This document shows, piece by piece, positions 1-64,000 of a stretch of DNA of 64,000 nt. The stretch is from positions 1,116,001 to 1,180,000 of the forward strand of contig CATOSD010000001.1 of assembly GCA_951812395.1 (NCBI GenBank), given 5' to 3'. Made by a program: the position numbers and the translations under genes. Under the pieces are notes generated by a model. It was given only the letters and a program-made list of their open reading frames with translations. It did no database searches and was not told the DNA's origin. Position 1 is the stretch's first letter. Each line of letters begins with the position of its first letter. The DNA is from an uncultured Dehalococcoidia bacterium (GTDB lineage Bacteria > Chloroflexota > Dehalococcoidia > Lucifugimonadales > CATOSD01).

Positions 1-1
1 G

Positions 2-409
2 GCCCGTGAGACCGAGGGCAAGAGCCTGGACGCCGACGTGCTCGCGGCGGGCATAGGCGCGGTGTTCGACTCACCCCTGAAGGGGTTCTACATCGTCGCC
101 GAGGCCGCGGGCGAGGTGGCTGGTAGCTTGCTGCTGACCTACGAGTGGAGCGACTGGCGCGCCGCCACCTTCCTGTGGATACAGAGCGTGTACGTGGACG
201 CGGCATGGCGTCGCCGCGGCGTGTACCGCGCGCTGCACAGCCACGTCGTCGATATGGCCGAGGCGCGCGAGGACGTGTGCGGCGTCCGACTGTACGTGGA
301 GCGCGAAAACACCGTCGCGCAGCAGACCTACGACAGCCTGGGCATGACGCGCTCCCACTACGACATGTTCGAGATAGACTTCGCGTTCCCCGACGACCCC
401 GACTCGTAA
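2..409 (+). CDS. GNAT family N-acetyltransferase (5' end outside window)
   Basis: The reading frame is open to the left edge, so the gene is truncated by the window; the first in-frame GTG at 38 is probably internal. The visible residues follow the GNAT fold: a beta strand with 'YVDAAWRRRGVYRAL', matching the acetyl-CoA pyrophosphate-binding motif A (Q/RxxGxG/A), then 'YVERENTVAQQTYDSLGM', the usual strand 5/alpha 4 block. GNAT proteins transfer an acetyl group from acetyl-CoA to an amine; the substrate cannot be read here. It stops 75 bp before the next gene on the same strand, so the two may be co-transcribed. The family call is firm and the function is not. Confidence 0.85.
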   Translation, partial: ARETEGKSLDADVLAAGIGAVFDSPLKGFYIVAEAAGEVAGSLLLTYEWSDWRAATFLWIQSVYVDAAWRRRGVYRALHSHVVDMAEAREDVCGVRLYVERENTVAQQTYDSLGMTRSHYDMFEIDFAFPDDPDS

Positions 410-484
410 CTCCCCTGACATGATTCCAGACCATCCGACCAGCGGCGTAGCAACACACGAACGACTTTCCAGGAGCGACGCACG

Positions 485-901
485 ATGAACGACTATGTGA
501 AAGACTTCCTGGCCCGCAACCACAACGCGGTCGTGACCACCTTCCGGCGCAGCGGCGCAGCGCAGCTCAGCATTGTGACAGTCGGTGCTTACGGTGGAGG
601 GGCCGCCTTCACGACCACGGAGGGCAGGGCCAAGCTGGCCAATCTCCGGCGCGACCCGCGGTGTTCGATGCTGGTGTCCGCCGCCAACTGGTCAAGCTAC
701 CTCGTCCTCGAAGGCCGCGCTGATGTGCGGGCCGCCGACAACACCGACGCCGACGAGCTGCGCGACGCCCTGCGAGCGGTCTATGTCGCCGCCAGCGGCG
801 CCGAACACCCCAACTGGGAGGAGTACGACCAGGCCATGCGAGAAGACCGCCGCGCCGCCGTCATCGTCGTTCCCGACCGTGTCTACGGCGCCGCACTGTA
901 A
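485..901 (+). CDS. pyridoxamine 5'-phosphate oxidase-fold (PPOX class) flavin/F420-binding protein
   Basis: The 138-residue single-domain protein has the length and pattern of PPOX-class F420/FMN-dependent oxidoreductases. 'NAVVTTFRRSGAAQLSIVTV' starts the split barrel, 'TTTEGRAKLANLRRDPRCSML' is the cofactor phosphate-binding strand-turn, and the C-terminal 'IVVPDRVYGAAL' strand closes the barrel. A Shine-Dalgarno AGGAG lies about 9 bp before the ATG. Relatives reduce small molecules or bind FMN, F420 or haem; the cofactor cannot be chosen from sequence alone. It is followed by a short hairpin-forming repeat. Confidence 0.85.
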   Translation: MNDYVKDFLARNHNAVVTTFRRSGAAQLSIVTVGAYGGGAAFTTTEGRAKLANLRRDPRCSMLVSAANWSSYLVLEGRADVRAADNTDADELRDALRAVYVAASGAEHPNWEEYDQAMREDRRAAVIVVPDRVYGAAL

Positions 902-906
902 CCGAC

Positions 907-947
907 AAGTCCCTTCCCCCTCGCAGGGGGAAGGTTAGGATGGGGGT
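907..947 (+). repeat. 41-bp hairpin-bearing dispersed repeat, copy 1
   Basis: Contains the near-palindrome CCTTCCCCC-TCGCA-GGGGGAAGG followed by GTTAGGATGGGGGT. The same 41 bases recur at 12052-12092 with one mismatch. Both copies lie just after the end of a plus-strand gene, so a role as a transcript-end hairpin or REP-type element is plausible. There is no clear T-tract. Confidence 0.75.
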
Positions 948-1008
948 GAGTCAAGCCACACAACTGTGGCTATTCTCAGTTCCTACTCTTCACTGAGGAG
1001 CACATTTC

Positions 1009-1902
1009 ATGGAAGGCGTATTCGAAAAGAGAGATCCCGCGTTCGATCGCATCATCGGCGACAGCCCGCGCCTCGACCATCTCGCCACGGGGTTCGGCTT
1101 CACCGAGGGCCCCGTCTGGCGCGGCGACCACCTGCTCTTCTCCGACATCCCCAACAGCCGCATCGTTCGCTACGAACTGGCCGAAGAGGGGCCGCGCGTC
1201 ACAACCTTTCGCTATCCCAGCGGCAACTCCAACGGCATGACCCTCGACCGCGAGCGGCGGCTGGTGACCTGCGAGCACACCCACCGCCGCGTGTCGCGCA
1301 CGGGCAACGACGGTCGCCTCACCGTGCTGGCTAGCAGGTACGACGGTCGGCGCTTCAACAGCCCCAACGACGTGGTGGTCAAGTCCGACGGCAGCGTCTA
1401 CTTCACAGATCCGCCGTTCGGCCTGGCCGGACAGGCTCAGGGCAAGGAACAAGAGGTCAACGGCGTCTACCGCGTGTCGCCGGACGGCTCCGAGGTCGCG
1501 CTCGTCGTCTCGGACATGGAGCGCCCGAACGGGCTGGCCTTCTCCCCTGACGAGCGGATTCTGTACGTCGACGACTCCGCGCGCGGCCACATCCTGGCGT
1601 TCGACGTGCAGAGCGACGGCTCGCTCAGCGGCAGCCGCGTGTTCGCCGTGCTCGAGTCTTCTGGTGAGGCGGGCGTCCCGGACGGCATGAAGCTCGACGT
1701 GGAGGGCAACGTCTACTGTACGGGGCCCGGCGGCGTGTGGGTGCTGGACCCGGCGGCGCGTGTGCTCGGCCGCATTATGCCCCCCGAGATTCCGGCCAAC
1801 TGCGCCTGGGGCGACTCCGACCTGCGCGGCCTCTACCTCACGGCCCGCACCGGCCTCTACCGCGTCCGCCTCGCCGTAGCCGGCGCCAATGCAGGCGGCT
1901 AG
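1009..1902 (+). CDS. SMP-30/gluconolactonase/LRE family protein
   Basis: This 297-residue protein has the six-bladed propeller pattern of the SMP-30 family. 'GFGFTEGPVWRGDHLLFSD' holds the metal-binding glutamate near the N-terminus, 'PSGNSNGMTLD' and 'FNSPNDVVVKSDGSVYFTDP' carry the conserved Asn/Asp ligands, and 'GVPDGMKLDVEGNVYCTGPGG' the late Asp. Family members are divalent-metal lactonases that open sugar lactones or related cyclic esters. The ATG at 1009 gives the usual N-terminus; no signal peptide is visible. Its neighbours do not reveal the substrate. Confidence 0.9.
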   Translation: MEGVFEKRDPAFDRIIGDSPRLDHLATGFGFTEGPVWRGDHLLFSDIPNSRIVRYELAEEGPRVTTFRYPSGNSNGMTLDRERRLVTCEHTHRRVSRTGNDGRLTVLASRYDGRRFNSPNDVVVKSDGSVYFTDPPFGLAGQAQGKEQEVNGVYRVSPDGSEVALVVSDMERPNGLAFSPDERILYVDDSARGHILAFDVQSDGSLSGSRVFAVLESSGEAGVPDGMKLDVEGNVYCTGPGGVWVLDPAARVLGRIMPPEIPANCAWGDSDLRGLYLTARTGLYRVRLAVAGANAGG

Positions 1903-1909
1903 GACGGCC

Positions 1910-2674
1910 CTATCTCCCCAACCGGCTGAAGCAGGCGATGCAGGGGCATTGCGAATCAGCTGTCAGATGGGCCAGCCCATGAACAACGCTTTCTTCACGG
2001 TCAAATTTCAAGGCTATTCGATCAAAGTCTCCCGTGTGCTTGCCGTGGTACCTGCCACAAATGGCATTGGCGTAGAAATCAGCGTCTTGAAGGAGTCTCG
2101 TTTCGCGAGCTGGCGCGAACAATGGCACATCCGCGACATTGTGCAATGAGCGCCAACGGGTGCCGCTTGTCCTAAGACGCTGTCCCAAAGCACCAATCGC
2201 CTTCTGGTAGTTCGATTCGGCGAGTACGACCAACCCCCGCTGTTCCTCACCACCCTGTCGCAGTGCATTGCGGTTGGCACGGCTGAGGAAAAGATCGAAA
2301 CGACTTATCAAGTCTTCGAAGGCCATATCATAAGGGCCTTCGTCTCTAATCTCCGCGAATCTCTTCTCAATAGCACACCCAAACAAAACGCCCTGCCGGT
2401 TGCGAGTTATCTCGTAGACCCGGTCCTTTAGTTCTATTCGTTGCTGATTGGAATGCTCGTCCCATGGCTGCTCAACAGTCTGACCTTCCCGAACCCTGAG
2501 CCTTGCGGCATGGAAGAATACCCGGCCAGTTTCCCTTGGGAAGTACTCCGTCTGCAGCGCGTCGAAGTCCTGACTTAACAAGTGGATTTCCCGCTCAAAC
2601 ACAGCAAGGCCACCTAGCACAAAGTAGGTGGCCTCTCCCTGGGTACCGGACTCGTCCAAACAGAGTACGAACAT
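1910..2674 (-). CDS. DUF3800 domain-containing protein
   Basis: The protein begins 'MFVLCLDESGTQGEATYFVLGGLAVF', the diagnostic DUF3800 start with an early acidic 'DESG' motif, and has the later '(V)FHAARLR' and 'LQDADFYANAICGRYHG' segments that carry the remaining acidic residues. A longer frame begins at a GTG at 2710, but the extra 12 residues lack family similarity, so the ATG at 2674 is preferred. DUF3800 is thought to have an RNase H-like fold and often sits in mobile or defence regions, but no activity is established. It converges with the SMP-30 gene, the two stops lying 8 bp apart. Confidence 0.8.
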   Translation of the reverse strand: MFVLCLDESGTQGEATYFVLGGLAVFEREIHLLSQDFDALQTEYFPRETGRVFFHAARLRVREGQTVEQPWDEHSNQQRIELKDRVYEITRNRQGVLFGCAIEKRFAEIRDEGPYDMAFEDLISRFDLFLSRANRNALRQGGEEQRGLVVLAESNYQKAIGALGQRLRTSGTRWRSLHNVADVPLFAPARETRLLQDADFYANAICGRYHGKHTGDFDRIALKFDREESVVHGLAHLTADSQCPCIACFSRLGR

Positions 2675-2860
2675 TTCAGGCGCAGTCAGCGGGGGGCAAC
2701 GCCCCCACACGGGCTTAGCTCGCAGCCCTGCCGACTAACTACACATTATGGTTTCGTGCCGAAACTGGCAATACCTGCCGCGACTTTACAACGGTTCACG
2801 CTTGCCCCAATCGACTCAGAGCGCCATCCCAGTCGATGGCTGGAGAGGCGATCATGCCCT

Positions 2861-3043
2861 CTAAGGCGAAGCCCTGAATACGTGCGACACCCTGCTCGAC
2901 GACAGGTCCGTCTCCGCCAGCTTCTGCCCGCTCTCAGTCATCTTCTGCACTTCCGGCAGGATGATGTCTAACTCCTCGTCAGATAGCGGAATCAGCCCCA
3001 TCTCGTCGATCATACGCTTTAGCGTTTCCTTGGTTACCGCCAT
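2861..3043 (-). CDS. small GatC/AtzG-like partner subunit of an amidase
   Basis: This 60-residue helical protein starts 'MAVTKETLKRMIDEMGL' and contains 'LSDEELDIILPEVQKM', resembling the GatC/AtzG type of small subunits that wrap an amidase. The start is fixed by a strong GGAGG 6 bp upstream of the ATG at 3043. It follows the amidase gene on the same strand after about 36 bp, so the two are probably translated from one message as a complex. The short C-terminal 'SRVSHVFRASP' matches the GatC 'xVFR' end. The GatC-like role is inferred from size, pattern and position. Confidence 0.65.
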   Translation of the reverse strand: MAVTKETLKRMIDEMGLIPLSDEELDIILPEVQKMTESGQKLAETDLSSSRVSHVFRASP

Positions 3044-3079
3044 GGTGCTCCTCCCTGGCCCGCTGCACACGCTGCAGTC

Positions 3080-4528
3080 TTACGCAAGCGCGGTCTCTAC
3101 CGCCGGCGGCGCCGACCGCCCCTGGCCCGCGCTGCTCTCGTAGCGGTGGGCCACCCGATACAGCAGGCTCTCCTCCCACGGCCGGCCATACAGCTGCAGC
3201 CCGATGGGCATCCCCGCGCTCGAGAATCCGCACGGTACTGACAGCCCGGGCACGCCGACGAGATTGCCAGGGCTCGTGTTGCGCCCCATCACCGCGGACG
3301 AGCTCTCCAGCGAGTCCACCCTAACATCAGAGTCGCCCAGCGTGATCGACGTGTCGTCGAAGCGCCACGCCGGGGCCGGCGTGGTGGGCGTGACCAGGAA
3401 ATCAACCTCGTTCATCACTTTCAGCCACTCCCTTTGGATGAGCCGCCGCGCCTGCTGCGCCCTCACATGGTCTTTCGCGAGCACAAACTGGCCGCTCAGC
3501 ATCCTGTGGCGCTCCTCCGGGCTGAAGTTCTCCCGCGCCTCCCGGAGCTGGTCCTCGTACGCCACGATCGAGTTGGCCCTCGATGCCGCCTGCACCAGCG
3601 GAAGCAGCTCTAGGCGCTTCATCTCGACCGGCCGCGCCTCGACTCCGAACTCCTCCAGTACCGCGATGGCCCGGGACACCGCCTCCGCGACCTCGGTGTC
3701 CAGCGGCTCGTAGAAGTAGTTCTCTGGTATGCCCATCGCCAGGCCCCGGATGTCCCTATCCAGCGCGCCCTCATAGTCGTCCACGGCCACCGGCACGGTC
3801 GATGGGTCCAGCGGCTCGTCGCCCGCGATGGCGCTCAACACGATAGCGTTGTCCCGCACGCAGCGCGTGTGTGGGCCAACGTGGAAGTTCGCGGGATCAA
3901 CTCCCTCCAGGCAGCCCAGGTTACTGACCCGTCCATAAGTCGCCTTCATGCCGACGACGCCGCACACCGCCGACGGCTGGCGCACCGAGCCGCCGCCGTC
4001 CGTTCCCAGCGACGCGAACGTGACGTAGGCCGCGACGTTGGCCGCCGACCCGCCGCTCGACTCTCCCGCGTACCGCTCCGTGTCCCACGGATTGCGCACC
4101 CTGCCGAACCACGGATTGTCGCTCAGGAAACCGGCGCCTATCTCGTGCATGTTCTCCTTGCCGAGTATCACCGCGCCCGCCGACCTTATACGGCTGACCA
4201 CCGGCGCGTCCTCGGCCGGTACGTAGTCCGCCAGCGCCTTGCTTCCGTCGGTCGTGAGCACGCCCTTGGTCAGCAGCATATCCTTCAGACCCACCGGGAT
4301 CCCGTGCAATGGGCCGAGCCATTCTCCGCGCATCAGCATGCTCTCCAGCTTCTGCGCCTGGCGCAGCGCGAGCTCGGGCGTGAGCGTGATGAACGACTTG
4401 AGGACAGGCTGCAGACGCTCCGCGTGGTCTATCGCCGCACGCGTCAATTCGACGGGCGACAACTCGCGGGACTTGACTAGGGGAGCTATCTCGTGGATGT
4501 GGTAGGACAGGGGGCCTAGTTCACTCAT
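3080..4528 (-). CDS. amidase signature family hydrolase
   Basis: The 482-residue enzyme carries the amidase signature. The Lys of 'PVGLKDMLLTKG' and the two Ser in 'GESSGGSAANVAAYV' and 'SLGTDGGGSVRQPSAVCG' form the Ser-cisSer-Lys triad. The C-terminal half has the usual 'PGLSVPCGFSSAGMPIGLQLYG' block. The ATG at 4528 (MSELGPLSYH) is chosen over the longer GTG frame at 4576 because the first 16 residues are not amidase-like. Family members hydrolyse amides, including carbamates, aryl amides and Asn/Gln-tRNA intermediates. The paired short subunit suggests a GatA/AtzE-like heteromer, but no GatB is present here. Confidence 0.9.
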   Translation of the reverse strand: MSELGPLSYHIHEIAPLVKSRELSPVELTRAAIDHAERLQPVLKSFITLTPELALRQAQKLESMLMRGEWLGPLHGIPVGLKDMLLTKGVLTTDGSKALADYVPAEDAPVVSRIRSAGAVILGKENMHEIGAGFLSDNPWFGRVRNPWDTERYAGESSGGSAANVAAYVTFASLGTDGGGSVRQPSAVCGVVGMKATYGRVSNLGCLEGVDPANFHVGPHTRCVRDNAIVLSAIAGDEPLDPSTVPVAVDDYEGALDRDIRGLAMGIPENYFYEPLDTEVAEAVSRAIAVLEEFGVEARPVEMKRLELLPLVQAASRANSIVAYEDQLREARENFSPEERHRMLSGQFVLAKDHVRAQQARRLIQREWLKVMNEVDFLVTPTTPAPAWRFDDTSITLGDSDVRVDSLESSSAVMGRNTSPGNLVGVPGLSVPCGFSSAGMPIGLQLYGRPWEESLLYRVAHRYESSAGQGRSAPPAVETALA

Positions 4529-4612
4529 AGAGCCATCCTTTCGTCGGCATCCGCGCCAATGGCTGGAAGTTAGCACTCGCCCGATGGCGTGTCAAACGAC
4601 GGCGGCGCCGAG

Positions 4613-5271
4613 AGCCTGTTTCAGATTGCCAGGTGCGCCCAAGACCGGCTCCATCGCGAACAGCCTGCCCCCGCGCCCAACTCTGGACCTACGGCCACCG
4701 CCTTGCGTTCGCCATATTGCTCAGCCAATGTCCCCCGCACGCGCCAACGCTCATCCCGGCCGCACACCAGCGCCCACACACGACCCATTCGCGCTCACAT
4801 ACCCCGAAAAAAGCGTCACTCTCGCGCGTCACCCGCCCCCAGCCCAGCCCCATCCAATCCCGCTAACGTCCCATCTCTTCGCCACGCCTGCGCCATTTCT
4901 CCCCACTAATCCGCCCCCAATCCCGCAATCTCGCCAGCACTCTAGAAATGCACGTACATACGTGCTACCCTCGCCCAGGCTAGGGATCCGACTCCGCGGC
5001 CCGGAATCCCTCCTCCCAAACGGGACAAGGCCCAGGCATCCTTAAAGGAAAGGGCGTCGAAAACTGGCCACCGGCCACCGACGCCCTCCTGTCCTACTCT
5101 GTCGCGTAATGCCACTTCCGTGTCCCAAAAACCCGCGTCCGGCATTACGGACTTGGGCGGGGCCGGCGACGCTCTCAGCTAGGAGGAGCACAGAATGTCG
5201 CAGAAACTAACAGATTTCCCACATTCGCGGGAATAGCGGTGTCGGAGCCGCCAGGCAATCTGAAACAGGCT
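4613..5271 (+). repeat. 659-bp non-coding element with terminal inverted repeats, copy A
   Basis: Both ends carry the same ~21-bp inverted sequence: AGCCTGTTTCAGATTGCCAGG at 4613-4633 and its near reverse complement at 5251-5271. The whole 659 bp is similar to the reverse complement of 37000-37658, including the distinctive 'ACCCCGAAAAAA', 'CCAATCCC..CAATCTCGCCA' and 'GTGCTACCCTCGCC' blocks. The open frames inside are proline- and arginine-rich and show no protein-like pattern, so it looks like a MITE or a structural/regulatory repeat. It fills most of the 877-bp gap before uvrA. A 16-bp palindrome (GCACGTACATACGTGC) lies at 4951-4966. Confidence 0.75.
4954..5000 (+). other. conserved intergenic core motif, copy 1 (upstream of uvrA)
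   Basis: A GTACATacGTGCTAccCT...GGGAtcc.aCtCCGCGG block. Recognisable versions occur at 11003-11046 (before comB), 29566-29610 (before ftsH) and, reversed, 37274-37323 (inside element copy B). Function unknown; see the finding on this motif. Confidence 0.5.
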
Positions 5272-5405
5272 TCGGCGCCCAGCCTGGAACGGCGCGGTTG
5301 ACGGAGCCTGGCCACTTCCGGCTGGGCGATTCGGTGGTAGAATGTTCTGGCGGACCGCGGGAGGCGTGGTCCCGTGAATACCGGGCCGACGGAGGACCAT
5401 CCACG

Positions 5406-8303
<2,898 letters not shown>

Positions 8304-8308
8304 TTCGC

Positions 8309-9112
8309 CTAGGCGACGTCCCCGCCGACCGCCAGTCGCCGCTTCGCATCCTGCCACAGGCGCTCCTTGTCGTCCAGCGGCAGCGCCTCGAACGACAGCC
8401 CCCGGTCGCGGCACATCCGCTCCATCAGCGCGAACCGCTGGTAAAAGCGCGCGTTCGCCTGCCGCAGCGCGCCTTCCGCGTCGAAGTCGAGCCAGCGCGC
8501 CGCGTTCACCGCCGCGAACAGCACGTCGCCGAACTCGGCCTCGCGTTCGGCGGCGGTCTCGCTCTCCGCCAGCTCGCCGACCTCCTCGGCCAGCTTGTCC
8601 AGCACGCCGGACACGTCGTCCCAGTCGAAGCCCGCGTGGCCGGCGCGCTGCTGCAGCGCCTGCGCTTGGGCCAGCGCGGGCATGCTCTTCGGCACGCCGT
8701 CCAGAATCGACTCGCCCGCCTCCCGCCGCTCGCTGCGCTTGATGGCCTGCCAGTTGGCCATCACCTCGTCGGCGTCGTCCGCGTCGGCGTCTCCAAACAC
8801 GTGCGGATGGCGACGGCGGAGCTTGTCGATGAGCCCGCCGAACACGTCCTGCGCCGTGAACTCTTCGCGCTCGCGGCCGATGTCCAGCTGGAACAGCAAG
8901 TGAAGCACCACGTCGCCCAACTCCTCCACCACGCCTCCCACGTCCCCGCTGTCAATTGCCTCCGCAAGCTCGTAGCACTCCTCCAGAAACTGCGACTTCA
9001 GGTCCTCACGCGTCTGGCCTCTGTCCCACGGGCAGCCGTCCGGACCGCGCAGGCGACGCAAAATCGCCGACGCGCCATCGAAGTCGAGTGTGTAGTCGTC
9101 TGTGCCGCTCAT
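8309..9112 (-). CDS. mazG: nucleoside triphosphate pyrophosphohydrolase MazG
   Basis: MazG hydrolyses non-canonical or excess NTPs to NMP and pyrophosphate. Two MazG domains are visible in 267 residues. The first has 'GCPWDRGQTREDLKSQFLEECYELAEAI' (the EExxE metal site) and 'VEELGDVVLHLLFQLDI'; the second has 'EEVGELAESE' and 'EFGDVLFAAVNAARWL'. The ATG at 9112 has an AGGAG 2-6 bp upstream, better than the GTG at 9148. It converges on uvrA with only 5 bp between the stops, which is odd in that no terminator separates them. Confidence 0.96.
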   Translation of the reverse strand: MSGTDDYTLDFDGASAILRRLRGPDGCPWDRGQTREDLKSQFLEECYELAEAIDSGDVGGVVEELGDVVLHLLFQLDIGREREEFTAQDVFGGLIDKLRRRHPHVFGDADADDADEVMANWQAIKRSERREAGESILDGVPKSMPALAQAQALQQRAGHAGFDWDDVSGVLDKLAEEVGELAESETAAEREAEFGDVLFAAVNAARWLDFDAEGALRQANARFYQRFALMERMCRDRGLSFEALPLDDKERLWQDAKRRLAVGGDVA

Positions 9113-9286
9113 ATGCTCCTCCGGGCCGTGCTGGCAATGGGCCGACACGCCAAAATCTGCCTGACTGGCCCCGCGTAGATGCTACCACACCGTGCGGGGC
9201 GGAACGGTGGAGTGCGGCGCGTCGTTGCATAGCGCGGACCGCAAAGCTGCTATCATGGCCTCACACCATCGAAGGGAGCAGTCGAC

Positions 9287-10063
9287 ATAGAATCATCAGG
9301 AAGAAGGCGTGCGGCATCATGGCTGAAAGCGCTGGCGACTGCGTTGTTCGTGGCCGCTGTGCCGGTGTTTCTCATCGCCGGCAGCGTGCGCTTGGTCATC
9401 AACGCTCCCGCCCTGTACAGCTACGGCTTCGACAGGTACAACATCACGGCCTACACCGGCATCGAGCGCGACAACCTGCTCGATGTCGCCGCGCGCATCC
9501 GTACCTACTTCAACGACGACTCCGAGTACTTGATAGTGCCCACCACCGTGCGAGGTGTGCAGGTGCCCAGCCTGTACAACGAGCGTGAGATACTTCACAT
9601 GCGCGACGTGAAGGGTCTGGTGCGTGGCGTGTACTGGGTGCAGGAGGCGTCGGGACTGTACCTTCTGGCGTTCGCAGCCTTCGGACTCGCACTCTACCGT
9701 CGGCCGTTCCTCGCGCGGCTGGCCCGGTACGCCGGCTACGGCGGCGGCCTGACGCTGGGCATCGTGCTGCTGGCGGGCCTCGGGTCGCTCGTCGGATTCG
9801 ACAGGCTCTTCCTCGCCTTCCACCTCGTCAGCTTCGCCAACGACCTCTGGCAGCTCGACCCGACCCGCGACTACCTGTTAGCTATGTTCCCCGAAGCCTT
9901 CTTCTTCGACGCCACCATGCTCATAGCCCTCTCGGCGTCTGTGCAGGCGCTCGTGCTGGTCGCCATCGCGGCGTTTCTGCCCCGGTGGTGGCAGCCCCGA
10001 GAACCTGGCGCGGAAGACTCGACCGCATGGGAGGGCGTCACACGCTCTCCACGAAGCTCGTGA
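9287..10063 (+). CDS. TIGR01906-type integral membrane protein (start uncertain, possibly ATA)
   Basis: The protein has the layout of the TIGR01906/DUF1461 family: an N-terminal membrane segment ending 'LIAGSVRLVINAP', then 'YGFDRYNITAYTGIERDNLL', an extracytoplasmic region with 'LYNEREILHMRDVK', and three further membrane helices. The family's function is unknown. The only Shine-Dalgarno-like sequence (GGAG at 9276-9279) points to an ATA at 9287, which would give a basic 'RRRAA' segment before helix 1; the first conventional starts are a TTG at 9344 and later GTGs, without a good ribosome site. A possible -10 (TATCAT) lies at 9251. Confidence 0.82.
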   Translation: MESSGRRRAASWLKALATALFVAAVPVFLIAGSVRLVINAPALYSYGFDRYNITAYTGIERDNLLDVAARIRTYFNDDSEYLIVPTTVRGVQVPSLYNEREILHMRDVKGLVRGVYWVQEASGLYLLAFAAFGLALYRRPFLARLARYAGYGGGLTLGIVLLAGLGSLVGFDRLFLAFHLVSFANDLWQLDPTRDYLLAMFPEAFFFDATMLIALSASVQALVLVAIAAFLPRWWQPREPGAEDSTAWEGVTRSPRSS

Positions 10064-10065
10064 GC

Positions 10066-10500
10066 CTAAACCCGCGCCGTAGGACAATCGCAGCCGTCGG
10101 CCGCCTCCCCCGGCGAAAAGTCCTCCAGTGTGGCGAGCAAATCATTCGCCACGATAAGCGCGAACACTACAAGCTGATCGATGTTAAGCGTCCGTTGATC
10201 GATCTGGACCGTTCGCTTTAGCTCATAGTCGGCGGCGTTGCGCATTTGCCGCATGCTGTTCAATTTTAGCGCTATGTCCCTCTCGCCAGTTCCTGGTTTA
10301 CCACCTAAACGATGAACAAGTGCTATGTGCCTACCGTTTCTTGGGAGCGGCGCGTCTTCTGGATACTCTCTGAAGTAACGGCAGCAGATTTCGTGGTGCA
10401 GCCCGTAATATAGCCGGCTGACGGCGGTCCGGCGCTCGGCCTCCGAGCTTGCGAACTCTGCCAGCCGCAGCCCGAGTCGGTAGAACTCGAGCGGCCTCAT
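10066..10500 (-). CDS. HEPN-like small helical protein
   Basis: This 144-residue helical protein has features of HEPN domains, especially the UPF0332-like type: 'SRLYYGLHHEICCRYF' early, and a later 'MRQMRNAADYELKRTV', matching the R-x-x-ADY motif that replaces the RX4-6H ribonuclease motif in that branch. Its start overlaps the stop of the upstream gene by 4 bp (ATGA), so the two are translationally coupled. HEPN proteins are often RNase toxins or nucleic-acid-binding partners in two-gene systems. Whether this one cuts RNA cannot be told; the canonical His is not evident. Confidence 0.55.
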   Translation of the reverse strand: MRPLEFYRLGLRLAEFASSEAERRTAVSRLYYGLHHEICCRYFREYPEDAPLPRNGRHIALVHRLGGKPGTGERDIALKLNSMRQMRNAADYELKRTVQIDQRTLNIDQLVVFALIVANDLLATLEDFSPGEAADGCDCPTARV

Positions 10501-10841
10501 ATGCGAAGAGGATATATCGAGAAAAAGATCGTCTTGCCGTAATCCGCTTTCTGGGCATCGGTCCAGGATGCCTCCAGCTCCAATTCCGCTTCAACAATCG
10601 CCTTCCCTGCTCGCGACCACTCGTACCGGTCAATGTCCGCAACGAAAGTGACGTCTAGCATTGGAGGCGCAGGCTCCCAATGGTTGTTGTCAACGTCCAC
10701 TGTTGCCGACCTGAGAGCCGTCCCTAATTCCCTGCGGCCGATCTTAAAGAGGCTCTCGAGGACATACTGTCGAAAGGGCGTGAGAAGCTCCTTCGCCTCC
10801 AGAGTGTATTCGAGCTGAACCGTCTTGTTTTTGGAAGTCAT
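10497..10841 (-). CDS. uncharacterised partner of the HEPN-like gene
   Basis: I do not recognise this 114-residue protein. It starts at the ATG at 10841 behind 'AAAGGCGAC'; a GTG frame extends to 10904 without support. It has strand-rich segments ('KTVQLEYTLEAKELLTPF', 'APPMLDVTFVADIDRYEW') and an acidic helix 'AIVEAELELEASWTDAQKA', ending 'IFFSIYPLRI'. It is first in a two-gene unit and overlaps the HEPN-like gene by 4 bp. No nucleotidyltransferase (MNT) GSx10DxD motif is visible, so this is not the standard HEPN/MNT pair. It could be a cognate antitoxin or a scaffold. Confidence 0.6.
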   Translation of the reverse strand: MTSKNKTVQLEYTLEAKELLTPFRQYVLESLFKIGRRELGTALRSATVDVDNNHWEPAPPMLDVTFVADIDRYEWSRAGKAIVEAELELEASWTDAQKADYGKTIFFSIYPLRI

Positions 10842-11002
10842 ACTTAGTCGCCTTTGATCACATGGAGATGATTGTGCTCCTAGTTTCTTGGATACAGTTT
10901 CCAAGTGTCAAGCCGCCTCGAGTCCAGGCTGCTAGTCTCAATCCCGCAGCCGCCGGCCGGACTAGAACCACTACGATTCCGCCAACCCCCATTGACCCCA
11001 GC

Positions 11003-11046
11003 GCACATCCGTGCTACTCTCTCCTCGACGAGGGACTGACCCCACC
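11003..11046 (+). other. conserved intergenic core motif, copy 2 (upstream of comB)
   Basis: GCACATccGTGCTActCT...GAGGGACtgACCCCACC, matching the core of the 659-bp element. The 504-bp gap 10842-11345 holds no gene: it contains this motif, a GGAAC-rich stretch at 11190-11220 (three spaced GGAACxAAAxGGAAC units) and the comB promoter. The GGAAC stretch is echoed at 29747-29762 before ftsH. Confidence 0.45.
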
Positions 11047-11253
11047 TGCCCGCGAACGCCAAAGCAGCCTCCTGGACCCCTGGCAGCCTGTCCCGCCTCC
11101 GTGCCATCCCGGCAAACCCAGGCTCCCCTAGGTCACGCCGGCGTCCCGACCCGACACCGCTGGCCACCCGTTCCAGCTAGGGATCCGGAACAAATGGAAC
11201 GAAACGGAACAAAATGGAACAGACTCTTCGAAACCGCCCCCGCTCGAGGCCGT

Positions 11254-11282
11254 TTGATTGAGTGAGGGGCCTCGCCTATAAT
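11254..11282 (+). promoter_or_regulatory. sigma-70-type promoter for comB
   Basis: TTGATT (11254-11259), a 17-bp spacer and a perfect TATAAT (11277-11282), 64 bp before the ATG of the next gene. Four of six bases match in the -35 box and all six in the -10. Confidence 0.65.
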
Positions 11283-11345
11283 TCCCGTGGCGAGCGACAA
11301 TAGCACCGGCAACAGCCGCTATTCGAACGAAACGGACGGTAGAGT

Positions 11346-12038
11346 ATGGAAATCAGGATGGGCAGCCTTCTCAGGGACGCGCGAGAAGCCCAGGGAACCG
11401 TCATTATCATCGACGTGTTCAGGGCCTTCACCACCGCGGCGGTGGCGTTCTCGCGCGGCGCCTCCAGGATCGTGCTCGTCGCCGAGGTGGACGAGGCCCT
11501 CGCCCTGCGCGACCGAGGCGTCGGCGAGGTCTGCATGGGCGAAGTCGACGGCAAGAGGCCGCCCGGTTTCGACTACGGCAACTCGCCCCACGAGCTCTCC
11601 GGCGCGGACGTTCGCGGCAAGACGCTCATCCAGTCCACCCGGGCCGGCACCGTCGGCGTGAGCGCCGCGACCAACGCCGACATCATCTATGGGGGATCTC
11701 TGGTGCTCGCCAGGGCCACGGTGGAGGCCATTCGCCGCGACGCCCCCGACCTCGTGACCATCGTCGCGATGGGCGCCGAGGGTCGCGAGCGCACCGACGA
11801 AGACGAGCAGTGCGCTCTCTACCTGCGCAACCTGTTCCTGGGACGCACCCCCGACCACTCCGCGGTCCGAAGCCTGGTGCTCGCCGGCCAGGAGGCCCAG
11901 AAGTATGGCGACCCCGAGCGCCCCCACTTCGCTGCGGAGGACCGCGACATGGCGCTTCGTATAGATTCGGTGCCGTTCGCTATCAAGATCACGCGCGAGG
12001 CCGGCATCCTCGTCGCGCGCAAGCATTCTGTCAACTAA
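11346..12038 (+). CDS. comB: 2-phosphosulfolactate phosphatase family protein (ComB-like)
   Basis: This 230-residue protein matches the ComB family: 'GTVIIIDVFRAFTTAAVAFSRGA' at the start (the conserved D-x-x-R-A-x-T-T core), 'GFDYGNSPHEL', 'LIQSTRAGTVGVSAA' and 'VTIVAMGAEGRERTDEDEQCA'. In methanogens ComB dephosphorylates 2-phosphosulfolactate for coenzyme M synthesis. Bacterial relatives outside that pathway are common, and the true substrate here is unknown, with no other coenzyme M genes in view. ATG at 11346; a second ATG at 11358 is also possible. Confidence 0.85.
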   Translation: MEIRMGSLLRDAREAQGTVIIIDVFRAFTTAAVAFSRGASRIVLVAEVDEALALRDRGVGEVCMGEVDGKRPPGFDYGNSPHELSGADVRGKTLIQSTRAGTVGVSAATNADIIYGGSLVLARATVEAIRRDAPDLVTIVAMGAEGRERTDEDEQCALYLRNLFLGRTPDHSAVRSLVLAGQEAQKYGDPERPHFAAEDRDMALRIDSVPFAIKITREAGILVARKHSVN

Positions 12039-12051
12039 AGGCCTATCCGGT

Positions 12052-12092
12052 AAGTCCCTTCCCCCTCGCAGGGAGAAGGTTAGGATGGGGGT
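12052..12092 (+). repeat. 41-bp hairpin-bearing dispersed repeat, copy 2
   Basis: Differs from 907-947 at one base (AGGGAG for AGGGGG). It lies 13 bp after the comB stop, the same position relative to a gene end as copy 1. Confidence 0.75.
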
Positions 12093-12153
12093 GGCGATCT
12101 GGTTCTCGGATAGGTGCTAATGCAAGCCGAGTGTCGGCTCCGGCATTGTCGAG

Positions 12154-12181
12154 AACACTAACCGAAAAACACTAACCGAAA
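12154..12181 (+). repeat. perfect 14-bp tandem repeat before the aldo/keto reductase
   Basis: Two exact head-to-tail copies of AACACTAACCGAAA end 13 bp before the TTG start, overlapping the leader and abutting the AGAGGAAGA ribosome site. Possible regulator-binding site. Confidence 0.7.
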
Positions 12182-12194
12182 GAGGAAGAATCGC

Positions 12195-13127
12195 TTGAAA
12201 TACAGAAGACTTGGAAACTCCGGCCTCAAGGTGTCTGAAATCGGACTCGGCGCCAACAACTTCGGGCGCCGCTTGGACGTGGAAGGCACGGCGGCAGTCA
12301 TCGACCGTGCGCTCGGCGTAGGCATCAACCTCATCGACACCGCCAACACCTACGGCGGCGGAAGACGATCCGAGGAATATATAGGCCTGGCGCTGAAGGG
12401 CAAGCGGGAAGAAGCCCTCATCGCCACTAAGGCCGCCATGAGCATGGGCGACGGCCCCAACGACAAGGGAGCTTCCCGTCACCATCTCACGTCAGAGCTC
12501 GAAATAAGCCTGCGCACCCTGGGCACCGATTACGTTGATCTCTACCAGGTCCACTTCCCCGACGACGACACCCCTATTGATGAGACCTTGCGCGCGCTCA
12601 ACGACATGGTTGCCCAAGGCAAGGTCCGCTACATCGGCTGCTCCAACTTCGCGGCCTGGCAGGTCTGTGAGGCCATATGGACGTCCAGGGCCAACGGCCT
12701 CGCGCCGTTCGTCAGCGTACAGCCCCATTACAGCATGATGGAGCGCACCGTCGAGGCCGAGCTCGTTCCGTTCTGCAGGGAGTACGACGTTGGCATACTG
12801 CCCTACTTCCCGCTCGCCAGCGGTTTCCTCACCGGCAAGTACCGGCGCGGCCACGCCGCACCCGAAGGCACCCGGCTGGCCGAGGGTGACAGGGGCATGT
12901 TCACCGACAGAAACTTCGATCTGCTCGATAGCTTGGCGGCGTTCGCATCCAACAGGGGGCGCACCGTGCTGGAGCTGGCCTTCGCCTGGCTGCTCGCCAA
13001 CCCCAACGTCAGCTCCGTGATCGCGGGCGCGACTCGGACCGAACAGGTGGATAGCAACGCCAACGCCGCCAACTGGGAGCTGACCGCGGAGGAGAAATCG
13101 GAGGTGGACGCGCTTCTCGACGCCTAG
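12195..13127 (+). CDS. aldo/keto reductase
   Basis: A 310-residue TIM-barrel oxidoreductase. 'GLGANNFG' opens it. The catalytic Asp-Tyr-Lys-His are seen in 'NLIDTANTYGGGRRSEEYIG' (D, Y), 'LIATKAAM' (K) and 'DLYQVHFPD' (H). The NADP-binding end has 'VIAGATRTEQVDSNANAANWEL'. It reduces or oxidises aldehydes/ketones with NADP(H). The TTG at 12195, behind AGAGGAAGA, gives the standard 'xKYRRLGNSGLKVSEIGLG' start. The 14-bp tandem repeat lies immediately upstream. It ends against a convergent transporter gene (1 bp between stops). Confidence 0.95.
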   Translation: MKYRRLGNSGLKVSEIGLGANNFGRRLDVEGTAAVIDRALGVGINLIDTANTYGGGRRSEEYIGLALKGKREEALIATKAAMSMGDGPNDKGASRHHLTSELEISLRTLGTDYVDLYQVHFPDDDTPIDETLRALNDMVAQGKVRYIGCSNFAAWQVCEAIWTSRANGLAPFVSVQPHYSMMERTVEAELVPFCREYDVGILPYFPLASGFLTGKYRRGHAAPEGTRLAEGDRGMFTDRNFDLLDSLAAFASNRGRTVLELAFAWLLANPNVSSVIAGATRTEQVDSNANAANWELTAEEKSEVDALLDA

Positions 13128-13128
13128 C

Positions 13129-13785
13129 TCAGACCGCGCAGCACGCGGCCCGGCACTCGCGCAGCCCGAACAGGCACGCGCGGCACCAGCACAGAGAGCC
13201 GGCCTCTTCGTGCTCCTCGCCGCGCACGCCCTCCAGCCCCTCGCGCACCAGCCACGGCGCCAGCAGCAGCGCCGTGGCCGCGTCGAGCCACCACCAGCCC
13301 AGCAGCGCGTTGGCAACCAGACCAACCAGCAGCGTCAGCGAAAGGTACGCGCAAGCGATCGACTCCTTGGCCTCGATGGCGATCGACTTGAATCCTTCCT
13401 GCGCCGCGATCCGCAACTTCCACAGGCTGATCACGGGCATAATCGCCACGGACGCCGCGGCGAGCGCGATTCCCAGCAACGACTCATCGGCGCCTGTCCG
13501 CTGCGAGAGCGTGAAGCCCGACTGCGCCACAATCCCGACCGACAGGATGATGAAGGTCCAGCCTATCAGCCGCACTACCCGCCCCTCGATTCGCGCTCCG
13601 CGCCCCTCGTCCTCCACGCTTAGCCGCCACAGCACCAGGCCGGCGGCGCCGACCTCCAGGTAGCTGTCTATGCCGAACCCGGCCAACGCCACGCTGCGCG
13701 CCATCGCCGCCGACCAGAGCGCCAGGGTGCCCTCGCCGACGTTGTACAGCAGCGTGAACCAGAGCAGTACCTTCGCGGTTCGCAT
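13129..13785 (-). CDS. cation diffusion facilitator-like transporter with Cys-rich tail
   Basis: A 218-residue protein with about six membrane helices. 'VALAGFGIDSYLEVGAAGLVLWR' is the helix 2 block with the first D and an E. 'IAIEAKESIACAYLSLTLLVGL' and 'NALLGWWWLDAATALLLAPWLV' are the second metal-site helix and the following one. This matches the short CDF-like branch (cation transporter, COG0053-related) lacking the normal long cytoplasmic domain. The C-terminus 'CWCRACLFGLRECRAACCAV' has seven cysteines in 20 residues, a probable metal-binding tail. The transported ion is unknown. Confidence 0.75.
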   Translation of the reverse strand: MRTAKVLLWFTLLYNVGEGTLALWSAAMARSVALAGFGIDSYLEVGAAGLVLWRLSVEDEGRGARIEGRVVRLIGWTFIILSVGIVAQSGFTLSQRTGADESLLGIALAAASVAIMPVISLWKLRIAAQEGFKSIAIEAKESIACAYLSLTLLVGLVANALLGWWWLDAATALLLAPWLVREGLEGVRGEEHEEAGSLCWCRACLFGLRECRAACCAV

Positions 13786-13848
13786 TTTTCAGGAATCTCC
13801 TGTGCGAGAGTGGCCGCAAGTCTACCACAAAGCCCGCGCGCCCACTCG

Positions 13849-13857
13849 TGCTATAAT
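13849..13857 (+). promoter_or_regulatory. extended -10 promoter for the amidohydrolase
   Basis: TGCTATAAT, a consensus TATAAT with the TGn extension, 83 bp before the TTG start at 13940. No good -35 box is seen, as is usual for extended -10 promoters. Confidence 0.5.
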
Positions 13858-13939
13858 TGCGCCCGGCGTGCGGGCATATGGCTCCCACCCGCCGGAAGTT
13901 TCCAGGCTGAGCTCGATAACCTGTGCTGGAGGTGTGCCC

Positions 13940-15169
13940 TTGAAGCTGCTCTTGAAGGCGGACAGGCTGATAGACGGGACCGGCGCGCCGCCCATCCACA
14001 ACGGCGCCGTGCTCGTCGAAGACGGCCGCATCGCCCAGGTAGGCGCGTGCGAAGAGATTCGCCTTGAAGAGGGAGAACCGATAGACGAAATCGAGATTGC
14101 CGGCGGCTCCATTCTGCCCGGGTTCGTCGAAGCCCACACCCACATTCATTGCAGCGCCGAGGCCGACGCCTACCGCCACGTCACCACCGAGAGCGACGCC
14201 ACGCTCATCATGCGCGGCGTGCAGGCCGTGCGCTCGGCGCTCACCTCCGGCGTGACCACCATGCGCGATCTGGGCAGCAAGAACCAGGTGATATTTCCCA
14301 TCCGCGAGGCCATCGAGTCCGGCGTCATCCCCGGCCCCCGGCTGCTCGCGGCGGGCACGCCCATCACCACCACCGCTGGCCACTGCAACATGTTCGGCAC
14401 CGAGGCCGACACCGCAGATGAGGTGGTGAAGGCGATCAGGCAGCAGTTTAAGCTGGGCGCCGACTGCATCAAGATCATGTCCACCGGCGGCGGATTCACC
14501 CCGGGCACAAATACCCGCGCGCCGCAGTATCCCGCCGACACCCTGCGCGCCGCCGTGGAGGACGCCGAGCGCCTCGGACTCCGCGTCGCCGCCCACTGCC
14601 ACGCCGCCGCCGGCGTGCGCAACTGCGTCGAGGCCGGCATCCACAACCTCATCCACTGCACCTGGCTCGCCGAAGACCCAGACGACATCTACGATTACGA
14701 CCCCGACGTCGTGGAGGTGATGGTCGAAAAGGGCATCTACGTCGACCCCACACTCGCCCTCGGCCGTCTCAACCAGATGCGCGGCCGCGAGCGTCCCGCC
14801 GGACGGGCATTCGGCGACCCTGAGCGGCGCTTCGAAATCCTTCGCGATATGTGGGATCGCGGCGTGAAATTCGTCACCGGCATGGACGCCGGCATGACAA
14901 ACGCACGTTTCGACGACTTCGCCTACATACCGGAAGTGATGGTTGATAACATGGGAATCTCATCGATGGAGGCGATCGTGTGCTCCACGCAAACCTCCGC
15001 CGACTGCCTCGGCATTCTGGACGAGACCGGAACCCTCGAGCCCGGCAAGGCGGCGGACGTCGTAGCTGTGGCGGGTGATCCGCTCGCCGACGTCCGCGCC
15101 CTCCACGACGTGAACACTATCATCAGCCGTGGGCGCGTCGTCAAGCGCGCCGGGGAACTTCTCATCTAA
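13940..15169 (+). CDS. imidazolonepropionase-like amidohydrolase
   Basis: Metal-dependent amidohydrolase of ~409 residues. 'GFVEAHTHIHC' gives the HxH pair; 'CIKIMSTGG' the bridging Lys; 'VAAHCHAA' and 'HNLIHCTW' the next two His; 'FVTGMDAGM' the Asp. The N-terminal urease-like beta domain ('LLLKADRLIDGTGAPPIHNGAVLVEDGRI') and C-terminal 'LEPGKAADVVAVAGDPLADV' are intact. GGAGG at 13928-13932 places the start at TTG 13940, not at the frame's earlier codons. Relatives hydrolyse cyclic amides, peptides such as Xaa-Pro or Xaa-Arg, and xenobiotics; substrate unknown. Confidence 0.92.
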   Translation: MKLLLKADRLIDGTGAPPIHNGAVLVEDGRIAQVGACEEIRLEEGEPIDEIEIAGGSILPGFVEAHTHIHCSAEADAYRHVTTESDATLIMRGVQAVRSALTSGVTTMRDLGSKNQVIFPIREAIESGVIPGPRLLAAGTPITTTAGHCNMFGTEADTADEVVKAIRQQFKLGADCIKIMSTGGGFTPGTNTRAPQYPADTLRAAVEDAERLGLRVAAHCHAAAGVRNCVEAGIHNLIHCTWLAEDPDDIYDYDPDVVEVMVEKGIYVDPTLALGRLNQMRGRERPAGRAFGDPERRFEILRDMWDRGVKFVTGMDAGMTNARFDDFAYIPEVMVDNMGISSMEAIVCSTQTSADCLGILDETGTLEPGKAADVVAVAGDPLADVRALHDVNTIISRGRVVKRAGELLI

Positions 15170-15208
15170 CCGCCAACCGTCATCCCTAAGCCGCCACGGA
15201 GAAAACCC

Positions 15209-16015
15209 ATGGACTACGAGTTCATCTTGCTCGAAAAAAGCGACCGTGTCGCCACCATAACTCTGAACAGGCCTGAGAAGCGGAACGCGCTGAGTGCGGA
15301 CCTGCTGCGTGAGTTCAATCACGCCCTGGACGACATTCAGGACGACCATGACGTGAACGCGGTCATCATAACCGGCGCAGGGCGCTCATTCTCCGCCGGT
15401 TTCGACATATCGCCCGGGCAGACGTACGAGGAGAAGCCCAGCACTGCGAACTGGGACGCGACGCATCTGCCGCCACGCGCAATCATGAAGCTGTGGAATC
15501 TCAGACAGCCCACAATCAGCGCGGTACACGGCCACGCGGTGGCCGCCGGGAACGTGTTGGCAATGACCGCCGACATCGTGATCGCCTCCGAAGAGGCCGT
15601 CTTCGGCGAGCCGGAGATCCGCCACGTGGCGCACTCCCCTGCCATCATGCTGCCCTACATGGCGCCGTTCCGCCACCTGCACTGGCTGTACTACACCGGC
15701 GACATGATCGACGCCCGTACCGCCGAAAAGTGGAACATGGTCAATAAGGTGGTGCCGGCAGACAAGCTGATGGAGGAAGCGCGGAGCGTCGCCGAACGAA
15801 TCGCCCGCGTGCCCCCGTTCGGCACGCAGATGATGAAGCGGAGCATTAAGGCCGCCTACGAGAAGATGGGCTTCACCGAGGCGTTCGATCACCACCTGAT
15901 GCTGCGGATGATAGAGAGCATGACGCCGGACGCCGACAAGCAGGCGCTGGACGACATCCGGCAGCAACAGGGGCTGCAGTCGTTCCTCCAGGCCCGCGAC
16001 GGCCCGTTCCGCTAA
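15209..16015 (+). CDS. enoyl-CoA hydratase/isomerase family protein
   Basis: The 268-residue crotonase-fold protein opens 'VATITLNRPEKRNALSADLL' and contains the first oxyanion-hole loop 'ITGAGRSFSAGFDI' and the second 'VHGHAVAAGNVLAMTADIVIA'. It begins 39 bp after the amidohydrolase stop behind a GGAG, so the two may form one transcript. Catalytic glutamates cannot be assigned confidently ('FGEPEIRHVAHSP'), so hydratase, isomerase and hydrolase activities are all possible. Confidence 0.9.
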   Translation: MDYEFILLEKSDRVATITLNRPEKRNALSADLLREFNHALDDIQDDHDVNAVIITGAGRSFSAGFDISPGQTYEEKPSTANWDATHLPPRAIMKLWNLRQPTISAVHGHAVAAGNVLAMTADIVIASEEAVFGEPEIRHVAHSPAIMLPYMAPFRHLHWLYYTGDMIDARTAEKWNMVNKVVPADKLMEEARSVAERIARVPPFGTQMMKRSIKAAYEKMGFTEAFDHHLMLRMIESMTPDADKQALDDIRQQQGLQSFLQARDGPFR

Positions 16016-16025
16016 CCCACCGTAC

Positions 16026-16877
16026 TCACACCACCCGCGGCAGCGGACTGCCGTCCACGAAGTCGAGGATTGCGTTCGACACGGCGTCGGGGCGTTCCAT
16101 GTACATGTTGTGGCCGGTGTCGTTCACCGCGAGAACGTGGAAGTCCGCAATCTCGGCCTCCAGCTCGTCGAGAATTGGGTAGCCCTTATTGCGCTCGACG
16201 CTGACTATGTACAGCATCGGCGCTCCCAGTTCGCGGAACGCCGGGCGCAGGTCCACGTAGTCGCCGTCGCGCTCGGTCCAGGCCATGGAGGCTTGCGCCC
16301 ACTTCATGTCAATCGAGCCGTCGGGCAGATCCATCGTCTCGTGCTCCACAACGTCGCGGATGACGTCGGTGCGCCACCGGCCGGCGGCGCGGTGTTCCGT
16401 CAGAAAGTCGAGCATCTGTGGGCGGCTGGACCACGTTCGGCGCGGCCGGGATGGCAAGTCAACACGGGAGACGCGCCGCTGGAACGCCTCGTCCACAACT
16501 ATCATCGGTTCCAGCAGCACCAGCCGGTTGAACAGGCCTGGGGACCGGTGGGCAACCAGCGTCGTCACCACGGCTCCGGTGGAGTGAGCCACGACGACGG
16601 CGTCGCGCAGCCCAATGGCGTCGCAAAAGCCGCTCAGGTCCGAAATCCTGTCGCTGAAGCGGTAGCCCGAGTCCGTCCAGGTGCTTTCTCCGCTGCCCCG
16701 GCAATCGACGGCCAGCACCCGAAAGCGGTGTAGCAGGTCACGCGCCACAGCGTCCCAGCTACGGCTGGTCCGCATGTCGCCGTGCACGAACAGCAGCGGC
16801 GGGCCGTCGCCACCCCAGTCCGCGTAGTGCAGCCTTATGCCGCCAACGTCGACGTAGCGACTTGTCGGCCCCCGCAT
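16026..16877 (-). CDS. alpha/beta hydrolase
   Basis: A 283-residue alpha/beta-hydrolase. The oxyanion strand 'PPLLFVHGDMRTSRSWD' is followed by 'VLAVDCRGSGEST', the nucleophile elbow 'VVVAHSTGAVV' (Ser), and the C-terminal 'VNDTGHNMYMERPDAV' with the catalytic His. It is the last gene of a tight minus-strand operon, 9 bp after the DapA-like gene, with no obvious ribosome site, which suggests coupled translation. Esterase, lactonase or C-C hydrolase activity is possible. Confidence 0.9.
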   Translation of the reverse strand: MRGPTSRYVDVGGIRLHYADWGGDGPPLLFVHGDMRTSRSWDAVARDLLHRFRVLAVDCRGSGESTWTDSGYRFSDRISDLSGFCDAIGLRDAVVVAHSTGAVVTTLVAHRSPGLFNRLVLLEPMIVVDEAFQRRVSRVDLPSRPRRTWSSRPQMLDFLTEHRAAGRWRTDVIRDVVEHETMDLPDGSIDMKWAQASMAWTERDGDYVDLRPAFRELGAPMLYIVSVERNKGYPILDELEAEIADFHVLAVNDTGHNMYMERPDAVSNAILDFVDGSPLPRVV

Positions 16878-16886
16878 CTTGTCGGG

Positions 16887-17819
16887 CTAGTCCAACAGGT
16901 CGAGCCGCCGCAGGATGGCGGGAAGCTCGGACTTTTCGTCGTCTGTCAGCGGCCTCAGAGGCCGTGATACGGTGTCGTTGTCCAACACGCCCATCATCTT
17001 GAGGGACGACTTCATTGCTGAGAAGCTGGCCGCATTCGCGCCGCCTCCCTTCGCCACCCTCGCAACGCCGTTGGCAATCAGCAGCTTGGCGTCGCACTCG
17101 CGCACCGTCTCGGTGTCGCCGCGCTCGCCCGCCTCCCAGCCACGGGAGGATATGGCGGGCACGAGGTTCGCGATGCCGGGGATGACGCCGTGCACGCCCA
17201 CCGCGCTGGAGGTCGTGATCCTGAAGACTGTGCCCAGGAAGCGCAGCAGATCAATGTCGCCTTGGTCGCACAATATGTTGAGCTCTGCCAGCAGCTCGCC
17301 GGCGCCGGAGCTGTCCTTCACGCCTACAACCGCCCCCTCGCCTGCCAGCGCCGCGACGGTGCCCGGCGCGACGGCCGTCTTCACGGTCACGGGGATGTTG
17401 TACACCCACACCGGTCCGCCCACGCGGTCCGCTATGTAGCGGTAGTGGTCGGCGATCTCGTCCTGCGCGTTCGGGTAGTAGTAGGGCGGCGTGAAGGCCA
17501 GGCCGTCCAATCCACTCTCGCGCACAGCCATCGCCAGCTCGATTGAGAGCTGTGTGCTGGGCTGCGACACGTTGCCGATGACCGGCACGCGGCCGTCGGC
17601 CTCGTCGACAACCGCCTCGATACTCGCCAGGCGCTCTCTGTCTGACAGCGCCGCGAACTCGCCGGTGGTGCCCGACACCCAAATCCCGTGGGCGCCGCTG
17701 TCGATGAGGTAGTTCACCAGCCGCCTCAGCGAGTCCGTGTCCACGCTTTCGTCGTCGTTGAGCGGAGTTAGTATTGGGACGATCACGCCTTTGATCTGCT
17801 TGTCGTTCGTGTCGACCAT
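16887..17819 (-). CDS. dihydrodipicolinate synthase family (DapA-like) aldolase/lyase
   Basis: The 310-residue TIM-barrel enzyme shows 'GVIVPILTPLNDDESVD', 'GIWVSGTTGEFAALSDRER' (the GTTGE motif), 'PVWVYNIP' (catalytic Tyr) and 'VVGVKDSSG' (Schiff-base Lys). These are class I pyruvate-type aldolases. Because it sits with a PIG-L deacetylase and an alpha/beta hydrolase, not with lysine genes, a catabolic role (cleaving a 2-oxo acid, or an N-acetylneuraminate lyase-like reaction) is more likely than lysine synthesis. AAAGGAGA lies upstream of the ATG. Confidence 0.88.
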   Translation of the reverse strand: MVDTNDKQIKGVIVPILTPLNDDESVDTDSLRRLVNYLIDSGAHGIWVSGTTGEFAALSDRERLASIEAVVDEADGRVPVIGNVSQPSTQLSIELAMAVRESGLDGLAFTPPYYYPNAQDEIADHYRYIADRVGGPVWVYNIPVTVKTAVAPGTVAALAGEGAVVGVKDSSGAGELLAELNILCDQGDIDLLRFLGTVFRITTSSAVGVHGVIPGIANLVPAISSRGWEAGERGDTETVRECDAKLLIANGVARVAKGGGANAASFSAMKSSLKMMGVLDNDTVSRPLRPLTDDEKSELPAILRRLDLLD

Positions 17820-17854
17820 TGGGCCGTTCTCCTTTGTCAGGTTGTGTGTACGGG

Positions 17855-18583
17855 TTAGATCTCCAGTAGCCGGAAGCTAACTGCGTAGTCGCAGCCGAAG
17901 CGTTCGCCCACGGCGTTGGCATTCATGCGCAGGAAGAAGTCAGGGTCGAAGTCCTGGCCCAGACCCGCGATGTAGGCGCGGTGCTCCTCGAGCGACGCCA
18001 CGCCCTGATCGATGAAGTCTGTGACGTCCACGGCGTGCGTGGGGGCATTGGAGCCGGCTATCAGCACCCGCCTGACCCCGTTCCAGGGCTGATGGCCCTC
18101 GTCAAGCAGCTCAGGGAAGATCCAGCGGTTGCCGGCGTCTCGCGCTGCATCGAGGGCCGCAAGTCCCACGGCGCGGTGGTCTGCCATATTGAAGGACGTG
18201 CCGCCCCAGGTCGTCTCGAAGTTGCCGGTTACCAGGGTGTCCGGCCTGTGCTGGCGAATCGCGCGGGAGATGTCCCGGCGCAGGAGCAGGCCGTATTCCA
18301 CTACGCCGTCGGTGTGGTTCAGGAACTCGACCGCCTGGACGCCCACCAGCGCCGCGCCGCTGCGCTCCTCGTCCTCACGCAGCGGGCCGGCCTCCCGCGG
18401 CTCCATGACGTCGATTCCCGCCTCGCCGCGTGTCGCCAGCAGGTACGCCACCCGCTTGCCCTGAGACGTCCACCGAGCGACCGCGCTCGCCGCGCCGTAC
18501 TCGATGTCGTCGGGGTGCGCCATAACCACAAGGGCGCTATTCCAGTCTTCCGGCAGGGGCAGAAGCTTGGGCTGTTCGGTCAT
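17855..18583 (-). CDS. PIG-L family zinc deacetylase
   Basis: A 242-residue PIG-L/LmbE-type enzyme. 'VVMAHPDDIEYGAASAVARW' near residues 20-39 contains the zinc-binding AHPDD motif. 'WGGTSFNMADHRAVGLAALDAA' contains the later zinc His. Members remove acetyl from N-acetylglucosamine-type sugars in mycothiol, bacillithiol and GPI synthesis, or from other conjugates. It sits between a ThiS/MoaD-like carrier and a DapA-like aldolase, with gaps of about 30 bp on both sides. Confidence 0.88.
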   Translation of the reverse strand: MTEQPKLLPLPEDWNSALVVMAHPDDIEYGAASAVARWTSQGKRVAYLLATRGEAGIDVMEPREAGPLREDEERSGAALVGVQAVEFLNHTDGVVEYGLLLRRDISRAIRQHRPDTLVTGNFETTWGGTSFNMADHRAVGLAALDAARDAGNRWIFPELLDEGHQPWNGVRRVLIAGSNAPTHAVDVTDFIDQGVASLEEHRAYIAGLGQDFDPDFFLRMNANAVGERFGCDYAVSFRLLEI

Positions 18584-18613
18584 TCGGTCCTCACCGGCGC
18601 TTGCACCCGGGCG

Positions 18614-18880
18614 CTAGCGCCCGCCACTGATTGCGGGCAGAAAGTGGACCTCGCTGTTCTCGCCCACCTTCTCGAGCATACCGAGCGGCGTAATCTCGCC
18701 GTCTATAGCGACCGAGATGTTTGGCTTGATGCGACTGCCATCGACCAGCCGATCCTTCATGCCGGGAAAGGCGCTGTCCAGGTTGTTGACGATCTGGCGC
18801 ACCGTCGCGCCTTCCACCTGGACCTGGTGCTCTCCTGCCGTGAGCGATTGCATCAATGATGGGATGAACACAGTTGCCAT
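18614..18880 (-). CDS. ThiS/MoaD family ubiquitin-like sulfur-carrier protein (C-terminal GGR)
   Basis: The 88-residue beta-grasp protein starts 'MATVFIPSLMQSLTAGEHQV' and contains 'VRQIVNNLDSAFPGMKDRL' and 'GENSEVHFLPAISGGR'. This is the MoaD/ThiS pattern, in which a C-terminal Gly-Gly is adenylated and thiocarboxylated. Here one Arg follows the Gly-Gly, so the tail would need trimming before it can carry sulfur, or it does not act this way. The ATG at 18880 is preceded by AAAGGAC. Whether it serves molybdopterin synthesis for the nearby hydroxylase or a sulfur-transfer path with the PIG-L enzyme is open. Confidence 0.82.
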   Translation of the reverse strand: MATVFIPSLMQSLTAGEHQVQVEGATVRQIVNNLDSAFPGMKDRLVDGSRIKPNISVAIDGEITPLGMLEKVGENSEVHFLPAISGGR

Positions 18881-18896
18881 GTCGATGTCCTTTTCG

Positions 18897-19118
18897 TTAC
18901 ACCTTGCCGTTGGCGTCGGTCGAGGCATCCGGCGGCAGTCCGGTGAACGGCTCGCCGCGCGCCTCAGAGTCCAGCCTTCTCTGCTTCCACTCGGCCCATT
19001 TGCGCTGGATCTCTAACCTCGCCTCCGTGATTGCCTTATCCAGCCGCTCCTGTTCCCGCCTTTTGAGCCACCGCTCCAGATTTCCCCCGAAAACCATAAC
19101 TGTACGTGCGACCTCCAT
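18897..19118 (-). CDS. small charged coiled-coil-like protein, function unknown
   Basis: A 73-residue protein, mostly one highly charged helix ('NLERWLKRREQERLDKAIT', then 'IQRKWAEWKQRRLDSEARG') with a proline-containing tail ('GLPPDASTD'). A hydrophobic N-terminus 'MEVARTVMVFGG' could be membrane-associated. It is first in the operon, 16 bp before the sulfur-carrier gene. The ATG at 19118 is chosen because upstream residues in this frame lack a protein-like pattern; the ribosome site is weak. I do not recognise a family. Confidence 0.5.
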   Translation of the reverse strand: MEVARTVMVFGGNLERWLKRREQERLDKAITEARLEIQRKWAEWKQRRLDSEARGEPFTGLPPDASTDANGKV

Positions 19119-19150
19119 GAGCGCTATGGTGGTGGTGGCTGCCCCAACCC

Positions 19151-19306
19151 CTACCGGGGGAGTCTGTCGATTATGCTCAGGACGGTCAAGACTGTGCCCT
19201 CTTCGTTCTGAATTGCTATCTCGTACCAGCATATCAAAGATATGCCCGCGATGTTATGTGTGGCGAACAGCGCGAAGTAGGCTGTTTGCCGTCTCCCTGG
19301 AATGCT
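19151..19306 (-). pseudogene. possible remnant of a small hypothetical gene
   Basis: A 51-codon open stretch without a good start codon reads 'QTAYFALFATHNIAGISLIC' and then 'WYEIAIQNEEGTVLTVLSII', which looks protein-like (mixed hydrophobic strands, little bias). No family recognised. It lies in the 343-bp gap between the two minus-strand operons and may be a 5'-truncated gene. Confidence 0.3.
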
Positions 19307-19371
19307 TCAGACCGATTCCCGGTCCGTAGGTGTCGAGCAGTCTATGGACGCCTCCTTGTGTTCCGCAACCC

Positions 19372-19405
19372 AAAAGCGGGGCGGGCCCGTTAGAACCCGC
19401 CCCGC
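19372..19405 (-). terminator. rho-independent terminator of the molybdenum hydroxylase operon
   Basis: Perfect 10-bp stem GCGGGGCGGG (19376-19385) / CCCGCCCCGC (19396-19405) with a 10-nt loop. On the minus strand it is followed by TTTTGGGTTG. It lies 57 bp beyond the stop of the large subunit gene. Confidence 0.75.
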
Positions 19406-19461
19406 GCTCCTGTGCCCTTTTGTTCCCGCCGGAGCAGAGTCCGCCAGGAGTGGAACTTACC

Positions 19462-21726
19462 CTAGCTCCCGTTGGCCTTTGCCGCCTCCAGGATCGCCAC
19501 CGGATTCATCGGCGTCTCGAACAGCCTCGTCCCGGTCGCCTGCTGTAGCGCGTTGGCGACGGCAGGCGTCGGCGGGATTATGTTCGCCTCGCCCACGCCT
19601 CTCACTCCATATGGATGGCCGGGATTGGCGATCTCAACTATCACGGTGTCGATCATCGGTAGGTCCAGGCTGGTCGGCATGCGGTAGTCGAGCAGCGTCG
19701 AGTTGGCCATGCCGCCGCCGTCGTTCATGTAGTACTCCTCGTTGAGCGCCCAGCCGATGCCCTGCACGGAACCGCCCTGCATCTGGCCCTCCACGTAGGA
19801 TGGGTGGATTGCCTTGCCGACGTCCTGCACAGCGGTGAACCGCACGACGTCGGTCTTCCCAGTGTCGGGGTCGACCTCCACGTCCACGATGTTGCCCGCG
19901 AATGAGCCGCCGACGCCCGTGGGGCTTACCGACGCCGACGCGGATATGCCGCCGCCGGTGCGCCCTAGCTGGCCTGCCAACTCCTTGAAGGTCATGTTGA
20001 GCTCGGGGTCCGCGGTGGATCTGATTACCCCGTCCTCCATGCTCACCGAGTCCGCCTCCACGTCCCAGATGGACGCGGCGCGCTCTATCATCTGCTGCTT
20101 CACCGACTGGGCGGCCTCGTAGGCGGCCCATCCGGTGGCGAAGGTGGTGCGGCTGCCGCCGGTCACGGCGGTGAAGCCGATGGAGTCGGTGTCGACAACC
20201 GACGGGCGGATGTCCTCGGCCGGTATCCCCAGCACCTCGGCTGCTTGCATCGAAATGGACGCGCGTGTCCCCCCGATGTCGGTAGAGCCTTCCGTGAGAA
20301 TCACGGCTCCGTCCGCGTTCACCGCGAGGTTGACCGAAGAGTCGAAGCCGATGTTGAACCAGAACCCCACGGCCACGCCGCGGCCCTGGTTATCGCCCAG
20401 GGGCGCGCTGTAGTGCGGATGGTCGCGCATTGCCTCGAGCGTCTCCACAAGGCCCACGCGGTTGAACGTTGGGCCGTCCACGCGGCGTGTGCCTTCTTTG
20501 GCAGCGTTCTTGAGCCTCAGTTCGATGGGGTCCATGCTCAGCTTCTGCGCCAGTTCGTCCACAGCCTGTTCAACGGCAAAGGCCGCGTTTGGCGCTCCGG
20601 GCGCGCGGTATGCCGCCGTCTTCGGCTTGTTCACGACCACGTCGTAGCCGTCTACCACGCCATTCTCGATGTCGTAAGGCGCGAGCGCGCACATTGCGCC
20701 TGCGCCCACGGGCGAGCCGGGGTAGGCGCCCGCCTCGAAGGCCAGCTCCACTTCGGCGGCAGTAATCGTGCCGTCGCGCTTCCCGCCTATCTTGACTCGG
20801 CTCCAGGAGCCGCAGGTCGGGCCGGACGCTTCGAACACGTCCGCACGGCTCATCACCATCTTCACTGCCTGGCCCGTCTTCTTGGACAACAGCGCGGCGA
20901 CCGGCTCCAGGTACACGGGGATCTTGCCGCCGAAGCCGCCGCCTATCTCCATGGGAGTAACCCGAATCTGCGACACCGGCATGTCTAGCAGCGACGCGAG
21001 CGAGTCACGCACCGTGAACGAGCCCTGCGTGCTGCACCACACGTGCAGTCGTCCGTCGCTGTTCCACAGCGCCGTGGCGTTGTGCGGTTCGATGTAGCCC
21101 TGGTGTACGGTCTTCGCGCGATACTCGCGCTCGACGATAACGTCTGCCTCGGCGAAGCCCTTGTCGATGTCGCCTTTGCGATGCTGGAAGTGCTCGGCAA
21201 CGTTGCTGGGCGTGTCGGTCTGCTCGCCGAGCTCAGACGTGAATAGGTCGTCGTGGAGCAGAGTAGCGCCCTCGGCCATCGCCTGCTCAACGGTGATCAC
21301 AGGCGGAAGCACCTCGTACTCCACCTCGATCAGGGCCGCGGCCTCCTCGGCCGCGTGGGCGCTCAGGGCGGCTACGCCTACGACGGCGTGGCCCTTGTAC
21401 AGCACCTTGTCGCTGGCCAGAACGTTGTCGCGGTCGCGCTTTGCGCCCACGTTGTCGCCGCTGGGCGGCAGGTCCGACGCCGTCACCACGGCGCGCACCC
21501 CCGGCATCTCGAGGGCCTTGCTGGGGTCTATCGACACAATCCTGGCGTGCGCGTGGGGGCTGCGCAGCACCTTGGCGTGCAGCAGGCCGGCGGTCGTGAA
21601 GTCCGCGCCATACAGCGCGCGCCCCGTCACCTTGTCGTGTCCGTCGTGGCGTATCGGCCGCGTCCCCACGACCTTGTACTCCACGTTCGACAGTACAATG
21701 TTTGGCTCGTAGTCGGTCGTGGTCAT
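19462..21726 (-). CDS. molybdopterin-binding large subunit of a xanthine dehydrogenase-family hydroxylase
   Basis: The 754-residue protein carries the molybdenum-cofactor motifs of the family: 'EIGGGFGGKIPVYLEPVAA' (~residue 255), 'TAAYRAPGAPNAAFAVEQAV' and the catalytic Glu in 'GVRGVGEANIIPPTPAVANA' (~710). The 'AYRAPGAP' loop lacks the AYxCSFR of form I CO dehydrogenase, so it is not CODH. It probably hydroxylates a heterocycle or aldehyde with water as oxygen donor. The ATG at 21726 follows the 2Fe-2S gene stop by 1 bp; the longer frame to 21969 is a shadow of that gene. Confidence 0.94.
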   Translation of the reverse strand: MTTTDYEPNIVLSNVEYKVVGTRPIRHDGHDKVTGRALYGADFTTAGLLHAKVLRSPHAHARIVSIDPSKALEMPGVRAVVTASDLPPSGDNVGAKRDRDNVLASDKVLYKGHAVVGVAALSAHAAEEAAALIEVEYEVLPPVITVEQAMAEGATLLHDDLFTSELGEQTDTPSNVAEHFQHRKGDIDKGFAEADVIVEREYRAKTVHQGYIEPHNATALWNSDGRLHVWCSTQGSFTVRDSLASLLDMPVSQIRVTPMEIGGGFGGKIPVYLEPVAALLSKKTGQAVKMVMSRADVFEASGPTCGSWSRVKIGGKRDGTITAAEVELAFEAGAYPGSPVGAGAMCALAPYDIENGVVDGYDVVVNKPKTAAYRAPGAPNAAFAVEQAVDELAQKLSMDPIELRLKNAAKEGTRRVDGPTFNRVGLVETLEAMRDHPHYSAPLGDNQGRGVAVGFWFNIGFDSSVNLAVNADGAVILTEGSTDIGGTRASISMQAAEVLGIPAEDIRPSVVDTDSIGFTAVTGGSRTTFATGWAAYEAAQSVKQQMIERAASIWDVEADSVSMEDGVIRSTADPELNMTFKELAGQLGRTGGGISASASVSPTGVGGSFAGNIVDVEVDPDTGKTDVVRFTAVQDVGKAIHPSYVEGQMQGGSVQGIGWALNEEYYMNDGGGMANSTLLDYRMPTSLDLPMIDTVIVEIANPGHPYGVRGVGEANIIPPTPAVANALQQATGTRLFETPMNPVAILEAAKANGS

Positions 21727-21727
21727 C

Positions 21728-22207
21728 CTAGGCCTCCTGCATCTTGACCGCCGCGTCCTGCACGGCGCGGACGATCTTGTCGTAACCCGTGCAGCGGCAC
21801 AGGTTGTTGGCCAACCAGAAGCGTATCTCGTGCTCTGAAGGGTTGGGGTTCTGGTCGAGCAGCGCCTTAGAGGCCACGATGAACCCTGGCGTGCAGATGC
21901 CGCACTGCAGCGCCGCGTTCTCCAGGAACGCCGTCTGCACCGGGTGTAGGCCCTGCGGCGTCGCGACACCCTCGATGGTCGTTATCTCCTTGCCCTCGGC
22001 CTCGACGCCGAGCACCAGGCAGGATGTCACGATGCGGCCGTCGAATATCACCGTGCAGGCGCCGCAGTTGCCGTCGTTGCAGCCCTCTTTGCTGCCTGTC
22101 AGGCCAATCACGTCGCGCAGGCACTCGAGCAGGCTCTGCCGGGGCTCGCACAGAAAGTCCACGTGCTCCCCGTTGATAGTGGTCTGAACATAGGTCTTCG
22201 CGGGCAT
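21728..22207 (-). CDS. 2Fe-2S small subunit of the molybdenum hydroxylase
   Basis: The 159-residue protein has a plant-type ferredoxin domain ('KEGCNDGNCGACTVIFDG', later 'SCLVLG') and an alpha-helical domain with the second cluster ('QCGICTPGFIVASKALL' and 'LCRCTGYDKIVRAVQ'). It passes electrons from the Mo site to FAD. It lies between the FAD and Mo subunit genes with gaps of 10 bp and 1 bp. Confidence 0.96.
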   Translation of the reverse strand: MPAKTYVQTTINGEHVDFLCEPRQSLLECLRDVIGLTGSKEGCNDGNCGACTVIFDGRIVTSCLVLGVEAEGKEITTIEGVATPQGLHPVQTAFLENAALQCGICTPGFIVASKALLDQNPNPSEHEIRFWLANNLCRCTGYDKIVRAVQDAAVKMQEA

Positions 22208-22217
22208 CTATGCCTCC

Positions 22218-23081
22218 TTAACTGGCTCTCTCGATAGCAGTGTTCAGTGCGCGCCGCGTAAGCACGTTGCACAGGTGCTTGCGGTACTCGATGGTGCCGC
22301 GCATATCCGTGATGGGTCGCGCCGCCTCCTCGGCGATGCTGGCGGCCTCCTGGACGCTCTCGTCGTTGACCGGCTTGCCGACCAGCGCCTCTCCGGCCTC
22401 TCGCACGAACAGAGGCGTGGGCGCGACAGACGCCAGGCACACGCGAGCGGACTTGAAGACGCCGTCCTCGATTTCCACCGACACCCCGGCGCCCGCGACG
22501 GCAATGTCCATCTCGTTGCGTGGGATGAAGCGCAGATAGCGCGCGCCCGAGTTGGCCGCCGGTGCGGGGAAGTGAATGGAGACGAGCAGCTCACCGTCCA
22601 CAAGCACGTTGCGGCCCGGGGCGGTGCAGAAGTCCTCCACCGCAAGCTGCCGGTTGCCGTTGGGCCCGGCAATGTTGCAGGTTGCCCCTAGCGCGACCAT
22701 TACGGGAATCGAGTCGCCGCTCGGCGCGGCGTTGCACAGGTTGCCGCCGAGCGAGGCCCGGCCCTGTATCTGCGTGCCGCCGATCAGCGTCGCGGCGTCG
22801 ATCAGGCCGGCGTAGGCGTTGCTCACGGCTGTGTTGCCGTAGATGCGGTAACAGGGGACTGCCGCCCCCAGCGTGAGTCCCGAGTCGGGGTCATACGTGA
22901 TCTCGTTGAGCTCCGGGATGTTCTTGCCGTCGACCACCAGGTCGGTGTCCGAGCGCCCGACCCTGAGCGCCACCAGCAGGTCGGTGCCTCCGGCCAACAC
23001 GCGGCCTCGGCCTCCCGCATCGGCGAGCAAGTCGACCGCCTCTCTGACCGAGTGGGGACTTTCGTAGTCAATCCACTTCAA
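22218..23081 (-). CDS. FAD-binding medium subunit of the molybdenum hydroxylase
   Basis: The 287-residue subunit shows 'GRGRVLAGGTDLLVALRVG' (first FAD pyrophosphate loop) and 'TLIGGTQIQGRASLGGNLCNAAPSGD' (second, with the family's 'xGGNLCNASPxxD' pattern), and the C-terminal CODH-flavoprotein domain. It is the first gene of the three-gene operon, in the order FAD, FeS, Mo. AGGAGG lies ahead of the ATG. Confidence 0.95.
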   Translation of the reverse strand: MKWIDYESPHSVREAVDLLADAGGRGRVLAGGTDLLVALRVGRSDTDLVVDGKNIPELNEITYDPDSGLTLGAAVPCYRIYGNTAVSNAYAGLIDAATLIGGTQIQGRASLGGNLCNAAPSGDSIPVMVALGATCNIAGPNGNRQLAVEDFCTAPGRNVLVDGELLVSIHFPAPAANSGARYLRFIPRNEMDIAVAGAGVSVEIEDGVFKSARVCLASVAPTPLFVREAGEALVGKPVNDESVQEAASIAEEAARPITDMRGTIEYRKHLCNVLTRRALNTAIERAS

Positions 23082-23424
23082 AGGTCTACCTCCTTAATCC
23101 TAATTGAGTCAAACTGGGACTTTCTGTGTCATTCTGGTCAATTCGCGCTGATTGTTGATCGCCGCCGCGCTGGTGTGCGTGCACACGCAGAGATGGGCAG
23201 CAGGCGGCAAAAGTATAGCAAAGCGCGCCAAGCAGAACAACAACGACACGCCCATGTGTACTGACTCAGGCGGTGTACTCATTCCCCGACCATCAGCGTG
23301 AGAGCGAAGAGTGCGACACCGCCGCATTGCAGCCGGCTGGCGGCCTACCAGAAGCCTGATGGAGTGCTGCAACAATGCCCCGCAATCTGGCCGGCAGAAG
23401 TAGTTTCCGGATGAACGCCTGACT
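23082..23424. other. 343-bp intergenic gap
   Basis: No convincing gene on either strand; the open frames lack protein-like composition. It should contain the promoter of the FAD-FeS-Mo operon (minus strand). I see no clear boxes or hairpin. Confidence 0.5.
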
Positions 23425-25062
23425 CTACATCTGCGGCTGCGAGGTGTCGCCGGCCCCGTCTCGCGCGGGAATCTTGAGGAACACGGTAACCACGAGGCTA
23501 ATCGCGACCAGAGTCAGACTGATCGTGAAGACGTCGCTTATGGCCCCGGAGAGTGATGTCTTGAGCGCGGTCAGGAACTGGTCTGCCGCCTGCTGGCCTC
23601 CCGTGCCCGTGAACCGCGACTGGAGTTCCGCCAGCGCGGACGGGTCGACGAGGGCCTGTGGGTTTTGCTCAATCGCCTCGATTCGTTCCGGAGGCAGCGT
23701 GTCTCTCACGGAATCCGGCAGCATCTCATCGAGCTTAGTGGCGAACCTGTTGGACAGTACCGCGCCGAACAGCGCCAGCCCGAGCATTCCGCCGATCGAC
23801 CTGTAAAACTGTATCGCCGAGGTCGCCGTCCCCATCAGGTTGAAGGGGATGGAATTCTGAACGGCGAGCATGAACGTCGGGAACGTGGAGCCGAGACCGG
23901 CGCCCATTATCGCTATGTACGCGACGGCGCGGGCGAACGAAGTGTTCTGGTCCATCGTCGACACGAGATATAGTCCCACTGTCATCACCGCTATGCCACC
24001 CAGCCCGAAGGCCCGATAGCGCAGGCCTGTCCGCGCCAGCAGCTGCCCCGACAGTGTGGCGCCAACCACGATACCCAGCATCATCGGCGTGAGGAAGCTG
24101 CCGCTACCGGTCGCGGACGCACCGAGCACCCCCTGGAAAAACAGCGGTACGAATATGATCGCGCCAAACATGCCAAAGCCCGTGAGGAACGTTACCACCA
24201 CCGTCACCGTCACCATCCGGTTCCGGTAGATCTCCAGAGGCATAATTGGCGATTCGCTCCTGTGCTCAATCGTGACGAACGCAGCGACCATGGTCACCCC
24301 AAGTATCAGCAGTCCGACCACCTGTGGCGTGGCCCATCCGTACTGGACTCCACCCCAGGAAAGCGCGAGCAGAATCGGGACCACTGCCAGCACCAGCGCC
24401 ACCATTCCCGGATAGTCGTGCTTGCGGTTCTCCACCTCGGGCCTGATGGCTGGGAATAGGAAGACGATGAGCAACAGCACGGGAACGCCGATGGGGACGT
24501 TTACCAGAAACACCCAGTTCCAGGAGATGTTGTCGGTTATGAAGCCGCCGAGCGTGGGCCCAATGACCGACGACATCCCGAACACGACCCCTATGAACCC
24601 CTGGTACTTGCCCCTCGTCTCTGGTGGGAACAGATCGGCTATGGCCGTAAAGCTGTTCACCATGATGATACCGCCGCCGATTCCCTGTATCGCCCTGAAT
24701 GCGATCAGCTGGTTCATCGTCTGGCTCATGCCCGCCAAGACGGACCCGATCAGGAAAACGGTTATGCCTGCCACAAAGAAGACCTTGCGGCCGTGAATGT
24801 CCGTCAGGCGGCCGACTATTGGCACGGCGGTGGTGGACGCGACGAGGTAGGCGGTGGTTACCCAGGTGAAGCGGTCGAATCCTCCCAGGTCGGCGATGAT
24901 CCTCGGCATTGCCGTCGCCACGATGGTCTGATCGAGAGACGCCAGGAACATCGCCAGCAGCACGCCAATCATCGTCAGGACGACCTGACGCCTTGGCATT
25001 TGGACGAAGTCCCGGGCTACCGACTGATCGGCTATGGCTGCCGGATGACTGCGATCGTTCAT
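23425..25062 (-). CDS. MFS multidrug efflux transporter, DHA2 (14-TM) family
   Basis: The 545-residue protein has 14 predicted membrane segments. Motif A is 'GRLTDIHGRKVFFVAGI' and the DHA2 start is 'LAMFLASLDQTIVATAMPRI', with 'RAIQGIGGGIIMVNSF' (motif B region with R and G-rich segment) and 'SSVIGPTLGGFITDNISWNWVFLVNVP' (motif C). It expels drugs or hydrophobic compounds by proton exchange. The C-terminal half has an acidic loop ('ALAELQSRFTGTGGQQ'). Alone on its strand; no regulator gene adjacent. Confidence 0.94.
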   Translation of the reverse strand: MNDRSHPAAIADQSVARDFVQMPRRQVVLTMIGVLLAMFLASLDQTIVATAMPRIIADLGGFDRFTWVTTAYLVASTTAVPIVGRLTDIHGRKVFFVAGITVFLIGSVLAGMSQTMNQLIAFRAIQGIGGGIIMVNSFTAIADLFPPETRGKYQGFIGVVFGMSSVIGPTLGGFITDNISWNWVFLVNVPIGVPVLLLIVFLFPAIRPEVENRKHDYPGMVALVLAVVPILLALSWGGVQYGWATPQVVGLLILGVTMVAAFVTIEHRSESPIMPLEIYRNRMVTVTVVVTFLTGFGMFGAIIFVPLFFQGVLGASATGSGSFLTPMMLGIVVGATLSGQLLARTGLRYRAFGLGGIAVMTVGLYLVSTMDQNTSFARAVAYIAIMGAGLGSTFPTFMLAVQNSIPFNLMGTATSAIQFYRSIGGMLGLALFGAVLSNRFATKLDEMLPDSVRDTLPPERIEAIEQNPQALVDPSALAELQSRFTGTGGQQAADQFLTALKTSLSGAISDVFTISLTLVAISLVVTVFLKIPARDGAGDTSQPQM

Positions 25063-25192
25063 ACTCGCCTTGCGCCCGACTGTCGGCCCGGTGCGGCTCC
25101 TTGTAACGTCAGCACATCGGACCCTGCGGCTTGCTGAAGTCTCAATTGTACGCCCTGGCGGCGGAGGGCGTCCACGCGGAAGTCGCCGCCAG

Positions 25193-25801
25193 TCAGGGCG
25201 TGCACAGTGGCTCGATGAGCTTGCTCTTCCGCACCGTAACCGCCCGAATGTAGGTGTTGCGCTCAGCCTCAGTCCATTCCGGAAACGGATTGTTTACTCC
25301 CTCGGTAACCGATGTCACCCACTCCCTCGGCAGGGCGATCGCCTCGGCCACCGCGCTCACCTCCGCCACCACCTCCGCGACGCGCGGAGGACCGGCGTTG
25401 CTCGCCGCGTTCAACGCCTCGGCGTATGCCCAGCCGTTGTCGGTGTAGTACCCGCAGGCGTCGGCCAGCTCAGCCGACGTGACGCCCCTCGCCGTCAGCC
25501 ACGAACGCGCCTCGGCCACGTCCGAGTCCGTCACCGGCTGAAACTCCGTCGGCGTGACGCCTTGCATGGCCTGTCCGGCCCGTCCCGCGCCCGGGTCGTC
25601 GCCCGTCACCGCCGATGGCGGCGCGGGCCCTGCGCCAGACGGAGGGGAACCGGAGATGCATCCGCACAACAGCCCCGCGAAGGCGACCACCGCCAGGACG
25701 CCTGCAACGCGCCGCGCTCCCTGAGTTCGTGTCCACCTGCCGATGCTGGCAACCAACGCGCCGGCCCCCCGTGGCGAGTCGAGCGCCCTTCTCTCTGTCA
25801 T
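25193..25801 (-). CDS. putative lipoprotein, function unknown
   Basis: A ~202-residue protein with a basic N-terminus, a hydrophobic stretch 'VAGVLAVVAFAGLLCGCIS' resembling a lipoprotein signal (Cys after 'LCG', not a perfect lipobox), then a Gly/Pro/Ala linker and a helical domain ('SWLTARGVTSAELADACGYY', 'EWVTSVTEGVNNPFPEWTEAE'). The start at ATG 25801 has AGGAGG about 7 bp upstream; the ATG at 25825 does not. No family recognised. Its promoter would lie in the region now occupied by a dispersed repeat. Confidence 0.6.
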   Translation of the reverse strand: MTERRALDSPRGAGALVASIGRWTRTQGARRVAGVLAVVAFAGLLCGCISGSPPSGAGPAPPSAVTGDDPGAGRAGQAMQGVTPTEFQPVTDSDVAEARSWLTARGVTSAELADACGYYTDNGWAYAEALNAASNAGPPRVAEVVAEVSAVAEAIALPREWVTSVTEGVNNPFPEWTEAERNTYIRAVTVRKSKLIEPLCTP

Positions 25802-25820
25802 CCCGCCAGCCCTCCTATCC

Positions 25821-25849
25821 GTCATTCCGAGCGTAGCCGAGGAATCTAA
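25821..25849 (+). repeat. dispersed repeat GTCATTCCGAGCGTAGCCGAGGAATCT, copy 1
   Basis: Near-identical to 28052-28080 (two or three differences). A short repeat of this kind is widespread in several bacterial phyla and is often found between genes. Confidence 0.7.
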
Positions 25850-26125
25850 GAAGTGCGCCGGCGGTCTCCCCCGCCTGTCGTTGCCAACGCGGTTGGCGAG
25901 TGTCCTCCTACCAAGGCATAAGTCGACTCCGCCCAGTCATCCTCGCAGACCCCGCTAGGAGAGTGTATGGAGTTTCCTCAAGTTCATGCTCTTCTTGTAA
26001 ACTAGAGCAAACTCTGTATGACTCCGAATAGCGAACCCGGCAAGGACTGCTTGATAGGGCATTGCTGAATACCACCTCGCAAAGAAAGACGCGAATCGGC
26101 ATTCAGCCCTTCAGATAGACTACTG

Positions 26126-27057
26126 AGAAACTATCTCAGAATCCTGACCCACAAATACATTGGCTGGTTTCTGGTCTGATTCATATAGTTTCTCCAAAAG
26201 CGTCGGGAGGAATCGTATGGGGAATGAGGAGACGTTAGGAACCATCTGGGAAGTACCGGACGAGCTTTGGGAACGCATCGAGCCTATCATTCTGGAGCGA
26301 GACCCACCCAAGGCAAGGGGCCGCAAGCGCGCCAATCCTCGACAGATGCTCAACGGCATCATCTTCCGGATGCGCAGCGGGTGTCAATGGAACCGATTGC
26401 CGAGAGAGCTTGGGGACGACAGCACGATCCATCGCACCTTTCAGAGGTGGGTGGAACGGGGTGTCTTGCGCCGAATGTGGGGAGCGTTGGTGGAGGGGTG
26501 CGAAGAGTTGGGCGGCGTGGACTGGGAATGGCAGGCTGCGGACGGCGCCATGGGCAAGGCACGTTTTGGGGGGACCTGATTGGGCCCAACCCGACGGACC
26601 GTGGCAAGGCTGGTAGCAAGCGGAGTCTCCTTGTGGATGGAGGGGGCGGCCCTTTGAGCATCGCGGTTGCGGGAGCAAACGTCCATGACGCCAAGTTGTT
26701 GGAGGCGACCCTTTCCGCCATTGTGGTCAAGCGGCCGCAGCCCAGGGAGGAGGAACCCCAACACCTGTGTCTGGACAAAGGGTATGACAATCCTTCGGGG
26801 CGTCGGGCTGCCGCCGGACACGGCTATCGGGAGCACATCCGACGCATCGGAGAGGAGAAGCTGGACGGCTCTGGACAGAAGCGGTATCCGGCGCGTCGGT
26901 GGGTTGTGGAACGGACGCTGGCATGGCTCTCAAAGTGTCGTGCGGTTCTGGTTCGCTACGATAAGAAGGCGTCGAACTACCTCGGAGTACTGCAACTCGC
27001 TTGCACGCTTCTGTGGTTCCGTCGTCAGTGGCGTCTGACTGTTTTGAGATAGTTTCT
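26126..27057 (+). mobile_element. IS5-family insertion sequence
   Basis: Bounded by inverted repeats AGAAACTATCTCA (26126-26138) and TGAGATAGTTTCT (27045-27057), a perfect 13-bp match. It encloses a two-frame transposase. No clear target duplication can be read from the flanks. Its right end abuts the ribosome site of the downstream membrane-protein gene. Confidence 0.85.
26217..27052 (+). CDS. IS5-family transposase, two frames joined by a probable -1 frameshift
   Basis: The first frame (ATG 26217 behind GGAGG, to TGA 26577-26579) carries the N-terminal helix-turn-helix region ('WERIEPIILE', 'RMRSGCQWNRLPRELGDDST') and the first catalytic Asp ('QAADGAMGKARF'). The second frame continues 'IGPNPTDRGKAGSKRSLLVDG' with the second Asp ('CLDKGYDNP') and the Glu ('RWVVERTLAWLSKCRAVL'). 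The frames overlap at TTTTGGGGGGACC (about 26565-26577); stepping back one base on the G6 run joins them without loss. This orfA/orfB layout is typical of IS5-type elements. All three DDE residues remain, so it may be active. Confidence 0.85.
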
Positions 27058-27069
27058 TAGGAGTAGGCA

Positions 27070-27444
27070 ATGTCCGAAGATGCCGCGCCTGAGGCGGCGA
27101 ATGGGTCTGTGAAGAGGGGACTTTTCGTGGGCCTGGCTTCGGGCCTGGTCGCCATCACCTGCTGCGTGTCGCCCGTGGTGCTGGCGCTGCTGGGTGTGGC
27201 GACCGCCGCCGAAGCGGTGACGCTCGGAGACACGCTCTACTACACCTACGGCTGGTACTTTCGGGCAGCGGGACTAGCCGTAGCGGCCCTGGCCGTCATC
27301 CTGTTTCTGCGAGGGCGCGGCGTCTGCAACGTGCGTGGCGCGTACCAGTACCGCCGTATGCTGATAGTCCTGGTGGCGTCGGGCGCGGCCACATACGTCG
27401 CTCTGTTCTGGTTCACCAAGTACCTCGGCATTTGGTTCGGCTGA
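27070..27444 (+). CDS. MerT-like small membrane protein with a CC motif
   Basis: The 124-residue protein has three to four membrane segments. The first contains vicinal cysteines, 'GLVAITCCVSPVVLALLGV', as in MerT-type mercury transporters; a further Cys lies in 'GRGVCNVRGAYQYRR'. Heavy-metal or thiol-reactive ion transport is plausible. There is no merR, merP or merA nearby, so the mercury link is only by motif. The GGAG ribosome site starts 3 bp after the IS5 end, so the native promoter has been displaced. Confidence 0.6.
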   Translation: MSEDAAPEAANGSVKRGLFVGLASGLVAITCCVSPVVLALLGVATAAEAVTLGDTLYYTYGWYFRAAGLAVAALAVILFLRGRGVCNVRGAYQYRRMLIVLVASGAATYVALFWFTKYLGIWFG

Positions 27445-27485
27445 ACGGCGCATCGATCGAAGTGGGCGCACACGCGCCCCCGCCC

Positions 27486-27857
27486 CTATCCCCCCGTCGG
27501 TATGACCGCGCGCTTGTGCGTCGCCACGCCGATCTTCTTGTCGCCCTCGAACGCCTCGATGGCAAACGTGAGCCGGTTGCGGTTCACCTCAGACAGCTCC
27601 GACCGCACCTGCACCCACCTGCCGAGCGCCGTGGGCGCCATGTGGCGCATCCCGTCCACCGCGTAGCCGACGGTGGTGTGTCCGTCCGGCAGGTTGGGCT
27701 CCGTCACCCGGATACTGGCCTGCTCCATCAGGCCAAGAAGCGACGGCGTGGAGAGCACGTCGGCCCCCTCTCTGCCCATGCGGTTGGTCGTCATCTCTCT
27801 CGTCACCTCGGTCTCCAGCAAAAAGCTCTGGCCGGGGCTGAAGTTGTCCATCGTCAT
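27486..27857 (-). CDS. FlK-like hotdog thioesterase
   Basis: A 123-residue hotdog-fold protein with the pattern of fluoroacetyl-CoA thioesterase FlK: 'VLSTPSLLGLMEQASIRV' (Thr and Glu of the catalytic triad), 'TTVGYAVDGMRHMAPTALG' (His) and 'SELSEVNRNRLTFAIEAFEG', 'GVATHKRAVI'. Many relatives act on other small acyl-CoAs, so fluoroacetate resistance should not be assumed. It converges with the MerT-like gene. Confidence 0.85.
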   Translation of the reverse strand: MTMDNFSPGQSFLLETEVTREMTTNRMGREGADVLSTPSLLGLMEQASIRVTEPNLPDGHTTVGYAVDGMRHMAPTALGRWVQVRSELSEVNRNRLTFAIEAFEGDKKIGVATHKRAVIPTGG

Positions 27858-28051
27858 GTGCGGTAGCCTCCGCGTAGTCCAAAATTCGGCTCAGTGTGCG
27901 TCGTGGCCGTTCAGCCGACCATGCCGCGGCCCAACTATAGCACAGTTACAGAACGCCCCCAATCTCCCGAAGCACGGTCGCCAGACGTTCTCGATTTCCC
28001 TGCCGTCATCCCTTCCTCCCCCGTCCACGCCATTCCGGCCCATACTCTGTC

Positions 28052-28080
28052 GTCATTCCGAGCGCAGCCGAGGAATCCAA
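28052..28080 (+). repeat. dispersed repeat GTCATTCCGAGCGCAGCCGAGGAATCC, copy 2
   Basis: Second copy of the repeat at 25821-25849. It lies in the 346-bp gap between the thioesterase gene and the IS1380 remnant; otherwise the gap holds only the left end of that element. Confidence 0.7.
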
Positions 28081-28203
28081 AGACACCGCCCGCACCCAAA
28101 TCCACCGCCTAGTTGCAAAAGAAGGCCTCGTTGGAGCCGGTTGTAAAGCCGGCTATGATGGTAGCTATCAACAACAACCCATCACCAACGAGGTGCGACT
28201 GTT

Positions 28204-29310
28204 ATGCAGCATGCAACGCTTCCTTTCCACTACGCAGAGGAGGACGAGTCCACGGGGATGACGGCGTTGTCGTGGTTGCCGGCATACCTGGACTTGACGT
28301 TTGTTGCCCGACTGGGGGCGTCGGTGCGCAGACACGTGGGAGTGAGAGAGGGCGCCCAGGGATGGACGGACGCCCAGATAGTGGTGGCGCTGATGATGCT
28401 CAACCTGGCCGGCGGGGAGACGGTGGATGACCTGCGGCTGCTGGAGAAGGACGAGGGGCTGGGCAGAGCGCTGCTCACCGCGGAGACTCACCGGATGCGG
28501 CGGGCACAGCGCAACAGATGGCGTAAGGAGCGTAGCCGCACTGTGCGGTCGCCCACGGTGGTGTTCAGGTATCTGAACCGTTTCCACGACGAGGCTGAGG
28601 AGGCCGGGAGACGGTCTCGCAAGGCGTTCATACCGGCGGCCAACGCCACGCTGATAGGGACGCACAAGCGGCAGGCGTGCTACTGCTACAAAAAGCACAA
28701 GGCGTACCAGCCGCTGACCACCTACTGGCATGAGGCGGACCTTTGGACGGGATACGGCAAGAACAGTCCCGACTACAGGTTCATCGCGATAAGGGAGCGT
28801 CTGACGAACCCGCCGATGTTCGACGTGGACGGGGAGAAGTTGTCGGTTCCCGTTATGGAGATGGGGGATGGCAACTGGTACAAGGTGACGGGGATGGTGA
28901 CGAACCGAGAGTTGCCTGGGGATGAGCTTGTCCGGTGGTACAGGCAGAGGTGCAGCAAGAGCCTGCCCTGAGCCTGTCGAAGGGGTGAGGAGGTGCATTC
29001 GGTGCTGAAGGAGGACCTTGCGGGGGGCAGGCTGCCGTCGGGGAAGTTCGGGTCGAACGCGGCGTGGTGGGCGATAGTGGTGTTGGCGTTCAATCTGAAC
29101 TCGGCGATGAAGCAGTTGGTGTTGGGCGAAGAGTGGGTGAGCAAGCGTATGAAGGCGGTGCGCTTCGGGATCATCTGCGTTGCCGGGAGAGTGGTCAGAC
29201 ACGCAAGGAGGCTCATCATCCGTCTCGCGAGAGGGCGCCCAACCCATGGCCTGCTCGTGAGTGCGCAACGCAGGATACACGCTCTGGCAAACACGCCGCT
29301 CCGGGCCTGA
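28204..29310 (+). pseudogene. IS1380-family transposase, inactivated
   Basis: Reads as one frame from ATG 28204 to 29310 apart from a TGA at 28969-28971. IS1380 features are the N-terminal 'GWTDAQIVVALMMLNLAGGETVDDL', 'YCYKKHKAYQPLTTYWHE' and the C-terminal 'RELPGDELVRWYRQRC' then 'HSVLKEDLAGGRLPSGKFGSNAAWW'. The first catalytic Asp region has become 'AANATLIG', and the segment that should follow 'YWHEADL' with the second Asp is deleted. The TGA lies inside a 27-bp in-frame insert. Dead by at least three lesions. Confidence 0.85.
28960..28986 (+). repeat. 27-bp REP-like insert inside the IS1380 transposase
   Basis: AGCCTGCCCTGAGCCTGTCG followed by AAGGGGT splits the codons between 'QRCSK' and 'EEVHSVLKED'. 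Removing it restores the IS1380 protein in frame. The sequence resembles the common dispersed repeat CCTTCGACAGGCTCAGGGCAGG. Confidence 0.8.
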
Positions 29311-30021
29311 CTCTCCCCAGGAATCCACCCACATTCGAGGCGACTGAACCGAAGTCGCCGGCTTCGGTGTGTCCGAAAGCCGCCCAAATCCCTCCAGTTA
29401 CCCTATCAGGAACCGCCTCAGTCCCCCAGACCATGACATCTACCTTTTCTCCCTACCAACCTACCAGCCCTGAACCGATCTGACATCCCCAGCTAAACCC
29501 CTCCGCCGCCAGCAACCGCCCGTTAGACGGCGGATCTGGGCCGAAAGACCCCTCTTGAATCCGCCGTACATCCGGGCTATCCTGCCTTCTGCACGGGACC
29601 TACCCCGCCAATGGGCGACCACCGATAGCGTCTTTGGGAACTCCTCTGGTTCTGTCCCATTTCCGCCATGTCTTGCGGCTTTCGTTCTTGAATCTGCCCT
29701 CGTAAACGTCTCCGGCTGGGACCAACGCCAAGCCTCCCAGTTATGAAGTGGAACAAAACGGAACAGTTCTCCCGATTTCCCCCGCCCACAAGCGGCCTGC
29801 GGTCCTGCTACAGCCCCTTCCACTCTGATCGTCGGAGGAAGGTCAGAGTCCGCTCCGTACTCGATACGGGGATGGGGCAGATAGTCACGCTCGACTGCTC
29901 CGATGCGCGCGCACTCTTACAAACGCCGTGGGCTTGTTTGCTTTGGGCCGGGTTTGATGTAGAATTAGTTTAGCACCCTTTGACTTGCCGCGGCCGCGGT
30001 TCGACCCTAGACGGAGGCCGA
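29311..30021 (+). other. 711-bp intergenic region upstream of ftsH with conserved core motif copy 3
   Basis: No gene seen. Contains an ACCGAAG...CTTCGGT hairpin (29348-29368) near the IS1380 end, the core motif GTACATccGGGCTAtcCT...GGGACctACCCCGCC at 29566-29610, a GGAACAAAACGGAAC stretch (29747-29761) shared with the comB upstream region, and the ftsH promoter. Confidence 0.5.
29938..29965 (+). promoter_or_regulatory. putative ftsH promoter
   Basis: TTGCTT (29938-29943), 16-bp spacer, TAGAAT (29960-29965), 57 bp before the ATG. The -10 has five of six consensus bases; the -35 has only three. Confidence 0.45.
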
Positions 30022-31863
<1,842 letters not shown>

Positions 31864-32104
31864 AGGCCCCGATCCCCGGAGACCGGCCAACCCGATGAGG
31901 ACGGGTATCTACCTGGGACAACCTAAGCCTCGCCCTTCCCCCAAATTCACACTTCCTTGACAATAGTGTGATAGTGTTGAAATAGAGGGGTCCGCGGATT
32001 CCCCGAACGGGTCTCTACCGAATGGCGCTCGCAGGGCGCTTGGGAGAGCAGCAGCCAGGAGGCAGGTTTCGCGCGCCCGCACTGTTCCACCGAACGGCCC
32101 CAAC
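31864..32104 (+). promoter_or_regulatory. intergenic region with possible promoter for the protease/MoxR operon
   Basis: TTGACA, a perfect -35 box, at 31957-31962 in an AT-richer patch with the near-repeat AGTGTGATAGTGTTGA. A convincing -10 at the right spacing is missing (AAATAG at 31980 is weak). Confidence 0.3.
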
Positions 32105-32962
32105 GTGGGGTCTCCATCCGCGCCAATGGCGGTAGGCCCGTCGGATTCCGGGCCGCCGGTGTGGAGAAGGCGCTGGGAAGCCCTGCGCCGTCGGCCTGCC
32201 GTGCTGGCCCTCGCGACCCTCTGCGCAGCGGCGTTCGTACTCGCCCTGGCGCTCTGGTGGACCGCCCGCGCGGATAGCCGGCAGCCCTCGCCCGCGGACG
32301 TGGAGGCTACAGAAGAGGAGACCGCGGGCGCCGAAACTCCCACCGAGGACGTCGCCGTGCAGGTGTACCGGGCTATACTGCCGTCGCTGGTCGTCGTGCA
32401 GACCGACAACCCTGGTCAGGAGAAGGCCTTCGGCATAGGGAGCGGAGTGGTGATCAACAGCGACGCCGAGGTGCTCACGTCGCTGCACGTTGTCGAAGGC
32501 TCGACCATGATCGAGCTGATCTTCGCGGACGGCACCAGGTCGGCCGCCGCCGTTACGAACGCGGACCCGGAGAAGGACATCGCGGTGCTCACCCCGGCAG
32601 CGCTGCCCCAGGTCGTCCTGCCCGCGACCATAGGCAACTCCGGGGCGCTGCGGGTTGGCGACGAGGTGTTCGCGGTAGGCAACCCGCTCGGCCTGGTGGG
32701 CTCGCTGAGCGCGGGCGTGGTTTCCGGACTCGACCGCGATTCAACTCCGCCAGGCAGGCAGGAAGCGCTGCAAGGACTGATCCAGTTCGACGCGGCGGTG
32801 AATCCCGGAAGCTCGGGTGGCCCGCTCCTGGACCGGCGCGGCCAGGTAGTCGGTATCGTCACCGGGCTGATCAACCCGAGCAGCGACGATGTGTTCATCG
32901 GCATAGGATTCGCGGTTCCTATCGACGTTGCCGCGGCAGCCGCCGGAGGCCCGTCGCAGTAG
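32105..32962 (+). CDS. membrane-anchored trypsin-like (HtrA/S1C) serine protease without PDZ domain
   Basis: A ~285-residue protein: Arg-rich N-terminus, one membrane helix 'PAVLALATLCAAAFVLALALWW' (~31-52), an acidic linker, then a chymotrypsin-fold domain with His ('VLTSLHVVEGS'), Asp ('DPEKDIAVL') and Ser ('NPGSSGGPLLDRRGQ'). HtrA proteins normally end in PDZ domains; this one stops after the protease domain. It probably acts outside the membrane. The start may be GTG 32105 or ATG 32126. It lies 24 bp before the MoxR gene and may share its transcript. Confidence 0.88.
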   Translation: MGSPSAPMAVGPSDSGPPVWRRRWEALRRRPAVLALATLCAAAFVLALALWWTARADSRQPSPADVEATEEETAGAETPTEDVAVQVYRAILPSLVVVQTDNPGQEKAFGIGSGVVINSDAEVLTSLHVVEGSTMIELIFADGTRSAAAVTNADPEKDIAVLTPAALPQVVLPATIGNSGALRVGDEVFAVGNPLGLVGSLSAGVVSGLDRDSTPPGRQEALQGLIQFDAAVNPGSSGGPLLDRRGQVVGIVTGLINPSSDDVFIGIGFAVPIDVAAAAAGGPSQ

Positions 32963-32986
32963 TCGAGCGAAAGGTGTACGCAAGGA

Positions 32987-33988
<1,002 letters not shown>

Positions 33989-34889
33989 CCGGGAGGCGCC
34001 GGAGCGAGTGCTCAACCGGCTCGACTGGCACGTGCTGCGCCGGCTCGACGGCATCCTCCAGGGTGACTACCACAGCCTCTTCATGGGTGGCGGTCTCGAC
34101 TTCGCCGAGCTGCGTGAGTACCAGCCGCCGGACGACGTCCGGCACATCGACTGGAACGTCACCGCGCGCATGGACGCGCCGTACGTGCGCCGCTACATGG
34201 AAGACCGGGAGGTCACGGCGTGGTTCCTCGTCGACCTGAGCCCCTCGATGGCATTTGGCGCGCAGGAACGGCGCAAGGAGTCCGTCCTAGTCGACCTGGT
34301 CGGGATGCTGGCGCGCCTGCTCACGCGCAACGGCAACCGCGTGGGCGCGATACTGTACGACAACGAGGTCGAGCTTGCGATTCCTCCCCGCGGCGGCCGC
34401 ACGCAGGTGTTGCGGCTGATAAACAACATCCAGAGGCAGCAGTCGTCGCCCGGCGGCGCCATGACGGACCTGGCGAAGCTTCTGGCGTCAGCCCATAACA
34501 CCATCAAGCGCCGCTCTCTTGTTTTCGTGGTTTCTGACTTCATCTGTGTGCCCGGTTGGGACAGGGCCATGGATGGCCTGAACAGGAAGCACGAGGTGCT
34601 GGCCGTGCGGCTCTGGGACCCGCGCGAGATGGACCTGCCCAACGTCGGCGTGGTGCTCGTCGAAGACGTAGAAACGGGCGACCAGATGAGCGTGGACACG
34701 AGCGACAGGGGATTCCGGCAGCGGTTCCACGAGGCGGCCCGACGCCGTGAAGCCGAGCTTGCGCAAGCCTTCAGACGCGCCGGCGTGGATGAACTGAGGC
34801 TTTCTACACAGGAGGACCTGGTGCTGGCCATCTTGCGTTTCGCCTCGCTGCGGAGCCGCGCGCGGCGGCGCGACCGGTAGGCGACGGCG

Positions 34890-35879
34890 GTGGTGTCCTT
34901 CATATGGCCGTGGGTGCTGGTGTCCCTGCTCGCGGTTCCCCTGTGCGTTTACGTCTACGTGCGCCTGCAACGGAGGCGGGGCTTGAACGCGACCCGGCTG
35001 GGCGCGATGGGGGCTGCAAGGGAAGGGGCCGCCACGCAGACGGGAAGACTGCGCCACGTCCCGCCGCTCGTCGCTTTGGCCGCGGTCGCACTGCTGGCGG
35101 TGGCTTCGGCGCGCCCCCAGGTGGTGATTCCGCTGCCGCGGTTGGAGGGCGCCGTCATGCTGGCGATGGACGTGTCCTCCAGCATGGCCGCCGAGGATGT
35201 GGAGCCTACCAGGATGGACGCCGCCAAGCTCGTGGCGACGACCTTGGTGGAGCGACGCCCGGGCCACTCCAGGATTGGCGTGGTGGCCTTCGGCGAGGGA
35301 GGGCTGGTGGTGCAGCCGCCGACCGACGACGACGAGGCGCTGCTCGCCACCATCGACCGCCTGGCGCCGTACAGCGGAACGTCGCTGGGCAGAGGGATAC
35401 TTACCGCGCTGAATCTGGTCGCGCCGGAGCCCGAGACCACACCCGGCGGCTCGGCCCCGCCGGACGAGTCTGAGGCCCGTGGGGCCTTCGCGCCCGCGAT
35501 TATCGTACTGCTGACCGACGGCGAGAACACCGACCCTCCCGACCCGCTGGAGGTCGCGCAGACTGCCATCGAGCGGGGCGTGCGAGTCTACACGGTGGGA
35601 GTCGGTACGGAGGATGGGGCGACCATCGACGTCGACGGCTTCAGCCTGTTCACGCAGCTCAACGAGCCGATTCTGCAGGAGATCGCCCTGCTTACCGAAG
35701 GGGTATACTTCAGGTTGGAAGATATAGACGATACGCCGTCCGTGTACAACGAGCTGGAGACCGAGTTCGTAGTCGAGCCGCGGGAAGTGGAGGTCACGTC
35801 TGTACTCGGGGGCGTCAGCGCGCTGCTGCTGCTGGCGGGCGGTCTACTGTCTCTGTTCTGGTTTGGGCGAATGCCGTAG
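34890..35879 (+). CDS. VWA-domain membrane protein, BatA-like
   Basis: The 329-residue protein has an N-terminal membrane helix ('WPWVLVSLLAVPLCVYVYV'), a second near residue 55-70, a VWA domain with MIDAS 'MLAMDVSSSMAAEDVEPTR', and later 'IIVLLTDGENTDPPDPLEVA', and a C-terminal helix 'VSALLLLAGGLLSLFWFG'. This is the Bat (aerotolerance-type) layout. The start at 34890 is a GTG, 9 bp after the DUF58 stop. Confidence 0.9.
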   Translation: MVSFIWPWVLVSLLAVPLCVYVYVRLQRRRGLNATRLGAMGAAREGAATQTGRLRHVPPLVALAAVALLAVASARPQVVIPLPRLEGAVMLAMDVSSSMAAEDVEPTRMDAAKLVATTLVERRPGHSRIGVVAFGEGGLVVQPPTDDDEALLATIDRLAPYSGTSLGRGILTALNLVAPEPETTPGGSAPPDESEARGAFAPAIIVLLTDGENTDPPDPLEVAQTAIERGVRVYTVGVGTEDGATIDVDGFSLFTQLNEPILQEIALLTEGVYFRLEDIDDTPSVYNELETEFVVEPREVEVTSVLGGVSALLLLAGGLLSLFWFGRMP

Positions 35880-35893
35880 GTGGAGGTCATGTC

Positions 35894-36970
35894 ATGGGAG
35901 TGCTCTGGCCTGCATATCTGCTGCTGCTGATTGTCGTACCGCTGGTCGTCGGCGTGTATCTGCTGGTACTCAGGCGGCGGAGGCGTTATGCCGTCGGCTA
36001 CTCCAGCCTGTCCCTTATTCGGCAGGCCATGCCAAGCGGGTTTCGGTGGAGGCGTCACCTGCCGTTCGCCCTGCTGGCGCTGGCCCTCGCGCTTCTCATC
36101 CTGGCCCTCTCCCGCCCGTTCGCGGACGTGACCGTGGCCGCCAACAGGTCCACCGTCATGCTGGCGCTGGACGTGTCGCTCAGCATGTGCGCCGACGATG
36201 TTTATCCCAACAGGCTCACCATCGCCCAGGAAGCCTCCAAGAGGTTCATCGACGGCCAGGAGCCGGGTACTCGGGTTGGGCTGGTCGCATTCGCGGGCTT
36301 CGCCCAGCTTGTCGTCTCCCCCACGACCGAGCGGGAAACGCTGCTGGAGGCCCTGGACAACCTGACCACGGCGCGCGCGACGGCAGTCGGAAGCGCGATC
36401 GCCCGCGCGCTGGACGCGCTCTCCGAGGTGAACCCGAACATTCCGCCCCTGAGCGTGTTCGTTACGCCTCGCAACCAGTTGACAGGCGCCGATGAGGAGT
36501 TCAGCTATCAGCCGGACGTCATCGTGCTGCTGACCGACGGCGCGAGCAACCGGGGCGTGCTGCCGCTCATCGCCGCGCGCGCCGCCCGCGACCGGGGAGT
36601 CCGCGTGTACACCATCGGTTTCGGCACGACCAACCCGGCGGTGATGAGGTGCTCACCCGACCAGCTCGGCGGCGACGAGTTCGCCAACCGCATCGCAAGA
36701 GGCGGCTTCGGGAGCTTCAGCCGAGGCTTTGGCGGCGGCAACTTCCTGAGCCTGGACGAGCGCACCCTGGGCCTCGTTGCCGAGATTTCCGATGCTCAGT
36801 ACTACACCGCCGAGAGCGCCGACGAACTCCTAGAGGTGTTCTCCACGATCCCGCTGGAGACCGAAGAGAAGCAGGTGCGCATGGAGTTGTCGGCCCTGCT
36901 CACCGCCGCGAGCGCATTGCTGGCGTTATCCGCCGTGGCCCTCGGCCTGCGCTGGAGCCCGCTGCCGTAA
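35894..36970 (+). CDS. VWA-domain membrane protein, BatA/BatB-like
   Basis: A paralogue of the preceding gene: 358 residues, N-terminal helix, helix near residue 58-75, VWA MIDAS 'MLALDVSLSMCADDVYPNR', 'VIVLLTDGASNRGVLPLIAA', and a C-terminal helix 'LLTAASALLALSAVALGLRW'. A longer insert near 'PNIPPLSVFVTPRNQLTGA' differs from its neighbour. GGAGG precedes the ATG. Last gene of the MoxR operon; the 659-bp repeat copy B begins 30 bp later. Confidence 0.9.
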   Translation: MGVLWPAYLLLLIVVPLVVGVYLLVLRRRRRYAVGYSSLSLIRQAMPSGFRWRRHLPFALLALALALLILALSRPFADVTVAANRSTVMLALDVSLSMCADDVYPNRLTIAQEASKRFIDGQEPGTRVGLVAFAGFAQLVVSPTTERETLLEALDNLTTARATAVGSAIARALDALSEVNPNIPPLSVFVTPRNQLTGADEEFSYQPDVIVLLTDGASNRGVLPLIAARAARDRGVRVYTIGFGTTNPAVMRCSPDQLGGDEFANRIARGGFGSFSRGFGGGNFLSLDERTLGLVAEISDAQYYTAESADELLEVFSTIPLETEEKQVRMELSALLTAASALLALSAVALGLRWSPLP

Positions 36971-36999
36971 CGTCGCGTCTCCCATGCATGGCTCTGCCG

Positions 37000-37658
37000 A
37001 GCCTGTTTCAGATTTCCAGGCGCCCCCAACACCGTTGTCCTCGCGTAGGCGGGAAGGCGAAATCTGCTCATTTCTGCGACATTCTGTTGTATTCGTAGCT
37101 GGGAGCGCCGGCGGATCTGCGCCAATCTGTAATGCCCGGCGTGGCATTTCTGGACACAGGTGTCGCGTCGCGTGGCAGAAGAGGACAGGGGGCGGGTCGG
37201 CGCCAGTGGCCTGTCTTCGACGCCCGTACGGATGCCTGCTGGGGCGTAATCCCGAATGGGGGTAGGGATTCCAGGCCGCGGGGTCTGTCCCTCGCCTAGG
37301 CGAGGGTAGCACGTATGTGCGTATATTGCAAGAGGGGGTGGCGAGATTGTGGGATTGGGCCGCAACGGTGGGGAGAGACTGCGCAGACGTGGGCCAGTGG
37401 TTGGGCGCCTGTAGGACGTTTGGGTGGCAGGGCTAGAGCACGGGCGGCGCATGAAAGTGACGGTTTTTTCGGGGTGCTGGGGAGCAAAAGGGTCGGGTTT
37501 GGACGAGGGGGTGGGGCCGGGGCGTACGTTCGGGAGTCAGCAGGGTGACATTGGCTCAACAACATAAGGGCGAATAGCCGTAGGTTCAGAGTCGGGCGCC
37601 AGGGCGGGTTTTGGCGAGGGATATGGTTTTGGGCGCGCCCGGTGATGCTAAACAGGCT
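37000..37658 (-). repeat. 659-bp non-coding element with terminal inverted repeats, copy B
   Basis: Inverted relative to copy A and the same length. Left end AGCCTGTTTCAGATTTCCAGG (37000-37020). The right end AAACAGGCT (37650-37658) is more diverged. Shared blocks include the reversed 'GTGCTACCCTCGCC' core (about 37300), TTTTTTCGGGGT (reverse of CCCCGAAAAAA, about 37464-37475) and CAGAATGTCGCAGAAAT at its left. It occupies nearly all of the gap between the MoxR operon and hsdM. Confidence 0.75.
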
Positions 37659-37883
37659 CGGGGTGACAGGCTCTCGATCCGCCGGATGCGTTGACCGGCG
37701 GTCGCGCTGAGGCATATGCTTGACTTGTACTCTATCAAATCAGGATGCCATGCTTTGGGGGCCGCCGGATGCGGAGTCCTGAGGCTGATCCCAGGAGTGC
37801 GAACCGATGACCACCGTACGACGTAAACGCTCCAGTTCCCAGTCGCGGGCGGCGATACGGACTACCGGTCCGAGCTGTGGCGC

Positions 37884-39367
<1,484 letters not shown>

Positions 39368-39371
<4 letters not shown>

Positions 39372-39396
39372 CTTCACAACTGGCCAGCGTAATAAT
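39368..39396 (+). promoter_or_regulatory. strong promoter of the Phd/PIN module, overlapping the hsdM stop
   Basis: TTGACT (39368-39373), 17-bp spacer, AATAAT (39391-39396): five of six in both boxes. Immediately downstream is CTAG-cttgttaca-CTAG (39398-39414), a possible operator for the Phd-type antitoxin, then GGAGG and the ATG at 39429. Confidence 0.65.
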
Positions 39397-39428
39397 CTAG
39401 CTTGTTACACTAGCCAGGAGGTACGCGA

Positions 39429-39686
39429 ATGTCCGAATGGTCGCTGCAAGACGCCAAGAACCGCTTCAGCGCCGTAGTAAATGCGGCGTTGGACGGCGCG
39501 CCCCAGATGGTCACGCGCAGAGGTAAGCCTGCCGTCGTCGTGCTGGCAGTGGAGGACTACGAGCGGCTTTGCCGCGCTGAAAGCGCCGGCGCGCCGACCT
39601 TTATCGAGCACCTGCTGGCAATTCCCAAGGGTGGACCGGACGACCTGTTTGACCGTCTTCCGCTGAAGCTTCGCGATATCGAGTGA
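39429..39686 (+). CDS. Phd/YefM family antitoxin
   Basis: An 85-residue protein starting 'MSEWSLQDAKNRFSAVVNAAL', then 'GAPQMVTRRGKPAVVVLAVEDYERL', the standard Phd/YefM DNA-binding fold, with a toxin-binding tail ending 'DLFDRLPLKLRDIE'. It overlaps the PIN toxin frame. It should repress its own promoter and neutralise the toxin. Confidence 0.93.
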   Translation: MSEWSLQDAKNRFSAVVNAALDGAPQMVTRRGKPAVVVLAVEDYERLCRAESAGAPTFIEHLLAIPKGGPDDLFDRLPLKLRDIE

Positions 39687-39688
39687 CG

Positions 39689-40105
39689 ATGTATTTGCTG
39701 GACACCAACGTGGTTTCCGCTCTGCGCAGACCGGAGCGCCACCCTGAACCTTCACAGTGGCTGGGGGCTCAGCGCGCATCTGACGTCTACCTCAGCGTCG
39801 TGACTCTGGCTGAACTGGAACGAGGCATTGCGCGACAGTTCCGCTTGAATCCGGACTTTGCGCGTGACCTTGCTCAGTGGGCAGAACGCATCCTCGCCTG
39901 GTTTGAGGACCGCGTCATCGTCGTCAACGAAGCCACGGCTCGACGCTGGGGCCGCATTTCCGCCGCACTCGGGCACGATAGCGCCGACCTCATCATCGCC
40001 GCAACCGCGTTGGAACACGGCCTGACCGTCGTAAGCCGCAACGTCAGACACTTTGAACCGACGGGCGTCCCGGTGTTCAATCCATTCTGGAGTGGTGATG
40101 ACTGA
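39689..40105 (+). CDS. PIN-domain (VapC-type) toxin
   Basis: The ~138-residue PIN nuclease starts 'MYLLDTNVVSALRRPE'. Acidic residues are in 'LDTN', 'LAELERGIARQ' and 'HDSADLIIAATALEHGLTVVSRNVRHF'. The ATG at 39689 follows the antitoxin stop by 2 bp; a GTG at 39683 overlaps it. VapC toxins cut tRNA or rRNA. Last bases overlap a copied hsdM tail that begins at ATG 40098. Confidence 0.93.
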   Translation: MYLLDTNVVSALRRPERHPEPSQWLGAQRASDVYLSVVTLAELERGIARQFRLNPDFARDLAQWAERILAWFEDRVIVVNEATARRWGRISAALGHDSADLIIAATALEHGLTVVSRNVRHFEPTGVPVFNPFWSGDD

Positions 40106-40184
40106 CCGCCTGGACGCCGAAATCGAGGTGAACCCGGAGCGGCTGGGGTTTGGCGCGGAAGGCCCCCCGAGCGAAGAGGCATAA
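40098..40184 (+). pseudogene. copied hsdM 3' end (tail copy 2)
   Basis: An ATG-led 28-codon frame: 'RLDAEIEVNPERLGFG' then 'AEGPPSEEA' and TAA. Bases 40110-40154 align with hsdM 39321-39365 over the whole stretch with a handful of changes. It overlaps the PIN gene end by 8 bp and precedes the HigB gene by 9 bp. Confidence 0.75.
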
Positions 40185-40193
40185 GGGGCTGCC

Positions 40194-40487
40194 GTGAGGA
40201 TTATCGCGAAACGAACCCTCCGGGATTTCTGGGAGCGTCATCCTGACGCACGGCCTGCACTGGAGCACTGGCATAGGGAAGTTAGGCGGGCGGATTGGGA
40301 TACACCCGCCCAAGTAGTGCGGCAGTGGCCTCGGGTTAGCATTGTCAGCAGCAGCCGGGTCGTGTTTAGAATAAAGGGTAACCGATACCGGTTGGTGGTC
40401 GAGATTTTCTATCCGGGTCGTCGGGTGTACATACGATTCATAGGCGCCCACGCCGAATACGACCTTGTAGACGTGGAGGAGGTGTAG
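40194..40487 (+). CDS. HigB-type toxin (type II toxin-antitoxin)
   Basis: The 97-residue protein matches the HigB_toxin family: 'MRIIAKRTLRDFWERHPDA', 'WHREVRRADWDTPAQVV', 'SSRVVFRIKGNRYRLVVEIFY' and 'YIRFIGAHAEYDLVDVEEV'. Such toxins are ribosome-dependent mRNA interferases. GTG start at 40194; the antitoxin follows after 2 bp. Confidence 0.93.
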   Translation: MRIIAKRTLRDFWERHPDARPALEHWHREVRRADWDTPAQVVRQWPRVSIVSSSRVVFRIKGNRYRLVVEIFYPGRRVYIRFIGAHAEYDLVDVEEV

Positions 40488-40489
40488 AC

Positions 40490-40870
40490 TTGGTCGCAGT
40501 AAACCCGATCCGAACGGAACAAGACTACGACGCCGCGCTAACCAGACTCAGCGAGATTTTTCAGGCCGAGATTGGCACACCGGAAGGCGACGAGCGCGAC
40601 ATCCTCGCGGACTTGATCGAATGCTATGAGGACAGGCACCATCCAATCGGGCCGCCTGCCGACCCAATAGCATCCATCGAGTTCGAGATGGATCAGCGGG
40701 GGCTGACTCTCCATGACTTGGTCCCTTACATGGGAGGCTTGGGCAAAGTCACGGCAGTCATGTCCCGGCAAGAGGATATCACCATGCCTATGGCCAGGGC
40801 ACTTCACAAGCATCTGGGCATAGACGCCGAGACGCTGCTCCAAGAACCAATCGCGGGCCGAAGCCGATAG
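40490..40870 (+). CDS. HigA-type XRE antitoxin
   Basis: A 126-residue antitoxin with an N-terminal helical region ('IRTEQDYDAALTRLSEIFQAE') and a C-terminal helix-turn-helix 'LVPYMGGLGKVTAVMSRQEDITMPMARALHKHLGI'. It follows the toxin gene, the order typical of higBA. The start is a TTG at 40490 behind GGAGGAGG. Confidence 0.93.
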   Translation: MVAVNPIRTEQDYDAALTRLSEIFQAEIGTPEGDERDILADLIECYEDRHHPIGPPADPIASIEFEMDQRGLTLHDLVPYMGGLGKVTAVMSRQEDITMPMARALHKHLGIDAETLLQEPIAGRSR

Positions 40871-40883
40871 GACTGATTCAGCC

Positions 40884-41054
40884 ATGACTACTGAAGAACT
40901 GATCCAACTGCTGGCGCAATATCCTGGCGACCTGCGCGTGATGGTTCAGGGTTACGAGGAGGGATACGACGACCTGGAAGCCGGCCGCGTCGTTGCGGGA
41001 GAGGCCAACGTCAAGCGCCTGGGCTTTGCCCCAAGCAAGGAGGAAAAGCAATGA
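40884..41054 (+). CDS. short protein preceding DUF2442 gene
   Basis: A 56-residue frame 'MTTEELIQLLAQYPGDLRVM' followed by 'VQGYEEGYDDLEAGRVV', a pattern often seen in short proteins beside DUF2442 genes. It overlaps the next gene by 4 bp (ATGA), which supports it being real. Function unknown; possibly part of a three-gene module with DUF2442 and DUF4160. Confidence 0.7.
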   Translation: MTTEELIQLLAQYPGDLRVMVQGYEEGYDDLEAGRVVAGEANVKRLGFAPSKEEKQ

Positions 41055-41335
41055 TTCGACCAATCGAAGTTGAAGCACGAGATGGCTTTCGAATCTGGCT
41101 GCGGTACTCGGACGGGGCCTCAGGCGAGGTTGACCTGTCCCATCTGGCAGGACGCGGCGTGTTCGCGGCGTGGAACGAGCCGGGGTACTTCGACAAGGTG
41201 CATATAGCGCGCCATCGCGCCATAACCTGGGGCGACGAATTGGAGCTTTGCCCGGATGCAATGTACATGCGACTCACCGGCAAATCGTTCGACGAAATGC
41301 CGGTTGACGTTGAAGTACCAGCTAACGATGCCTGA
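41051..41335 (+). CDS. DUF2442 domain-containing protein
   Basis: A 94-residue protein with the DUF2442 pattern: 'GFRIWLRYSDGASGEVDLSHL', 'FAAWNEPGYFDKVHI', 'AITWGDELELCPDAMY'. DUF2442 genes commonly pair with DUF4160 genes and are suspected toxin-antitoxin partners. It overlaps both neighbours (ATGA with the short protein; ATG of the DUF4160 frame inside its end). Confidence 0.88.
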   Translation: MIRPIEVEARDGFRIWLRYSDGASGEVDLSHLAGRGVFAAWNEPGYFDKVHIARHRAITWGDELELCPDAMYMRLTGKSFDEMPVDVEVPANDA

Positions 41336-41587
41336 GATATGTAGGTTTTATGGAATTGTGATTCGCATGTATTGGTCCGATCATGCCCCGCCCACTTCCA
41401 CGCAGAGTTCGGCGGAAGTGAAGTCCTTGTAGCGATTGATGGCCCATCCGTCATGAGGGGCAGGATTCCGACACGGGTGCGAAGGCTTGTACTCGAATGG
41501 GCGTCGCTCCACCAAGCGGAGCTACGTGAAGCGTGGGCAAACGCAGAGCGAATGGAACCGCCCGGGAAGATAGAGCCGTTGGAATGA
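41329..41587 (+). pseudogene. DUF4160 gene with a frameshift
   Basis: The N-terminal part (ATG 41329) reads 'MPEICRFYGIVIRMYWSDHA', then one base is missing near 41388-41392 (CCCCGCCC), after which the C-terminal part continues in another frame as 'HFHAEFGGSEVLVAIDG' and 'RVRRLVLEWASLHQAELREAW', ending 'PPGKIEPLE'. Joined, these make a normal ~85-residue DUF4160 protein. Confidence 0.8.
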
Positions 41588-41673
41588 GCGAGAGGGACAG
41601 GGTGGCGCGGCGGCCGGACGCCGAGACCGAGTCGAACCCGGAGCGGCTGGGGTTTGGAGATGCGGAACGGTAG
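41584..41673 (+). pseudogene. copied hsdM 3' end (tail copy 3)
   Basis: An ATG-led 29-codon frame with 'RRPDAETESNPERLGFG' then 'DAER' and TAG. Bases 41614-41658 align with hsdM 39321-39365 and even better with tail copy 2 (shared NPERLGFG). It overlaps the DUF4160 stop by 4 bp (ATGA). Confidence 0.7.
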
Positions 41674-41682
41674 ACCGCCGGA

Positions 41683-41711
41683 TTGACGATTGACGTCCAG
41701 TGTCATATCCT
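41683..41711 (+). promoter_or_regulatory. possible promoter of the second RelE/HigA module
   Basis: TTGACG (41683-41688), 17-bp spacer, TATCCT (41706-41711). It lies only 5 bp before ATG 41716, so a transcript from it would be nearly leaderless. Confidence 0.4.
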
Positions 41712-41715
41712 TGTG

Positions 41716-42003
41716 ATGATGATACTGGGCTACAGGGACAGGAGAACCGAGCAGTTTGCTGGCGGCGAGCTCGTCAGGGCATTCCAGGGGTTCGAAGACC
41801 AGGCGGCCAAGCGCCTTTCAATCCTGAATGCGGCGTCGTCTCTGGACACGCTCAGAGCGTTTCCCAGCAACCGCTTGGAGGCTCTCAGGGGCACTAGAAC
41901 TGGCCAATACTCCATACGAATCAATCGGCAGTGGCGCATCTGCTTCACCTGGGCGCGAGGGGAATCCGGGCCGTCGAATGTCGAGATAGCGGACTATCAC
42001 TAG
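41716..42003 (+). CDS. RelE/HigB-superfamily toxin
   Basis: A ~95-residue plasmid-killer-type protein: 'ILGYRDRRTEQFAGGELVRAF', 'AAKRLSILNAASSLDTLRAFPSNRLEAL' and 'GQYSIRINRQWRICFTW', ending 'NVEIADYH', the family's basic catalytic strand and C-terminal His. Start is ATG 41716 or 41719. The antitoxin gene follows after 19 bp. Confidence 0.93.
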   Translation: MMILGYRDRRTEQFAGGELVRAFQGFEDQAAKRLSILNAASSLDTLRAFPSNRLEALRGTRTGQYSIRINRQWRICFTWARGESGPSNVEIADYH

Positions 42004-42022
42004 CAGTGGAGGGACGCCGAAC

Positions 42023-42313
42023 ATGTTGAAGCGGGCAGTTCATCCAGGAAGGATTCTGAAAGACGAACTGGAGGAGATGGGCGTGACCCAGACGAGCTTT
42101 GCCCGGCAGATAGACGTACCGCCCAACAGGGTGAGCCAGATAATCGCGGGCAAGCGCTCCGTAACCGGCGATTCCGCCCTGAGATTCGGCCATTGGTTCG
42201 GAGTCGATCCCCAATTCTGGCTGAATCTTCAGGCACAGTTCGACTTGGCCATGGCCGACGAGCGAGTCGGCGCCGCCGTCCGGCAGTTGCCGACCGCTGC
42301 CCAGAGCGTGTAG
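42023..42313 (+). CDS. HigA-family XRE antitoxin
   Basis: A 96-residue antitoxin: 'AVHPGRILKDELEEMGVTQTSFARQIDVPPNRVSQIIAGKRSVTGDSALRFGHWFG' is reduced here to its key parts, 'HPGRILKDELEEMGVTQ', 'IDVPPNRVSQIIAGKRSVTG' and 'DPQFWLNLQAQFDL', the VapI/HigA pattern. It binds DNA and the preceding toxin. 31 bp separate it from hsdS. Confidence 0.94.
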   Translation: MLKRAVHPGRILKDELEEMGVTQTSFARQIDVPPNRVSQIIAGKRSVTGDSALRFGHWFGVDPQFWLNLQAQFDLAMADERVGAAVRQLPTAAQSV

Positions 42314-42344
42314 CGGCGCGTGTCGAACTAAACGGGATTAAGTG

Positions 42345-43592
42345 ATGAATCGAGCGAGTACCAAACGACTATCAAGCCAATGGCGCGAGATGCCTCTGGG
42401 TGATGTGGTTGAACTCAAGAGAGGCTACGACCTTCCGAAGAAGAAACGAATCGCCGGCTCTGTTCCCCTAGTCTCCTCCTCAGGCATCAGTGACTATCAT
42501 GCAGAGGCCAAAGTTAGAGGGCCGGGGGTTGTAACCGGCAGATACGGTACGTTGGGACAGGTGTACTTTTTACGCGATGACTTTTGGCCTCTGAACACAA
42601 CCCTATACGTTCGAGACTTTAAGGGGAACGATCCTCGATTCATCGCCTACTTCCTTGAAAGCCTTGACTTCTCTGCTTACTCAGACAAGGCTGCAGTGCC
42701 GGGTTTGAATCGTAATCACTTGCACCAGGCGTTGGTTCGCCTCCCACCCCTCCCCGAACAGCGCGCCATCGCCCACGTCCTCGGCACCCTCGACGACAAG
42801 ATCGAGCTGAACCGCCGCATGAACGAGACGCTGGAGGAGATGGCGCGGGCGCTCTTCAAGTCCTGGTTCGTCGACTTCGAGCCGGTGCGCGCCAAGATGG
42901 ACGGCCGCTGGCGGCGCGGCGAGTCCCAGCCCGGCCTGCCCGCCGAGCACTACGACCTGTTTCCGGACCGGCTGGTGGCGTCTGAGCTCGGCGAGATACC
43001 GGAGGGGTGGGCGGTGAAGCCGCTGGGGGGAATTGTGCAGGTGAATCCCCGAGAACCAATGAAGCGGGGCACCTTGGCTCCGTACCTCGACATGGCAGCC
43101 CTGCCTACCTCTGGCTGCAGTCCGGATAACCCGGTCTTGAGAGAGTACAAGTCAGGTACGCGCTTCCGCAACGGCGATACTCTGCTGGCCCGGATAACTC
43201 CCTGCTTGGAAAACGGCAAGACGGCCTTTGTCCAATCCCTAGTTACAGGCACGGTGGGCTGGGGGTCGACGGAATTCATAGTGTTGCGGGCCGTTCCACC
43301 TGTTCCGCCCGAGTACACATACCTCCTAGCCCGCGACGACGGGTTTCGGGAACACGCCATCCAGAGCATGACGGGTACGTCGGGTCGGCAGCGCGTTCAG
43401 GTTGATGCATTGGCTCCTTACCCTCTACCTAGCCCGCCCGCTGAATTCTGGAATAGATTCAGCGCATTGGTCAGTCCTCAATTCGCTCAGATTGAGGTCA
43501 ATCGCAGAGAATCACTTGCCCTCGCTGCCCAGCGTGCTGCGCTGTTGCCGGGGTTGGTGTCGGGGGAGATGAAAGTGGGAGAAGTTTCATAG
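42345..43592 (+). CDS. hsdS: type I restriction-modification specificity subunit HsdS
   Basis: A ~415-residue protein with two target-recognition domains separated by conserved helical spacers. TRD1 starts 'WREMPLGDVVELKRGYDLPKK', followed by 'LPPLPEQRAIAHVLGTLDDKIELNRRMNETLEEMARALFKSWFVDFEP' (spacer 1, in part); TRD2 starts 'PEGWAVKPLGGIVQVNPREP', with spacer 2 'NRRESLALAAQRAALLPGLVSGEM'. The TRDs have lower GC than the spacers, as expected for exchanged domains. ATG 42345 (GTG 42342 also possible). Confidence 0.94.
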   Translation: MNRASTKRLSSQWREMPLGDVVELKRGYDLPKKKRIAGSVPLVSSSGISDYHAEAKVRGPGVVTGRYGTLGQVYFLRDDFWPLNTTLYVRDFKGNDPRFIAYFLESLDFSAYSDKAAVPGLNRNHLHQALVRLPPLPEQRAIAHVLGTLDDKIELNRRMNETLEEMARALFKSWFVDFEPVRAKMDGRWRRGESQPGLPAEHYDLFPDRLVASELGEIPEGWAVKPLGGIVQVNPREPMKRGTLAPYLDMAALPTSGCSPDNPVLREYKSGTRFRNGDTLLARITPCLENGKTAFVQSLVTGTVGWGSTEFIVLRAVPPVPPEYTYLLARDDGFREHAIQSMTGTSGRQRVQVDALAPYPLPSPPAEFWNRFSALVSPQFAQIEVNRRESLALAAQRAALLPGLVSGEMKVGEVS

Positions 43593-44623
43593 TGGACATT
43601 AACGTAAGTGTGCGGGCTATCGAGAAACTTGTCGACTATACGGCGAGTGGAATAGGTAGTACGGCGAGCTTCTTTTTCTCTCGCATGGTAGCGCGACATG
43701 ACGCTGAGGCAAAAGCCATAACTGCTGAAGGGGAAGCGGAGGTACAGCGAATCCTGACCGAAGGTCGCGCAACGTCCATCCAGATCATTGCCGCGGCGCA
43801 GGTGGAGGCGCGATCAGAGCTGATCTCTCCTCAAGCAGCACTTCAAGGAGAAGTAACAATAGGAGAGATCATAGAGCAAAGAGTGCAGTTTCAAGAGGAG
43901 AAGCGCCAAGCCAACATCGGATCTGTGGTTGCGCAGGCCGCCCATGAGCTTGGAGATAGGGAGGTCCAAGACCACGAAGTTGATCACGACTGGACAGCGC
44001 GATTCTTCAACGACGTGCAGGACGTATCCTCTGAAGAGATGCAACAGCTTTGGGCCAAAGTTCTGGCGGGTGAAGTAGAAAGACCAGGGAGCACGTCCGT
44101 TAAGACTCTCGGGATTCTTAAGAATCTAGACAAGTCCACTGCCAGCCTCTTTAGGGAGTTTTCTTCCATCTGTGTATCATTTGGGCCCGACGGAGTTAAC
44201 CTCGAAGATGCTAGAGTTCCTTTTCTAGGTGGTTACTCAGAAGGTAATGCTCTCCGCGATTATGGGTTTGGATTCGGCAAGCTGAACGTGCTTAACGAGC
44301 ACGGGTTAATTGTGTCAGAATACAACTCTTGGTTGGATTACAACGCCTGTATCACTGCATGGCCAAGTGAACGGAAGGAAGGGATGTTGGTGATACCCTT
44401 CAACTTCCAGGGAAGATACTGGCTTTTGGAACCAACCAATAAGCGCAGATTGGAGCAAGAGTTTAGGTTGAATGGTGTAGCTTTGACAGAGTCAGGAAGA
44501 GAGCTATCGAAGGTGGTGGAGGTAAGTCCAGATGAAGTCTTTGCTCATGAGCTTGAGCAGTTCTTTAGCACCCGCCAGCTACTAATGGTGCAGGTCGACA
44601 CTGGCCTTCCACGTATCTCCTGA
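43592..44623 (+). CDS. DUF2806-like protein coupled to hsdS
   Basis: A 343-residue protein. An N-terminal region 'ASGIGSTASFFFSRMVARHDA' leads to a long charged helix (residues ~33-120). Then comes 'ARFFNDVQDVSSEEMQQLWAKVLAGEVERPGS', the block typical of DUF2806, and a strand-rich C-terminal domain. Its GTG start overlaps the hsdS stop by one base, so it is translated with hsdS. Lower GC than hsdM/hsdR. Not a normal part of type I systems; role unknown, possibly an accessory defence or anti-toxicity factor. Confidence 0.75.
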   Translation: MDINVSVRAIEKLVDYTASGIGSTASFFFSRMVARHDAEAKAITAEGEAEVQRILTEGRATSIQIIAAAQVEARSELISPQAALQGEVTIGEIIEQRVQFQEEKRQANIGSVVAQAAHELGDREVQDHEVDHDWTARFFNDVQDVSSEEMQQLWAKVLAGEVERPGSTSVKTLGILKNLDKSTASLFREFSSICVSFGPDGVNLEDARVPFLGGYSEGNALRDYGFGFGKLNVLNEHGLIVSEYNSWLDYNACITAWPSERKEGMLVIPFNFQGRYWLLEPTNKRRLEQEFRLNGVALTESGRELSKVVEVSPDEVFAHELEQFFSTRQLLMVQVDTGLPRIS

Positions 44624-44649
44624 TTTCACGTCCTATCAACTCCATGCTA

Positions 44650-44806
44650 ATGACTACCATCAACCTAAGCCGACGCCGCACACGCCGCCCTCGACTGGCT
44701 CGCCGCCCAGGGCTGGGGCGTCGCCCACGGCCAGGACATCGCGCCCGGTTCGCCCGCTGGCGAGCGCGACCACTAGGGCCAGGTGGTGCTGGAGCGTCGG
44801 CTGCGG
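44650..44806 (+). pseudogene. copied hsdR 5' end
   Basis: About 157 bp aligning with the first ~160 bp of hsdR (46094 onward): shared CGCCGCCCTCGACTGGCTCG, CCCAGGGCTGG.GCGTCGCC and AGGTGGTGCTGGAGCG. It begins with an ATG matching the hsdR start, but has small indels and a TAG (44774). It lies between DUF2806 and the DUF6978 gene. Confidence 0.85.
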
Positions 44807-44862
44807 ACTCGGAGTGCCTTGCTTCGGAAACTTGTACCACGGCCAGCAGGAGATAATGGTGT

Positions 44863-45321
44863 ATGACTCTAAGTCAGCAAGAATACGACGCCATAATGGC
44901 GGACGACACCAAGTCCATTTCTGGAAACATAGCATGGGAACGTCGTCTCAGATCACCAGCGCGAGAGTTTACAGTCGACATTGACTCAGGTGAAGGACAT
45001 CCCTTGTTTCTGAAGGGCTGGTACAATCCCTACTCCGGCAAGCTGTCGTATGCCATCATTCACCGCGGCGTAGGACGAATCTACGGTCTTGACCTGGGTG
45101 CTGACCACCAAAATCCTGACGGTCGGTTCGTAGGAGAGAAGCACAAGAATTACTGGAAACCAGATTACCGCGACAAATGGGCCTACGTGCCACCTGATAT
45201 CACGGAGACTTGGGACCGGCCCGCAGATGTATGGACTCAGTTTTGTGACGAAGCAAATCTGACCCATCTGGGAATGATGATCCCTCCGATAGTGATTGCG
45301 CAAAGAGGATTTCTGCCATGA
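44863..45321 (+). CDS. DUF6978-like protein
   Basis: A 152-residue protein starting 'MTLSQQEYDAIMADDTKSIS'. Recognisable blocks are 'PLFLKGWYNPYSGKLSYAII', 'HRGVGRIYGLDLGADHQNP', 'GEKHKNYWKPDYRDKWAYVP' and 'VWTQFCDEANLTHLG', as in proteins annotated DUF6978. AGGAG lies 8-12 bp upstream. It overlaps the next gene by 4 bp. Often beside a DUF1828 gene; the pair may be a toxin-antitoxin or defence module. Confidence 0.75.
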   Translation: MTLSQQEYDAIMADDTKSISGNIAWERRLRSPAREFTVDIDSGEGHPLFLKGWYNPYSGKLSYAIIHRGVGRIYGLDLGADHQNPDGRFVGEKHKNYWKPDYRDKWAYVPPDITETWDRPADVWTQFCDEANLTHLGMMIPPIVIAQRGFLP

Positions 45322-46093
45322 ACTCTGCCGAGCTCAGCGATTCCATCGCCGCGGCACTCCCGCCCCTGTTCGTGTGCTCGCCTGCTCCACGAGAGGGCGT
45401 AAGGGTGCGAACTCCGATGCTCTACCCGGATGGAGGCGTAGTAGATTTGTTCGTCCTCGAGCGGGGCGTCGGTTACACGATCACCGATTTCGGAGAAGCC
45501 CTGGCCTGGCTTAGCCTTCAGTCGGTTAGCCTCCAGTATTCACCGAGACAGCAGGCGTTAATCAATGATGTCTGCGAGACGCTACGCATAGAGTACGTAG
45601 ATGGCCAGTTGGTGCTTCGCCAGGTGGTAAAGGATGAGCTGGCGGATTCGGTACTTCGCGTCGCTCAGGCTGCGCTGCGGGTTTCTGATGTATGGTTCAC
45701 CCTTCGCAACCAGGCAGTTCATGCTACGGCGGACGAGGTGGGCGAGTGGTTGCTCGGCAAGCAGATTCGCTTTGAGCGTAGAAGTAGCAGACAGGGAAGG
45801 TCCACGCGGAACTGGACCGTTGACTTTGAGATATGGGCCGATAGAAGGACGTCCCTTGTGTTCTTGCTGAATACAGGGGCTCGCGGGGCTGCCCGCCGGA
45901 TTGCGGAGCACGTTTTGGCCGGTTGTGTGGACTTGAGCCATCTCAAGGTCAGCGAACCCGGCCTGGCTTTCGTCTCACTCTTCGATGACACCCAGGATGT
46001 GTGGCGGCCAGAAGACTTTCGGCTGCTTGAGGAGCATTCCCGTGTGGCTCGGTGGTCTCACCCCGATGAATTCGAGCGCATCCTGACTGCCCC

Positions 46094-46097
<4 letters not shown>
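45318..46097 (+). CDS. DUF1828-domain protein
   Basis: A 259-residue protein. The N-terminal DUF1828 domain reads '[19 protein letters not shown]' then '[19 protein letters not shown]'. The C-terminal domain contains '[24 protein letters not shown]' and '[15 protein letters not shown]', a strand-helix pattern I cannot assign with certainty (DUF1829-like). It overlaps DUF6978 upstream and the hsdR start downstream, each by 4 bp, so all three are translationally coupled. Confidence 0.78.
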
Positions 46098-49238
<3,141 letters not shown>

Positions 49239-49523
49239 GCGTCCACAGGGCGCTTGCAAGTGCCGCGAACAGCGCGGAATGGTGGGTGGTAGGCCCCTCG
49301 TCCCAACTCTCCTCGCCGTTTATCACGCCGGAGTTTGCCCGCTCCGCCCGCTTGCTTGCGAGACCCAATCCCGCCTCACCCATCCGACACGCATCGCCTT
49401 AGGAGGAAATATGCCCGATGCACGACGGAGGATGACCTGAAGTTGATCTTCGGAGTTGCCCCGCACACGGCGTTCTTGCGGACGCCGCACCGGCCATTGG
49501 CCGCAGCAACCAATCCACCCCAA

Positions 49524-49572
49524 GGAGACAGTCCCGGACAATGGGACGCCAGTTTCGAGCGGGACTGTCTCC
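49524..49572 (+). promoter_or_regulatory. perfect 13-bp inverted repeat before the multi-HTH gene
   Basis: GGAGACAGTCCCG (49524-49536) and CGGGACTGTCTCC (49560-49572), 23 bp apart, in the 385-bp gap between hsdR and the regulator gene. It could be an operator for that regulator or a terminator stem for the hsd operon; no T-run follows. Nothing else is evident in the gap. Confidence 0.6.
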
Positions 49573-49623
49573 ACCCACGGGCGTGGCGGCCGTCCCGCTT
49601 CTTCATTCACAGGAGGAAGCGAC

Positions 49624-50761
49624 ATGACGACGGCAACCGCCACAACTATGACCAACCGGACGAAAACGACGGAGATACCCACGAACGAGGCAGCTCCCGC
49701 CGAGCGCAGGGGTAGGCCTGAGAGCGAACTCAGGGCTGCGGCCAGGAAGAAGGGATTCATCATGAAGGAACTGGCGGCCCTGATGGGCGTCAGCGCCAGC
49801 CACCTCTCGCAGGTCGGCACGGGCAAGAAGCCCTGGACCCCCAACCTACGGGAGAAGGCCATCGCCATGCTGGGAGAAGTCCCAGGCCAGGGCGTCGTCC
49901 ACCGCCAGAATGATGTCATCAACGGCGAGAGTACCTTCATCCGGGAGCGCGCCCGCGCTCTGGGCATGACCATGCAGGATCTGTCCGACCGGTCGGGAGT
50001 GTCCTACAGCTACCTGACGCAGGTGGCCAGAGGCCGCAGCAACATGGGCGTGAAGGTGCAGACAAGGATCGGAGTCTGCCCTGGGCGCTCCGGCCAGAGT
50101 CGCCCCCGCAAAGCTCGCCAACCGTCGGGGAGAAGTGATCGACGGCGACGGCAGCAGCTACATCCGGGAGTGCGCCCGCGCTCTGGGCATGACCATGCGG
50201 GAGCTGGCCGAGAATGTCGGCGTGTCCTCCAGCTACATGAGCATGGTGGCCAGAGGCCACAGAAGCATGGGCGTGAAGGTGCAGGCGCGGGTCGAGGCTG
50301 TGCTTGGGGGGGTGCGAGGGTCGCGGCCGCGCAGTGCCCCGACGTCGACCGGCAGTTCATCTGGGAGCAGATGGACGACCTGAACATCAGCCAGAACGAG
50401 GTGGCACGGCGGGCGGGCATCAGCTCCGCACATCTCTCCCAGATCATGAATGGCAAGAGCACTCCGTCCGCTGTGGTCCTCAGGAAGCTGCACGGCGCGC
50501 TGTTCCAGCAGACGCAGGACCCGGAGCGGGTGATGCCCGTTGCACTAAAGGTGCTGGCCAGGGAGAAGGGTGAGCGCAGCGACATGGTGGTGCACGGCCA
50601 GGGGCGGCGCGGTGCGGGTCGGCGGTCGCGTGCCTTGGGGCGCCGAGGTGGAGTACGCCTTCCGCGGCAGGTACGACGGCACCGGGAAGGTGTCGGTGGA
50701 CCACTTGGTCGCGCCGGGCTGCTCCGCACTGCTCAAGCAGCCGGAGGCGGGAACCGCGTAA
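49624..50761 (+). pseudogene. multi-HTH (XRE-like) regulator broken by three frameshifts
   Basis: Reading across frames gives four helix-turn-helix units: 'FIMKELAALMGVSASHLSQV', 'MTMQDLSDRSGVSYSYLTQV', 'MTMRELAENVGVSSSYMSMV' and 'ISQNEVARRAGISSAHLSQI', then a C-terminal region 'WGAEVEYAFRGRYDGTGKVS'. Units 2 and 3 are near-identical at DNA level (about 49920-50073 and 50136-50292). Frame breaks lie near 50070 (ATCGGAG), in the G7 run near 50306-50312 and near 50598-50606. GGAGG precedes ATG 49624. Sits directly downstream of hsdR. Confidence 0.75.
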
Positions 50762-51147
50762 GGGAAACAACAGCATAGACGGCTCAGACCGAGCCGCTAG
50801 TCCTAATCTACTGGGTGCTCAGCTTTGAGCCGGAACGAGATGCCGAGCCTGTCGGCGAGGCACACTAGCCTGCACAACACAGGGTATGACACCGCAAACC
50901 ATCGTGGTGTCCTACCCTGCAATTAAATGGACAATGTGTTCTTTTGTTGCCCCAAAACCCGTCGATTTTTCCTGCTCTCCGACAGCTGGTCATCGATTAA
51001 AGAACAGCAAATCTCTTTCGTTGTCGCGGCCTGTAATCCGATAGTTCCTCATGCCGCTACCGCCGCGCATGTTAGTCTGCCCAGTCTGTGTCTCGCCAGC
51101 AATTTTCCTTACGGATTGGCAATCAGTCGGTCCTGGCACGAGTATCC
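50762..51147 (-). other. gene-poor gap with a possible 3' gene remnant
   Basis: On the minus strand about 50880-50805 reads 'LCRLVCLADRLGISFRLKAEHPVD' in part ('LADRLGISFRLKAEHP'), resembling the end of an HTH-type regulator; no start or body remains. From about 50900 rightward the sequence is clearly richer in A+T than the flanks. Confidence 0.3.
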
Positions 51148-51900
51148 TCAGACATTGATGGTATCGGCAAGGTAGTCTACTCGCGCTCCTGGGGCGATAG
51201 GGAGTGCCTCTAGTTCTGGATGGTCAAGCACTTGGTCTATGCAAGTCTTGTTTCCGCCCGCATGAGTATCGACAGAGTCTATGTCGGTTGCAACACACCA
51301 AGCCCGGTCTTCTGGCCACCAAATATTCGGCGATCGTCCCCATCTTCCCTCAGCATGTGCGTAAAACGACATGACGCTATCCAAAGAGCCCCGAAGAACC
51401 AAGTATTTCTCCCTATCTGCAATCTTAAGTTTAGTTACACTCCTAAGACAGCGGTCATCGAGGAATCCATAGCCATGCCAAAGACAGAAACAACAGCATT
51501 CGGCTGTGACAGAAAAGCGTCTCAGAACACTGACCAGAATCCGACACTTGTCTTGTAGCAGAGTTCCGAAGGATGGAGCCTGGCCCCACGGAGGTGTTTC
51601 ATTCAACCAAGGGTCCAGATTTGCGATTCGGGAGAAGCTCATCTGTGGATGGACAACCTTTTCATTCCACGCCGCAACAGTGGACCATCTCAATTGGTCC
51701 CAAGTTCCGTCGGACTTCCTGTGTTCAGCCGGGTGCAAGACCCGCGCGTAGGCTTCAAATCCGGCTGGGACTACAGATCCCACTAATTTACCCTTTGTTC
51801 TACCAGTCTCTCCTGAAGTCCAGTCCCCAAGTCGTTTCTTGACCCAGTTCGCTGGACGCACAGACTCAAGAAACTCGACGCCCTTGGGTTGATGTTCCAT
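51148..51900 (-). CDS. hypothetical protein, lower-GC orphan
   Basis: A 250-residue protein: 'MEHQPKGVEFLESVRPANWV' at the start, a middle 'AYARVLHPAEHRKSDGTWDQLRWSTVA' region (given in part) and a C-terminal 'SPNIWWPEDRAWCVATDIDS' with 'GGNKTCIDQVLDHPELEALPI'. The last block occurs in uncharacterised actinobacterial-type proteins. No catalytic motif recognised; no signal peptide. GC content and codon use differ from the flanks, which suggests transfer. Confidence 0.7.
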   Translation of the reverse strand: MEHQPKGVEFLESVRPANWVKKRLGDWTSGETGRTKGKLVGSVVPAGFEAYARVLHPAEHRKSDGTWDQLRWSTVAAWNEKVVHPQMSFSRIANLDPWLNETPPWGQAPSFGTLLQDKCRILVSVLRRFSVTAECCCFCLWHGYGFLDDRCLRSVTKLKIADREKYLVLRGSLDSVMSFYAHAEGRWGRSPNIWWPEDRAWCVATDIDSVDTHAGGNKTCIDQVLDHPELEALPIAPGARVDYLADTINV

Positions 51901-51957
51901 GGCCAGTTGGTCTATTTTGCCTAATTAGATAACTAATCGCAGCTTCGACAAGCCCCT

Positions 51958-52427
51958 CTAAGGACAATTGCTTACCTTTTGTCTGTTTGACGTAAGTGCA
52001 TAGTATGTATTGCCGTCTGGCCCTAACATCCAATGGGCACTAACTCCTTTGTAATACGCATTTTCGCAGGGGCCGTGGGACGTTACTTCTACACTATCGC
52101 ATTGAAGGCGGTCTTTGTAGCCACCTGACCCCATGGTGCAACTCCGAAACAGACTGAGAAAACACAATGGGTTTCCTTGTAGAGTTGGGTCTGTACCCAC
52201 AATTCAGGCACGCGGAAATTGTGAGGACATTCCGTCCTCGCGTGTACATTTACAACCCAAGGTCCCGCGCTATCTGTTGCATGAGGGTTATCCGTTTGTC
52301 CGAAGCAATCCCACGGGTTGTCCAAGTTGCCTGTTGTATAGTTGCCATGTGAACTCTGAGGTGAGGCTAATTCCCCGGCTTGACCAGCGTTGGCAAATTG
52401 CTCTCTGAGTTGAGCCAATTCCTCCAA
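51958..52427 (-). pseudogene. frameshifted hypothetical gene
   Basis: Two overlapping frames: 52427-52089 ('MEELAQLREQFANAGQAGEL', ..., 'WVVNVHARTECPHNFRVPEL') and its likely continuation down to 51958 ('GSGGYKDRLQCDSVEVTSHG', 'SAHWMLGPDGNTYYALTSNR'). A slip at CCATGGGGTCAGG (about 52125-52135) joins them. It resembles a secreted, Cys-containing protein of unknown role. Low GC like its neighbour. The link between the frames is inferred. Confidence 0.45.
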
Positions 52428-53170
52428 CGTGACGACGGTAACTTCCCGAGGGTCAGGTGAATCAGCACTACGCAGGCGTTTCCCGCACTGAGAAGAGCCG
52501 GCTGCTGGACGAGGTCACTCGGGTCACAGGCCACCACCGCAAGTCGGCCGTCAGGCTGCAATCGGGCGCCAGGCCCACCCGGTAGGCCAAAAGGCGCGGC
52601 AGGCCCCCGACGTATGGGCCGTAACTGAGGGACGCCCTCCCGGGAGGTCGAGGACCGTCTGCGCGGCAAGCGGCTGGCGCCATTCATGGCCGAGTTCATC
52701 TACAGGCTCGTCGAGCACGGCGAACTCACAGTGTCTGCCGAGATGCGTGACCAGTTGAACAGCGTGAGCGCTTCAACCATCGACAGGCTCCTGCGTCCGT
52801 ACAAGGGTAGCAGCCTGAGACGCCCGTTCAGCACCACCAAGCCCGGCAGCCTGCTGAAGACGGCGATCCTGATACCCACGTTCGCCGAATGGGAGGAGGA
52901 CTGTTCGGTCTTCGTGGAGATAGACCTGGTGGCCCGCTGCGGCAACACCGCCGAAGGCTTCTACCTCAATACTCTAAGCACTGTGGACATAGCTACAGGA
53001 TGGGTGGAGTGCCAGCCGGTATGGGGCAAGGGACTGCACAGGGTGGGAAGCGCGGTGCACAGGATGTTCCGGACACTGCCGTTCCCGCTCCTGGGCATAG
53101 ACTCCGACAACGGTTCAGAGTTCATCAACCAGCGCCTCTACTCCTGCTGTCAGCGTAACCGGATCACCTT

Positions 53171-53366
53171 GTATCTTGGTTTTGGTGTGTAACAATCACT
53201 TCACTTAGGCGGACCGGGGTGCGGCAGACCGATTTCTCCTTGGTCGTGGAAGGCCGCAAGGAAGCGAGGGTCGCCGCACCGCTCGCGAAGTAGAGCCCGA
53301 ACAGTTGCCTGGGCCACCCAAGTCCGCATCTTGCAAGGACGGGCCAGTAATTCGCAGGAGGTGTTG
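53171..53366 (+). ncRNA. candidate bridge-RNA region of the IS110 element
   Basis: The ~196-bp non-coding left end, between the junction and the transposase ATG, is where IS110-group elements encode the bridge RNA that pairs with target and donor DNA. It contains several self-complementary stretches (for example GGGTGCGGC / GTCGCCGCACC near 53217-53281). Assigned by position and known family biology; no structure was computed. Confidence 0.4.
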
Positions 53367-54329
<963 letters not shown>

Positions 54330-54802
54330 CTTTCAAGACAGTTGCTTCACACGTTCCAGGCCCTACAGAAAGAACGACAGCACCCCACGTCGAGCAGAAA
54401 AACTGGTCTGTGGTACGACGGCTCGTCGGATAGGACGCTACACCTCAAGGCCCGCGCTCAAGCAACTCGAACGTATCTACAGCCTTGTGGGCCTATACGT
54501 CAACTTCTTCCAGCCGGTCATGAAGCTTCTGCACAAGAGCCGCAACGGGGCCAGAGTCCACTGGATACACGACTCCGCACAGACCTCCCTACCAGCGCCT
54601 CCTGGAGAACGGATGCGCTGTCCAACGAGCAGAGAGCCAACCTGCAGAGACGGTACGAACTGATCAACCCTGTGAAGCTGAAGAGAGGAATCGACCGGGC
54701 TGTTGAAGACCTCCTGAAGTTGGCTGAACGAAGAGCCCCCTCGGCAACATGAATTCTGAGGCAACGTATGGGCCTTCAGTAACACTTTTGTTTGACGCAA
54801 CG

Positions 54803-55380
54803 GGTCCGACGTGGGTGCGGTGGACGAGGTGTTGGGCGAGTCGTTCGAAGGTGTATTGGTGAGTGACTTCTACGTCGCGTATAGCCTTACCGTGGCCTCA
54901 AGCAACGCTGCTGGGCGCACCTGTTGCGGGACATCCGTGAAATCGAGGCGTTGTACCCGCAGGACGCCGGCCTGTCCCGTTGGGCCAAATCCGTGCGTCG
55001 GCTCTACGTCAGGGCCAAGGCCGGCGCGCTGCTGGCGACCCGCGGCCGGCTGGCCATGGTGAGGCGAATGCTGTCGATGTGTCGTCCCGTCTTGAATGAC
55101 CCATTGGCGCCGCAATCCAAGCTCTGCCGTCGCATAGAACGGTTCATCAAGGAGCTGTTCGTCTGCTCCTCGCATGCTCAGGTGCCGCCCGATAACAACG
55201 CGGCCGAACGTAGCCTGCGCCACCCGGTGGTCAGCCGAAAGGTCAGTGGCAGCACTCGCTCGCCCCAGGGCACCGACAGCAGGATGGCGCTGGCATCCCT
55301 CTTTGGCTCAGGCGCGCCAATGGCCTTGACCCCCTCTCACAATGCCAAAGGATGCTCATTTCCCCTCAAGTCTGAACAGT
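54803..55380 (+). pseudogene. IS66-family transposase fragment
   Basis: C-terminal half only: 'VDEVLGESFEGVLVSDFYVAYS' (second Asp), a one-base deletion near 54889, then 'PYRGLKQRCWAHLLRDIREI', 'SRWAKSVRRLYVRAKAGALL' and the catalytic Glu in 'PPDNNAAERSLRHPVVSRK'. The N-terminal half with the first Asp is absent, and the right end decays after 'TDSRMALASLFGSG'. It abuts the end of the IS481-like remnant. Confidence 0.85.
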
Positions 55381-55439
55381 TACTTGCGGACAGGGTTCAA
55401 GATTGGTTGCTACGCTATCACTTGCGACCGGAGAAGGTT

Positions 55440-55982
55440 CAGGTTCTTCGAACGTGTAGTTGTCTGTATCGACGGGTTCAACTTCTACTACGGCCTCAGA
55501 TCTAGAGGCTGGTAGCGCTACTACTAACTCAATACTCGCCGACTGTCCGAGAATCTGCTGACACCTAGGCTAGTCTTGACGGCAGTCCGCTGTTTCACAG
55601 CCCGGATATCACCTGAGGCGGGCGACCCGGACAAGCCGGCGGGGCAGAGCATGTACCTAGAGGTATTGTCCACCCTTCCAGACTTGCGAATCCATTACAG
55701 GTACTATGTGGCCAGGGAGCAACGATGTCCGAACTGTGGAGCGACTCGGAGGACATAGATGAGAAGATGACCGATGTGAACATCGCTGTGGAGTTGTTTG
55801 GCGACGCCCATGACGATTTGTTCGATACGGCGATCATCGTATCAAGGGATGGCGACCTAGCACCGCTTAAATCTGATGTTGCTGTGCATATTCCATACAT
55901 ATTGGCCGGAAGTTTCAGCCTTGCCGCCTACTCACCATCTCCAAGGTTTACCGTCCACGAGTACGTGGGCTTTTCGTGTTGA
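55440..55982 (+). pseudogene. NYN-domain (PIN-like) nuclease, fragmented
   Basis: Pieces in different frames: 'VVVCIDGFNFYYGLRSRGW' (first Asp of the NYN domain, then TAG), 'RCFTARISPEAGDPDKPAG' and 'MYLEVLSTLPDLRIHYRYYV', then 'DEKMTDVNIAVELFGDAHDDLFDTAIIVSRDGDLAP' (in part), which holds the later Asp residues. The order matches NYN proteins of mobile or stress-related loci. At least two frame breaks and a stop. Confidence 0.75.
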
Positions 55983-57080
55983 TTGAGAAATGGGGATGTT
56001 GTAAACGATGGTGGCCATGCCGGGCTTTACTTCTATCTCTATGGCGAAGGACCGAACGAAAGCCTTGGTCTCGGTCAATTCGCCGGCCTTGAGACATTCA
56101 CTCAGATCCGCCGCGAATGCAGGGGTAGCATCCGCGCTGTCGATAATGTCTCGGCGCTCCGCGAGCATCGCCCTCGCATTCTCGGCAGCGACTTCCAACC
56201 TCTCCTTGCGCTCCCTGTGCTCCCTGTTGCGCTCGGCTGCGTCACTCATTTCAATGTCAGTCTTCTCGATTACCTGCCAGATGTCGCCCAGCCGGCGCTT
56301 CACGTCGTGAAGTTGCTCCTCGATGACCTTCAGTCTCTTTCGCTGCTCATGAGCCACGCCGTCCATCTCCTCATCCACGATCCTCACCAGGTCCCGGATG
56401 TTGCTCTCGGTCAGGATGTTTTTCCTGATATTGCCTACAATCAATCTCTCGAATCGCTTCGAGTTCAGCCTCGGAGTCTTGCAAGCATCGCTGCCCTTCT
56501 CTAGCAAAGACTGGCAGACGTGGTAGGTGTGTATTCCACTCTTGGCCGCGTGAGCGGAAAGGACATCGCCGCATGACCCGCACTTCGCGAGTCCGCTGAG
56601 CAGGTATGGGCTCGATGCCCGTCACGGGTGGACGGTCTTCGGTGATTTCGAGCGCATGATATTCGTGACCCTTCCAAAATCCTGAATGGAGACCAAAGCA
56701 GGAAAGGCATCCTGCACACGGACGGGCGGAGCGCCGTCCTTCGCTCTAGTTCGCCAAACCAGGGCGCCGGTGTAAACCTCGTTGCCAAGAACTCGGCGCA
56801 CTGAAGTCTTCAGCCATCGCTTCCCATTGGGGCTGTCTATCCCCTCTACATTGAGAATCCTTGCTGTATCCAACGATCTCTTTCCCTCCAGGGCCATCCT
56901 GAACATACGCCGGACCACTGCGTCCGCAGAAGGGTCTAAGGAAACTCTGGACAACCCTACGGCGAGGCGACTGTCGGGACGTGTGGGCTGTGAGAGGCCT
57001 TGTTCCGCAGCATTGCCGTGTTTTGGGGCCAATTCGCGGCGATTCAGGGCCTGTGTACGTCGATGTAGCCCTTGTCTATT
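55932..57080 (-). pseudogene. large serine recombinase, C-terminal remnant
   Basis: Minus strand: the recombinase domain 'DAVVRRMFRMALEGKRSLDTARILNVEGI' (in part) with 'SVRRVLGNEVYTGALVW'; then, after a frame break near 56622, the zinc ribbon 'GLAKCGSCGDVLSAHAAKSG' with 'YHVCQSLLEKGSDACKTPRL'; then a long coiled-coil ('EEQLHDVKRRLGDIWQVIEK') and C-terminal strand region. The N-terminal resolvase domain with the catalytic Ser is missing, cut by the adjacent IS5 remnant. It implies an integrated element once lay here. Confidence 0.82.
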
Positions 57081-57125
57081 GGGCCGGGGCAGATCTTGGG
57101 CGCACTGAGGCCCCCGGTGTCGGGT

Positions 57126-58117
57126 TCAGCAAGCCATTGTTCGCTGTGCCCGCCTCAGGTTGGATAGCGCCACCAGCAACAAAAGGCGTTCGGTGTTCTT
57201 GGCCTGACACCGGTAACTCAACCTGGCGTAGCCGAAGACGCCTTTCACGTCCGATAAGGTATGCCCCACTCTGGCTCGTATCGATGACTTCACGTTCTCC
57301 GTTATCGCCCCGGCACTGCCAGGCTCCAACTTCCGCCGCTGCCCCGCCCTCATCGCCACATACCACGCCGCCGCATTCCCCCGATTCTCCTCCCGCCAGT
57401 CCACCCCTATGTACCCCACATCCCCCCATATCGCCCGCTCCTCACCGTGCAACACCCTGTTCGCCTGCGTTACGTCATGGACGTTTGCGGCCGTAGTCGC
57501 CATGCTGTGCACAAGCCCACTGTCAGCGTCCACCCCGATGCGCAGCTTCATGCCGAAGTGGTACTGGCGACTCTTCTTCATCTGGCGCGTCTCGGGGTCG
57601 CGCCGATTCTGTTTGGTCTTGGTTGGCGACGGCGCCGTTATGACGGTGGCGTCTATTATGCTCCTCTGCTTCAGCATCGCGCCCCGCTCCTCCAAGTGGC
57701 CTTTGATCTCCTCGAACAGCCCCTGTCCCAATTCTTGCTTCTCCAGCAGGCGCCGAAAGTTCAGAGCCTGCCGAATAGGATGGAGCTCTCGTCAAGTATG
57801 CCTTCCGACAGCCTCAGACCCGCGAACCGCCGCGCCAACTCGGCCTCTTAAAGTAGAGCCTGCCCCCGTGAGCACGGGGTCTTCCATGGCCGAATCGCTC
57901 AGGCTGTAGGTCACCTGCACAACGTGAACCCGCAGCAACACCGGCAGAGGGTAGGGTCTGCGGCCTCTACCCTCTTTGGGCTAGTGGGGCACAATGCGTT
58001 GTCCCAGTCTCACCCAGGGCGCCAGGAGCCTTAATCTGCTCCAGAAACCTCTCCCTGCGCGTCTTGTGTCGCTTGTGCTGGTAGTCGAGATCGGCGAATC
58101 TGGGCTGGTCAGCCATG
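57126..58117 (-). pseudogene. IS5-family transposase, degenerate (different from the one at 26 kb)
   Basis: The minus-strand start (58117) gives 'MADQPRFADLDYQHKRHKTR' and soon a stop. The middle is scrambled by frameshifts. An open frame 57731-57126 keeps 'FEEIKGHLEERGAMLKQRSIIDATVITAPSPTKTKQ' (in part; first Asp), 'YHFGMKLRIGVDADSGLVHS', 'GDVGYIGVDWREEN' (second Asp) and 'ARVGHTLSDVKGVFGYARLSYR' (the Glu position is not clear: 'RVEHPF' is expected, 'RVGHTL' is seen). Inactive. Confidence 0.82.
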
Positions 58118-58218
58118 GCATCCTCCTATGCAGTAGGCTTGCTCAGCCCCCATTACGCCACCATTAACAAGGCCCCGACCTATACAGACTTGTTCAGATC
58201 TTCCTAAAGTATGATCCT

Positions 58219-59301
58219 ATGAGGAGGACATACGAAGACATGCCTGCTCTCACGTTCAAGGTGGAGCTGAACGAGTCTGAGCGGAGACATTTCAAGCGAG
58301 CGCTGGTGCTGCTGAAGGCAGACTAAGGATTGAGCGACCTTGACATCGCCAGCGGACTATTGCTATACGCCTCCACTGTGGGACGTGAGCGCCCGCGGTT
58401 TGTGAAGGAGGGGATAGACAGCGCGCTCAATGAGCGTCCGCGACCGGGACAGAAGCGCAAGTTGGACGGCATACAGGAAGCGCATCTGATAGCCATCGTA
58501 TGCGGGGACGCACCCGATGGCCACGCGGACTGGACTCTGCAACTGCTTGCCGACAAGGTGGTGTCGATGGGGTTTGCCGAGAGCATCTCCCTCGAGACCG
58601 TGCGCGAGACACTCAAGTAAAACGAACTCAAGCCGTTGAACAAAGGGGAATGGCGCATCCCCGAGGTGAGCGGGGAGTTCGTGGCTCGGTTGGAGGACGT
58701 GCTGGACCTGTATCACGAAGTCTATGCCCCGGACCATTCCGTGGTCTGTTTCGACGAGACCTCCAGGCAACTGGCGGCCGATAAGAGGCCGTCCATCGGG
58801 CCCAAGCCGAGTCGGGCTCAAAGATATGACTACGAGAGTAAGTGGAACGGGAGGCGAAACCTGTTCATGCTCTGTGAGCCGAAAGCTGGCTGGAGGCATG
58901 TTGAGGTGTCCGAGCGACGTACTGCCTTGAACTTGGCTCATCAGATGAGGTGGCTGGTTGATGAGGCATACCCTCACACCGAGACGATGCGTCTGGTGCT
59001 GGGCAATCTCAACACTCACAAGCTAGGTTTGTTGTACGATGCCTTCGACCCAGCCGAAGTGCGTCGCATCGCCAAGCGCCTGGAGTTTCACTACATCCCA
59101 GTACACGGCAGTTGGCTGAACATGGCCTAGGTAGACTTGAGCGCCTTCAGCAACCAGTGCCTCAACCGCTGAATCAGCGACGAAGTGGTGCTGAAACGGG
59201 AGGTCTCAGCGCTGGAACACGAGCGTAACCAGGCTGCCGCCATGATAGACTGTCGTTTCTCCACTCAACACGCTCGCACTAGACTTCAACATGTCCATCC
59301 A
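58219..59301 (+). pseudogene. IS630-family transposase with four in-frame stop codons
   Basis: One continuous frame with TAA 58324, TAA 58618, TAG 59128 and TGA 59170. It reads 'MRRTYEDMPALTFKVELNES', 'GLSDLDIASGLLLYASTVGRERPRFVKEG' (in part; HTH region), 'DHSVVCFDETSRQLAADKRP' (first Asp), 'MRLVLGNLNTHKLGLLYDAF' (the family DNLNTH Asp is now Gly) and 'FHYIPVHGSWLNMA', where the catalytic Glu codon is the TAG. Inactive; no frameshift is needed anywhere. Confidence 0.88.
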
Positions 59302-59533
59302 TTAGATTCAGATCAAAGCGGTGCTGGTGGGTCATTTCTGCACCCGTGATGACGTTCGATTACCCACACGCCCAGCCCGATGGGTTTTCTCAACAAACTA
59401 TGTGAGCGGCCCGCCGATGAACGGCCGTTTCTGATTCTCGTTGTCGGTTACCGGGCAGATGACGCGGTTGTTCCCAAAAGACCCAAGAGACCGCAAACGG
59501 AGTTAGCCTCATCCATATGAAGGAGACCAGTTG
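59302..59533. other. gap after the IS630 remnant
   Basis: Contains the IS630 right end and the leader of the amidohydrolase gene (AAGGAGACC at 59519-59527). No gene or clear promoter seen. Confidence 0.4.
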
Positions 59534-60622
59534 ATGATTATCGATTCTCATGCTCACGCCTTTCCCTCTATGGGTAGCTCTTCCGGGCACCGGGACACTC
59601 AAGAGCACATGCGCTGGGTTCAGCACTCGATGAGGTTCCATCATCAGCCCGTGCGTCGAGTGGACGACAACTCCATCTTTCGTGGTCAGACCCTGTATGA
59701 TGGCATAGACCCGACGCTAAACGGCCTAACGGATGTCAATTATCGTGGCGGCGACTACGGCAAATTCATCTGGACAGTGGATGGAACCGACTACTCGCAA
59801 CAGTACCTCCCGCCTACGCTGACCAATCTGGCCGCGCCTCCTGAGTTGATGGTTGCCCAGATGGACTACGCAGGCGTGGACAAAGCGGTGCTACAGACCG
59901 GACATGCCTATGGGCGATTGAATCGATACCTGGCAAATGCTGTCCGGAAGTTCCCCCACTACTTCTGGGGGCTAGCCATGGTAGACGAATGGAAGGCCGA
60001 CCACACGAGCCAGATACGCACACTTGACCGTGCTATCGATGAGTTGGGGCTTCATGGCTTGTGGTTCCAGTCCAGCAACCTCCGTCTGCACAACCGCACC
60101 GAGACCATAGACCACCCTGCGTTCTATCCATTCTGGGACCACGTCCGTGAGAAGGGGATACCAGTTTACTGGATGGTGTCTTCAATAGAGCCCAGCCGAG
60201 AGGCGTTCATGGCGGAACATGCGGCGTTTGACCGGTGGATACAGCGTTATCCGGAGATTCCGGTGATGTACACTCATGGCTTGCCGCTTTCGAGGTTCAT
60301 GGAGGATAGGAAGATTTCCATTCCCGAGGAGGCGTGGAAGCCTCTGGATTCTCCAAACGTCATGATTGAGATACTCATACCAATTTTCCAGGGGGGCATC
60401 TGGGAGTATCCGTACGTGGAGGGCCAACCCATCGTTCGCGAGTATTACGAGCGGTTCGGGCCAGACAAGCTAGCGTGGGGATCTGACATGCCAAACGTGG
60501 AGCGTAACTGCACTTACAGGCAGTCCCTGGACTACCTGAGGATTCATTACGACTTTATACGACCGGAAGACATGGCCAAGATTTGCGGGGATAACGTAGC
60601 GCGACTGTTTGGCGCTCGGTAG
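59534..60622 (+). CDS. amidohydrolase family (amidohydrolase_2-like) protein
   Basis: The ~362-residue TIM-barrel protein begins 'MIIDSHAHAFPSMGSSS' (HxH metal site). It continues 'MVAQMDYAGVDKAVLQTGHA', 'FYPFWDHVREKGIPVYWMVS' and ends with 'LAWGSDMPNVERNCTYRQSL' (metal Asp) and 'KICGDNVARLFG', the typical end of the family. Members hydrolyse or decarboxylate small acids and lactones. AAGGAG precedes ATG 59534. It converges with the enolase-superfamily gene (13 bp between stops). Confidence 0.92.
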   Translation: MIIDSHAHAFPSMGSSSGHRDTQEHMRWVQHSMRFHHQPVRRVDDNSIFRGQTLYDGIDPTLNGLTDVNYRGGDYGKFIWTVDGTDYSQQYLPPTLTNLAAPPELMVAQMDYAGVDKAVLQTGHAYGRLNRYLANAVRKFPHYFWGLAMVDEWKADHTSQIRTLDRAIDELGLHGLWFQSSNLRLHNRTETIDHPAFYPFWDHVREKGIPVYWMVSSIEPSREAFMAEHAAFDRWIQRYPEIPVMYTHGLPLSRFMEDRKISIPEEAWKPLDSPNVMIEILIPIFQGGIWEYPYVEGQPIVREYYERFGPDKLAWGSDMPNVERNCTYRQSLDYLRIHYDFIRPEDMAKICGDNVARLFGAR

Positions 60623-60635
60623 GCGAATAGCGGAC

Positions 60636-61712
60636 CTATGCGACCATGTGTTCCTTGACAAAAGCCTCGTTCAGGCTCAGACCAACTCCGGGCCTTTCCG
60701 TCATTTCTACACAACTGCTCTTTATGACAAACGGCGGGTCGTATAGTCTCGTCCTGATCTGGAAAGGCTCGGACTCCGGTTGTGCGGGCATCATCAGAAG
60801 GTTGGGGACTGCCGCCGCCAGGTGGCAGGTGTACTCCGGGTGTTGGCTGCTGTGAGGCGCTACGTACACGTGAAAGGCATTGCACAGGGCAGCTATGCGT
60901 AGGTAGCCCGTGTAGCCTCCCGCTTGAAACAGGTTGGACTGGATCACCTGCACTCCTCCCTCAGTGATAAGGCGACGCACTCCGTAAAGCGTGCCTTCTC
61001 CCTCGCCAGCGGCCAGCAGGCAGTCTGTCTGCTCCCTCACCATGCGCAGAAAACCTGTCTCATCGTCCATGCGCACCGGCTCCTCAATCAAGTAAACATC
61101 ATGCTCCTGGAACCTGCGAATCATCTCCGAGGCCAACCGGCCATCCCAGTGACGCCAGACATCTACCATCAGCTTCTTGTGGGGTCCTAGCGCCTCGCGA
61201 GACATTCTGACCTTTTCCAGAGCCACCTCCGTATCTGCGGTCGTCAGATGAATCTTCACGGCCTCGTAACCAAGATCAGAGTGGGTCTTGACTAGCTGAG
61301 CCACCGTTTCAGCGTCCTGGTCTACGTAGCCTATCCCGTCGGCGTAAACGGGCACTACGCTCCGATGACCGCCCAGGAGCCGCCACACAGGCATCCCGCA
61401 GGATTGACCAAGCAGGTCCCACAGTGCTACGTCGATTGCGCCTATGGATTCCATGGCAGCCCGGCCCGGCCCTCGAAAACGCCAGACATGCTCGTACATG
61501 CGCTGCCAATGGTGGGAGACCATCCTGGCATCCTGGCCCAGCAGAAGCGGTTGTAGCTCACAAGCGATGATGTCAAGGTCGCCGCCACGAGCCATACCGA
61601 CCAGGCCGTCGTCGGTGTGGACGCGCACGATGATCCAGTCCCTGACCTCGTCCAGTTCTGGAGGCCCCCAAGGCACCCGAAGGCGGAAAGTCTCTATTCT
61701 TTCAATACGCAT
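60636..61712 (-). CDS. mandelate racemase/muconate lactonizing enzyme family protein (enolase superfamily)
   Basis: A 358-residue enzyme with the capping domain ('MRIERIETFRLRVPWGPPEL') and barrel. 'GYEAVKIHLTTADTEVALEK' carries a KxH motif, 'HKKLMVDVWRHWD' the first metal Asp, 'DVYLIEEPVRMDDE' the first Glu, 'LLAAGEGEGTLYG' the second, and 'VYVAPHSSQHPEYTCHLAAA' a His at the barrel end. It abstracts an alpha proton from a carboxylate; dehydration of a sugar acid is the commonest role. The substrate is not predictable from what is visible. Confidence 0.93.
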   Translation of the reverse strand: MRIERIETFRLRVPWGPPELDEVRDWIIVRVHTDDGLVGMARGGDLDIIACELQPLLLGQDARMVSHHWQRMYEHVWRFRGPGRAAMESIGAIDVALWDLLGQSCGMPVWRLLGGHRSVVPVYADGIGYVDQDAETVAQLVKTHSDLGYEAVKIHLTTADTEVALEKVRMSREALGPHKKLMVDVWRHWDGRLASEMIRRFQEHDVYLIEEPVRMDDETGFLRMVREQTDCLLAAGEGEGTLYGVRRLITEGGVQVIQSNLFQAGGYTGYLRIAALCNAFHVYVAPHSSQHPEYTCHLAAAVPNLLMMPAQPESEPFQIRTRLYDPPFVIKSSCVEMTERPGVGLSLNEAFVKEHMVA

Positions 61713-62081
61713 CGCCTCATCTCCATATTGTTTACTCTGAATGACTGGGAAGCTGATGAGATTTCATCCAAGTAGAAAGCTCCGTTCGCTGCAACGCTTT
61801 GTTAAGCAACGGTTACCCCCCAATCGAACTCTTGCACTAGGAGATTGCGGCAAGTCTTGCCGGCGAGCCAGTATGGTATCTCCGAATGCGTAGGGAGAGG
61901 AAGGGTATTCCTCTCTGCCACTTCAACAGGACAGAAGGGGTTTCCCTTCCGTTGTATCTGGCCCTTAGAGAGGAACAAGGTCGGAGTCCCGACGAGTCTG
62001 GAAGTCTATGCGGACCGATTCTTCGGAGAGCCTGTCGAACCACGCGCCTCAGCAGTCCCGTACATCCGATTCAAAAGCGCC
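61713..62081. other. 369-bp intergenic gap
   Basis: No gene recognised on either strand. Contains a small hairpin-like GCGGCAAGTCTTGCCGGC (61846-61864 region) that could end the minus-strand DUF4392 transcript, and TTCGGAGAGCCTGTCGAA, similar to part of the 27-bp insert at 28960. Confidence 0.4.
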
Positions 62082-62936
62082 CTAGCCTACAGCGTGCTCC
62101 CCGACCACCTCATGAAGCCGGTCCAGTATATTGAGATTCTCTTCAAGGGTGTAACCGTCTACGGAGTATACGGTCGTCAGGAGGTTTCCGTCCACAGCGC
62201 CCCTGTCCACCATGCGCCTGATCAGATTGGCTTCCTCCTCCCTGGTGGGCAGCAGATTCTTGCCCGCGATGACAGATAGGGCAGCGGCCAGGCCATAGCC
62301 ACCCCAGTTGGAGACGCTGGCTACGACCAGGTGAGTGGTGGCTGTAACAGCCGGTTCCTTGGGCAGGGGTGGGTAATTGGGGATGACGCTCGCCAGCTTG
62401 CCCATGCCGATCTCGTTACCGCCGTCTCCCACTCCAACCGTGTCGAGATGCTCTGTGAACAGAAAGTCGGTGTAGGCGTTGTATGCCGCGATGTCCTGCC
62501 TTGGCGTGTTAAGGTGCTTACCGGTCTCGGTGACGCTGCACCTCTCGACAGCTATAACTACGGACGGCCTGTACTGCTCCAGGAGCTTTACAGCGAATTC
62601 GCGGCTCTCCTCCGCGTTGGTGATGGGGAACTCGACGATGTTGGCTCCTCCGGTTTCCGGCTCCAGGAAGGGTACAGTATGAAGGTCGCTGACATACACC
62701 ACCTTCCTATCCATGCCCTGAATGGCGCGGCCCACGGCCAGCGCGCCAGGAGGGCCATCGGTCTCAATGGTGTGAGGGACTACCTCGTAGAATCCTGTAA
62801 CTATGAAGACGGTTCCCGGTCTGTCGTAGATGAAACGAGCCGCCTCCATACAATAGTCGGCAGGCAAATGAGCGCGGAGGGCAGTCATGTTCCGCTTGTC
62901 GTGAAGCAGAACAACATCTTCAATAGTCAAACTCAC
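62082..62936 (-). CDS. DUF4392 domain protein (D-glutamate cyclase-like)
   Basis: A ~284-residue protein: 'CMEAARFIYDRPGTVFIVTGF', 'ETDGPPGALAVGRAIQGMDR', 'VVIAVERCSVTETGKHLNTPRQDI' (in part) and 'DTVGVGDGGNEIGMGKL', blocks of DUF4392. In mammals DUF4392 forms the C-terminal half of mitochondrial D-glutamate cyclase (D-glutamate to 5-oxo-D-proline). The start is a GTG at 62936 behind AGAGGAAG; the frame open to 63065 overlaps the upstream gene and is not protein-like there. It follows the DUF1445 gene by 11 bp. Confidence 0.87.
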   Translation of the reverse strand: MSLTIEDVVLLHDKRNMTALRAHLPADYCMEAARFIYDRPGTVFIVTGFYEVVPHTIETDGPPGALAVGRAIQGMDRKVVYVSDLHTVPFLEPETGGANIVEFPITNAEESREFAVKLLEQYRPSVVIAVERCSVTETGKHLNTPRQDIAAYNAYTDFLFTEHLDTVGVGDGGNEIGMGKLASVIPNYPPLPKEPAVTATTHLVVASVSNWGGYGLAAALSVIAGKNLLPTREEEANLIRRMVDRGAVDGNLLTTVYSVDGYTLEENLNILDRLHEVVGEHAVG

Positions 62937-62947
62937 GATTCTTCCTC

Positions 62948-63742
62948 TTACAGCACTGCCAGCTTCTGGTAGCGTTGGTCGGTGATGAACATGTGCCCCG
63001 CAGAGTGCGTAAGCATCATTCGCGGCTTGCTGCGCATAGCTGCGGCCTGAGGCGTGACCCCGCACCCCCAGAACACCGGGACCTCTCCATCCTTTAGCTC
63101 CACGACGTCACCGTAGTCGGGGCGATCTAGGTCCTGAATGCCTATCGCCGCAGGGTCTCCAATGTGGACGGGGGCTCCATGCAGTCCAGGAAATCTGGAG
63201 GTAGTCTGGACAACCCTGCTTACTTCGCTCCGTGGAATGGGCCACATCGAGACAACCATAGGGCCGGAGAAGATGCCCGCGGGTTTCGTTTCCAGGGTCG
63301 TGATATAGGTGGGGTCGCTTTTGCCTTCATCCAGGTGAGGCACGGGAATGCCAGCGTGAACCAGTGCCATCTGGAAGCTAAAGCTGCATCCCAACAAGAA
63401 CGACACCAGGTCGTCGCGCCAGAATTCCTGAATGTCGTCAACTTCGGCTACCATCTCGCCATGCTCGTAGACCAGGTACTTTGGGAGGTCCGTTCGCAGG
63501 TCTGCGCCAAGTGCGAGTTGTTTTGGCTCCACGCTGCCGGCTTCTACCACCTCAATCACGGGGCATGGCTGAGGGTTCCTCTGGCAGTACAGTAGGAAGT
63601 CAAAGGCGAGCTCTTTTGGCAAGACGGCGAGATTGGTTTGCACATAGCCTGGCGCCAGTCCAGGCGTTGGCTGACTCCACTCGCCGTTTCGGATGAGGCT
63701 GCGCAACTCCCCGGGTGACTTTGGGGCCGTTCTGGTCTGCAT
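62948..63742 (-). CDS. DUF1445 family putative hydro-lyase
   Basis: A ~264-residue protein with DUF1445 blocks: 'GLAPGYVQTNLAVLPKELAFDFLLYCQRNP' (in part), 'GADLRTDLPKYLVYEHGE', 'DLVSFLLGCSFSFQMALVHAGIP', 'FPGLHGAPVHIGDPAAIGIQDLDRPDYGD' (in part) and 'VFWGCGVTPQAAAM'. It corresponds to the N-terminal half of eukaryotic D-glutamate cyclase. ATG 63742 is preferred to 63751 because AAAGGTGAG lies at the right distance. Co-transcribed with the DUF4392 gene. Confidence 0.92.
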   Translation of the reverse strand: MQTRTAPKSPGELRSLIRNGEWSQPTPGLAPGYVQTNLAVLPKELAFDFLLYCQRNPQPCPVIEVVEAGSVEPKQLALGADLRTDLPKYLVYEHGEMVAEVDDIQEFWRDDLVSFLLGCSFSFQMALVHAGIPVPHLDEGKSDPTYITTLETKPAGIFSGPMVVSMWPIPRSEVSRVVQTTSRFPGLHGAPVHIGDPAAIGIQDLDRPDYGDVVELKDGEVPVFWGCGVTPQAAAMRSKPRMMLTHSAGHMFITDQRYQKLAVL

Positions 63743-63747
63743 TGCTC

Positions 63748-64000
63748 TCACCTTTGTGAATACCTGGGCTCAGCGAACTCAAGGAGACGGTCGACTGGGG
63801 CATTGTTGATAACCTGCGTTCTGCCGCTGGGCCATAGAATGGTGATCTCCTGTAGAACAGTCGCAGTTCCAACGCCGAACTCCAGTTCGATGCTGTCCAT
63901 CGACAGGTAACTCGAACCGGCGCGCACCTCCTGCACCTGGATGACAGGCCTATCTGCATCCTTGGGAGTAGTCTTCACATACACCCGTGCGCCGATGCCA
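63748..64000 (-). CDS. ASPIC/UnbV-domain protein, C-terminal part (gene continues beyond window)
   Basis: The minus-strand frame is open to the right edge and reads 'GIGARVYVKTTPKDADRPVI', 'SSYLSMDSIELEFGVG', 'VLQEITILWPSGRTQVINNA' and 'DRLLEFAEPR', the ASPIC/UnbV domain that ends many secreted FG-GAP (VCBS) repeat proteins. Repeats would lie outside the window. It ends just before the DUF1445 start. Confidence 0.85.
   Translation of the reverse strand, partial: GIGARVYVKTTPKDADRPVIQVQEVRAGSSYLSMDSIELEFGVGTATVLQEITILWPSGRTQVINNAPVDRLLEFAEPRYSQR

Follow-up and report, generated by a model that had tools for sequence, protein, structure and literature searches.

A 24-bp dispersed repeat inserted in an internally deleted IS1380-family derivative of a Dehalococcoidia genome, and its occurrence in other genes and phyla

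The small dispersed repeats (SDRs) of cyanobacteria, attributed to Elhai et al. in 2008, are reportedly 21-27 bp long, dispersed and nested in other repeats and in mini-transposons; they are said to insert without clear target duplication and to be confined to one cyanobacterial subgroup. SDR4-6 have a common predicted RNA secondary structure, and RNA-mediated insertion has been proposed for these cyanobacterial repeats. The palindromic elements of Rickettsia, known for in-frame insertion into protein-coding genes, measure about 100-150 bp and are not known outside Rickettsiales. SDRs are mentioned briefly in the sections of PMC3116915 and PMC2884548 drawn on here. The corresponding sections of PMC3733652 and PMC3116915 (2011) describe GTAG/CGTC REPs and REPINs as dispersed palindromic repeats of 20-40 bp, also present in genes; REPs inside genes were reported by Di Nocera et al. 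2013 (PMC3733652), who also cite the Rickettsia palindromic elements.

The window analysed here is a stretch of 64,000 nucleotides from an uncultured Dehalococcoidia bacterium whose genome (G000; two contigs, C1 and C2) is 95.8% complete. It contains an IS1380-family derivative with a 24-bp insert, the S unit (AGCCTGCCCTGAGCCTGTCGAAGG); a second 24-bp unit, C (AGCCTGCCCCGTACTCGATACGGG), occurs in the same genome. By analogy, the closest kind of repeat would be the cyanobacterial SDRs: S and C, with 24 bp, fall inside the 21-27 bp class, and both are dispersed, nested within other repeats and mini-transposons, and free of clear target duplication. They differ from SDRs in their distinct sequences, in the presence of S in many phyla and not in one cyanobacterial subgroup (at least 116 stretches across GTDB contigs hold the exact 24-mer), in the apparent lack of a stable fold of S, and in a host genome where no reverse transcriptase was found. 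The likeness to GTAG/CGTC REPs and REPINs concerns size, dispersal, palindromic nature and presence in genes; S, however, is barely palindromic and stands as a solo 24-bp unit, not as a doublet, the GTAG/CGTC tetranucleotide is absent from both strands of S and C (read by eye), and neither a cognate RAYT in the genome nor the exact S core near any of 34 Y1 loci was found. The Rickettsia elements resemble S and C in their in-frame insertion into genes but are much longer. The host element shares its ends and a 5-bp target duplication (perfect in a sister copy) with the intact IS1380-family copies, and differs from them by the S unit and by large internal deletions. The literature collection, searched with the literal S and C sequences and the peptides that they encode, gave no match; in-gene REP insertions are already in print.

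The derivative, internally deleted and non-autonomous, spans positions 28095-29540 of the window (plus strand; left end CCCAAATCC, right end GGATCTGGG), as defined by alignment of its ends with 23 intact copies and with the sister copy (L041). Its flanking 5-mers, CCGCA and CCGAA, are alike at 4 of 5 positions, and the terminal inverted repeats CCCAAATCC/GGATTTGGG, together with the short target duplication, place it in the IS1380 family. It is approximately 91% identical in DNA to the 23 intact copies of the same element in this genome, which have an open transposase frame of 508 residues and one of which scored 224 bits against the IS1380 model NF033539 (cut-off 180), bearing out the family assignment of the sequence-only reading. 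The truncated transposase ORF (28204-28971, plus strand, 255 codons) had no Pfam match of its own and belongs to the family through stretches 84-89% identical to the intact copies; the C-terminal rest of the frame after the insert (28993-29310, plus strand) matched PF13701 (DDE_Tnp_1_4, 49.6 bits). The span 28204-29310 originally given to the gene covers these ORFs, but not the whole IS. Alignment with seven intact copies revealed three deletion junctions on the plus strand: 12 bp at 28506/28507; 93 bp at 28642/28643, also deleted in L041; and 339 bp at 28742/28743, where the junction bases are slightly different in L041. About 444 bp of the coding region are missing in total, so the gene is not otherwise intact. 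The two larger deletions, which we matched to catalytic aspartates by assuming the D-D-E layout of the IS1380 family, would have removed the probable first and second catalytic Asp regions, respectively. Consequently, the window copy, with both deletions and an in-frame TGA, should be unable to encode an active DDE transposase with or without the stop codon, and the earlier view that the stop codon killed the transposase is unsupported. No plasmid copies of this IS were found. Directly to the left of the IS, at about 28047-28080, lies another repeat, GTCGTCATTCCGAGCGCAGCCGAGGAATCC, which we take to be a type common in environmental genomes.

Positions 28960-28983 (plus strand) are an exact gap in the intact copies and are present as the same insert in L041, indicating by alignment that this segment is almost certainly an inserted 24-bp unit. 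Placement one base to the left (28959-28982) is equally good, because a G stands both directly before the insert and as its last base. The insertion site reads AAG^GGTGAGG. All 23 intact paralogues lacked the insert, 6 of them reading GCAAGGGTGAGG and 17 reading GCAAAGGGGAGG; the window flanks are those of the GCAAGGGTGAGG allele, which tells what kind of copy received the insertion, and these empty paralogues, six of them with exactly matching flanks, show insertion and not the replacement that the sequence-only reading had named as the alternative. That reading was also right in that the repeat splits the frame after QRCSK, keeps it and ends the ORF with its own TGA (28969-28971). The length of 27 bp that it proposed has to be corrected to 24 bp, since GGT at 28984-28986 is a codon of the gene (the G of KGEE), and the AAG/GAG target duplication that it suspected was absent from the alignment with intact copies, which leaves no more than 1 bp (G) in doubt. 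In six-frame translation, the TGA frame was the sole frame of S with a stop (5 of 6 open), and C had no stop in any (6 of 6 open). With up to 3 mismatches allowed, the S core matches the window four times, once exactly, where chance would give 0.32 matches.

The sister copy L041 (near C1:702,000) has the large deletions and the 24-bp insert in common with the window copy, to which it is 95% identical over 1354 aligned bases. It lies in different surrounding DNA, where its 5-bp target duplication (TCTCC) is perfect. Since both copies have the insert, it was gained before they diverged; judging from the alignments, either the derivative transposed non-autonomously once it carried the insert, or the insert was already present in a common parent. 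Compared with the window copy, L041 has three 1-bp gaps, indicating that the open frame up to the insert in the window is probably due to chance. Other arrangements of the IS observed in this genome were two MITE-like derivatives of approximately 470 bp consisting of ends only (L044 540-1007 and 5180-5648; C2:176,539-177,006 and 181,179-181,647), and three head-to-tail pairs of intact copies (C1:1890377-1893773, C2:755049-758440 and C1:1688197-1691586) with about 350 bp between the ORFs.

S and C are dispersed in this genome. The 14-base S core had 13 exact matches and 39 at up to one mismatch (8 for the reversed control), and C had 30 matches when up to 3 mismatches were allowed, with none in the control. 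The two units have a common 9-bp head (AGCCTGCCC) and different 15-bp tails, and lie mostly in the tail of an abundant REP (CCCTTCCCCCTCGCAGGGGGAAG; 303 matches with 3 or fewer mismatches and 0 in the control). The REP tail, GGGGGAAG^GTTAG^GATGGGGG, offers two AG^G sites; among the loci examined, 72 REPs had a readable tail, 57 empty and 15 carrying S, C or both, a sample biased by the many loci picked using S or C as bait. Flanks were counted at 30 loci from the 39 S matches, 25 of which held the full unit: AG preceded S in 21/25 cases, with a G following as well in 20/25; for C the values were 23/30 and 20/30. The AGG background was 0.018 per site (30 own-genome loci). In the window itself, one diverged C-family unit with 3 mismatches (29847-29870, plus strand) follows the IS about 300 bp downstream and lies in what remains of a REP tail (...GGTCAG|unit|GATGGGG; L101). 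Three loci (L090, L020 and L028) are paralogous REP composites, and the S+GTTAG of L020 is missing in L090, a difference that appears consistent with slippage between identical AGCCTGCCC heads. Compared with shuffled sequences, S folded no better (z +1.1 to +1.9; +1.1 with flanks) and C folded better (z -1.5 to -2.3; hairpin -2.3 with flanks). The prevailing strand of the abundant REP switches along the contigs (on C2, mostly plus up to ~0.39 Mb and mostly minus from 0.49 to 0.80 Mb), as if its orientation tracked replication.

The exact gain of 24 bp was observed in the window IS and in a second IS1380-type gene of the same genome (L079, C1:1188564; 53 bits, below the cut-off). Alignment of L079 with L252, a 71% identical homologue from a different genome, showed one single, exact 24-bp gap at the unit, reading CAG|C unit|GTG against CAAGTG. 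A CHC2/primase-like gene with an in-frame C unit (L089) was considered as another clean insertion and rejected as a 24-for-6 change; its paralogues have 6 other bases at the unit, and it was therefore excluded from the clean cases.

Exact S is not restricted to this lineage. The phyla inferred for the 80 loci listed include Chloroflexota, Acidobacteriota, Bacteroidota, Pseudomonadota, Nitrospinota, Actinomycetota and others, and exact S is also present in the named isolates Sphingopyxis panaciterrae DSM 27164 and Paenimyroides ummariense DS-12. Among the 83 occurrences of S in the matches listed, the next base was G in 80, and the preceding bases were AG in 32 and GG in 21, indicating that AG is a preference and not a strict rule. 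Removal of the unit restored an inverted repeat of at least 8 bp at 9 of the 79 distinct S sites among the matches listed (80 of the 83 had enough flank, minus one duplicate or N-containing site), compared with a mean of 0.8 and a maximum of 3 in 200 re-pairings of the flanks. The number restored was 9, 10 and 9 when 22, 23 and 24 bp were removed, respectively, so that 22 and 24 bp are indistinguishable by this measure.

Among the matches listed, 26 frames containing S were coding-like; the 20 long ones scanned gave a Pfam match in 16, and in about eight of the scanned frames the unit lay inside or between the domains of one protein. An exact insert of 8 residues, PSTGSGQA, was found in the PNPase of an Anaerolineae MAG (L148) compared with solved homologues (two alignments) and in the GltB of a Dehalococcoidia MAG (L155) compared with a solved homologue (one alignment); neither insertion site is AG^G. 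A formamidopyrimidine-DNA glycosylase frame (Fpg, L175 1547-2536) carries two units in tandem (PSAGSGQAPSTGSGQA), with a 17-residue gap. No clean 8-residue gap was seen in the alignments of an aconitase (L191) and a SerRS (L139). Phages were considered as a vehicle and rejected: viral contigs hold exact S in 3 stretches and exact C in 1, too few to build a case on. In the comparisons G005/G042, G022/G055 and G014/G049, the core was counted 0 times in the few-contig members and 5-16 times in relatives, from the same genus or family, whose assemblies are fragmented, a contrast that could reflect repeats, real differences or contamination.

The mobility of the repeat that the sequence-only reading had proposed is supported by the exact 24-bp pair L079/L252, by the palindromes restored on removal and by the 8-residue inserts in two enzymes; its opinion that such evidence is rare finds no support, with several cases in this analysis and REPs inside genes reported in the sections of PMC3733652 drawn on here. 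The insert is present in two IS copies, the units have a flank preference, and the exact 24-mer occurs across phyla; S is in all likelihood a recurrently mobile unit. The best explanation of the whole, which we consider probable, is that the mobile 24-bp S was inserted once in an ancestor of a deleted IS1380-family derivative, at AAG^GGTGAGG, in one orientation and without target duplication, and that the derivative bearing the insert then transposed, presumably with transposase acting in trans from the intact copies, giving rise to two copies with the insert.

S and C would then be cassettes landing mostly after AG and before G, and their movement would involve a trans-acting activity nicking or joining single-stranded DNA. 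The clean DNA cases (the window IS, L079 and the REP tails) all involve a unit of 24 bp, a single orientation with respect to AG^G and a target duplication of at most 1 bp. A^GG on the top strand corresponds to CC|T on the bottom strand after a one-base shift, and TnpA-REP (RAYT) enzymes cut C|T according to the part of PMC8266576 used here, which makes a nicking enzyme of the HUH type the most attractive guess; a single-strand mechanism of this type can only be put forward tentatively. At present, this genome probably lacks the enzyme that moves S. No Y1_Tnp (PF01797) was found in it, with control genomes positive, and among the 59 genomes of the order, this one included, Y1_Tnp was present in 5 and missing in 54. 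The 17-base core occurs in 25 of these 59 genomes, 4 of which have a Y1 gene, one of them below the cut-off; in 50 S-bearing genomes of other groups among the matches listed, Y1_Tnp was present in 33 and missing in 17. The exact S core (TGAGCCTGTCGAAGG) was found near none of the 34 Y1 loci of the order and of the other S-bearing genomes, and loose variants were found near three. RVT_1 (reverse transcriptase) was absent from this genome and present in 3 of the 59 genomes of the order. With neither Y1_Tnp nor RVT_1 in this genome, the mobiliser may have been lost or may belong to another family.

In the classical alternative, S is a REP and is moved by a REP-associated Y1 transposase encoded in the same genome. 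Such a system would fit the lack of target duplication, the single orientation of S with respect to the host REP, the location of insertions inside hairpins or next to them, and the C|T site on the bottom strand, which is where TnpA-REP cuts according to the part of PMC8266576 used here; we nevertheless consider it unlikely, with no Y1_Tnp in this genome, a Y1 gene in 4 of the 25 genomes of the order that bear S and none in 17 of the 50 S-bearing genomes of other groups among the matches listed, no clustering of S beside Y1 genes, and no GTAG or CGTC tag in S or C. Insertion of a short RNA copy written into DNA is a somewhat weaker candidate still: the size of the units, their nesting in other repeats and the hairpin of C are reminiscent of SDRs, but reverse transcriptase genes are as scarce as described above and no significant fold was obtained for S. 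Illegitimate recombination or template switching, by which S would have been copied from a composite REP into the IS through the microhomology AG / GGTGAG, draws on the resemblance of the IS target (AGGGTGAGG) to S-carrying REP tails (L025, L030) and on the slippage between unit heads seen in L090 versus L020. It is, however, difficult to reconcile with independent events giving exactly the same 24-bp unit in two families, with L079, which has only AG and G in common with typical donor flanks, and with the recurrence of the 24-bp length in other phyla, and we regard it as improbable, on a par with the resident Y1 transposase. Homologous recombination from a composite REP was rejected, the shared flanks seen being only ~2 to 9 bp, and manual inspection led us to reject an IS110-type insertion with a duplicated CT core, since CT is missing from the left junction of the C unit.

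Two further alternatives concern the insert itself, and both are extremely improbable. An ancestral insert lost from the intact copies would account for its presence in both deleted copies, but the site is empty in all 23 intact copies, which represent two diverged alleles and keep the 508-residue frame open across it, and S is a repeat found elsewhere. An assembly or library artefact might be suspected from core counts that look higher in fragmented assemblies of relatives; against this, the genome studied is in 2 contigs and has diverged S variants in many places, S is also present in named isolates, and it occurs in two IS copies whose flanks differ, evidence by which we judge an artefact at the window locus refuted.

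Together, the filled and empty IS copies provide a clean reference for the boundaries of the unit, which are usually hidden by palindromic repeats, and such boundaries are a handle for finding what moves S and C. The wider pattern of S and C is more interesting than the single insertion. One possible reading, itself rather doubtful, is that S and C are cross-phylum mobile cassettes of 24 bp, eight codons long, with a common head and exchangeable tails, moved by an enzyme other than a RAYT or a reverse transcriptase. If this were true, they would have spread through housekeeping genes as 8-residue inserts, and if 24-bp units move by themselves, they would be among the smallest mobile elements. 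The length of exactly eight codons lets the units cross genes without breaking the frame and, if mobile, such frame-keeping units would give rise to loop insertions in the enzymes of diverse bacteria.
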